In this document: one piece after another, positions 1-36,659 of the stretch
Position numbering within the stretch: position 1 is the stretch's first letter
How the letters are laid out: each line of letters starts with the position of its first letter
NCBI GenBank assembly: GCA_002843035.1
Contig: PHEV01000016.1
Location: 1 to 36,659 of the forward strand
Length of the DNA stretch: 36,659 nucleotides
DNA from: Actinobacteria bacterium HGW-Actinobacteria-5
GTDB lineage: Bacteria; Actinomycetota; Actinomycetes; Propionibacteriales; Propionibacteriaceae
Direction: 5' to 3'
Made by a program: the position numbers and the translations under genes
Notes under the pieces: generated by a model
Databases searched by the model: none
Told to the model about the DNA's origin: nothing
The model's input: the letters and a program-made list of their open reading frames with translations, nothing else

Positions 1-127
1 TGGCATGCGCCGTGAACGTCCACAGCGACTCCCCTAGGCGATGGCGCGCAGCCAGAACCTCTAGCACCAGATGCTGCAACGGGGGCAGAGCGTCCAGTCT
101 GGCGGCCGTCGTGATCTGCTCGTTCAT
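1..127 (-). CDS. Phage hypothetical protein, N-terminal part (runs off left edge)
   Basis: An open frame on the minus strand starts with ATG at 127 and is still open at the window edge after 42 codons, beginning MNEQITTAARLDALPP. The ATG shares four bases with the stop of the upstream gene (ATGA at 124-127), the same coupling that links most genes of this operon, which supports the start. The visible part is a short polar segment followed by a probable amphipathic helix (LQHLVLEVLAARHRLGE). I recall similar short helical proteins from actinophage early regions but cannot name a function. It is truncated by the window, not by mutation. Confidence 0.6.
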   Translation of the reverse strand, partial: MNEQITTAARLDALPPLQHLVLEVLAARHRLGESLWTFTAHA

Positions 128-297
128 CGCGCACCGCCCAGCGTGACCAGCGCGTACCCGACCACGTACCAGCAGGCGACGCAGAACAGCAGCAGGGCCA
201 GAATCACGGTGAGGTTGACGGCCTTGCGGGTGACGGTTGCGTGCTCGGTTCTCCGCTCGCCGTGAAAGTCGGAGTTGCGACCCGTTGCGCCGGTCAT
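124..297 (-). CDS. Small single-pass phage membrane protein (57 aa)
   Basis: Starts with ATG at 297, overlapping the TGA of the DUF7666-like gene by four bases, and ends in TGA at 124-126 overlapping the next start. The product has a charged N-terminus (HGERRTEH) and one hydrophobic helix at about residues 28-51 (VNLTVILALLLFCVACWYVV), so it is probably an inner-membrane protein with N-terminus inside. No known domain is recognised. Its position between early phage genes and its size would fit a small membrane accessory such as an exclusion or holin-like protein, but that is only inference. Confidence 0.65.
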   Translation of the reverse strand: MTGATGRNSDFHGERRTEHATVTRKAVNLTVILALLLFCVACWYVVGYALVTLGGAR

Positions 298-938
298 GCC
301 GCGACCACCCGTCCGTCACGCACCGTGTAGAACACGCCCGGCCTGATGCGGATGCCGTGCTTCTTGTGGCCCACCTGCGCGGTATGAACAGCCAGCAACT
401 CGGCGCCGTCCCATTCGGCGAGAACCAGCCAACATCCGTCGGCACCCCTAGCTTGTGCCTCGGCACCGAGGGCGGCAGCGATGGAGTGCTTGCCCTCAAC
501 AGAGGCCGCCGAGTAGTCCCCGGTGGTAGCAGCCGCCGAGCGGTACCCGGTGGTAGCAGCCGCCGAGCCGTCCCCGGTGGTAGCAGCCGCCGAGCCGTCC
601 CCGGTGCGTCCGGACTTCTCGGCACGTTCGAAGACGACAGCGAACTGCGCCTTCACCAAACCGACGACGCCTACCTTCACACCCACCGCGAGCCGCTTCG
701 ACGACACCTTCGAGTCACCACCACCGTGAACTGCATCCTCGTCCACCTCCACCTCGTGGTAGGCGCTGGTCGTCGGCGGGTAGTAGGTCAGGACGTCCAG
801 TGGATCAGTGCAGGCGTGCATCCCGGTGCTGCACAGTTCGGCGCGCGGTTCGATGTATGTCTCGCCCTCGCGGTAGACCTTCTCCAGGCACTTCAGGGTG
901 CCGTCCGGCTGGGGCGTGAAGCCCTTCCAAGCTTTCAT
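294..938 (-). CDS. DUF7666-like phage protein with tandem nonapeptide repeats
   Basis: The 214-residue product opens MKAWKGFTPQPDGTLKC and carries the features I associate with the DUF7666 phage family: an early Cys, a YxEG segment, and an AELCSTGMHACTDPLDVL block followed by YHEVEVD. The middle (about residues 110-150) has four tandem nine-residue repeats of the form TGDGSAAAT, encoded by a 27-bp DNA repeat. The C-terminal third is rich in beta-type residues and ends in an AEW/IRPGVFYTVRDG segment. ATG at 938 is preceded by a good ribosome site (AAAAGGAGAG). A hairpin separates it from the upstream gene, so it may be expressed at a different level. The biochemical role of the family is unknown to me. 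Confidence 0.75.
   Translation of the reverse strand: MKAWKGFTPQPDGTLKCLEKVYREGETYIEPRAELCSTGMHACTDPLDVLTYYPPTTSAYHEVEVDEDAVHGGGDSKVSSKRLAVGVKVGVVGLVKAQFAVVFERAEKSGRTGDGSAAATTGDGSAAATTGYRSAAATTGDYSAASVEGKHSIAAALGAEAQARGADGCWLVLAEWDGAELLAVHTAQVGHKKHGIRIRPGVFYTVRDGRVVAA
522..602. repeat. Three 27-bp tandem repeats inside the DUF7666-like gene
   Basis: Units at 522-548, 549-575 and 576-602, each beginning ggtggtagcagccgccgag. They are in phase with the reading frame (9 codons) and give the TGDGSAAAT-type repeats. The second and third units look identical over the full 27 bp and the first differs by two bases near its end; a more diverged copy lies on the 5' side of 522. Such a tract can expand or contract by slippage without frameshift. 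Confidence 0.9.
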
Positions 939-962
939 TTGCTCTCTCCTTTTCGTTTAGGT

Positions 963-991
963 GGCTGGCCTGACCCCCCGTCAGGCCAGCC
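963..991 (-). terminator. Perfect 12-bp hairpin between annealase and DUF7666-like genes
   Basis: GGCTGGCCTGAC (963-974) pairs with GTCAGGCCAGCC (980-991) around a five-base C loop. It follows the stop of the minus-strand recombinase gene by about a dozen bases and precedes the ribosome site of the next gene. No U-tract follows, which is common for actinobacterial hairpin terminators or processing sites. Confidence 0.65.
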
Positions 992-1003
992 GGGAATGCC
1001 GCC

Positions 1004-1834
1004 CTACTCAGCGCCCCCCGGTGCTGTGGCGGCGGGGATGAGGGGTTCGTCGAAGTCGCTCGCGCTGATGACGATCTCGGGCAGGAGCGCGGAGGCATCC
1101 ACGCCGTCACGGCTGATGCTGGTGAACCACACGCCCATGTCGGCGACCTGCTGCGGACCCCACTGTCCCCGGGGCTTCCCGATCTTGGACTCCAGTCGCT
1201 CGACGCTCACGCCGATGCCCTTGAATGCCGCCAGCGCGTCCGTTATGCGCTTCTCGGTCGGTACTCCGTCGCCGTTCCTCAGCGTCTCGTGGCACAGGTT
1301 CTGTGCCTCCTCCACGAAGTCGGACGGGAGGACGGTGAAGATGGCTTCACGGACGGCGCGGGCGCCGATGTTCTGGTTGTTCAGGTAGATGTCGCCAAGG
1401 TCGGTCAGCAGCTCGCGGTTCTTGTTCTTCATGCGGGCGTGCGGTACTTGGAACGTGCGCGAGGAGCGGACATTGGTCTGCTGGTCCCAGGCGTAGGCCT
1501 GCACCTCAGACATGCCGGCGTCATCGTCGCGGGACAGCTCCCGCACTCCGTAGTCGATGTTCCCCCAGATGCGGGCCAACTCGCGGGCCAGATGCACCGA
1601 CGGTCCGTTGCCCCGGTTGGGGACGGCGTAGAAGGCGCGCTCGGCCAACCTGAGCCGCCCGCAGGCCGACCTCATCTCGGCCCATGCCCGCTGCATGTCG
1701 CGGGGGAATTGGAGAGCGACAGTGACGGCCGCCTGAACTTCGGCGACGGCGCGCGACTGCTCCACCATCGTCATCTGCGTGACCCGCTTCTGCGGCGCCT
1801 GCGGCATGAAATGCTCAAGGTCGTTTCTGGGCAT
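1004..1834 (-). CDS. Probable phage ssDNA-annealing recombinase (RecT-like by context)
   Basis: The 276-residue product contains a conserved-looking core: VEQSRAVAEVQAAV near residue 24, then NRGNGPSVHLARELARIWG, DAGMSEVQAYAWDQQTN, and LTDLGDIYLNNQNIGARAVREAIF. I recall this family from actinophages, where it sits beside an exonuclease and is often called RecT-like or left hypothetical. The gene lies three bases after the stop of a RecE-like nuclease gene, the classical order of an exonuclease-annealase pair that performs single-strand annealing during phage replication. The annealing function is inferred from neighbourhood and family memory, not from a motif diagnostic of RecT. ATG at 1834 has only a weak ribosome site; ATG at residue 10 or the two Met just before VEQSR are alternative starts. 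Confidence 0.65.
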   Translation of the reverse strand: MPRNDLEHFMPQAPQKRVTQMTMVEQSRAVAEVQAAVTVALQFPRDMQRAWAEMRSACGRLRLAERAFYAVPNRGNGPSVHLARELARIWGNIDYGVRELSRDDDAGMSEVQAYAWDQQTNVRSSRTFQVPHARMKNKNRELLTDLGDIYLNNQNIGARAVREAIFTVLPSDFVEEAQNLCHETLRNGDGVPTEKRITDALAAFKGIGVSVERLESKIGKPRGQWGPQQVADMGVWFTSISRDGVDASALLPEIVISASDFDEPLIPAATAPGGAE

Positions 1835-1837
1835 GCT

Positions 1838-2884
1838 CTACTCGCTTTCGAGGACTTCACGGATGAGCCAGGGGGCGAGTCGCGACGTGGCGACTCCTTC
1901 GTGATAGCCGGGCCAGCGGCCCGACTCCTGGCACTGGATGTAGGTCTGAATGGCGCGGTCGTTGAGGATCTCCCCGACCCGCATCGAGTCGGCGTCGAGC
2001 TGGATCACCTGCGGCAGGTAGGGCGGCTTCTTCTCCTGCACGACGAACACGAACGCGGTCCGCTCGTCGGCGTAACCCACGGCCCGCAGTCCGCGGAGAT
2101 ACCAGTCCGCGGACTGGGCGTAGCCGTAATCGGTCGCCGAAGTGCGGCCGAAGTCTGCCGGGTTCGCGGTGTAGGCGCTCTTCAGATCGGGGATGATCAG
2201 ACGTCCCTTGCGCTGGTTCGGCAGCCAGTCGACCCGGCCCCTCCCCCAGACGCCTTCGAGGTCGCGCCAGAAGAACGACTGCTCGGACTTCCCGTTGCTC
2301 AGCGCAGCCTTTGCGATCGGATCGGCGTGCAGCACCTTCACCATCTCGCGCACCTCGGCGAGACGTTCCGAGAGGATCGGGGTTCGGCCCACCTTGCGTG
2401 CCCAGTCGCGCTCGTCCTGCGCGGCCTTGGTGCGCCACGAGTCGGCCTTCACCTCGACGATATCGGGGCCTTCTCCGAGCGCGAGCGTGTGGTAGACCTG
2501 CCCGATGTCCATCCCCTCAGTGACCTCGCGGTCAATCGGGTTGTCGGTGTTCCATCGAAACTTCGCCGGACAGGACGGCGGAGTCAGCCACTTCAACTGC
2601 GTCGACGACAGCGAGCCGGCCGGCACGGGGTCGGCGTGGTAGTCGCCGTGGCTGATCCGGTCGTAGATGCCAGGTTCGAGGATCGCCCTACGTAAGCTCT
2701 TGACCTGCACGCCGACCCACGAGTTCTGCTGCCTGACGAGAATGTCGTCCAGCCAGAGTTCTCCGGCCGCGTTCTGGGTCAGCACGCCGGTGCGGACGAC
2801 ATCGAACGCCGTCGTGATCGTCACGGCCTCGCCGGCCCTCAGTGCGTCGACGTGAGCCCATCTCTCACCGCTGCTGTGGCTCAT
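1838..2884 (-). CDS. RecE-like PD-(D/E)XK nuclease (DUF3799-type)
   Basis: Predicted 5'-3' double-strand DNA exonuclease that would load its annealing partner encoded directly downstream. The 348-residue chain has an N-terminal extension, then a SSTQLKWLTPPSCPAKFRW segment typical of the Cas4/RecE-like phage nucleases, a GMDIGQVYHTLALGEGP helix, the catalytic block GRVDWLPNQRKGRLIIPDLKSAY in which D-x-K (IIPDLKSA) would supply the metal ligand and lysine, and a Q-containing helix (YAQSADWYLRGLR) as expected for motif QxxxY. The start chosen is ATG at 2884, because it overlaps the preceding TGA in the ATGA pattern used throughout this operon; a longer in-frame start at 2938 would overlap the upstream gene heavily and is less likely. 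Confidence 0.8.
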   Translation of the reverse strand: MSHSSGERWAHVDALRAGEAVTITTAFDVVRTGVLTQNAAGELWLDDILVRQQNSWVGVQVKSLRRAILEPGIYDRISHGDYHADPVPAGSLSSTQLKWLTPPSCPAKFRWNTDNPIDREVTEGMDIGQVYHTLALGEGPDIVEVKADSWRTKAAQDERDWARKVGRTPILSERLAEVREMVKVLHADPIAKAALSNGKSEQSFFWRDLEGVWGRGRVDWLPNQRKGRLIIPDLKSAYTANPADFGRTSATDYGYAQSADWYLRGLRAVGYADERTAFVFVVQEKKPPYLPQVIQLDADSMRVGEILNDRAIQTYIQCQESGRWPGYHEGVATSRLAPWLIREVLESE

Positions 2885-3093
2885 GACCACGCCGCCGTAT
2901 CGAGTGCGCTCTGCGCCTCGCAGATTGGGTCCGAGCATTGATGGATAGATCCTCGGTGCGTGAGGCGATGGCGGTCGTTGATCGCAGCGACCAGCACCTC
3001 AGCCAGCCGTTCGAAGGTTTCCTGTCGGCTCTCGGCTCGCGGCCTGAGATCGGTCACCTTGGTCGCATGGGTAGCCATCACTTCACGGCTCAT
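2881..3093 (-). CDS. Small phage protein (70 aa)
   Basis: Starts at ATG 3093 (MSREVMATHATK), four-base overlap with the upstream stop, and ends with TGA at 2881 overlapping the nuclease start. It contains a helical segment (ESRQETFERLAEVLVAAIND) and a short C-terminal HQCSDPICEAQSALDTA block with two Cys and one His that could bind a metal. No known function. A start four codons earlier (3105) is open but breaks the overlap pattern. Confidence 0.6.
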   Translation of the reverse strand: MSREVMATHATKVTDLRPRAESRQETFERLAEVLVAAINDRHRLTHRGSIHQCSDPICEAQSALDTAAWS

Positions 3094-3230
3094 CGCGTCC
3101 ACCACCCGACGACCAGAGTGAGCGGCACGACGCCAGTGAGTGCTGCGACGAGGTCATGGCTGCCGGGCGTGAGGCTCAGCAGCGACAGGACGGCGGCGAG
3201 GGCAGCGGTCAGGATCAGCGCGCGAATCAT
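3090..3230 (-). CDS. Tiny phage membrane protein (46 aa)
   Basis: ATG at 3230 overlaps the TGA of the upstream gene (3227-3229), and its own TGA overlaps the next ATG at 3093. The product starts MIRALILTAALAAVLSLL and has two hydrophobic stretches, roughly residues 3-18 and 25-43, separated by PGSHD, ending WWTR. This is a probable two-helix hairpin membrane protein. No family recognised; holin-like topology is possible but an early-operon location argues against lysis. Confidence 0.6.
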   Translation of the reverse strand: MIRALILTAALAAVLSLLSLTPGSHDLVAALTGVVPLTLVVGWWTR

Positions 3231-3424
3231 CGGATGACCTCGATGCGATCTGATGCGAAGACCGCAAGTAGCATCGGCTTCGTTGGCTGCTTGGATGGGC
3301 TGCGAAGCGTGAAGGTGAATCGGAGCCACGGGTTGGGGTAGCGGGGGAGCATGAGGAACCCCTCAGCGCCACTGAACCCTTCGCCCGTCACTCGCACCCG
3401 GCAGCCATGGTTCGGAGGCTTCAC
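3227..3424 (-). CDS. Small basic phage protein with KOW-like start (65 aa)
   Basis: GTG start at 3424 overlaps the TGA of the upstream gene (GTGA), and the stop overlaps the ATG at 3230. The N-terminal CRVRVTGEGFSGAEGFL resembles a KOW or SH3-like beta motif, followed by a basic middle (RFTFTLRSPSKQPTKP) and ending ASDRIEVIR, which looks like a beta strand closing a small barrel. A nucleic-acid-binding role is plausible but unproven. Confidence 0.55.
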   Translation of the reverse strand: MKPPNHGCRVRVTGEGFSGAEGFLMLPRYPNPWLRFTFTLRSPSKQPTKPMLLAVFASDRIEVIR

Positions 3425-3762
3425 AGCAGGCCCGCCTCTCGGGCAGCAGAGAGGGCGGCGCGGATGTTCCCTCGATAGGTCTCAGAGGCGGGCGTAAATG
3501 GCCAGCGGGATTCCGAGCAGCCATCGTCTAGGTACGCCGCCCGCGCCATGACCTCGATCAGTTCGGCGTCAGGGTCGGGGCGCTGGACGTTTAGCGGAAG
3601 GTCTTCCGGGAACCAGCCGCCGCCGAGTTCCCATGGGACGTAGATGTGATTCACTCGTCCACTCACGTGACGTCCATACGGTGCGCCGGTGAGCGTCACG
3701 GGCTGTCCGCCGAAGTCGATCACGTCGTCCCGCTTGAGGTCGCGGGCGAGGATTGTGGTCAC
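3421..3762 (-). CDS. Phage hypothetical protein, beta domain plus helical tail (113 aa)
   Basis: The GTG start at 3762 overlaps the stop of the upstream 44-residue gene (GTGA at 3759-3762), and this start is preferred over an upstream extension that has shadow-like Arg-rich composition. Residues 1-58 (LKRDDVIDFGGQPVTLTG... GGGWFPEDLPLNV) look like a small beta barrel; residues 66-113 (ELIEVMARAAYLDDG... RGNIRAALSAAREAGLL) match a helical module that I recall as a recurring C-terminal tail in phage proteins. Function unknown. Confidence 0.6.
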   Translation of the reverse strand: MTTILARDLKRDDVIDFGGQPVTLTGAPYGRHVSGRVNHIYVPWELGGGWFPEDLPLNVQRPDPDAELIEVMARAAYLDDGCSESRWPFTPASETYRGNIRAALSAAREAGLL

Positions 3763-3893
3763 TTCGCACCCCGCAGTCCCGCCATCTGCGCGTCCACGAG
3801 GGCGACCATTGCGCGGCCTGCCATCTCGACCTCGCCCAGCGCAAGGCCTGAGTCGAGTGAGAAGCGGGCGATGATGAGATCCAGGGCAGTCAT
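3759..3893 (-). CDS. Tiny phage helical protein (44 aa)
   Basis: ATG at 3893 overlaps the clamp-like gene's TGA (3890-3892) and its TGA overlaps the next GTG. The product (MTALDLIIARFSLDSG... AQMAGLRGAK) is almost entirely helical and Met/Ala-rich. It is too short for ordinary ORF callers, but overlapping stop-start signals on both sides make it credible. No function can be assigned. Confidence 0.55.
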   Translation of the reverse strand: MTALDLIIARFSLDSGLALGEVEMAGRAMVALVDAQMAGLRGAK

Positions 3894-4537
3894 GCTGCGA
3901 CCTCATCCTCAGCGGTGAGCGTCACCCACGAGTTGAGCATGTGATCCCGGTCCTCGGCGGGAACCTTGATCGGCATGATGACGATGGCCCAGTCGTCGGA
4001 GAAGAACGCGACAGGGTGAGTCCCATATCCGACGGTGCGCGTCAGCATCGTCACCGTCTCACCCTTGAAGTTCGGGAGGCGTCGCAGGTAGGCCGGGTTG
4101 AAGGAAGGGCAGGCGGATGCTTCGTCCCAGCCCGTGCCGGAGGTCAGGTGGTCGATCTTCGGGAACTCGCCGTCCGGGAACCGGTACGTCGCCGTCAGGC
4201 TTGGAACGTCCCGCAGGTCGGCTTGCGCGGTCTCGACCGTGAGGGACTCGTCGCCCACGGTCAGCTTCAGCGCGACAGAGCGGCACGGACGGAAGGTGCT
4301 CAGGATGTGCTTCAGGTCTGACAGTCGGAGGTTGAACCTGAGTTCATCAGGGGCCTCTGCCTTCGATCTGGCGCGTGCGATCGTGAACCGATCCGTGGTC
4401 ACGGCCTCGAATCGCCCCTCGAATCCGCGAAAGTTCACGTAGGTGAACACCGGCAGCAGATCATCCCTGCCGCAGCAGGGTCCGACGATGGTGGCGAGCC
4501 TCGACAGGTCGTCGTAGCTGATGGTGATAGTGGTCAT
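3890..4537 (-). CDS. Sliding-clamp-like protein (DnaN/PCNA-type, short phage form)
   Basis: The 215-residue product has clamp-like signatures: an N-terminal LLPVFTYVNF strand, TTDRFTIARAR (compare TDGYRLA-type segments in DNA polymerase III beta), a domain break near SLTVETAQADL, and a C-terminal FFSDDWAIVIMPIKVP closely resembling the final MPVR strand of beta clamps. At about 215 residues it is shorter than bacterial beta (three domains) and fits a two-domain, PCNA or T4 gp45-like ring. It would tether a polymerase to the phage DNA. The start at 4537 has a strong ribosome site (AAAGGAGAGA). Assignment is by motif resemblance and needs structure prediction for proof. Confidence 0.6.
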   Translation of the reverse strand: MTTITISYDDLSRLATIVGPCCGRDDLLPVFTYVNFRGFEGRFEAVTTDRFTIARARSKAEAPDELRFNLRLSDLKHILSTFRPCRSVALKLTVGDESLTVETAQADLRDVPSLTATYRFPDGEFPKIDHLTSGTGWDEASACPSFNPAYLRRLPNFKGETVTMLTRTVGYGTHPVAFFSDDWAIVIMPIKVPAEDRDHMLNSWVTLTAEDEVAA

Positions 4538-4561
4538 GCTGCGTCTCTCCTTTGGTTGGGT

Positions 4562-4598
4562 CCGGAGCCCCCGCGCCCCCCGGATGAGGGGGCTCCGG
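4562..4598 (-). terminator. Perfect 11-bp hairpin upstream of the clamp-like gene
   Basis: CCGGAGCCCCC (4562-4572) pairs with GGGGGCTCCGG (4588-4598) around a 15-base loop. It lies in the 103-bp gap between the excisionase-like gene and the clamp-like gene on the minus strand and is followed by that gene's ribosome site. It could be a partial terminator or an anti-termination target that separates regulatory from replication genes. Confidence 0.55.
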
Positions 4599-4600
4599 TA

Positions 4601-4625
4601 CCGCGCTGCCTCGGGTGGAGCGCGG
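4601..4625 (-). terminator. Second short hairpin in the same gap
   Basis: CCGCGCT (4601-4607) pairs with AGCGCGG (4619-4625). Read on the minus strand it comes immediately before the stronger hairpin at 4562-4598, giving a tandem structure. Confidence 0.35.
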
Positions 4626-4640
4626 CCGATGGTTGGGGTC

Positions 4641-4844
4641 TTAGGCGGTGCGCTGGACGGTGTGGGCGCGCACGTACTCGTCGATGGCTGAGACGGGGAT
4701 GCGGTACCTGGCCTGCCCCTTCTCGCCGAAGGTGACCATGTGCCGGATCTTGTGGCCGGCGCAGAGGATGCGGACAGTCGCTGCGGTGGTCTTGCCGCCG
4801 AGCAGCGGTGCAGCCTCTGCGGGAGTGAGGAGGGGCTCGGTCAT
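4641..4844 (-). CDS. AlpA/excisionase-type HTH protein (67 aa)
   Basis: The product reads MTEPLLTPAEAAPLLGG, then KTTAATVRILCAGHKI, then a beta segment (RYRIPVSAIDEYVRAH), which is the arrangement of the winged-helix excisionase/MerR-like DNA-binding family: helix-turn-helix, wing, and a final helix. In phages such proteins act as excisionases directing integrase or as small activators. It begins within a TGATG overlap with the antirepressor stop, so the two are translationally coupled. Location in the lytic operon, opposite to integrase, fits a directionality factor. Confidence 0.7.
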   Translation of the reverse strand: MTEPLLTPAEAAPLLGGKTTAATVRILCAGHKIRHMVTFGEKGQARYRIPVSAIDEYVRAHTVQRTA

Positions 4845-5617
4845 CAGGACGCCTCCACCATCGCCTCAGTGCCACCGAGCAGGCGGTAGAGCTTCTGCAC
4901 GCCCTTCGCGGTGATGCGCACGGTCGGTGCCGGGAGCACGTCCACGCCGCGCTTCGAGTCCCAGTAGGGCCGGTTCGTCTTCAGCGTGACGAGACCGGAC
5001 TCGACCTTGTCCTGATACGGATGCCACTCGCCGTTGCGCTGATAGAGCCAGCCGTGCTTGCCCATGTAGCGGAACAGGGTGTTCTGCCCGATCTGGATCG
5101 CTGGGTCGCGGCTCAGCATCTTCGCGGCGTCGGCTACCGAGTAGTCCCCCGTTGCTTCGACCAGGGACGCCCACGCCGATGCGGCAGGCTCAAGCTCGCG
5201 GATGCGAACCTTCGCCAACTCGGTCGCCTCGACCTGCGCGGCCAACTCCCGGAGCGCGCTCGCGTAGTCCTTCGGCAACGCCTTCTGGACGCCGTAGCTG
5301 CCGGTCTTCCGGATGCTCGGGATGACGTCGTGAGTAACCCAGCGCTTGAACGGCTTCGCCTCAGCCTTGCGACTGCGGAGGATCAGCGAGTAGAGGCCAG
5401 CCTCGGAGACGATGGCCATCGACTGAGGCGCCGAGGGGGTCTCCACAGTATGGACACCCCTCTCGTCATCATCGAGAAGAGCCAGCGACGAGTGGACGTT
5501 GCCCATGTCGAGAATCGCAGCCACGTCGACGGCGACGAACCACGGCTCGCTGTCGATGACGACCGTCCGGAGTTCGCGCGCCTCTGCGTAGCGGAAGGGG
5601 ATGACCTCGGCGCTCAT
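4844..5617 (-). CDS. Phage antirepressor (BRO-N plus KilAC-type)
   Basis: The 257-residue product has an N-terminal BRO/Bro-N domain (residues about 10-105) with the typical strings WFVAVDVAAILDM, IVSEAGLYSLILRSRK and FKRWVTHDVIPSIRKTGSY. A linker helix leads to a C-terminal KilAC/ANT-like domain with SVADAAKMLSRD, IGQNTLFRYM and HGWLYQRNGEWHPYQ. Antirepressors of this class antagonise the phage repressor and promote lytic growth. ATG at 5617 overlaps the TGA of the XRE-type gene by four bases. Confidence 0.9.
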   Translation of the reverse strand: MSAEVIPFRYAEARELRTVVIDSEPWFVAVDVAAILDMGNVHSSLALLDDDERGVHTVETPSAPQSMAIVSEAGLYSLILRSRKAEAKPFKRWVTHDVIPSIRKTGSYGVQKALPKDYASALRELAAQVEATELAKVRIRELEPAASAWASLVEATGDYSVADAAKMLSRDPAIQIGQNTLFRYMGKHGWLYQRNGEWHPYQDKVESGLVTLKTNRPYWDSKRGVDVLPAPTVRITAKGVQKLYRLLGGTEAMVEAS

Positions 5618-5841
5618 GCTGCGCTCGCCTCAACCCGGTCTGGGAAGATCAGGTTCAGCGCGTCGACACCCAGCACTGACGCGGCGGTGTCTACGTCTTC
5701 GAGTCCCCACGGACGCTGTCCGTCGAGCATCTCCAGCGCCCTCTTGTAGGGCAAGCACGCCTTCTCAGCGAAGGTCTTGCGGGAGATGGACTGGCGGCCA
5801 AGCTCTGCGCGAACCTCGCGCGCTACGGTCTGAGAGAGCAT
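5614..5841 (-). CDS. XRE-type HTH regulator, first gene of the leftward operon
   Basis: A 75-residue protein starting MLSQTVAREVRAELG. Residues 17-60 form an XRE helix-turn-helix (SISRKTFAEKACLPYKRALEML, then a DGQRPWGLEDVDTAASVLGV helix). The start at 5841 is preferred because AAAGGAA lies just upstream with proper spacing; longer starts at 5883 or 5940 would place the operators inside the gene. It is the leading gene of the leftward arm and therefore a Cro-like candidate that shares the operators with the divergent repressor. Confidence 0.75.
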   Translation of the reverse strand: MLSQTVAREVRAELGRQSISRKTFAEKACLPYKRALEMLDGQRPWGLEDVDTAASVLGVDALNLIFPDRVEASAA

Positions 5842-5857
5842 CTGAGTTCCTTTCGCT

Positions 5858-5952
5858 GTCACCGAATCGGTGACACTGGTCATACTGTCACCACTTTGGT
5901 GACGGCGCAAGTAGGTGGACAGGATTTTGGGAGGTGTCACCGTTCCGGTGAC
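5858..5952. promoter_or_regulatory. Three 17-bp palindromic operators of the lysogeny switch
   Basis: O1 5858-5874 GTCACCGAATCGGTGAC (perfect around a central base), O2 5887-5903 GTCACCACTTTGGTGAC, O3 5936-5952 GTCACCGTTCCGGTGAC (both 7-3-7). A half-site TCGGTGAC at 5966-5973 abuts the rightward ATG. Centre spacing is 29 and 49 bp. The sites lie between two divergent HTH genes, so they are almost certainly bound by one or both of them. Confidence 0.85.
5882..5910 (-). promoter_or_regulatory. Candidate leftward early promoter
   Basis: On the minus strand TTGCGC (5905-5910) and CAGTAT (5882-5887) are separated by 17 bp, and that spacer is filled by operator O2. O1 would cover the transcription start. 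Occupancy would therefore block the early operon. Hexamers match consensus only partly. Confidence 0.45.
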
Positions 5953-5960
5953 TAATGAGC

Positions 5961-5973
5961 TAGCATCGGTGAC
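5961..5973 (+). promoter_or_regulatory. Candidate leaderless promoter of the repressor gene
   Basis: TAGCAT at 5961-5966 lies seven bases before the ATG at 5974 and no ribosome site is visible, so transcription may start at the initiation codon. O3 (5936-5952) overlaps where the -35 region would be, and the half-site touches the ATG, suggesting autoregulation. Confidence 0.4.
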
Positions 5974-6198
5974 ATGGGATGGACGAGAGAAACCGCCAAG
6001 GCGCTAGATGCGCTGATGAAGGAGAAGGGCATCTCCTACCGCGACCTTGACGGGTTGAGGGGGCACACCTACAACTACTGGTGGCAGCGCATCGGCAAGG
6101 ACGATGGGCCGACGCTTTCCTTGGAGGACATCGAGGCGATCTGCGAGAGGCTGAATGAAGACCCCCGCTCGCTCATCACCAAAGCACGGCCCAAGTAG
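5974..6198 (+). CDS. Small repressor-like HTH protein of the lysogeny arm
   Basis: A 74-residue protein: helix TRETAKALDALMKEKG, then ISYRDLDGLRGHTYNYWWQRIG as a probable helix-turn-helix with an unusual aromatic recognition helix, and LSLEDIEAICERLNEDPRSLI as the closing helices of an XRE-like fold. It is the first rightward gene, divergent from the lytic operon and followed by its own terminator, which is the usual location of an immunity repressor. It lacks a cleavable C-terminal peptidase domain, so induction probably works through the antirepressor rather than RecA-stimulated self-cleavage. No ribosome site is visible; leaderless translation is likely. Confidence 0.7.
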   Translation: MGWTRETAKALDALMKEKGISYRDLDGLRGHTYNYWWQRIGKDDGPTLSLEDIEAICERLNEDPRSLITKARPK

Positions 6199-6203
6199 GT
6201 GAT

Positions 6204-6234
6204 ACGGCCCCGACTCACCCCGAGTCGGGGCCGT
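6204..6234 (+). terminator. Strong terminator after the repressor gene
   Basis: ACGGCCCCGACTC (6204-6216) and GAGTCGGGGCCGT (6222-6234) form a perfect 13-bp stem with a five-base loop, six bases after the repressor stop. Its outer 11 bp (CGGCCCCGACT) recur in the hairpin at 8223-8268. Confidence 0.85.
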
Positions 6235-6414
6235 GCTCTGCCTATGAGCATCATCACCCACTCCCCCACCCCCCACCGATTGGCGGTCCGGCTAGGGGGT
6301 AAGAGCCATCCTGCACCTATTGGTCGGACCTTCGCAGCCGATCGTGCGGAAATCCCCACGGCCGACACGAGCGAGGACTAGCGTTCACAGCATCACACAC
6401 CCCAGGGGGGAATC

Positions 6415-6981
6415 ATGACCCAACAGCCCTACCAGCCACCGCAACCACCCGTGCCGCCAGCACCCGTTGCGAAGAAGCCCAACCCTCTTACTTCGAAGCC
6501 GGTGATCGGAATCGCCGCCCTCATCGTGGGGCTCATCCTCGGCACGGTCGTCGGCGGAGGTTCGGGCAAGACAGCAACATCAGTCGCAGGAGCGGCCCCG
6601 ACGGTTACCGTAACGGCCACTGAGACGGCGACCTATGAGGCTACCGACGGAAGCACCGACGACGGCACCGACGGCAGTTCGACGGGGTCGATCTCCAAGG
6701 GCGATTTCGCGATCAAGCTGAAGATCACCGCCAAGCAGTGCTTCGGCTCCGCAGGCTGCAACGTCACCACGAAGGCCACGGTGTCCTACGTTGGATCTGG
6801 GAGCGTGTCCGACCTGCCCAGCTCCATCACCATCACCTACAAGATCAAGGGCGCGGAAGACCCCTACACGGCCACGATCGAGATGGAGGATGGCGAGTAC
6901 AGCCCGGACATCGCGAACATCGGCACGAAGCGGTCATCAGACAAGCTCACCGCGGTCATCACCGACGTCGAATCGAGCTAA
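6415..6981 (+). CDS. Membrane-anchored prophage protein with proline-rich cytoplasmic tail
   Basis: The 188-residue product has a Gln/Pro-rich N-terminus (about 1-28), one transmembrane helix at about residues 32-50 (IGIAALIVGLILGTVVGGG), a Thr/Ser/Asp-rich linker, and a C-terminal domain of about 95 residues rich in beta strands with two Cys (QCFGSAGCN) that probably form a disulfide outside the membrane. This DUF-type layout is common in actinobacterial exported proteins and in lysogenic conversion genes. It lies between repressor and integrase, the usual place for genes expressed in the lysogen, so an exclusion or surface-modifying role is possible but inferred. ATG at 6415 follows AGGGGGGAATC, a strong ribosome site, and the stop is 38 bases before integrase. 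Confidence 0.75.
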   Translation: MTQQPYQPPQPPVPPAPVAKKPNPLTSKPVIGIAALIVGLILGTVVGGGSGKTATSVAGAAPTVTVTATETATYEATDGSTDDGTDGSSTGSISKGDFAIKLKITAKQCFGSAGCNVTTKATVSYVGSGSVSDLPSSITITYKIKGAEDPYTATIEMEDGEYSPDIANIGTKRSSDKLTAVITDVESS

Positions 6982-7019
6982 GTCAGGCGTAGACTCCTTA
7001 CCAGACGGAAGGGGTCGCG

Positions 7020-8054
7020 ATGGCCGTGACGGACCTGTGGGTGAAGCGGGACGGCACGCCCTCGAAGCGCTACGGCGTGGGCCTGCGCTACCGGGTGAGC
7101 CTGCCGGGCCATCCGTCGCAGGCCTTCCGCGTCAAGGCCGCTGCGAAGGCGCATGAGGCGAAGCTGCTGACCCAGGGGCCGACGAAGCCCGCCGCGGAGA
7201 CGTCGGTGGGCGAGCTGCTGCCGAAGTGGCTGGCGGGCAAGGGCTACCTCTCCCCCGGCGCGCACAGCGTGGTCGTGGCCGGTGCGGCTCGGGTGCGGGA
7301 TCGCTGGGGCGGGGTCATGGTGGACCAGGTCTTCAGCCACGAGGTGCAGGAGTGGATCAGCGGCATCACCGTGGAGCGCGACGGGGAGCGCGTCCCGGCC
7401 TCGCGGGACACCATGAGCAAGACGCTCGGGGCGCTACGGGGGACGTTGGACATCGCCGTGACGCTCGGGCTGATCGACTCGAACCCGTGCGTGGGCGTGA
7501 AGCTGAAGCGGGCCGAGCGCCGGGACGCGCGGTTCCTGTCGGTCAAGGAGGTGCGGACGCTGGCCGGGAAGGCTGACGGCGACGGCAGGCCGATGGTCTG
7601 GCTGCTGGCGACGACCGGCGTCCGGGTTGGCGAGTGCTGCCGGCTCGACGTGGGCGACATCGACGCCAAGCGCCGGCGGCTGCGGGTCCGGAAGTCGAAG
7701 AACGGCGAAGCCCGGGACGTGCCCATCCCGGCCTCGGTGCTGGCGATGCTCGACCTGTCCCGGGAGAAGGGCTCCCCGCTGTTCGCCTCGAAGCTCGGTA
7801 AGCGGGTGGAGGTGCGCAACTGGCGGCGGCGGGTGTTCGCTCCGGCCGCTGAGGCTGCGGGGTTCACCGACCTCCACGTGCACGACCTGCGCCACACCGC
7901 GGCGTCGCTGATGATCAGATCGGGAGCCACCCCCAAGGACGTCCAGAAGGCGCTGGGCCACAAGAGCGCGAGCATGACCCTCGACCTCTACGCCGGGTGG
8001 TGGGATGACGCTCTCGACGGCGTCTCGAACCGCATGGAGAAGCTGCTCGACTGA
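7020..8054 (+). CDS. int: Tyrosine recombinase, phage integrase
   Basis: Catalyses site-specific recombination between attP and the chromosomal attB. The 344-residue chain has an N-terminal arm-binding region (WVKRDGTPSKRYGVGLRYRV), a SAM-like core-binding domain (about 60-160) and a C-terminal catalytic domain. Active-site residues visible are Arg202 (TGVRVGE), a beta-hairpin Lys in RKSKNGEAR, His288 and Arg291 (HDLRHTAAS), His314 (LGHKSASM) and the nucleophile Tyr324 (LDLYAG). It ends about 216 bp from the 3' end of tRNA-Val, which marks that tRNA as the attachment target. It is transcribed in the same direction as the lysogeny genes. Confidence 0.95.
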   Translation: MAVTDLWVKRDGTPSKRYGVGLRYRVSLPGHPSQAFRVKAAAKAHEAKLLTQGPTKPAAETSVGELLPKWLAGKGYLSPGAHSVVVAGAARVRDRWGGVMVDQVFSHEVQEWISGITVERDGERVPASRDTMSKTLGALRGTLDIAVTLGLIDSNPCVGVKLKRAERRDARFLSVKEVRTLAGKADGDGRPMVWLLATTGVRVGECCRLDVGDIDAKRRRLRVRKSKNGEARDVPIPASVLAMLDLSREKGSPLFASKLGKRVEVRNWRRRVFAPAAEAAGFTDLHVHDLRHTAASLMIRSGATPKDVQKALGHKSASMTLDLYAGWWDDALDGVSNRMEKLLD

Positions 8055-8222
8055 CGGCGTGTCGCGCGTACGCCTGTGCGATTCCGGTACAGATCCAGTA
8101 AGGACCGTTCGACGCTGCCCGAGAGGCCCTCCTAGTCAGCGAATCTTTACCGCGTAAACTCTCCTCCGGCTACCAGACGCTACTCTATGGCTCCGTAAGG
8201 CACCTTGCAGGGACATGCGAAA
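8055..8222. other. Non-coding att-arm region between integrase and tRNA
   Basis: No credible gene. The stretch is less GC-rich than its surroundings and contains a 5-3-5 palindrome TTTACCGCGTAAA at 8146-8158 and two similar words cagtaagg (near 8097) and ccgtaagg (near 8193), which could be integrase arm-type or excisionase sites. The attachment core itself is expected within the tRNA 3' part to the right; its partner copy lies beyond the left window edge, so it cannot be delimited here. Confidence 0.4.
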
Positions 8223-8268
8223 CGGCCCCGACTAGGGGTCTCAGTGGTGAAACCGCTAGTCGGGGCCG
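8223..8268. terminator. Long bidirectional hairpin between integrase and tRNA-Val
   Basis: CGGCCCCGACTAG (8223-8235) pairs perfectly with CTAGTCGGGGCCG (8256-8268); the interior GGTCTCA/TGAAACC pairs with one mismatch, giving an almost continuous stem of about 20 bp. It lies two bases from the tRNA 3' end and can stop both tRNA (minus) and integrase (plus) transcripts. Confidence 0.8.
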
Positions 8269-8270
8269 GG

Positions 8271-8344
8271 TGGGCGCAGACGGGCTCGAACCGCCGACCC
8301 CCTCCTTGTAAGGGAGGTGCTCTGACCAACTGAGCTATGCGCCC
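8271..8344 (-). tRNA. tRNA-Val (anticodon TAC), likely attachment site
   Basis: The minus-strand 74-nt sequence folds into a complete cloverleaf: 7-bp acceptor GGGCGCA/TGCGCCC, D-arm GCTC/GAGC, anticodon stem CCTCC/GGAGG with loop CTTACAA, 5-base variable region, T-arm GGCGG/CCGTC with loop TTCGAGC and discriminator A. Middle loop bases TAC decode GTA valine. CCA is not encoded. A weak -10-like TAGGAT lies just upstream (plus-strand atccta about 8351-8356). The 3' half faces the integrase side, so integration should restore the tRNA from phage-carried sequence. Confidence 0.95.
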
Positions 8345-8486
8345 CGGGGGAACATCCTAGAGGCACAGTCCGCTGCGGCGTCCCCCGGTGGCACACCGAC
8401 ACGGTCGTGTCCGCCCCGTGGGGATCGTGTTCGTCCCCCTGCCTGCGCAAGGCGCCGGCCGCGACGCACTCGACCCGTGACCGAGG

Positions 8487-9320
8487 TCAGGCGGTGAGGC
8501 GGTCCCGCAACGTCGCCACCGTCGCCCCGGACAGCCCCAATCCCTTGGTCAGGTAGCCGTCCAGGCCCCCGTAGCGGCGGTCCATCTCGGACAGGCCCGC
8601 GTTCAGGTAGCTCGCCTTCACCTCGACCGTGGCCCGCTTGATCCGGGCGGCAGTCAGGCCGCTCGAGGCCAGCGTCGACTGGTAGGAGCTCTTGATCACG
8701 TCCGCGTTGTAGGTGTTGGACTTCAGGTACTCGGCCATCACCTGGTTCCGGTCGGCGCCCGCGACCATCTGGAGCAGGGCCGAGATCCAGCCGGTGCGGT
8801 CCTTGCCCGCCGTGCAGTGCACCAGTACCGGGCTCTTCGCGCGCGCGATCAGCGTCAGTGCCTCGCCAACCTTCGCGCGTTGCGCGGACACGGAGACGAA
8901 GTGGACATTCATGTCACGCATGTACGTCTCGGCTGCGGCCACCGAGCGGAGATGCACCGCGGGGGTCGAGGCCACGGCGTAGAGGTTCACCAGCTTGTGG
9001 GTCGCGCCGCGGATCACCGGGTCCGGCGTGTGCGCCGACACGGTGTCGGTACGCAGGTCGATGACCAGGCCGATCCCGGACCTGCCCAGCCTGGCCACAT
9101 CGGCGCGGGACGCCGTCGCAAGTTGGGCCGACCGGTACACCACCCCCGTGGCCATCTGCCCACCGTCCGGCAGCGCCAGCCCCGCCCCGGCAACGTCGCG
9201 GAAGTTGCGGACCGACGTCACCGTGAGCGCAGGCGCGGTGCTCGGCTCCGCCGCCGGTGTCGCCTGACGGGTCGTCGCGGACAGAGGCGGCGTGGCCGAG
9301 TGCGTCGGAGTCGGGGTCAC
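8487..9320 (-). CDS. Tyrosine-phosphatase-like protein, probably a lipoprotein
   Basis: A Tyr_phosphatase3-type (dual-specificity-like) hydrolase with FRDVAG and GVVYRSAQL near the N-terminus, LVIDLRTD, and the P-loop VHCTAGKDRTG with nucleophile Cys169 and Arg175 (numbered from the GTG at 9320). Related secreted enzymes remove phosphate from phosphotyrosine or phosphoinositides. The reading frame stays open upstream to about 9530, and this extension encodes SRPPRTK, a hydrophobic Ala/Val/Leu segment and TVGC, a convincing lipobox, followed by a Thr/Pro-rich linker. However, no ATG, GTG or TTG occurs in frame in the extension. Either a rare start codon is used near 9440-9448 or a base has been lost. 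The gene follows DUF3052 on the same strand. Confidence 0.8.
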   Translation of the reverse strand: MTPTPTHSATPPLSATTRQATPAAEPSTAPALTVTSVRNFRDVAGAGLALPDGGQMATGVVYRSAQLATASRADVARLGRSGIGLVIDLRTDTVSAHTPDPVIRGATHKLVNLYAVASTPAVHLRSVAAAETYMRDMNVHFVSVSAQRAKVGEALTLIARAKSPVLVHCTAGKDRTGWISALLQMVAGADRNQVMAEYLKSNTYNADVIKSSYQSTLASSGLTAARIKRATVEVKASYLNAGLSEMDRRYGGLDGYLTKGLGLSGATVATLRDRLTA

Positions 9321-9441
9321 CGTCCCGGCCGGCGCGGTCGGTGCCGGCGCGGTGACCGCGTCGGTCGTGCAGCCGACCGTCAGCAGGCCGCCCGCGACGA
9401 CGCTTGCCAGCGCGGCGGCAGCCTTCGTCCGCGGCGGACGG

Positions 9442-9867
9442 CTAACGACGACCTGCCTTGGGCCGCACCAGCTTGTGCGCCTCCCACTCGCGCGACACCG
9501 ACACGGTGTTGGCGAGCGCGAGACCGGCGGTCAGAGCAGCCTCGGTGAGGTCTGCAGGATCGACATAGCCGTCCCGCCCGATCTTCGGGGTGAACAACCA
9601 GATGTGCCCGTGGCCGGTCAGGTCGGTCAGCGCATCCACGAGGCCGTCGCCGAGATCACCGTCCTCGTCCCGCCACCACAGCAAGACCACGTCAACCGCC
9701 TCGATGGCGTCGTAGACGAAGTCGTCACCGAGTGCGTCGAGGATCGCGTCGCGCACGCCCTCGTCGACATCGCTGTCCCAACCGAGTTCCTGGACGGCCT
9801 GTCCCTGGGTGATGCCCAGTGCGGCCACGATCGACGAAATGGGCGTCGACTCGGGCGCGGTACCCAC
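9442..9867 (-). CDS. DUF3052 family protein
   Basis: The 141-residue acidic protein (GITQGQAVQELGWDSDVDE, VDVVLLWWRDEDGDL, LTDLTGHGHIWLFTPK) matches the DUF3052 family of Actinobacteria, whose members are usually found beside aceE, as here. Function is unknown; the conserved neighbourhood implies a link to central carbon metabolism or its regulation. GTG start at 9867 follows GGGGAGAAGCGC. Its stop lies inside the upstream extension of the phosphatase frame. Confidence 0.85.
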   Translation of the reverse strand: MGTAPESTPISSIVAALGITQGQAVQELGWDSDVDEGVRDAILDALGDDFVYDAIEAVDVVLLWWRDEDGDLGDGLVDALTDLTGHGHIWLFTPKIGRDGYVDPADLTEAALTAGLALANTVSVSREWEAHKLVRPKAGRR

Positions 9868-9894
9868 GCGCTTCTCCCCGCTCTCTCTCGCTGC

Positions 9895-9922
9895 CTGGCA
9901 GATCAGGCCTTCAGCCTGCCAG
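9895..9922 (-). terminator. Weak hairpin between aceE and DUF3052
   Basis: CTGGCAG (9895-9901) pairs with CTGCCAG (9916-9922), with an internal AGGCCT palindrome in the loop. It sits 39 bp after the aceE stop on the minus strand and may partly terminate or process the transcript. Confidence 0.4.
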
Positions 9923-9960
9923 AAAGCCCGCGTGGATCAAAGGGGAGACGTGGATGCCGC

Positions 9961-12723
9961 TCAGGCGTCACCACCCACCGCCCCGGAGGCGCCCGCGGTC
10001 ACGTCGAGGATCTGGTACCGCTCCGCAGCCTGGCTGGGCAGCGCCGGGTCGATCTGCCCCGACGCCGCGAGCATCTGCAACGTCCGCACCGCGATCGACG
10101 GCCCATCGATGTGGAAGAAGCGCCGTGCGGCCGCCCGCGTGTCGGAGAAGCCGAATCCGTCGGCGCCGAGTGAGGAGAACTCGCCCGGCACCCAGTTGGC
10201 GATCTGATCCTGCACCTGCCGCATGTAGTCCGACACCGCGACGACCGGGCCGGGACGGCCCTGCAGCTTCTGGGTCACCCACGGCACCGGGTTGCCCTCG
10301 CCGGGGTGCAGGAACCTCTGCTCGTCGCAGGCGAGCCCGTCACGGCGCAGCTCGGTCCAGCTGGTCACGCTCCACACGTCGGCGACCACGCCGAAGTCGC
10401 GCTTGAGCAGTTCCTGTGCCTCCAGTGCCCAGGGCACCCCGACGCCGGAGGCGAGGAGCTGTGCGCGCCGGGCATCCTCGCCGACCCCGTCGAAGCTGCC
10501 CTCCGAGAGCAGGTACATGCCCTTGAGGATGCCCTCGACGTCGACGTTCTCCGGCTCCGCCGGCTGCGGGAACGGCTCGTTGTAGACCGTCAGGTAGTAG
10601 AACACGTCCTCCGGGTGCTCGCCGTACATCCGGCGCAGACCGTCGGAGACGATGTGCGCGATCTCGTACCCGTAGGCGGGGTCGTAGGAGATCACCGCCG
10701 GGTTGGTGGCGGCGATCATCGGGCTGTGCCCGTCCATGTGCTGGGTGCCCTCGCCGGTCAGCGTCGTGCGTCCAGCGGTCGCCCCGATCAGGAACCCCCG
10801 CGCCAGTTGGTCGGCCGCGGCCCAGAACGCATCCGCGGTGCGCTGGAAGCCGAACATCGAGTAGAACACGTAGATTGGCACCATCGGCAGGCCGTGGGTG
10901 GCGTAGGAGGAGCCGACGGCCTGGAACGCGGCCGCCGATCCGGCCTCGTTGATGCCGGTGTGCAGGATCTGCCCCGTCGGAGACTCGCGGTAGGCCAGCA
11001 TCAGCTCGTGGTCGACCGGGGTGTAGTTCTGCCCGTGCGTCGAGTAGATCTTGATGGTCGGGAAGAACGAGTCCATGCCGAACGTGCGGGCCTCGTCGGG
11101 GATGATCGGCACCACGTGGGGAGCAAACTCCTTGTCGCGCATCAGGTCCTTGAGCAGCCGGACGAAGGCCATGGTGGTGGCCACCGGCTGGTTGCCGGAC
11201 CCCTTCTTCACCCCGTCGTAGGCCTTGGCATCGGGCAGCTTGAGCGGCGCCGGGCGGTTGCGCCGTTCGGGCACCGAGCCGCCGAGGATCCGGCGGCGTT
11301 CCATCACGTAGCGGATCCGCTCGTCGTCGGGACCCGGGTTCATGTACGGCGGCTGGTAGGGGTTCTCCTCCAGCACCGCGTCGGTGATCGGCATGTCGAG
11401 CCGGTCGCGGAACTGCTTGAGGTCATCCAGCGCCAGCTTCTTCATCTGGTGGGTGGCGTTACGGCCAGCGAAGTGGCTGCCCAGGAAGTAGCCCTTGATC
11501 GTGTGGGCGAGGATGACCGTCGGGGCACCCTGGAACTCGCTGGCCGCCTTGTAGGCCGCGTAGACCTTGTGATAGTCGTGCCCGCCGCGGGTGAGCTTCC
11601 AGATCCGGTCGTCCGACCAGTCCTCCACCATCTTCGCCGTGCGGGGGTCGCGACCGAAGAAGTTCTTCCGCACGTAGGCGCCGTCGTTCGCCTTGAATGT
11701 CTGGTAGTCGCCGTCCGGGGTGGAGTTCATCACGTTCAACAGCGCGCCGTCGCGGTCGGCCGCGAGCAGCGGGTCCCAGCCGCGTCCCCAGACCACCTTG
11801 ATCACGTTCCAGCCGGCACCGCGGAAGAAGCTCTCCAGCTCCTGCATGATCTTCCCGTTGCCGCGCACCGGCCCGTCCAGGCGCTGCAGGTTGCAGTTCA
11901 CCACGAAGGTGAGGTTGTCCAGACCGTCGTAGGCGGCCAGCTGCAGGGCACCGCGGCTCTCCACCTCGTCCATCTCGCCGTCACCGAGGAACGCCCAGAC
12001 CCGCTGCTGGGAGGTGTCCTTGAGACCGCGGTTGTGCAGGTACTTGTTGAACTGCGCCTGGTAGATCGCCGCGATCGGGCCCAGCCCCATCGAGACGGTC
12101 GGGAACTCCCAGAAGTCCGGCATCTGGCGCGGGTGGGGGTAGGACGGCAGCGCACGGATGCGTCCGTCGACGATGTGGCTCTTCTCCTGCCGGAACCCGT
12201 TCAGGTCGTTCTCGTCGAGGCGGCCCTCAAGGAAGGCGCGGGCGTACATGCCGGGGCTCGCATGGCCCTGGAAGAAGACCTGGTCGCCGCCGCCGGGGTG
12301 GTCCTTGCCGCGGAAGAAGTGGTTGAAGCCCACCTCGTACAGCGTCGCCGAGGACGCGTAGGACGAGATGTGGCCGCCGACACCGACACCGGGTCGCTGC
12401 GCCCGGTGCACCATGATCGCGGCGTTCCAGCGGAGCAGCCGGCGGAACTTCCGCTCGAGGTCGACGTCACCGGGATACCAGGGCTCCTGCTCGGCCGGGA
12501 TCGTGTTCACGTAGTCGGTGGCAGTCAACGACGGCAGACCCAGGTGCTGGTCGCGGGCGCGCTCCAGCAGGCGAAGCATGATGTAGCGGGCACGGTTGCG
12601 CCCATCGCCATCGATCATCATGTCCAGGGACTCGAGCCATTCCGCGGTCTCTTCGGAGTCGATGTCGGGAAGGTTGGTCGGGAGACCGTTCAGGATCGGG
12701 CCGACGGAGTCGCGAGCTGCCAC
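9961..12723 (-). CDS. aceE: Pyruvate dehydrogenase E1 component, homodimeric type
   Basis: Thiamine-diphosphate enzyme that decarboxylates pyruvate and transfers the acetyl group to E2 lipoyl domains; in Actinobacteria it also joins a shared E2/E3 complex. The 920-residue product fits homodimeric E1 length. The cofactor motif begins at residue 247 (GDGEMDE) and ends with NCN in [10 protein letters not shown]; other recognisable parts are [46 protein letters not shown] and the transketolase-type pyrimidine domain with TGINEAGS and [14 protein letters not shown] at 12723 is chosen because GAAAGG lies at proper distance upstream and the sequence before it (Arg-rich) looks non-coding. Transcribed with the PHP gene upstream and DUF3052 downstream. 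Confidence 0.96.
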
Positions 12724-12818
12724 TGTTGGTGCCTTTCGGACGGGTATCCGCACAAGGTCGTTGCGCAAGGCTGACCTTACCCGGCCCCCGCAGGACGGGC
12801 GCCAGCCGGTGCCCACAT

Positions 12819-13841
12819 TCAGCGGCGAGCGTGCGTCCAGGCCAGCAGTTCTGCGGTCGTCCAGGTGTTCACCACCCGCTCGGCCGGGATCCCTGCGGCG
12901 GCGGCACGCGCCGCACCGTAGGCCGGGAAGTCGAGCTGGCCGGGAGCATGGGCATCGGAGTCGATCGCGAACACGCACCCGGTCTCCATCGCCAGTGCGA
13001 GCAGGTCGTCGGGCGGGTCCGCGCGTTCCGGCCGGGAGTTGATCTCGACCGCGACCCCGAACTGGCGGCAGGCCTCGAACACCACCTCGGCGTCGAAGCT
13101 GCTCTGCGACCGCGTCCCCCGGCCGCCGGCGATCAGGCGTCCCGTGCAGTGGCCGAGGATGTTCGTGTACGGGTTGGCGATCGCTGCGACCATGCGGTGA
13201 GTCATCGGCTCCGATTCCATCCGCAGCTCGGAGTGCACGCTGGCGACCACGACATCGAGCCGGTCGAGCAGCGCGGGCACCTGGTCGAGCCTTCCGTCGG
13301 GGAGGATGTCCACCTCGATCCCCGGCAGGAGGCGGACGCCTTCGTCCCGGTTCAGTTGGGCGAGGCGATCCACCTGCGCGCCCAGTCGTTCCGCGCTGAG
13401 CCCGTTGGCCACCGTGAGCCGTGGCGAATGGTCGGTGATGGCCAGGTACTCGTAGCCGAGTGCCGCCGCAGCCTCTCGCGACCGCTCGAGCGGCGCGGTT
13501 CCGTCCGAGGCATCAGTGTGGGTGTGCAGGTCGCCCCGCAGCGACGCGTGCAGCGCCTCGCCGCCTACGGCCAGCGGCTTCGCCTCCCCGCGTAGCTTCG
13601 CGAGCCGGTTCGGGACGCCTCCGGCGAGCGCCTGTGCCACCACGGCGGCAGTGGTCTCCCCCAGTCCCGCCAGTTCCCGCCAGGTCCCGGACGCGGCCCG
13701 CTGCCCGAACTCCTCCGCGGACAGCCCGGCGACCACGTCGGCAGCCACCCGGAACGCACGCACCCGGTGCCCGTCCGCCTGCACCCGTTCCATCAGGTAG
13801 GCGATCTCGCGGAGGGCTGCGACCGGATCGGCGGACGTCAC
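12819..13841 (-). CDS. PHP-domain metal-dependent hydrolase (PolX C-terminal type)
   Basis: The 340-residue protein has an N-terminal helix-hairpin-helix region resembling DNA polymerase X ([39 protein letters not shown]) and a PHP phosphoesterase domain from residue 104 with all expected metal ligands: HTHTD (His106, His108), TDHS, GIEVDI, ASVHSEL, LGHCTGR, VEINSRP and DSDAH. No polymerase palm is present, so it is a stand-alone PHP enzyme like those next to polX-type genes in Actinobacteria. Substrate unknown; a nucleotide or DNA 3'-end phosphoesterase role is the family-based guess. Confidence 0.88.
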
Positions 13842-13881
13842 CGGCCCAGCCTAGGCGCGAAGGCCCCGGAGGCCTCCCGGT

Positions 13882-15498
13882 TCAGCGACGGGTCAGGGTG
13901 AGGGTGAGCACCGGCGGATCGGCCGACTGCGCCAGAGTCGTCCCCGGCGACAAGGTGAACACGGTCGCGGTGGCCCAGCTCGAGCCCGGGGCCGAGTCGG
14001 CCCAGGCCGTGCGGTATCCCGCCCGGCTCGCCCGCACCTTCACCTGCCGGGACTCCCCGGTCCACAGCCCGGTGAGGGTGTACCTGCCGTCGGCTCTCGT
14101 GCGGGTCGAGGCGATCGCCTTGCGGGTGACGGCGTCGAAGACCGTCACTTTCGCCCGGGCCACCGGACGGGTCGCGCTGCGCACGGTTCCGGTGATGGTG
14201 GCCGCGGCGAAGACCCGGATCGTGCCCACGTCCACGGTCTCCTCGCTGGCAACCTGGTACACCTCGCCAGTGAGCCGGGTGGGTTGGTCCGGCGCCCAGC
14301 TGGTGGTGTCCCACGCCGGCACCGCTGCGCGGACCTGCACCGGTCCGGCCGGCAACCTTCCGATCCGGAACTCGCCGCGCGCGTCGGTGTCCGCCCGGCC
14401 CAGCACCGTTCCGGTGACGGTCGAGACAACGCTCACGTGCACGCCGCCCAGCGGGTCATCCCAGCCTGCCAGCGGGTCGTTGTTGAAACCCATCACCCGG
14501 CCGGTCAGCACCCCTTCGGGAACGAGCTCGAAGACCGCAGCGCCGTCAGACCAGTTCGGCCCCAGCACCTGACCGGCCCTGAGCGTCACCGGCCCCCACC
14601 ACGAGTCGAGGAAGCCCTCCGCCCGCACCCGCACCCGGATCCGTCCCGGCTGCAGCCCGTCGAGCTCGAACGATCCGTCCGGCGGCACCGTGACCGTCCG
14701 GATCGTACGACCCGTGCGGGCGTTGAACACCGTCACCTCCGAGGACTGCGAGATCGGGTCCATGTGCCAAAGGATGTAGCCGTAGACCGTCGCGGTGGAG
14801 TACACCCGGACCACACCGACGTCGGTCTCTGCGCCGGCCTGGACGTCAAACCTCACCACCTCCCCCGGCGGGCTGTTCGGGGCGTACGCCGCAGCGAGCC
14901 CGGCGGCCTTCACCCGCACGGTGACCTGCCCTGCGGGCAGCATCCCGACCCGGAACGTGCCCCGCCTGGTCGTCACCGCCGAGCCGAGCCGCTCACCGGT
15001 CGTGGCAGAGGTCACCACGACTCGCGCACCGGCGACCGGCCGCGCGTTCGGGGAGGACGGGTTCGCGAGCCGGACAACCGTGCCGGTGACCACCCCCTCG
15101 GGGGTGATGTCGAGATAGAGCCGCATCGGATCCCAGGACTGCTGCAGCGTCTCGCCAGGAGCGAGCGGGTACACCGTGGCGCTCGCCCTCGAGTGCGCAC
15201 CGTCGGCCCAACTCTCCAGATAGCCGGGCTTCGTCGCCCGGACCTGCACCGGGATGGCGGGCAGCCCCGTCACCATGTAGTAACCGGACCCGTCGGTCAT
15301 GACGGAACCAAGCTTCGCTCCGGTGTCGGCGCTGAACACCGTCACCCTGGCGAAACCGATCGGATCCATGCCCGAGAGCACCTGGCCCTGCACCGCCGCT
15401 GGCGCCCCTGCGGCTGCCGTTGCCGGGACCGCTCCCGGAAGACCGAGCACCAGGGCGAGCGTGCACACGAGCACAGCTACGATGCGGCTGGTACGCAT
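13882..15498 (-). CDS. Secreted protein with tandem carboxypeptidase-regulatory-like domains
   Basis: A 538-residue exported protein. MRTSRIVAVLVCTLALVLG forms a signal peptide with probable cleavage after ATA-A near residue 28. The mature part is a string of five or so beta-sandwich repeats of about 90-110 residues, each containing the signature V-x-G-x-V, A-x-V-x-V-F/S, T-D-x-x-G-x-F/Y, L-P/L-x-G-x-V-x-V-R (for example TVFSADTGAKLGS, TDGSGYYMVTGLP, TRADGRYTLTGLW). This matches CarboxypepD_reg/CNA-B-like domains. No sortase motif or C-terminal anchor is visible, so it is released or loosely bound. Start at 15498 is supported by GAAGAAGG upstream; the longer frame lacks a signal peptide. Adhesive or structural role is inferred. 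Confidence 0.8.
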   Translation of the reverse strand: MRTSRIVAVLVCTLALVLGLPGAVPATAAAGAPAAVQGQVLSGMDPIGFARVTVFSADTGAKLGSVMTDGSGYYMVTGLPAIPVQVRATKPGYLESWADGAHSRASATVYPLAPGETLQQSWDPMRLYLDITPEGVVTGTVVRLANPSSPNARPVAGARVVVTSATTGERLGSAVTTRRGTFRVGMLPAGQVTVRVKAAGLAAAYAPNSPPGEVVRFDVQAGAETDVGVVRVYSTATVYGYILWHMDPISQSSEVTVFNARTGRTIRTVTVPPDGSFELDGLQPGRIRVRVRAEGFLDSWWGPVTLRAGQVLGPNWSDGAAVFELVPEGVLTGRVMGFNNDPLAGWDDPLGGVHVSVVSTVTGTVLGRADTDARGEFRIGRLPAGPVQVRAAVPAWDTTSWAPDQPTRLTGEVYQVASEETVDVGTIRVFAAATITGTVRSATRPVARAKVTVFDAVTRKAIASTRTRADGRYTLTGLWTGESRQVKVRASRAGYRTAWADSAPGSSWATATVFTLSPGTTLAQSADPPVLTLTLTRR

Positions 15499-15658
15499 CG
15501 CCGTACCTTCTTCCCCCAGCCGCCACACGCCGGCCCTCGACGCGCTGGCCGAGCGATTCCACGCTACGCCGACGCAGGCCGCTCCGCAGGCGCGAGAGCG
15601 AGTCGGCCCGCGCCGGCAGCACGCTCGCCGCGGACCGTGCAGCACCTAGGATGCGGCC

Positions 15659-16849
15659 ATGGGCCAGAGCACCGAAGCCGACCAGTCCTGGTGGCCGTCG
15701 CGCGCGGCCCGCGTCGAGATCTCCCGACAGCTGGCCGGGATGGCGGCAGGGCTCACCACCGACGCCCTGGCGCGGATCGCTGACGAGCACCGCTGGTTCT
15801 CCGAACTGGACGCCGAGCACCGCTCCTGGATCACGCTCGTCGCGCGCTCCGGCATCGACGGTTTCGTGCGGTGGTTCGCCGCAGGCGGCGAGGACGTCGA
15901 CCCGGGCTCGGTGTTCGATGCCGCACCCCGCGCCCTGACCCGGCGGATCACGCTCAACCAGACCGTCGACCTCGTCCGCACCACGATCGAGACCGTCGAG
16001 CACCGGATCGCATCGCTGCCGAAGGACGAACAGCTACCCCTGCGGATCGCGATCCTGCGCTACTCCCGCGAGATCGCCTTCGCGTCCGCCCAGATCTACG
16101 CGCGCGCAGCCGAGGCCCGCGGCGCGTGGGACGCCCGGCTCGAAGCCCTGGTAGTGGACGCCGTCATTCGCGGCGAGGCGGACGAGTCCGTCGTCTCCCG
16201 CGCGTCCACGCTCGGCTGGGCGTCGCCGCCGGCGCTCGCGGTCGTGATCGGTGCCGCACCGTCCGATCCCGGGCGTGCCGTCGAGACGATCCGCCAGATC
16301 GCTGCCCGGCACTCGCTCGACCTGCTGGCCGCACCCCAGGGCGATCGCCTCGTGCTGGTCGTCGGCGGACGCCTGGCCGGCCGCGACGCGCTCGTCCGGC
16401 AGGTCGCCGACCTCACCGGGGAATTCGGCGACGGCCAGGTCGTGGTCGGACCGATCGTCGCCGATCTCGCCGAGGCAGCTCGCAGCGCGCGGGCCGCCCT
16501 CTCCGGCATGCGCGCCGCCCGGGCCTGGCCGGACGCGCCCCGCCCGGTCGCTGCGGAGGACCTGCTGCCCGAGCGGGCCCTCTCCGGCGACGGGCACGCC
16601 CGCCGCACGCTGGCCAACGACCTTTACCGGCCGATCGTGGATGCGGGAAGGGACCTCGCCGACACCCTCGCCGCCTTCTTCGAGTCTGGTGGTTCGATCG
16701 AGGCCACAGCCCGTGCCCAGTACGTACACCCGAACACGGTCCGCTACCGCCTGCGGCGGATCCATGAACTCACCGGCTACTCTCCGCTCGATCCCCGCGG
16801 CGGTTACGCCCTGCGGCTCGCGCTCACCCTCGGGCGGCTGCTGGACTGA
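15659..16849 (+). CDS. fasR: PucR-family regulator, FasR-like activator of fatty acid synthesis
   Basis: The 396-residue product has an N-terminal RsbR-like helical segment (about 15-140), a central GGDEF-like/CdaR domain (about 160-290) and a C-terminal PucR helix-turn-helix (about 330-390: TLAAFFESGGSIEATARAQYVH, NTVRYRLRRIHELTGY). In Streptomyces, the gene directly before fabD encodes FasR, a PucR-type activator of fabDHF. Here the gene is upstream of the fab cluster with two small genes between, so the same role is inferred. It diverges from the secreted-protein gene; the promoters share the 160-bp gap. Confidence 0.8.
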   Translation: MGQSTEADQSWWPSRAARVEISRQLAGMAAGLTTDALARIADEHRWFSELDAEHRSWITLVARSGIDGFVRWFAAGGEDVDPGSVFDAAPRALTRRITLNQTVDLVRTTIETVEHRIASLPKDEQLPLRIAILRYSREIAFASAQIYARAAEARGAWDARLEALVVDAVIRGEADESVVSRASTLGWASPPALAVVIGAAPSDPGRAVETIRQIAARHSLDLLAAPQGDRLVLVVGGRLAGRDALVRQVADLTGEFGDGQVVVGPIVADLAEAARSARAALSGMRAARAWPDAPRPVAAEDLLPERALSGDGHARRTLANDLYRPIVDAGRDLADTLAAFFESGGSIEATARAQYVHPNTVRYRLRRIHELTGYSPLDPRGGYALRLALTLGRLLD

Positions 16850-16928
16850 GCGTCCGCAGCGCCAGCCGTTCGATGACCTGCCGGGGGTACCGTGTAGCCC
16901 TCGCGGCCCGAATCACGACGGAGGTGCC

Positions 16929-17162
16929 ATGGCCAGGAAGCTGTACCGGGGGTCGATCATCGACGTGACGTTCGACGGAGCGGTCTGCCAGCACGCCGCC
17001 GAGTGTGTGCGCGGAATGCCGACGGTGTTCGACACGACGAAGCGACCATGGATCGACCCGATGCAGGCAGACACCGCAGAGGGCGCCGCGCAGTTGCGCG
17101 AGGTCGTGGGGCGTTGCCCGTCCGGCGCCCTGCTGATCGGGGAACACGAGGAGCACCGATGA
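16929..17162 (+). CDS. YjdI-like (4Fe-4S) mono-cluster protein
   Basis: A 77-residue protein with C-Q-H-A-A-E-C-V-R-G near residue 21, RPWIDPMQAD in the middle and RCPSGAL at the C-terminal side, the layout of the divergent ferredoxin family (Fer4_19, as in E. coli YjdI). The Cys/His set would hold a single Fe-S cluster. ATG at 16929 follows GGAGGTGCC. It overlaps the next gene by four bases (ATGA), and in E. coli yjdI is also followed by the acetyltransferase yjdJ, so the pair is a conserved unit. Role unknown. Confidence 0.85.
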   Translation: MARKLYRGSIIDVTFDGAVCQHAAECVRGMPTVFDTTKRPWIDPMQADTAEGAAQLREVVGRCPSGALLIGEHEEHR

Positions 17163-17467
17163 ACGGCATCGAACTGAGCGACAACACCGCCGCGCGGAGG
17201 TTCGAGGCGCACATCGACGGCGTCCTGGCCGGATTCGCCGAGTACCAGCTCACCGACGAATTGGTCGTCTTCACACACACCGAGGTGGAGCCGGCCTTCG
17301 AAGGACGCGGCATCGGATCGGCGATCGCGCGGTTCGCGCTCGACCAGGTTCGCGGCACCTCCACCCGCAAGGCACTCGCCGTCTGCCCGTTCATCAAGGG
17401 GTGGATCGAAAAGCATCCCGAGTACCTGGAGATCACCTACGGCGCGCGGCCCTCCCGCGCAGATTGA
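17159..17467 (+). CDS. YjdJ-like GNAT N-acetyltransferase
   Basis: The 102-residue product is a minimal GNAT fold of the YjdJ/GNAT_2 type: FEAHIDGVLAGFAEYQL, VFTHTEVEPAFEGRGIGSAIARFAL (acetyl-CoA pyrophosphate loop EGRGIGS), and CPFIKGWIEKHPEY, the family's C-terminal signature. It transfers an acetyl group from acetyl-CoA to an unknown acceptor. Start overlaps the Fe-S protein stop, indicating coupled translation. Located between the fasR-like gene and fabD. Confidence 0.88.
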   Translation: MNGIELSDNTAARRFEAHIDGVLAGFAEYQLTDELVVFTHTEVEPAFEGRGIGSAIARFALDQVRGTSTRKALAVCPFIKGWIEKHPEYLEITYGARPSRAD

Positions 17468-17529
17468 CTGCCGAGACGCCGAACTGAACAACCGGGACCC
17501 ACGGATCACGGTGCCGCTTCGGCATGTCG

Positions 17530-17546
17530 TTGTAGGTTTCCTACAA
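17530..17546. promoter_or_regulatory. Perfect palindrome TTGTAGG-TTT-CCTACAA in front of fabD
   Basis: A 7-3-7 inverted repeat 68 bp before the fabD start and 63 bp after the acetyltransferase stop, in the only sizeable gap before the fab genes. This is the natural place for an operator of a fatty-acid regulator such as the FasR-like protein encoded upstream. The base composition (AT-bearing arms) stands out from the GC-rich context. Confidence 0.55.
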
Positions 17547-17613
17547 AGTCGGCCGCTGGAAATTCGTCGCGGATGACCCCGGCGCGTGAACGGAATTTCG
17601 ACAGAGTGGAGAC

Positions 17614-18555
17614 GTGCTCGCAATCGTCGCGCCCGGGCAGGGCGCCCAGGCTCCTGGATTCCTCTCCGCGTGGCTCGCAGAGCCCACCTTCGCCGATCGA
17701 CTGAACTGGCTCGGTGCGGTGACCGGCCTCGATCTCGCCCACTACGGGACGAGGGCCGACGCCGAGACGATCAGGGACACCGCCATCGCGCAGCCCCTGC
17801 TGGTGGCGGCAGGACTCGCCACCGCGCTCGAACTGTTCCCGCACCCGGCGGACGGCTTCCGGCGGACCGCGGTCGTCGCCGGCCACAGCGTGGGCGAGAT
17901 CACCGCCGCCGCGGCGGTCGGCGTCCTCTCGGCCGAGCAGGCCATGGTCTTCGTCCGCGAGCGCGGCCAGCAGATGGCCGCGGCCAGCGCGGTTCGGCCC
18001 ACCTCGATGATGGCCGTCGTCGGCGGCGATCCCGTCGAGGTGCTCACCGCGATCGAGGCCGCCGGCCTCACCGCCGCCAACAACAACGGCTCCGGCCAGA
18101 TCGTGGCGGCGGGCACCGTCGAGCAGCTCGCCGACCTCCAGGCGAATCCGCCTGCGCGGGCACGCCTGATCCAGCTCAGCGTGGCCGGCGCGTTCCACAC
18201 CGTCCACATGGAGCCGGCGGTCGAACACCTCGCCCGCCTGGCCCGCGCGATCACGACCCACGACCCGCGCACCCGGCTGTTGTCGAACGCGGACGGCCAG
18301 ATCGTGCACTCCGGCGAGGAGTACCTCGCCCGGCTGGTGAAGCAGGTCGCGAACCCGGTGCGGTGGGACCTGTGTCTGCAGACCATGGCCGAGCTGGGTG
18401 TCACCGGCTTGCTGGAGCTGCCCCCGGCCGGCACGCTCACCGGGATCGCGAAGCGCAACCTCAAGGGCGTTGAGCTGTTCAGCCTGAACACACCCGACCA
18501 GATCCCGGCCGCGCAGGAGTTCGTGGCCACGCACGGCGACGCCGGCGAGCACTGA
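17614..18555 (+). CDS. fabD: Malonyl-CoA:ACP transacylase
   Basis: Transfers malonyl from CoA to ACP, supplying extender units for type II fatty acid synthesis. The 313-residue protein opens IVAPGQGAQAPGF (the GQG loop), has the nucleophile motif GHSVGE with Ser92 and the catalytic His195 in GAFHTVHM, and ends with LPPAGTLTGIAKRNLKG as usual for FabD. GTG start at 17614. First gene of fabD-fabH-acpP-fabF; 11 bp separate it from fabH. Confidence 0.96.
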   Translation: MLAIVAPGQGAQAPGFLSAWLAEPTFADRLNWLGAVTGLDLAHYGTRADAETIRDTAIAQPLLVAAGLATALELFPHPADGFRRTAVVAGHSVGEITAAAAVGVLSAEQAMVFVRERGQQMAAASAVRPTSMMAVVGGDPVEVLTAIEAAGLTAANNNGSGQIVAAGTVEQLADLQANPPARARLIQLSVAGAFHTVHMEPAVEHLARLARAITTHDPRTRLLSNADGQIVHSGEEYLARLVKQVANPVRWDLCLQTMAELGVTGLLELPPAGTLTGIAKRNLKGVELFSLNTPDQIPAAQEFVATHGDAGEH

Positions 18556-18566
18556 AGCAGGAGAAG

Positions 18567-19562
18567 ATGACCGAGATCAAGGCAAGCACCGGACCGAAGT
18601 ACGCGCGCATCTACAGCGTCGGCTCGGCCACCCCGTCCCGGGTGATCGACAACGAGTTCCTCCTGCAGTACATCGACTCCAGTGACGAGTGGATCACGCA
18701 GCGCACGGGAATCAAGGAGCGCCGCTGGGTCGCCGAGGGCGAGAACATCGAGACCCTTGCGATGGAGGCCGCCGGCAAGGCGATCGAACGCGCCGGGATC
18801 GACCGGGCCGAGATCGGTGCGGTGATCCTCTCGACCATCTCGCACTACCACCAGACCCCGGCACTGGCTCCGAAGCTGGCCCACCAGCTGGGCATCCCGG
18901 ACGCCGCGGCCTACGACATCTCTGCGGCGTGCGCGGGCTTCTGCTACGGCCTCGCCCAGGCCGAGTCGATCGTCCGTGCGGGCCAGGCCAAGTACGTCCT
19001 GGTGATCGCCGGCGAGGTGATCAGCGAGATCACCAACCTGGAGGACCGCGGCACGGCGTTCCTCTTCGGCGACGGCGCCGGCGCGGTGATCGTCGGCCCC
19101 AGCGAGACCAACGGCATCGGCCCGGTCGTGTGGGGCTCGGACGGCGGCCAGGAGAACGTGATCTGGCAGACCGCCGACTGGCACACCGCCGTCGAGACCG
19201 GTGTGTTCCCCAAGCTCGGCATGGACGGCCGGGCGGTGTTCAAGTGGGCCACCAGCTTCATCGCCCGGGCCACCAAGAAGTGCCTCGACGGCGCAGGCCT
19301 GACCCCCGACCAGCTGGACGTGTTCATCCCGCACCAGGCCAACGACCGGATCACCGACACCCTGCTGCGCTACCTGAAGCTGCCCGAGACGGTGGTCGTA
19401 GCCCGCACGATCCGCCAGCTGGGCAACAACTCCGCGGCCACGGTCCCGATGGCGATGGACGCGCTGCTCTCCAGCGGCGAGGCCACCAGCGGCCAGACCG
19501 CCCTGATCATCGGCTTCGGCGCAGGCCTGGTCTACGCCGGACAGGTGATCACCCTCCCCTGA
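18567..19562 (+). CDS. fabH: 3-oxoacyl-ACP synthase III
   Basis: Initiates fatty acid synthesis by condensing an acyl-CoA primer with malonyl-ACP. The 331-residue thiolase-fold enzyme has SSDEWITQRTGIKERR, catalytic Cys122 in ISAACAGF, His256 in PHQANDR and Asn287 in GNNSAA. The first glycine-rich part FGDGAGAVIV is also typical. In Actinobacteria FabH often prefers branched primers, but the substrate cannot be read from the sequence. GCAGGAGAAG precedes the ATG. Confidence 0.96.
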   Translation: MTEIKASTGPKYARIYSVGSATPSRVIDNEFLLQYIDSSDEWITQRTGIKERRWVAEGENIETLAMEAAGKAIERAGIDRAEIGAVILSTISHYHQTPALAPKLAHQLGIPDAAAYDISAACAGFCYGLAQAESIVRAGQAKYVLVIAGEVISEITNLEDRGTAFLFGDGAGAVIVGPSETNGIGPVVWGSDGGQENVIWQTADWHTAVETGVFPKLGMDGRAVFKWATSFIARATKKCLDGAGLTPDQLDVFIPHQANDRITDTLLRYLKLPETVVVARTIRQLGNNSAATVPMAMDALLSSGEATSGQTALIIGFGAGLVYAGQVITLP

Positions 19563-19615
19563 TTCCTCCGGACCCGTCCGGAACAACAAAGCCCCACTAG
19601 TTAAGGAGAAACCCA

Positions 19616-19858
19616 ATGGCTACCACTGAAGACATCCGGGCCCAGCTCGCCGAACTCGTCAACGACGTCGCCGGTGTGCCGGTGGACGACGTGCAGCTCG
19701 ACAAGTCCTTCGTCGACGACCTCGACGTGGACAGCCTCGCGATGGTCGAGATCCTCGTCGGCTGCGAGGAGAAGTTCGGCGTCACCATCCCCGACGAGGA
19801 GTCCAAGAACCTCAAGACGGTGGGCGACGCGGTCGCCTACATCGAGGCGCACAGCTGA
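19616..19858 (+). CDS. acpP: Acyl carrier protein
   Basis: The 80-residue acidic protein carries intermediates on a phosphopantetheine arm attached to Ser40 in the motif DVDSLAMVE. Four-helix ACP pattern is clear (IRAQLAELVNDVAG, SLAMVEILVGCEEKFG, DEESKNLKTVGDAVAYIE). AAGGAGAAACCC gives a very strong ribosome site, in keeping with high ACP demand. The codon use is strongly biased to C-ending codons. Confidence 0.96.
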   Translation: MATTEDIRAQLAELVNDVAGVPVDDVQLDKSFVDDLDVDSLAMVEILVGCEEKFGVTIPDEESKNLKTVGDAVAYIEAHS

Positions 19859-19891
19859 CCCACGGCTGGCTCGCCGAGCCCGCTGGCCGGA

Positions 19892-19932
19892 CCGGTCGAC
19901 ACTCCTTCGCGAGTCTCGGAGGGTCCGACCGG
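19892..19932 (+). terminator. Hairpin between acpP and fabF
   Basis: CCGGTC-GACACTCC (19892-19905) pairs with GGAGGGTC-C-GACCGG (19918-19932) with one mismatch and one bulged C. It sits 34 bp after the acpP stop. A partial terminator or mRNA-stabilising stem here would let acpP be made in excess over fabF. Confidence 0.55.
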
Positions 19933-19973
19933 CGGGACTGCGCAACACCTCATCCCACCAACGTTGGAGCCTC

Positions 19974-21236
19974 ATGACTGAGATCGTGATCACCGGCCTC
20001 GGCGCCACCACCCCGCTCGGCGGTGACGTCGCGTCCACCTGGGCCGGCATGCTCGCCGGCCGGTCCGGCGTCAGCGCCATCACCGAGGGGTGGGCTGAAG
20101 AGCTCCCGGTGAAGATCGCCGCGTACGTGAAGGTCGACCCGTCCGAGGTGATCGAGCGGGTCAAGGCGCGCCGGCTCGACCGCTCCACCCAGCTCGCGCT
20201 GATCGCCGCACAGGAGGCGTGGACGGACGCCGGCCTCGACTGGGACGCCGAGGAAGGGACCCAGGTCGACCCGCAGCGACTGATCGTGTCCGTGGCCAGC
20301 GGCATCGGCGGCCTGCACTCCCTGCTGAACAACTGGGACGCCCACCGCGACAAGGGCTATCGCCGGGTGAGCCCGTTCACCATCCCCATGTTGATGGCCA
20401 ACGCCCCGGCAGCCAACATCGGCATCCAGGTGCACGCGAAGGCCGGGGTGCACACCCCCGTGTCCGCCTGCGCCTCCTCGAACGAGGCGATCTCGCTGGC
20501 GCTCGACCAGCTGCGGCTCGGTCGCGCCGACATCGCCGTCGTCGGCGGCACCGAGGCCACGATCCATCCGCTGCCGATCGCGGCCTTCGGCCAGATGCAG
20601 GCCGTGAGCCGGCGCAACGACGAGCCCGAGCGTGCCTCCCGTCCGTGGGACGTGGACCGCGACGGCTTCGTGATGGGCGAGGGCTCGGCGGTCATGGTGA
20701 TCGAGACGCTGGAGCACGCGAAGGCTCGCGGCGCGAAGGTGTACGGCACGCTCGCCGGTTCCGGCATCACGGCGGACAGCCACGACATCGTGCAGCCGGA
20801 CCCCACCGGGGAGGGTCAGTTCGGCGCTATGCGCAAGGCGATCGCGGATGCGGGACTGAGCGCGTCCGACATCCGGCACGTGAACGCGCACGGAACCTCC
20901 ACGCCCCAGGGCGACCTGACCGAGGCCGGTTCGATCCGCACCGGGCTCGGCAGCGCGGTGGATGGCTGCGTGGTCACGTCCACCAAGTCGATGACCGGCC
21001 ACCTGCTCGGTGGCGCCGGCGCGCTGGAGACGATCGCGGCCGTCCTGGCCCTGCACGACCGGATGGTGCCGCCGACGATCAATCTGGAGAACCCCGAACC
21101 CGACCTGGGCATCGACATCGCCGCGCTGACCGCCCGGCCGCTGCCCGCGGGCGACCTCGCCGCGATCAACAACTCCTTCGGTTTCGGCGGGGCGAACGTC
21201 GCGGTGGCCGTGACGAACGCCAACCAGAGCCGCTGA
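19974..21236 (+). CDS. fabF: 3-oxoacyl-ACP synthase II
   Basis: Elongating condensing enzyme of fatty acid synthesis. The 420-residue KAS II shows VITGLGATTPLG at the start, active-site Cys166 in VSACASSNEA, His306 in NAHGTSTPQGD and His343 in MTGHLLGGAGAL, and the C-terminal NNSFGFGGANVAV. ATG at 19974 is preferred since GTTGGAG is just upstream and the sequence begins with the standard MTEIVITG. Last gene of the cluster; followed by a strong terminator. Confidence 0.96.
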   Translation: MTEIVITGLGATTPLGGDVASTWAGMLAGRSGVSAITEGWAEELPVKIAAYVKVDPSEVIERVKARRLDRSTQLALIAAQEAWTDAGLDWDAEEGTQVDPQRLIVSVASGIGGLHSLLNNWDAHRDKGYRRVSPFTIPMLMANAPAANIGIQVHAKAGVHTPVSACASSNEAISLALDQLRLGRADIAVVGGTEATIHPLPIAAFGQMQAVSRRNDEPERASRPWDVDRDGFVMGEGSAVMVIETLEHAKARGAKVYGTLAGSGITADSHDIVQPDPTGEGQFGAMRKAIADAGLSASDIRHVNAHGTSTPQGDLTEAGSIRTGLGSAVDGCVVTSTKSMTGHLLGGAGALETIAAVLALHDRMVPPTINLENPEPDLGIDIAALTARPLPAGDLAAINNSFGFGGANVAVAVTNANQSR

Positions 21237-21244
21237 CGCAACAC

Positions 21245-21284
21245 GGTGTCCTGGAGAGGTCGCGGCAGGCCTCTCCAGGACACC
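21245..21284. terminator. Strong terminator between fabF and DUF3145
   Basis: GGTGTCCTGGAGAGG (21245-21259) and CCTCTCCAGGACACC (21270-21284) form a perfect 15-bp stem with a ten-base loop, between convergent genes, so it can serve both strands. Confidence 0.9.
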
Positions 21285-21293
21285 TGCGTGTGA

Positions 21294-21791
21294 TCAGCCC
21301 ACCTGGTGCAGCCAGCGCACGGGCGCCCCGTCGCCGGCCTGGCGGAAAGCCTCCAGTTCCGCGTCCCACGCTGCCCCGAGGAGCTGGGCGATGCCCTCCC
21401 CCAGGGGCTGGCGGCCGAGCGCGTCGGCGAGGATGGCCTGTTTGAGCCGGTCCTCGTGGACCATGATGTCGCCGTGCACGCCGATGGCGGCGGCGAAGAT
21501 GCCCAGCCGGGGGGTGTAGGCCCACCGCATCCCCTCCTGCCCGGCGGCGGGTTCCTCGGTCACCTCGAAACGGGCGCGTTCGCACGCGCGCAGTGCGCTG
21601 GCCAGCTGTGCGCCGGTGCCGGCTCGTCCGTGCCAGGGGAACTCCGCGCGCAGGCTGCGCGGCTCGGCCGGCTGGTTGGCCCAGCTGAACTCCACGGGTG
21701 CGCCGAACACCGCGCCGACCGCCCATTCCAGATGCGGACGCAGCGCAGCGGGCGCGGAGTGGATCTGGATGATCCCGCGCGTGCCGGACAT
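21294..21791 (-). CDS. DUF3145 family protein
   Basis: The 165-residue product begins MSGTRGIIQIHSAPAALRPH and contains EWAVGAVFGAPVEFSWANQPAEP, FEVTEEPA, EGMRWAYTPRLGIF and a C-terminal WDAELEAFRQAG block, matching the DUF3145 family that sits directly after fabF in Streptomyces and relatives. Function unknown, but persistent linkage suggests a role in lipid metabolism or envelope. ATG at 21791; longer frames upstream are shadows of the YggS gene. Confidence 0.88.
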   Translation of the reverse strand: MSGTRGIIQIHSAPAALRPHLEWAVGAVFGAPVEFSWANQPAEPRSLRAEFPWHGRAGTGAQLASALRACERARFEVTEEPAAGQEGMRWAYTPRLGIFAAAIGVHGDIMVHEDRLKQAILADALGRQPLGEGIAQLLGAAWDAELEAFRQAGDGAPVRWLHQVG

Positions 21792-21918
21792 TCGGTCCCC
21801 CCAATCACTGAGATGTGCCTTCCCCAGCCACCTCAGTCCCACGGGGGACGTGATCATTCTGCCCCACCCGTCCCGCGCGTACCAGTCCGCGCGCGAGTCT
21901 CGTGCAAAGCTTGGGCAC

Positions 21919-22686
21919 GTGCACCCGATCGCAGCGAACCTCGCCACCGTGCGGGCGAAGATCGACGCGGCCTGCACAGCGGCGGGACGCCCCTCCGGTT
22001 CGGTCCGGCTACTGCCGGTCAGCAAGACCCGCCCCGCGTCCGACGTCCTCGCCGCCCATGCCGCCGGATGCACCCAGTTCGGCGAGAACAAGGCCCAGGA
22101 GGCAGCCGCCAAGGCTCTCGAGCTCGCGGGCGTCCCCGGGCTGGAGTGGGTGATGATCGGCCACCTGCAGTCGAACAAGGCCAAGCTCGTCGCCTCCTTC
22201 GCCGCCGAATTCCAGGCGCTCGACTCACTCGGCGTGGCGGCCGAGCTCGATCGCCGGCTCCAGGCGGCCGGTCGGACCCTCGACGTGCTGGTGCAGGTGA
22301 ACTCCTCCGGTGAGGACTCCAAGTTCGGCCTGGCGCCCACAGCGGTCCCCGGCTTCGCCCGTGAGCTGACGGCCTTCGACGCGCTCCGCGTCCGGGGCCT
22401 GATGACGCTCGCGCTGGCGTCGCCCGACCCCGAGCAGGTTGCCGCCTGTTTCGAGCGCGTCGTCGACGTCCAGCGACGCCTGCGGGACACGGCCCTGCCC
22501 GGTCAGTCCTGGGACGAGCTCTCGATGGGCATGTCCGGCGACTTCGAGCTCGCCATCGCCCATGGCGCCACGGTCGTCCGGATCGGCACCGCGATCTTCG
22601 GCGCCCGATCCCAGGCCGACTACGGCCAGCGGGCGGCCAGGGAGATCACCGCGATGCCCGCGAGGATCGCGAATCCGAGGGCGTAG
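21919..22686 (+). CDS. YggS/PROSC-type PLP-binding protein
   Basis: Pyridoxal-phosphate homeostasis protein (alanine-racemase-like TIM barrel). The 255-residue chain has RLLPVSKTRP with the PLP-binding Lys in the family's VSKT motif, FGENKAQEA, MIGHLQSNKAK, VLVQVNSSGEDSKFGL, RGLMTLA, LSMGMSGDFELAIAHGATVVRIGTAIFG. GTG at 21919 is the start closest to the family's usual N-terminus; it has no clear ribosome site, so the mRNA may be leaderless. The C-terminus extends about 20 residues past the usual end and overlaps the convergent VWA gene by 67 bp. Confidence 0.92.
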   Translation: MHPIAANLATVRAKIDAACTAAGRPSGSVRLLPVSKTRPASDVLAAHAAGCTQFGENKAQEAAAKALELAGVPGLEWVMIGHLQSNKAKLVASFAAEFQALDSLGVAAELDRRLQAAGRTLDVLVQVNSSGEDSKFGLAPTAVPGFARELTAFDALRVRGLMTLALASPDPEQVAACFERVVDVQRRLRDTALPGQSWDELSMGMSGDFELAIAHGATVVRIGTAIFGARSQADYGQRAAREITAMPARIANPRA

Positions 22687-23576
22687 CCGGCGTAGGCCTC
22701 GGTGACCTCCTGGTCGACCTTCATGTAGCCGACCTGGCGCGCGATCGAGGAATACACCTGCTTCAGCTCGCTCTCCGATCCCGCGGCGAACGCCTTGCCG
22801 CCGGAGATCCGGGAGATCTGGTTGAGCTCGGCGGGGTTCACCGGCACGGGCTCGCGGCGTCCCTCGTTCTCGACGTAGCCGTTCGCCGTCCCGTAGGCGA
22901 TCGTGTAGATCGGGATGCCGCGCTTCTTCGACTCCTGCGCGGCCTGGTCGGACGGCCGGCCCACGTTCGTGTAGCCGTCGCTGAGCAGGACGATCGCTCC
23001 GGGAGCCGTACTGTCGGGATCGTTGGGGTCCGGTGGCGCCTGGGCCATCGCATCGAGGGAGGAGTAGATCCCCTCACCGATCGCGGTGGACGGCGCCACC
23101 TGCAGGTTCTCGATCGCGGCGGCCACCACGCCGCGGTCCGTCGTGGGTGGCACCACCACTGCAGCCGTGCCCGCGAAGCTGACCAGCGCGACGTTGAAGC
23201 CCGCGGGCAGCATCTGGAGGAAGTCCTGGGCTGCCGCCTTCGCCGCCGCGAGCCGGTTCGGCGCCACATCCTCGGCGATCATCGACCGGGAGACGTCGAT
23301 GGTGAGCACGATCGTGGCCCGCTCTCGCGGAACCTCCACCTCACCCTTGGGCTGCGCGAACGCCACGTTCAGCGCTGCGAGCGCCAGCACCGCGAGACTG
23401 ACGGCCAGATGCCGCTTCCACGACTGCTGCTTCGGCAGCACACGATCGAGGTTCGTGATCGCGTGCGGACGAGCCCTGCGCCGGCGCCGCCACAACAGGA
23501 ACAGGTACAGCCCGACCAGCAGCGGGATCATCAACAGCCACCACAGGCGCTCCGGGCGCATGAAATCCAGGGGCAT
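22620..23576 (-). CDS. BatA-like VWA-domain membrane protein (second copy)
   Basis: The 318-residue protein has two N-terminal hydrophobic helices (about 11-30 and 57-75), a von Willebrand factor A domain with MIDAS motif DVSRS at 94-98, Thr/Asp ligands and LLSDGYTN, and a C-terminal transmembrane helix (YALGFAILAGIAVISLA). It follows the paralogous gene with stop TAG directly abutting its ATG. In MoxR operons such VWA proteins bind the AAA+ chaperone and metal ions at the membrane, acting in protein-complex assembly or envelope stress. The 3' end overlaps the YggS gene. Confidence 0.9.
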   Translation of the reverse strand: MPLDFMRPERLWWLLMIPLLVGLYLFLLWRRRRRARPHAITNLDRVLPKQQSWKRHLAVSLAVLALAALNVAFAQPKGEVEVPRERATIVLTIDVSRSMIAEDVAPNRLAAAKAAAQDFLQMLPAGFNVALVSFAGTAAVVVPPTTDRGVVAAAIENLQVAPSTAIGEGIYSSLDAMAQAPPDPNDPDSTAPGAIVLLSDGYTNVGRPSDQAAQESKKRGIPIYTIAYGTANGYVENEGRREPVPVNPAELNQISRISGGKAFAAGSESELKQVYSSIARQVGYMKVDQEVTEAYAGYALGFAILAGIAVISLAARWP

Positions 23577-24536
23577 CTACGGCCACCTCGCTCCCAGCGA
23601 CACCGCTGCGAGTGCCGCCACCACCGCGAACGCCAGCCCGTAGCCGGCCCACAACGCGGTGGTCTCCTTCTTCGTCGGGGTCTGGCCGACCTCACTGCGA
23701 ATGTTGCTGTACACCTTGTTCAACTGGTCGAGGTTCTCCGCGGAGAACGCCGCACCGCCGGAGGACTGCGAGATGTTCGTCAGCAGTGCCTTGTCCGGTG
23801 GCACCCGGTTGCGTTCCCCGTCGAGGTCGACATAGCCGTTCTCGGTCCCGTAGGCGATCGTGTAGACGGGCACCCCCGCCTTCTTCGCCGCAGCCGCAGC
23901 CTGGGTCGGGGAGCGCCCGGCGGTGTTCTGGCCGTCGGAGAGCAGGACGATCGCACCGGGGGCCGGGCTCGAATCGGTGCCCTTCGGCGCCAGCTGCAAC
24001 GCGCTCAGCGCCACGTAGATCGACTCGCCGACAGCCGTCGAGTCGGCCAGCTTCAGGCTGTTGATCGCCTGCTGGGCCTGCGCGCGGTCCGTCGTGGGCG
24101 GGAGGATCAGCGCCGGGTTGCCCGACAGGCTCACCACCGCCACGTTGTACTGCTCCGGCAGCGTCTTCACGAAGGTGTGCGCAGCCTGCTTCGCCGCGTC
24201 CAGCCGGGTCGGCTGGACATCCGTGGCCGCCATCGACTGGGACGTGTCGATCACCATCACAACGGTAGCTCGCTCCCTGGGCACCATCTCGATGCCGTTG
24301 GGACGCGCCCACGCCAGGCTCAGCGCGACCAGCGCCGCCAGCGACAGCGCCACCGCAAGGTGCCTGCGCCACTGGGACTGCTTGGGCACCACCCGGGACA
24401 GGATGGCGGTGTTCGTGAACCGCATCCCGGTCTTCTTCTTGCGCAGCACCAGGTAGACGTAGCCCGCGATCAGCACCGGGACGACGAGCAGCACCCAGAG
24501 CCGCTCGGGGTCGAGGAACGAAGGCGGCCAGGTCAC
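23577..24536 (-). CDS. BatA-like VWA-domain membrane protein (first copy)
   Basis: A 319-residue paralogue of the next gene with the same plan: two N-terminal helices (about 13-31 and 60-76), MIDAS DTSQS at 97-101, LLSDGQNT and a C-terminal helix (GYGLAFAVVAALAAVSLG). The pair arose by tandem duplication: shared strings include FLDPERLW/FMRPERLW, RHLAV, PTTDR, TIAYGT-NGYV. GTG start at 24536 overlaps the DUF58 stop by four bases. Expected partner of the MoxR ATPase. Confidence 0.9.
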   Translation of the reverse strand: MTWPPSFLDPERLWVLLVVPVLIAGYVYLVLRKKKTGMRFTNTAILSRVVPKQSQWRRHLAVALSLAALVALSLAWARPNGIEMVPRERATVVMVIDTSQSMAATDVQPTRLDAAKQAAHTFVKTLPEQYNVAVVSLSGNPALILPPTTDRAQAQQAINSLKLADSTAVGESIYVALSALQLAPKGTDSSPAPGAIVLLSDGQNTAGRSPTQAAAAAKKAGVPVYTIAYGTENGYVDLDGERNRVPPDKALLTNISQSSGGAAFSAENLDQLNKVYSNIRSEVGQTPTKKETTALWAGYGLAFAVVAALAAVSLGARWP

Positions 24537-25582
24537 TTGCTCACCCCCGCCGGCGGCTGGTGCAGCATGCTGGCCGTGCGCCGGTAGGCCAGGACGAAGC
24601 GGGCGATGTCATGCACCCAGTCTCTGTCGGTACGCAACTGGATGTGCGCCGCCCCCGCCCGGCGCAGCGCGATCCGGATCCGTTCCCGCTGCGCGGCGGT
24701 CGCCGCGTCCATGCGTTCGCGGGCGGCGTCATCGGAGGTGTTCACGTAGCGTTCGAAGTCGGTCTCCGGATCACGGATCAGCAGGTCGCCGACGTCGGCG
24801 AACTGGACCTCGTGGCTGTCCACCACTTCGATGGCCAGCACCTGGTTACGCACCGCGAGCTGCCGCATCGGACGCTCCCACTCCGGCTCCACATTCGGGT
24901 CCAGCTCGAAGTCGCCGGGCGTGAGGAAGTCGGACACCACCAGTCGCATGCCCCGGCGGCGCTCGGTGCGGGCCATCCGCTGGATGCCCGCCGCGAGGGA
25001 GAAGGGGCCGGTCGTGTGGTCGGACACGATCGGCTCGGTGAGCATCCGGCGCAGCAGTCCATACAACGCGGTGCGACCGGACTGCGCCGGGTAGCGCCTG
25101 ATCTCGTCCGGACGCATGATCAGCCCGCCGAACCGGTCGCCCATCTTCTGGCTGAGGAAGCCGATGGTGGCGATCGCTGCGATGCCGAGGTCGCGTTTGG
25201 TGACACCCTCCGTCCCCCAGTTCATGGACGGGGTGACGTCGAGCAGCGCCCAGATCTCCAGTTCGCGGTCGGCAATCGTGTCGCGGACGTGCGGCGTCAT
25301 GGTCCGGGCGGTCACCGCCCAGTCGATCTTGCGGACGTCGTCCTGGCCCGGCACGTAGAGGCGGGCGTCGTTGGCCTCGGTGCCGGGACCGGGCAGCAAG
25401 CCCTGGTGGTCACCGTGCAGGAAGCCCTCCAGGCGCCGGACCACCGTCAGTTCCAGCCGACGCAGCGCCGCCTCGGGCGCGAGCTTGTGCAGCGGGATCG
25501 TCGGGGCGGTCGGCTCGTGCAGCACCGAGGCCACCGCGCCGAGGTCCTCGGGCGGTGGCGCGAATCCGGGCCGCACGGTCAC
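24533..25582 (-). CDS. DUF58 domain protein
   Basis: The 349-residue protein carries the DUF58 hallmark YVPGQDDVRKIDWAVTART at about residues 75-94, followed by a VWA-like fold (ELEIWALLDVTPSMNWGTEG, RRGMRLVVSDFLTPGDFEL, EVVDSHEVQFADVGDLLIRDPE) whose first MIDAS motif is DVTPS. GTG at 25582 is chosen because it lies right after the moxR stop; longer starts overlap moxR. It belongs to the canonical moxR-DUF58-VWA arrangement and is predicted to bridge ATPase and VWA proteins at the membrane. Confidence 0.9.
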   Translation of the reverse strand: MTVRPGFAPPPEDLGAVASVLHEPTAPTIPLHKLAPEAALRRLELTVVRRLEGFLHGDHQGLLPGPGTEANDARLYVPGQDDVRKIDWAVTARTMTPHVRDTIADRELEIWALLDVTPSMNWGTEGVTKRDLGIAAIATIGFLSQKMGDRFGGLIMRPDEIRRYPAQSGRTALYGLLRRMLTEPIVSDHTTGPFSLAAGIQRMARTERRRGMRLVVSDFLTPGDFELDPNVEPEWERPMRQLAVRNQVLAIEVVDSHEVQFADVGDLLIRDPETDFERYVNTSDDAARERMDAATAAQRERIRIALRRAGAAHIQLRTDRDWVHDIARFVLAYRRTASMLHQPPAGVSK

Positions 25583-25584
25583 GC

Positions 25585-26676
25585 TCAGGAACGCGCTTCC
25601 GGAACGTAGCTGTGCTGGGTGTGCGCGACCTGCCGTTGCTGGCTGTTCCACACCGGCGTCGGCGGCGGCACCATGGCCAGGATCCGCTCGATCACCTGGG
25701 CCGGCGTGATGTTGTCCGCGACCGCATCGAAGCCGAGCACGAGCCGGTGGCTCATCACGTCCCTTGCCACGGCCTGGACGTCGGTCGGCAGCACGTAGTC
25801 GCGTCCGTGGATCAACGCCAGCGCCCGGGACGCAGCCACCAGGCCCAGAGTGGCGCGCGGGCTGCAGCCGACCTGGACCACGGAGGTGAGGTCGGGCATC
25901 CCGAACTCCTCCGGCGTCCTGGTGGCCAGCACCAGACGCACGATGTATTCGGCGACCAGGTTGTGCACGAACACGTTCGACGCCTGCTCCTGCAGCTGGA
26001 GCACGACCTGCGGTTCGAGCACCGGGTTCGCGGTCGGCGGGCGCACGCTCATCCGGCGCAGGATCTCGAACTCCTCGTTGCCGCGCGGGTACGGCACGTC
26101 CACCTTCAGCAGGAAGCGGTCCCGCTGCGCCTCGGGCAGCGGGTAGACGCCCTCGGACTCGATCGGGTTCTCGGTCGCGATCACGATGAAGGGCTGCGGC
26201 ACCGGGTAGGTGGTGCCGCCGATCGACACCTGCTGCTCGGCCATCAACTCGAGCATGGCCGACTGGACCTTTGCGGGAGCACGGTTGATCTCGTCGGCCA
26301 GGACGAAGTTCACGAACACCGGGCCGAGCGCGATGTCGAACTTCTCCTGCCGGGCCGAGTAGATCCGGGTGCCCACGATGTCAGAGGGGACCAGGTCGGG
26401 CGTGAACTGGATCCGGGCGAACTGGCCGCCGACCACGGTGGCGAAACTGCGTACCGCAAGCGTCTTCGCCACGCCGGGCACACCTTCCAGCAGGCAGTGC
26501 CCCTTGGCCAGCAGGGCCACCATCAGCTGCTCGACCATGTGCTCCTGGCCCACGATGACGCGCTGAACCTGGGCGATCGCCTCGCCGAGGATCTTTGCCG
26601 CCTTCGCCGCATCGGTGCCGGTCGGCTGCGGCTGGGCGGGTGCGGGCGCAGCCGCGGGCTGGGTGGGATCGGTCAC
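25585..26676 (-). CDS. MoxR-family AAA+ ATPase
   Basis: Chaperone-like ATPase of the MoxR class. From GTG at 26676 (ribosome site AGGAG, seven-base spacer) the 363-residue chain has a Pro/Ala-rich start, Walker A GVPGVAKT at 65-72, Walker B VLADEINRAPAK, sensor 1 VIATENPIE, arginine finger region PEAQRDRF and the C-terminal lid with SPRATLGLVAASRALALI. An ATG at 26706 is in frame but lacks a ribosome site. First gene of the leftward operon. Confidence 0.93.
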   Translation of the reverse strand: MTDPTQPAAAPAPAQPQPTGTDAAKAAKILGEAIAQVQRVIVGQEHMVEQLMVALLAKGHCLLEGVPGVAKTLAVRSFATVVGGQFARIQFTPDLVPSDIVGTRIYSARQEKFDIALGPVFVNFVLADEINRAPAKVQSAMLELMAEQQVSIGGTTYPVPQPFIVIATENPIESEGVYPLPEAQRDRFLLKVDVPYPRGNEEFEILRRMSVRPPTANPVLEPQVVLQLQEQASNVFVHNLVAEYIVRLVLATRTPEEFGMPDLTSVVQVGCSPRATLGLVAASRALALIHGRDYVLPTDVQAVARDVMSHRLVLGFDAVADNITPAQVIERILAMVPPPTPVWNSQQRQVAHTQHSYVPEARS

Positions 26677-26841
26677 GCGAATTCTCCTGCTGTCCGGGTC
26701 GGTCATTCCGAAGGCGGGTCAACGATACCGGCTGCCGCTGTGGACCCCCTGCGGGCGCGTCGCGGCGTGGGAAGGGAGCCGTCCGGACGGTACGGCACAA
26801 TGGGGTCACCGCGGGAACGCCCCGCACGACGATGGGACGAG

Positions 26842-27717
26842 ATGACCGCACCGGAACCGCCGACGGACGGCCCGCAGCCGCCACGGCTCTCCCCGCTGCT
26901 GCCCTCCGACCCGCCGAAGGTCGGCGACTTCTGGCTGGACGCGCGGCTGGTGGCCGCCCCGTCCGGTGTGGCCTACATCGGGCACGACCAGGCCAACACC
27001 CCGACCATGCTGATCCTGCTCTCCGAGGGTGCTGCGGCGGATGCGGGCGCCAGGGAGCGGTTCGCCGGCACGGTCAACCAGATGCACATCGACACCGTGC
27101 TGGCGCGCGGCGGGCACGGCCAGGGCGAGGGTCGGCTCGCCCGCCGCTTCACCGACGACCAGCACGACGACCCGCGGATCGGCGAGGAGACGCCGGCCAC
27201 ACCGTGGGTCGCGCTCGCCTATGACGCCTCCCCCGCTTCGGCCGCGGAAGCGTCCCGGATCCTCGCCGAGGTCGCCCTGTCCGACCTGCCTCTGCAGGGC
27301 ACTCCCGCAGGACCCGACTACCAACTGCACTGGATCGACCGGACCCGTCCCGGCATCGCGAAGCTGTGGCCGCTGCCGTGGCCGGGGCGCCACGACCGCG
27401 CCGGATGGCTGTCGATCCTCGCCTCGTGGCTGCTGATGCTGCTGCTGGCCGCCCTGGCGGTGTTGATCGCCATTCTGATCTTCCAGCAGGCACCCCCGGT
27501 GTCGCCGCCGCCGCCGGTTCCGACCAGCGCGTCCCCGCAGTCGGGCTCGCCGTCGCCGCAGTCGGGTTCGCCCTCGCCGTCCTCCGCATCGCCGTCCCCG
27601 CAGTCGGGCTCGCCCTCGCCATCCTCCGCATCGCCGTCCCCGCAGTCGGGTTCGCCTTCACCCGCGTCCGGATCCCCGTCCGGGCCAGGTTCCCCGTCCC
27701 CGAACTCCCGGCTGTGA
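26842..27717 (+). CDS. Membrane protein with kinase-N-lobe-like domain and Ser/Pro repeat tail
   Basis: The 291-residue protein has a Pro-rich start, a domain at about 26-165 and one transmembrane helix at about 190-215 (LSILASWLLMLLLAALAVLIAI), then a Ser/Pro/Gly repeat tail of about 70 residues outside the membrane. The first part of the domain, VGDFWLDARLVAAPSGVAYIGHD ... AAADAGARERFAGTVNQM, lines up with bacterial Ser/Thr-kinase N-lobes (glycine loop, then the ARERF helix), but the catalytic lysine and entire C-lobe are missing. It may be a relic or a binding module. It diverges from moxR and overlaps the HAD gene by four bases. I do not recognise a named family. Confidence 0.7.
   Translation: MTAPEPPTDGPQPPRLSPLLPSDPPKVGDFWLDARLVAAPSGVAYIGHDQANTPTMLILLSEGAAADAGARERFAGTVNQMHIDTVLARGGHGQGEGRLARRFTDDQHDDPRIGEETPATPWVALAYDASPASAAEASRILAEVALSDLPLQGTPAGPDYQLHWIDRTRPGIAKLWPLPWPGRHDRAGWLSILASWLLMLLLAALAVLIAILIFQQAPPVSPPPPVPTSASPQSGSPSPQSGSPSPSSASPSPQSGSPSPSSASPSPQSGSPSPASGSPSGPGSPSPNSRL
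27540..27656. repeat. 42-bp tandem repeats encoding the Ser/Pro tail
   Basis: Two nearly identical 42-bp units at 27561-27602 and 27603-27644 (two base differences), flanked by a shorter unit at 27540-27560 and a partial unit from 27645. In frame (14 codons), so length variation would not disrupt the protein. Confidence 0.85.
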
Positions 27718-28535
27718 CCGGCTCGCCGACCGGGCGGCCCCGACTGATCGCCACCGACCTGGACGGTACGTTCCTCGGCTCCGACCACAAGGTCTCGCCG
27801 ACCAACCTCGCGGCCGCGCGGCGGGCAGCGGAGCTCGGGATCCCGTTCGTGGTCGCGACCGGACGCCCGCTGCGCTGGCTGGACGTGCTGGACGAACTCG
27901 CTGAGGCGCACTCCCAGGTCGTGGTCAGCAACGGCGCCGCCGTGTTCGACCTGGCCACCAGGACAGTCGTGCGCAGCTTCCCGCTCGACGCTGCGACCGC
28001 CGTGGAGGTCGCAGACGCGCTCCGCACCGCGATCCCGGGCATCACGTTCGGCTTCGAGACCCCTACCGGCTTCGGCTGCGAGCCCGGGTGCCCATCGGTC
28101 GAGCGAGCCTCCGCGGGGTCGGTGATGGCCGACCTGGACGCCCTGACCGCGCGGATCGGCCCGGTGATCAAGCTGCTCGGCTACCACACCCGGCTGGACA
28201 GCGACGCGCTGGCGGAGCAGGCGTTGCGCGTGGTCGGCGACCGGCTGACCCAGACCCACTCGGTGGTGGCGGGCGCGTACGGGCTACTCGAACTCAGCGC
28301 CCCCGGCGTCACCAAGGCGAGCACGCTCGCGCTGATGTGCGCCGAACTCGGCGTCGGAGCGTCCGATGTGATCGCCTTCGGGGACATGCCGAACGACCGC
28401 GCGATGCTGGCCTGGGCGGGACGCGGGTACGTGGTGGCCAACGGGCACCACAGCCTGCTCTCGGCGGGGTTCACCGTGGTACCGGGGAACGACGCGGACG
28501 GGGTCGGCCGGACCGTGCTGGACCTCCTGGCCTGA
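27714..28535 (+). CDS. HAD-superfamily Cof-type phosphatase
   Basis: The 273-residue product carries HAD motif I DLDGTFL (Asp15, Asp17), motif II VVATGRP, a C2B-type cap in the middle, motif III Lys (VTKASTL) and motif IV FGDMPNDRAML. These Cof-like enzymes dephosphorylate sugar phosphates or related small metabolites; the substrate is not predictable. GTG at 27714 overlaps the TGA of the upstream gene (GTGA), so the two are translationally coupled. Confidence 0.9.
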   Translation: MTGSPTGRPRLIATDLDGTFLGSDHKVSPTNLAAARRAAELGIPFVVATGRPLRWLDVLDELAEAHSQVVVSNGAAVFDLATRTVVRSFPLDAATAVEVADALRTAIPGITFGFETPTGFGCEPGCPSVERASAGSVMADLDALTARIGPVIKLLGYHTRLDSDALAEQALRVVGDRLTQTHSVVAGAYGLLELSAPGVTKASTLALMCAELGVGASDVIAFGDMPNDRAMLAWAGRGYVVANGHHSLLSAGFTVVPGNDADGVGRTVLDLLA

Positions 28536-28640
28536 ACGGACCTGACCGCCCCGGGAATTCGTCCGAAACCTCCCGTGAGGGCCGTGGGCCGGGTATTGTA
28601 AGAACATACGAACATCAGGCGTGCATGAGGAGGAGACACC

Positions 28641-29291
28641 ATGGCCGTCATCACCATCTCCCGCCAGGTCGGCACCCATGGCGCACGGATCGCTCGGGCC
28701 CTGGCAAAGGACCTCGGCTACGAGTTCGCCGACAAGTCGTTGATCAACAAGGTGATCCGCCAGTACGGACTGACCCGGCTCAACCTCCTCTACGACCACA
28801 AGCCCAAGATCTGGGAACTGTTCGACCAGAACAGCACCGTCACCGTCGAGATGATGAACCAGACCATCGCGGCGATCGCGGCCCGTGGCAACGTCGTGAT
28901 CCTCGGCCGCGGCGGCTACCAGGTGCTCGCCGGCATGGCCGACGTCCTGAACGTGTTCGTGAAGGCGTCCGACACCGCACGCGCCCGCCGGATCAGCAGG
29001 CGCAACGAGATCGGACCCGAGGAGGCCGCCCAGCTCGTCAAGGCCGACGACGAACTCCGGGCACGCTTCGTCCGGCTGTTCTACGGCGCCGACTGGGCTG
29101 ACGAATCCGCCTACGACCTCGTCGTCGACACCTCCGACGCACCCGACGCCGAGGCGATCGCCCAGATCACCGAAGCCGTTCAGACCATGCCCAAGCCGGC
29201 TCCCCAGAGCCCCCAGGCCGCACACCTCAAGGTCGACCAGGTGCTGGCCGAGACCGTCGCGAAAGCGATCATCCCCCGCGACCAGGGCTGA
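28641..29291 (+). CDS. Cytidylate-kinase-like protein
   Basis: The 216-residue protein starts MAVITISRQVGTHGARIARAL, matching the Cytidylate_kin2 family (ISRxxGSxGxxIA), with an altered P-loop GTHGAR, then FADKSLINKVIRQYG, VVILGRGGYQVL, VFVKASDTARARRI and DLVVDTS. These proteins bind nucleotides, but several lack known kinase activity. ATG at 28641 follows GAGGAGGAGACACC. The 105-bp gap upstream has an AT-rich stretch (attgtaagaacatacgaac) that may hold its promoter. The C-terminal 30 residues are a low-complexity Pro/Gln extension plus helix. Confidence 0.85.
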   Translation: MAVITISRQVGTHGARIARALAKDLGYEFADKSLINKVIRQYGLTRLNLLYDHKPKIWELFDQNSTVTVEMMNQTIAAIAARGNVVILGRGGYQVLAGMADVLNVFVKASDTARARRISRRNEIGPEEAAQLVKADDELRARFVRLFYGADWADESAYDLVVDTSDAPDAEAIAQITEAVQTMPKPAPQSPQAAHLKVDQVLAETVAKAIIPRDQG

Positions 29292-29300
29292 ACGGCTCGA

Positions 29301-30752
29301 CTAGCCCGCTCGATCACTGAACGCGGTCGGCGGCACGAAGAGCAGGGCGATCGCGGCAGCCAGCGCGGTGAGTCCGCACACCGTCCAGACGGTGACGTAG
29401 CCGCTGAACGAGCCTGCCGTACCGGCGACCGAGCCGTCGGCGTGGGTGGCCAGCGCGATTCCGAACACGGCGGACGCGACCGCGCCGCCGACAGTCTTGA
29501 CCGAGTTCGTCAGTCCGGTAGCGACCCCGGTCTGGCCGTGCGGCGCCGCTGACGCCGCAGCCGCCGGCAGTGCGGCGACCAGCGCGCCGGAGCCGAGCCC
29601 TGCGATCACCATGTTGGTGACGGTCTGGCCGAAGGTGGCGTGGAACGGCAGGAACAGCAGGTATCCCGCCGCCACCAATCCGCTAGCGCCGACCAGCGCC
29701 CAGCGCGGTGTCACGAACCGGGTCGCCACCGGCAGCAGCAGGGCGCCGACGGCGAGCATCAGCACGTACACCCCGATCAGGACCGAGGTGAGTCCGCTGC
29801 TCGCGCCGAGGCCGTAGCCGTAGGTGGCCGGGTCGGTACGCGCGAAGGTCGACAACGGCGCCTGTGCCCCGAGCACGCTCACGCCGAACAGGCCGGCGGT
29901 GAGGAACACCGGCCACAGCGACGAGTCGGCGAACATCCGGACATCAACCACGGGATCGGCCTGGCGCAGCTCCCACCGGACGAACGGGTAGAACACCGCG
30001 AGTCCGGCAACCAGGACTGCCCACGCGAGCGGGCTGGCGGGGCCGTTCACCCGGAGCAGGAACAGCCCGCCGGTGAAGGCGAGCAGGGCGATCGCCACGA
30101 GCACCAGCCCGACTGTGTCGAAGCGGCCGCCGTGCAGTTCGGGCGACTCCTTCACCCCGAAGAGGATCACGAAGAAGCAGGCCGCCACCGCGACGGCGGG
30201 GATCCAGAGGATGTAGGGAAGCGGGACCACGCCGATCAGCTGGCCGGCGGACAGCGCGGCGAGGATCACACCGATCTCCAGCGCACCGACCAGCAGCCCG
30301 GCGGCGCGCCGGGTGAGGGCGGACGGATGCCCGGTGGAGCGGGCGCGGGAGAAGATCAAGGCCGTCTCCAGCGGGAGCCACACCACGTAGAAGCCCTGCA
30401 TCGACCAGGCGACCAGGAACAGCCAGAAGTTGCCGGTCAGCGGCATCGCGGCGCTGGCCACAGCAGTCAGCGCTGTCGAGACCAGCAGCATGCGGCGGTG
30501 CCCGATCATGTCGCCGAGCTTCGCGAACGCGGGGATGACGATCGCGGCCACCATCGCCTGGCCGCCCTCGAGCCAGTTCACGTCCGCGTCCGGGACGCCG
30601 AAGTGCCGGGCGATGTCGGTGAGCAGCGGGGTGTAGAACCCCTGGATCACACCGCTGGTGAGCTCGACGAAGACCAGGAAGCCGACCACCGCGCCCAGCG
30701 TGCCGAAGCGCACCTTGGCGGGGTCGGTCGCGCTCCCCTGCGAAGTCGTCAT
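29301..30752 (-). CDS. MFS transporter, 14-helix DHA2-like
   Basis: A 483-residue integral membrane protein with about 14 hydrophobic helices and MFS features: acidic/aromatic residue in the first loop (DADVNWLEGGQAM), the loop 2-3 motif GDMIGHRRML, and motif-C-like GALEIGVILAALSAGQ. Length and helix count fit the drug:H+ antiporter DHA2 group. Its ATG overlaps the stop of the M20 peptidase gene (ATGA), so the pair is one operon. Substrate unknown; export of a peptide or amino-acid derivative would suit the partner but is speculative. Convergent with the kinase-like gene, leaving only nine bases. Confidence 0.88.
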   Translation of the reverse strand: MTTSQGSATDPAKVRFGTLGAVVGFLVFVELTSGVIQGFYTPLLTDIARHFGVPDADVNWLEGGQAMVAAIVIPAFAKLGDMIGHRRMLLVSTALTAVASAAMPLTGNFWLFLVAWSMQGFYVVWLPLETALIFSRARSTGHPSALTRRAAGLLVGALEIGVILAALSAGQLIGVVPLPYILWIPAVAVAACFFVILFGVKESPELHGGRFDTVGLVLVAIALLAFTGGLFLLRVNGPASPLAWAVLVAGLAVFYPFVRWELRQADPVVDVRMFADSSLWPVFLTAGLFGVSVLGAQAPLSTFARTDPATYGYGLGASSGLTSVLIGVYVLMLAVGALLLPVATRFVTPRWALVGASGLVAAGYLLFLPFHATFGQTVTNMVIAGLGSGALVAALPAAAASAAPHGQTGVATGLTNSVKTVGGAVASAVFGIALATHADGSVAGTAGSFSGYVTVWTVCGLTALAAAIALLFVPPTAFSDRAG

Positions 30753-32116
30753 GCCGGCAGCCCCTTCAGCAGGGCCCGGTAGCAGCGCTCGCCGCGGACC
30801 AGGCTGTCGATGGCGACGCGCTCGTCGCGTCCGTGGATTCCGGCGCGTTCGGCGTCGGGGATGTAGAGCGGGGCGAACCGGTAGACGGCAGGCGCGAACC
30901 GGTGCCAGTGGCGCCCGTCCGTCGCTGCCGTGGTGAGGTACGGAATGGTGGCGACGCCCGGGTACCCGGCGTCCACACTGGCGGCGATCAGGGCGAACTG
31001 GGTGTTGTCCGACGGCGACTCCGGGGTCGGCTCGTCGCCTTCGACGATGCGGACCGACACCTTGGGATAGGCGATCACCCGCCGCAGCCGCGCTACGACC
31101 CCGGTCGTGGTCTCACCGACGTTCACCCGGATGTTCAGCATCGCGGACGCGCTCGAGGGCAACACGTTGGAACTGCTGCCACCGGCGAGCATGGTGGGTG
31201 CAAGGGTGGTCCGGACGAGGGCCGCCCCGTCCGCTCCCCCGGCGGCGGCGAGCAGGCGGGCGGCCAGCCAGGGCGTGGACGCGGCGAGCCGCCACGCCTT
31301 CGCGTAGGTCGGTTCGGCGTGCTCGGCGAGGGCGGCGAGCAGGCTCACCACGGTGCGGGGCATGTGGATGTCGAACGGGTTGCGGTTCAGCCGGGCGACC
31401 GCGCGGGCGACGCGTCCGACCGCGGTGAGTCCGGTGGGCGCAGAGGCGTGTCCGCCCGTCCCCTCGGCTGACAGCTCGACCGACATCACCCCCTTCTCCG
31501 CGAGCCCGACCATCGCGAACGCGCCGCTGACGCCGGGGAACGGGATCTCGGTGACCGCGCCGCCCTCGTCGAGCACCAGCCACGGCTGCACCCCGCGCTG
31601 CTTCAGGGTCTGGGCGATCAGTCTCGCCGTGGTGCCGTGCAGTTCCTCGTCGGGGCCGAGGCACAGCAGCACCGTCCGCGGCGGCGACCAGCCCTCGGCG
31701 AGCAGGTTTTCCACCGCATCGAGCAGCGCGCACAGGGCGCCCTTGTCGTCGAGGGCGCCGCGTCCCCAGACCTGGCCGTCGACGATCCTCCCCTCGAAGG
31801 GCGGCACACTCCACTCGGACTCCTGCCCGGCGACGGGGACGACGTCGTAGTGCGCCATCAGCACGACGGGGTCGGCCCCGGACCCGCCGGTCCAGGTGTA
31901 GACGAGCCCCGAGCCCCCGATCCGCTCGCGGGTGAGGTGCTCGTGGACGAGCGGGTACTGCTCGGCGAGCAGGTCGATCAATTCCTCGAACGGGCCGTCC
32001 CCGGTCTCGGCACGCTCCGCGGAGACCGTCGGGACGCGGATCAGGGCGGCCAGCCGTTCCTCGATCCCCGGACGGGCGGGCGCGACATCGGTCGGCGCGG
32101 CGAACGCGGCGTGCAT
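30749..32116 (-). CDS. M20 family metallopeptidase
   Basis: The 455-residue enzyme belongs to the M20/M25/M40 zinc hydrolases (dipeptidases, carboxypeptidases, deacylases). Ligands are visible: His89 and the catalytic Asp91 in MAHYDVVP, Asp123-Asp124 in GRGALDDKG, Glu157-Glu158 in LGPDEELHG. The lid dimerisation domain lies at about 200-320, and a C-terminal WHRFAPAVYRFAPL contains the last His. No signal peptide, so it is cytoplasmic. Translationally coupled to the MFS transporter. Confidence 0.92.
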   Translation of the reverse strand: MHAAFAAPTDVAPARPGIEERLAALIRVPTVSAERAETGDGPFEELIDLLAEQYPLVHEHLTRERIGGSGLVYTWTGGSGADPVVLMAHYDVVPVAGQESEWSVPPFEGRIVDGQVWGRGALDDKGALCALLDAVENLLAEGWSPPRTVLLCLGPDEELHGTTARLIAQTLKQRGVQPWLVLDEGGAVTEIPFPGVSGAFAMVGLAEKGVMSVELSAEGTGGHASAPTGLTAVGRVARAVARLNRNPFDIHMPRTVVSLLAALAEHAEPTYAKAWRLAASTPWLAARLLAAAGGADGAALVRTTLAPTMLAGGSSSNVLPSSASAMLNIRVNVGETTTGVVARLRRVIAYPKVSVRIVEGDEPTPESPSDNTQFALIAASVDAGYPGVATIPYLTTAATDGRHWHRFAPAVYRFAPLYIPDAERAGIHGRDERVAIDSLVRGERCYRALLKGLPA

Positions 32117-32189
32117 GACCGGAGCCTATTCCCCGCTCGGTGACAATCTCAGGTCAGGGACCCGCCTTGAGCGGGCGTAGGGTCGAAAC

Positions 32190-32912
32190 GTGGTCAGTGA
32201 ACTGAGCCGGATCATCTCCGGGAGTCGCAGGATCGTCTTCTTCGGCGGCGCGGGCGTTTCCACCGAGAGCGGGATCCCGGATTTCCGCTCGGGGGATGGA
32301 CTGTACAACCGCAGCACCGGCACCCGGTACGCGCCGGAGCAGGTGCTCAGCCACAGCTTCTTCGTGCGGCACACCGCCGAGTTCTACGACTACTACCGCG
32401 ACCACCTGCTGTATCCGGCCGCGTTGCCGAACCCGGCCCACCTCGCGCTCGCCCGGCTGGAGCAGGAGGGCCGGCTGACCGCCGTGGTGACGCAGAACAT
32501 CGACGGCCTGCACCAGGCGGCCGGATCGCGCACCGTCCTGGAGCTGCACGGCAGCGTGCACCGGAACAATTGCGTGCGCTGTGGCCGCGGCTACGGACTG
32601 GACGCGATCCTCGGCTCGAACGGCGTGCCCACCTGCGAGTGCGGCGGGGTGATCAAGCCCGACGTCGTGCTCTACGAGGAGGCGCTCGACCCGGCGGTCA
32701 TGGACGCCGCCGTCCAGCACCTCTCCCGCGCCGACACGCTGATCGTCGGCGGCACGTCCCTCGTGGTCTACCCGGCGGCGGGCCTCGTCCATGCCTTCGG
32801 CGGTGACCAACTGGTGCTGATCAACAAGGAGGCCACCGGCTACGACCACCTGGCCACCCTCGTCATCCACGAGCCGATCGGCGAGACCCTCGGCGCCGCC
32901 GTCCCTGCGTGA
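32190..32912 (+). CDS. Sir2-family NAD-dependent protein deacylase
   Basis: The 240-residue sirtuin removes acyl groups from lysine with NAD. Motifs: GGAGVSTESGIPDFRS (residues 19-34), TQNIDGLH, catalytic His in LELHGSV, a zinc ribbon CVRCG ... PTCECGG, and KPDVVLYEE, then GGTSLVVYPA. Tyr and Arg that mark desuccinylases are not obvious, though the HxF region (SFFVRHTAEFYDYYR) is class M-like. GTG at 32190. Divergent from the M20 gene and followed by a REP cluster. Confidence 0.93.
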   Translation: MVSELSRIISGSRRIVFFGGAGVSTESGIPDFRSGDGLYNRSTGTRYAPEQVLSHSFFVRHTAEFYDYYRDHLLYPAALPNPAHLALARLEQEGRLTAVVTQNIDGLHQAAGSRTVLELHGSVHRNNCVRCGRGYGLDAILGSNGVPTCECGGVIKPDVVLYEEALDPAVMDAAVQHLSRADTLIVGGTSLVVYPAAGLVHAFGGDQLVLINKEATGYDHLATLVIHEPIGETLGAAVPA

Positions 32913-32970
32913 CCTGGCCACGAGGGATGACCCTCCGTCCCGCCCGACGAGGGGCCCTCTCTCTCCGCCC

Positions 32971-33004
32971 TGGCCGATAAGGGGACGGTTCTCCTTTTCG
33001 GCCA
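32971..33004 (+). repeat. REP-like palindrome A1
   Basis: TGGCCGATAAGG ... CCTTTTCGGCCA, a 12-bp stem with one mismatch around a loop that carries ggacggttct. First of four related elements between the sirtuin and DUF389 genes. Confidence 0.8.
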
Positions 33005-33029
33005 ACCGCCGGAGGCCCTGGCCGACACG

Positions 33030-33063
33030 TGGCCGATAAGGGGACGGTTCTCCTTATCGGCCA
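33030..33063 (+). repeat. REP-like palindrome A2
   Basis: TGGCCGATAAGG pairs perfectly with CCTTATCGGCCA; same orientation and core (GGGGACGGTTC) as A1, differing from it in one base of 34. Confidence 0.85.
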
Positions 33064-33073
33064 GCCGCCAGAG

Positions 33074-33108
33074 GTGGACGGAAACGGAACCGTCCCCTTT
33101 TCGTCCAC
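33074..33108 (-). repeat. REP-like palindrome B1
   Basis: GTGGACG ... CGTCCAC stem with core GAACCGTCCCC, the reverse complement of the A-type core GGGGACGGTTC. Different arm sequence, opposite orientation. Confidence 0.8.
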
Positions 33109-33117
33109 CCACCCGAC

Positions 33118-33152
33118 GTGGACGGAAACGGAACCGTCCCCTTTTCGTTCAG
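33118..33152 (-). repeat. REP-like palindrome B2, reaching into the DUF389 gene
   Basis: Copies B1 through its first 31 bases, then the right arm ends GTTCAG instead of GTCCAC. The altered bases tca at 33149-33151 form the stop codon of the DUF389 gene. Confidence 0.75.
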
Positions 33153-34129
33153 CCGCGGCCGAGCATGTCCTTGCGGCGGCGCAGCCACATGTCGCGCTGC
33201 CACGGGTTCACCGGTAGCCGGCTGAGCAGCTTCTGTTGCACGGCCAGCGTGATCCAGCCGGCGATCACCATGGCCGAGAGGTTGACGCCGAGCTGGGCAG
33301 CGCTGCCGAGGATCTCGTCCGGGAGCCAGAACGCCAGGCCGAGCGCAAGGTTGCCCGCCGCCGGCACGGTGGTCACCGAGATGAACACCCCGGACAGCCC
33401 GCCCATCCGCCCCGACGTGAGCGAGAGGACGCCGGCGATCGCGGCCATCACCGCGACCGCGACGGACCAGCCGTCCGGCTGGTAGATGAACCGGGTGCCC
33501 GGCCGCGACCCGGCCAGGACCGCGGGATCCACGAGGCCAGCGAAGCGCAGGTAGAGACCCAGCGCGGTGGTCACACCGATGGCCACCACGAATCCGACCA
33601 GGAGCGTGCGCAGGGCGAGGCCGAACAACGCCCGTCGGCGTAACACGAGTGCCAGCCCCAGCGCGGCGATCGGGCCGAACTCGGGCCCGAGCACCATCGC
33701 ACCGATCACCAGCACCTGCGAGTCGAGCACGATGGCGCTGGCCGCGATCAGCGTGGCCAGCAGCATGAAGATCAGGTAGGTGCCGTTCAGCTCGGAATCC
33801 GCGTACGCACGCGCGCCGACCTCGGGCCAGACCACGGCGTCCGCGCCACTGCCGGGCGCGGCGACCTCCGCGTCCAGCCCCGCCTTCGACAGCCAGGTGG
33901 TCACCCCTTCGATGTGCATGCTGCCCTGCTGGGCCACACCGATCGCGCGCAGCCGGGTGATCACGGCGTTCGCGTGCTCGCGGGCGATGTCAGCGAAGAC
34001 CAGGTCGCCACGCGGCTCGATGGACGCGCCGCGCACGACGGCGAGGCTGCTCACCGTCGGCTCGGTGGACAAGACGATCACGACGTCCTCGGTGAGGTCC
34101 GAGGGAACAGCGAGCCTCAGCTGGAGCAT
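33149..34129 (-). CDS. DUF389 family membrane protein
   Basis: The 326-residue product has an N-terminal ACT-like cytoplasmic domain (about 1-90: LRLAVPSDLTEDVVIVLS, HANAVITRLRAIGV) and a membrane part with about six helices, including the family signature IAASAIVLDSQVLVIGAMVLGPEFGP (positions about 127-152) and LSGVFISVTTVPAAGNLALG. DUF389 proteins are of unknown function, suggested to be transporters. The ATG at 34129 is chosen for the compact start MLQLRLAVP; longer forms overlap the divergent ligD. The stop codon is supplied by a REP-like element. Confidence 0.85.
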   Translation of the reverse strand: MLQLRLAVPSDLTEDVVIVLSTEPTVSSLAVVRGASIEPRGDLVFADIAREHANAVITRLRAIGVAQQGSMHIEGVTTWLSKAGLDAEVAAPGSGADAVVWPEVGARAYADSELNGTYLIFMLLATLIAASAIVLDSQVLVIGAMVLGPEFGPIAALGLALVLRRRALFGLALRTLLVGFVVAIGVTTALGLYLRFAGLVDPAVLAGSRPGTRFIYQPDGWSVAVAVMAAIAGVLSLTSGRMGGLSGVFISVTTVPAAGNLALGLAFWLPDEILGSAAQLGVNLSAMVIAGWITLAVQQKLLSRLPVNPWQRDMWLRRRKDMLGRG

Positions 34130-34257
34130 GCTCAATGGTCGCGGTACCGGATTCGCCTGTCGATAGCCGCACCGTCGACCGCCGGCCTTCGCGCGCACCC
34201 ACGAACCCTGGACCGGAGGGCTGGCCCTCTGCGGTGCGCTCCGGCAGGATGGCCGCC

Positions 34258-36657
34258 ATGGCAGCCGTGGGCGGCCAGCAGGTGACCATGGACGGGCACA
34301 CGCTGGTCCTGACCAACCTCGACAAGGTGCTCTACCCTGCCACCGGCACCACGAAGGGCGAGGTGATCGCCTACTACGCCGAGATCGGCGCCGTTCTCCT
34401 GCCGCACCTTCGCCAGCGTCCGATCACCCGCAAACGGTGGCCGAACGGCGTTGGCGAGGATGGCCACCACCCCGGGGTGTTCTTCGCCAAGAACCTGCCC
34501 AAGGGGACGCCGGAGTGGGTTCGGCGCTACACCATCGAGCACTCGGAGGGCAGCAACGACTACCCGGTCGCCGACGATGTGGCGACCCTGGTGTGGATGG
34601 CGCAACTGGCCGCGCTGGAGCTGCATGTGCCGCAGTGGCGGTTCGCCGGGGACGGCACTCCCCTGCCGCCCGACCGGCTCGTCCTCGACCTCGACCCCGG
34701 CGAGGGCGTGAGCCTTGCCCAGTGCGCAGAGGTCGCGGGCTGGGTGCGCGAGGTGCTGGACGGCGCCGGGCTGACCGCCTACCCGGTGACCAGCGGCAGC
34801 AAGGGGATCCACCTCTACGCCCACCTGGACGGATCCCTCACCACCGGGGACGCCTCCAGCCTCGCCCGCGAGCTCGCCGAGGCACTGCAGGCCGCGCATC
34901 CCGACCGGGTGACCGCCGTGATGCGCCGTGCTGACCGGGCCGGAAAGGTCTTCATCGACTGGAGCCAGAACAACGGCAGCAAGACCACGATCGCCCCTTA
35001 CTCGCTGCGCGGACGCGCCCGTCCGTGGGTGGCGGCACCGCGTACCTGGGACGAACTGTCCGACCCCGCCCTGCGGCACCTCGAGCTCGACGAGGTTCTC
35101 GTACGCCTCGCCGCGTCGGGCGACCTGCTCGCCGGGCTGTTGTCGCCGGAAGAGGTCTCGGCGACCCCGTCCGACCGGCTTGCCACCTACCGCGGCATGC
35201 GCGACCCGGCGAAGACCCCTGAGCCGGTGCCCGCGGGCGTCCCGGCCGCCTCCGACGGACGCTCGTTCGTGATCCAGGAGCACCATGCGCGGCGCCTCCA
35301 CTACGACGTCCGGCTCGAGCATGACGGTGTGCTGGTGAGCTGGGCGGTGCCGAAGGGCCCACCCACGGACCCGAGGCAGAACCACCTCGCGGTGCCGACC
35401 GAGGACCATCCGCTGGAGTACGGCTCGTTCGAGGGAACGATCCCGAGGGGCGAGTACGGCGGTGGCACCGTGCGAATCTGGGACGCCGGCAGCTACGAGC
35501 TGGAGAAGTGGCGCGACGGAGAAGTGATCGCCACCCTGCACGGGCGCCCCGACGGGGGCCTGGGCGGACAACCAGCGAAGTTCGCCCTCATCCGCACCGG
35601 CAAGGACTGGCTGATGCACCGGATGGGGAGCTCGGCGAGCCCTGCGGACCGTGTGGCCGAGCCGGTTCGGTCCACCACGTCGACACCCTCGGCCAGCGCG
35701 GTGATCGAACCCATGCTGGCCACGCTGGCCACTCCGGCGATGCTGGGCGAGGAGGACGACTGGGCGTTCGAGATGAAGTGGGACGGCGTGCGGATCATCG
35801 TCGAGCTCGACCACGGCACGGTGCGCCTGCTGAGTCGCCGTGGCCGCGACGAGACCGCCCGGTACCCCGACCTGATCGGCGACCTCTCCGGCCTGCCGGC
35901 AGAGCAAGCCGTCCTGGACGGCGAGATCGTCGTTCTCGATTCCGGCGGCGCCCCGAACTTCGGGCTGCTGCAGCCCCGGATCAACCTCACCCGCCCCGGC
36001 GACGTCGCGAAGGCGGCCCAGGCCGCGCCGGCGCAGCTGATGCTGTTCGACCTGCTCAGCCTCAACGGCGAGTCGCTGCTGACCCAGCCCTACGAGACGC
36101 GCCGTGAACTGCTGGAGCGCCTCGGCCCGCAGGACAGCGGCTCCCGCGTCCACGTGCCGGCGGGCTTCGACGGCGATCTGGCGGCGGCGCTGGACGCGAG
36201 CCTCGCCTTCCGGCTGGAGGGCGTCGTCGCCAAGCGCAGGGGGTCGATCTACGAGCCCGGGCGCCGCGCACCGACCTGGCTGAAGATCAAGCACCGCAAG
36301 GCCCAGGCCGTGGTGATCGGAGGGTGGCGTCCGGGCAAGGGCAACCGTCAGGGCACGGTGGGCGCGTTGCTGCTGGGCATCCCGGACGAGGGCGGGCTCG
36401 CCTACGTCGGCCGGGTGGGTTCCGGGTTCACCGACGCGGGGCTCGCCGAGGCCCAGCGTCTGCTCGACCCGCTCGCGTCCGCCACGAACCCGTTGCGCGA
36501 CGTCCCTCGCGACGACGCGAAGGACGCGCACTGGGTGCAGCCGAGGCTGGTGGGCGAGGTGTACTACACCGAGCTCACCGGCCCGGGACGCCTGCGTTCC
36601 CCGGTGTGGCGGGGCTGGCGTCCCGACCTCGATCCGGCGGACGTCGGCTGGGAGTAG
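34258..36657 (+). CDS. ligD: LigD: polymerase-phosphoesterase-ligase for end joining
   Basis: Multifunctional enzyme of bacterial non-homologous end joining. Domain order is Pol-PE-Lig, the mycobacterial arrangement: polymerase/primase at about 10-275 (LTNLDKVLYPATG, LVLDLDPGEG with catalytic Asp pair, TSGSKGIHLYA, FIDWSQNN), 3'-phosphoesterase from about 335-460 (FVIQEHHARRLHYDVRLE, PLEYGSFEGTIPRGEYGGG), ATP-dependent ligase to the end with AMP-accepting Lys507 in FEMKWDGVR, then DGEIVVLD and EGVVAKR, and the OB-fold ending. The 799-residue count uses ATG 34258 (AGGA eight bases upstream); ATG 34249, GTG 34234 or ATG 34135 are in-frame alternatives. The stop is two bases from the window edge. 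Ku is not in the window. Confidence 0.95.
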   Translation: MAAVGGQQVTMDGHTLVLTNLDKVLYPATGTTKGEVIAYYAEIGAVLLPHLRQRPITRKRWPNGVGEDGHHPGVFFAKNLPKGTPEWVRRYTIEHSEGSNDYPVADDVATLVWMAQLAALELHVPQWRFAGDGTPLPPDRLVLDLDPGEGVSLAQCAEVAGWVREVLDGAGLTAYPVTSGSKGIHLYAHLDGSLTTGDASSLARELAEALQAAHPDRVTAVMRRADRAGKVFIDWSQNNGSKTTIAPYSLRGRARPWVAAPRTWDELSDPALRHLELDEVLVRLAASGDLLAGLLSPEEVSATPSDRLATYRGMRDPAKTPEPVPAGVPAASDGRSFVIQEHHARRLHYDVRLEHDGVLVSWAVPKGPPTDPRQNHLAVPTEDHPLEYGSFEGTIPRGEYGGGTVRIWDAGSYELEKWRDGEVIATLHGRPDGGLGGQPAKFALIRTGKDWLMHRMGSSASPADRVAEPVRSTTSTPSASAVIEPMLATLATPAMLGEEDDWAFEMKWDGVRIIVELDHGTVRLLSRRGRDETARYPDLIGDLSGLPAEQAVLDGEIVVLDSGGAPNFGLLQPRINLTRPGDVAKAAQAAPAQLMLFDLLSLNGESLLTQPYETRRELLERLGPQDSGSRVHVPAGFDGDLAAALDASLAFRLEGVVAKRRGSIYEPGRRAPTWLKIKHRKAQAVVIGGWRPGKGNRQGTVGALLLGIPDEGGLAYVGRVGSGFTDAGLAEAQRLLDPLASATNPLRDVPRDDAKDAHWVQPRLVGEVYYTELTGPGRLRSPVWRGWRPDLDPADVGWE

Positions 36658-36659
36658 CT

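Follow-up and report, generated by a model that had tools for sequence, protein, structure and literature searches.

The window analysed here is a stretch of 36,659 nucleotides (contig C262) of an actinobacterial genome that amounts to 3.84 Mb in 295 contigs and is 98.9% complete. In the gap between its convergent SIR2 and DUF389 genes, at 32971-33152, lie four short palindrome-like sequences, which raise the question of what kind of element they are and what placed them there. The preliminary description likened them to REP/BIME elements. Of the replicating sequence families that bacterial genomes maintain over time, REP/RAYT systems are the best known. We consider it highly probable that the cluster represents a single site within a dispersed set of REP/REPIN-like hairpins that are moved by class-matched Y1 HuH transposases.

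The cluster and its flanking genes

The cluster is bordered by a SIR2 family gene (32190-32912, + strand; Pfam PF02146, E 4e-49) and a convergent gene for a DUF389 membrane protein (33149-34198, - strand; Pfam PF04087, E 4e-27). A window scan places four exact copies of the core GGGGACGGTTC at 32981 and 33040 on the + strand and at 33087 and 33131 on the - strand (layout ++--), and the core is thus inverted between an A pair and a B pair, as had been claimed. With up to one mismatch allowed, the window holds 6 matches as compared to a mean of 1.70 in shuffled sequences, 6 being reached in 1 of 100 shuffles. A repeat search found direct and inverted repeat pairs inside 32971-33152, and the Rfam matches in the cluster region were all far below gathering scores.

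The four units differ in the quality of their hairpins. A1 (32971-33004, + strand) is a class I hairpin, TGGCCGATAA-GGGGACGGTTC-TCCTTTTCGGCCA, with DNA folding z-scores of -4.8 and -4.5 for the two strands, and A2 (33030-33063, + strand) is a class I hairpin with the same core and a perfect lower stem (z of -7.5 and -6.1). B1 (33074-33108, - strand) is of a class I subtype in which the 7-base arms, GTGGACG and CGTCCAC, match and the inner part is imperfect (z of -1.8 and -1.9). B2 (33118-33152, - strand), the end of which runs into the DUF389 stop codon, carries the core between mismatched arms, GTGGACG versus CGTTCAG (z of -0.8 and -0.4). Thus, A1 and A2 are strong hairpins, B1 is imperfect, and B2 alone is hardly a palindrome, so the earlier account of four palindromes in two opposite pairs is exact for the cores and their layout and holds only in part for the palindromes of the B pair. 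Likewise, the A and B arms do differ, but as TGGCCG and TGGACG subtypes of class I rather than as separate families; two quite different arm classes (II and III) occur elsewhere in the genome. By their arm patterns the window copies are class I, the 5' arm of B2 being class-III-like. On the + strand, B1 contains a terminator-like stem with a T run (33076-33095) and B2 a terminator-like stem (33120-33139); such stems with a T run number 2 in B1 and B2, compared with 0.2 in shuffles.

A reading of B1 and B2 as a "CGTC-tagged repeat" was dropped, since their CGTC sits within the stem and forms no tag. A LigD-type gene (primase-polymerase, phosphoesterase, and ATP-dependent ligase; window 34135-36657) adjoins the DUF389 gene. 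Farther away, a 27-nt tandem repeat at approximately 505-605 of the window (GGGGACGGCTCGGCGGCTGCTACCACC, - strand) bears a chance likeness to the core; its period equals whole codons, so it may be coding.

A genome-wide repeat family with three arm classes

The core is clearly not confined to this locus. GGGGACGGTTC occurs 344 times in the 3.84-Mb genome, 179 times on the + strand and 165 times on the - strand, compared with a single copy of the reversed control (0 on the + strand, 1 on the - strand), and palindromic copies are found elsewhere. We read 115 of the 344 copies, namely the first 100 listed and 15 at three transposase loci and in the window, and these form 52 clusters. The unit consists of a constant GGGGACGGTTC core near the hairpin tip and a variable lower stem. 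Hand-written patterns define the arm classes: 43 of the 115 copies belong to class I (TGGMCGAWAA-core-TCCTTTTCGKCCA), 20 to class II (GGACCGRAT-core-CGAACYCGGTCC), and 48 to class III (GAACGG, core, CCGTTCA), with 4 left unclassed. The 5' arm is unrecognised in 33 of the 48 class III copies, and its absence from many of them was counted against the transposase model. A single class is present in 33 of the 36 multi-copy clusters, as compared to a mean of 9.7 and a maximum of 21 after shuffling.

Among the copies read, neighbours at most 200 nt apart make up 63 pairs, of which 22 are +-, 18 --, 14 ++, and 9 -+; the commonest type is therefore the +- doublet, with a spacing of 37-114 nt. According to a simple gene caller that misplaced the strand of the DUF389 gene, so that the counts are approximate, 104 of the 115 copies lie outside predicted ORFs (non-ORF sequence is 22% of that read), and the gaps around such copies, where both neighbours were called, are tandem in 52 cases, convergent in 36, and divergent in 3. 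A strand preference by folding energy is unsupported, the GGGGAC strand being the stabler one in 27 of 43 class I, 7 of 20 class II, and 29 of 47 class III copies.

In being high in copy number, palindromic, extragenic, and arranged in inverted pairs and arrays, the family resembles REP/BIME elements, and to this extent the first likeness was apt. It does not reach the canonical foot: GTAG was found within 20 nt 5' of the core in none of the 115 copies, GT[AG]G occurs in the outer part of 14 of the 115, and the base preceding the class I stem varies (C 14, G 10, T 4, and A 4 among 32 scored). We rejected a canonical GTAG-type REP/BIME because there is no GT[AG]G foot, the constant bases lie near the tip, and the transposase looks like the TIRYT/subclass 2.1 type.

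Three transposases, each flanked by one class

The genome contains three Y1_Tnp genes, each over the PF01797 cut-off, whose products (P0001, P0002, and P0003) are 55-61% identical in pairwise comparisons. P0001, on contig C225, is flanked by class I copies, P0002 by class II copies, and P0003 by class III copies. In all three cases the upstream copies are on the + strand and the downstream copies on the - strand, forming inverted brackets, and the class of the window copies is that found at P0001. These RAYT-type Y1 HuH genes, bracketed by the same core, agree with the early suggestion that a REP-associated tyrosine transposase spreads the repeats, and we infer that they move them.

Residues H60, H62, Y119, and N123 are invariant across 50 aligned relatives; the HuH and Y-x3-N residues of RAYTs are thus present, the role of the Tyr and Asn being taken from the literature. 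The three proteins score 66.4-73.6 bits with NCBIfam REP_Tyr_transpos, below its cut-off of 80. A structural model of the close relative L056 (mean pLDDT of 88.7) places extra helices at residues 188-248, past the Y1 core. Its nearest fold is that of E. coli TnpAREP in complex with a REP hairpin (4er8; Z of 17.9 over 155 residues, 2.5 A), followed by IS200/IS605 enzymes, in a comparison that hardly bears on the C-terminal part. A phmmer search of the PDB with one of the three proteins gave no match, and a 50-member profile retrieved 4er8 with an E of 1.4e-7. In whole-protein searches, HTH_23 appears in 6 and HTH_28 in 5 of the 50 relatives, and in our three proteins only below curated cut-offs. 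As modelled, the transposases are RAYT-type enzymes with a predicted C-terminal helical extension.

Co-occurrence of repeats and transposase

Within the genus (30 genomes), the 14 genomes with a transposase match hold 31-344 copies of the core (median 143), and the 16 without a match hold 0-82 (median 3.5). Two of these 14 genomes (G001 and G011) have an internal stop in their sole match, which was counted against the model. Across 198 genomes of the family, all 18 with a match over most of the transposase have at least 25 copies, as do 6 of the 180 others; the genus and family counts take genomes as independent and ignore kinship. Two family genomes in which the match is limited to the C-terminal part (G077 and G104) were counted as lacking the transposase. 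The six copy-rich genomes with no transposase among the scored candidates (G007, G017, G018, G140, G142, and G143; 34-330 copies) were counted against the transposase model, in a search that scored at most 13 candidates per genome and may have missed genes. In G140, G142, and G143, with 75, 281, and 330 copies, the gene may have been lost or missed, or another mover may be at work. Of 396 genomes sampled evenly across the phylum, only the source genome exceeds 19 copies.

Core and transposase in other groups

We scanned genome contigs with a profile built from the transposase alignment and took the best 80 loci. Among the matches listed, relatives include Propionicimonas and Micropruina MAGs; Propionicimonas is assigned to Propionibacteriales by NCBI. 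We scored flanks of 150 nt or more for the 6-mer GGGGAC alone, with four duplicate family rows omitted. Among the matches listed, GGGGAC points inward on both sides at 26 of 28 distinct family loci (opposite orientation, 4 of 28). At the 71 loci of other groups it points inward on both sides at 28 and on at least one side at 44, compared with 5 loci in the opposite orientation on both sides (matches listed). Longer motifs behave similarly among the matches listed: of 76 loci, GGGACGGT is correctly placed on both sides at 22 (opposite, 4), GGGACGTT at 10 (opposite, 0), and GGGACAG at 8 (opposite, 2), with 0 in resampled flanks for each. Bacillota and Bacteroidota, too, have related genes bordered by the GGGGACGGTTC core.

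The repeats themselves are abundant in many of these genomes. Among the matches listed, 50 genomes were counted, 3 of these 50 being from the window's family; GGGGACGGTTC has at least 20 copies in 26 of the 50 and at least 100 in 8, with reversed controls summing to 0-5 across the 50 genomes; examples are a Clostridiales MAG of 1.9 Mb (337 copies), a Bacteroidales MAG (206), and Halobacillus locisalis (103). The remaining 24 genomes have fewer than 20 copies and include four Coriobacteriia with 0-3. The transposase genes of these four lack two-sided flanks of GGGACGGT, GGGACGTT, and GGGACAG, and two transposase loci of genome G187 lack the GGGGAC motif; both results were counted against the model. 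The Coriobacteriia transposase relatives without two-sided GGGGAC flanks are L098, L116, L124, L130, and L131. The transposases at four further loci (L074, L104, L112, and L134) have, in place of GGGGAC, palindromes resembling GGGGTCAGACCC or GTGTCAGACAC at their flanks, which perhaps represent a sister core family.

The core variant tracks the transposase flank across groups. Of the 50 genomes, 31 have GG or GT flanks on both sides; among these, GGGGACGGTTC outnumbers GGGGACGTTTC in 21 of 22 GG-flanked genomes, and GGGGACGTTTC outnumbers GGGGACGGTTC in 5 of 9 GT-flanked genomes (effect of the flank on genome-wide shares, p = 4e-5). A prediction set beforehand, that high numbers of GGGGACAGTCC would be confined to G002, G012, and G014, proved half right and was counted against the model: these genomes hold 47, 5, and 150 copies, the unpredicted G011, G020, and G016 hold 49, 38, and 33, the other 24 genomes hold 0-5, and the source genome holds 0. 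In our own tree of 91 relatives, the core ending changed at least 13 to 17 times (a raw count). At 54 transposase loci the mean best stem between the arms of a unit is 6.41, compared with 4.42 when arms are swapped between loci (maximum 4.80 in 200 swaps). Since the arms are complementary above this baseline, the hairpins have been kept while their sequence changed.

The same gaps in related genomes

Both window flanks are adjacent in three relatives, and in each the SIR2/DUF389 gap differs from that in the window: G013 has no such core, G016 has only GGGGACGC, and G005 has one core without matching arms. Contig C20 of the source genome bears six further clusters, five of which are comparable with collinear G005, the cluster at 1177 lacking a flank. 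For these five, the source genome and G005 have, respectively, class I versus a class II pair, class III versus GGGGACAGGTA copies, class III versus class II, class I versus none, and class III versus a GGGGACAGGTA pair. Thus, the class is kept at 0 of 6 comparable clusters (the window and five on C20) between two species at roughly 80-88% identity. An empty site in the window (22611-22617, unstranded) corresponds to a collinear place in G005 that has three class II copies.

The occupants of these gaps can be related to resident transposases. GGGGACAGGTA is the variant adjoining one of the two G005 transposases, and at one C20 gap G019 carries GGGGACGGGTC, the variant adjoining one of its own transposases. 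The class II transposases of the source species and G005 show 74% identity, form a fully supported group in the tree of 91 relatives, and have class-II-type arms in common. Counted against the model is G014, which has class-II-like copies at one C20 gap, yet the two transposases found in it lack class II flanks.

Relation to known systems

The closest known system is TIRYT/TIRtron, which probably corresponds to TnpAREP subclass 2.1. In Di Nocera et al. 2013 (PMC3733652), TIRYTs were named with GGGGWSAS inverted repeats, some families of which are dispersed, as dimers or clusters. Both systems combine a Y1 transposase bearing a C-terminal extension with GGGG-W-S inverted repeats on both sides of the gene. 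The present family differs in its up to 344 copies, its occurrence in Actinomycetota, and its longer core, GGGGACGGTTC; GGGGACAG forms fit GGGGWSAS, whereas the commoner GGGGACGG is off at one base. It is, then, a high-copy form of a TIRYT-like system with a longer core, in Actinomycetota. Quentin et al. 2018 (PMC6006769) assigned 291 of 292 RAYT group 1 sequences (Bertels 2017) to subclass 2.1 and detected no REP-like sequences for it, in contrast to the hundreds of repeats found here in a high-GC phylum.

The REPIN-RAYT system of Pseudomonas fluorescens SBW25 (PMC3116915) is alike in having three repeat groups beside three RAYT genes and inverted, mostly intergenic doublets. It differs in that here the constant bases lie near the tip and not at the foot, and the stems diverge from class to class around an unchanging core that is common across phyla. 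E. coli TnpAREP (PMC8266576) resembles the present enzymes in fold (its complex with REP, 4er8, being the best match) and in its HuH and Tyr residues, and an imperfect hairpin is the presumed substrate in both. Unlike it, the present system has no GTAG foot, its proteins carry extra C-terminal helices, and they fall short of the NCBIfam profile (66-74 bits against 80).

No repeat paper with the GGGGACGGTTC string was found in the literature searched, and a query for RAYT/REP with Actinobacteria returned no relevant actinobacterial paper; the search was less than the full literature, and within it the remark that such elements are little described in high-GC Actinobacteria fits. The tip sequence is the same here as in distant phyla, and the three stem classes, the gap differences between sister species, and the group variants make recognition and turnover directly testable.

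Proposed mechanism and alternatives

In the mechanism we favour, each transposase would bind its own hairpin class as single-stranded DNA, its HuH/tyrosine site would cleave the hairpin, and inverted pairs would be moved or copied in trans into intergenic gaps. Transposition through single-stranded DNA is most likely by likeness to REPIN-RAYT, for which such movement is argued in PMC3116915, and to TnpAREP, for which PMC8266576 reports cleavage in vitro. The window cluster would have been assembled by P0001, the transposase of class I, after the split from G005, G013, and G016. Because B1 and B2 look like + strand terminators, a later terminator role is possible, and the settled hairpins may act as putative terminators for the convergent SIR2 and DUF389 genes.

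That the hairpins are nothing but bidirectional terminators, alike since the terminators of this genome have a common form, would suit the convergent position of the cluster, the T-run stems of B1 and B2, and the scarcity of divergent gaps as judged by the crude gene caller. Termination, however, needs no 11-base core repeated 344 times and present in other phyla; moreover, the arm classes match the transposase flanks, and in two relatives the corresponding convergent gap is free of such hairpins. We thus regard this explanation as very unlikely. The repeats might instead be the termini of conventional insertion sequences or MITEs, the short pairs being deletion derivatives, as the IS-like bracketing of the transposase genes and the prevalence of +- doublets would suggest. 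Here the boundary with the RAYT reading is thin, but at 55-61% identity none of the three transposases is a recent copy of another, short units exceed genes in number, and the Y-x3-N residues and closeness to TnpAREP fit RAYTs better, which makes an IS or MITE origin improbable. Finally, to the notion that the copies are static relics of an old spread by any means, with the transposase link reflecting shared ancestry, we attach hardly any credence: the six copy-rich family genomes without a found transposase and the kinship among genomes that the tests take as independent speak for it, yet class content differs at all 6 comparable clusters of two species and the core variant follows the transposase flank across groups.

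Returning to movement by class-matched transposases, the reoccupied gaps may mean either that insertions are tolerated in only a few places or that older copies are displaced by newer ones by way of the common tip. An extension of the latter kind, which we hold to be doubtful, is that a single old repeat-transposase lineage, present in Actinomycetota, Bacillota, and Bacteroidota, recognises a tip that hardly varies (GGGGAC followed by some five bases), with stems diverging into one class per transposase. Since the tip is common to all classes, resident copies would be open to cutting by an incoming transposase, which might overwrite them, and the same intergenic gaps would come to carry the class of the transposase that happens to be there. 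Other hairpins also occur in such places: the G019 gap (L272) that matches G000 C20:8428-8469 contains a long hairpin of an unrelated kind, GAAGCTGCCGAA / TTCGGCAGCTTC, and in G013 another of the gaps (14287-14411) has an unrelated hairpin, so these gaps may attract hairpins of several kinds.
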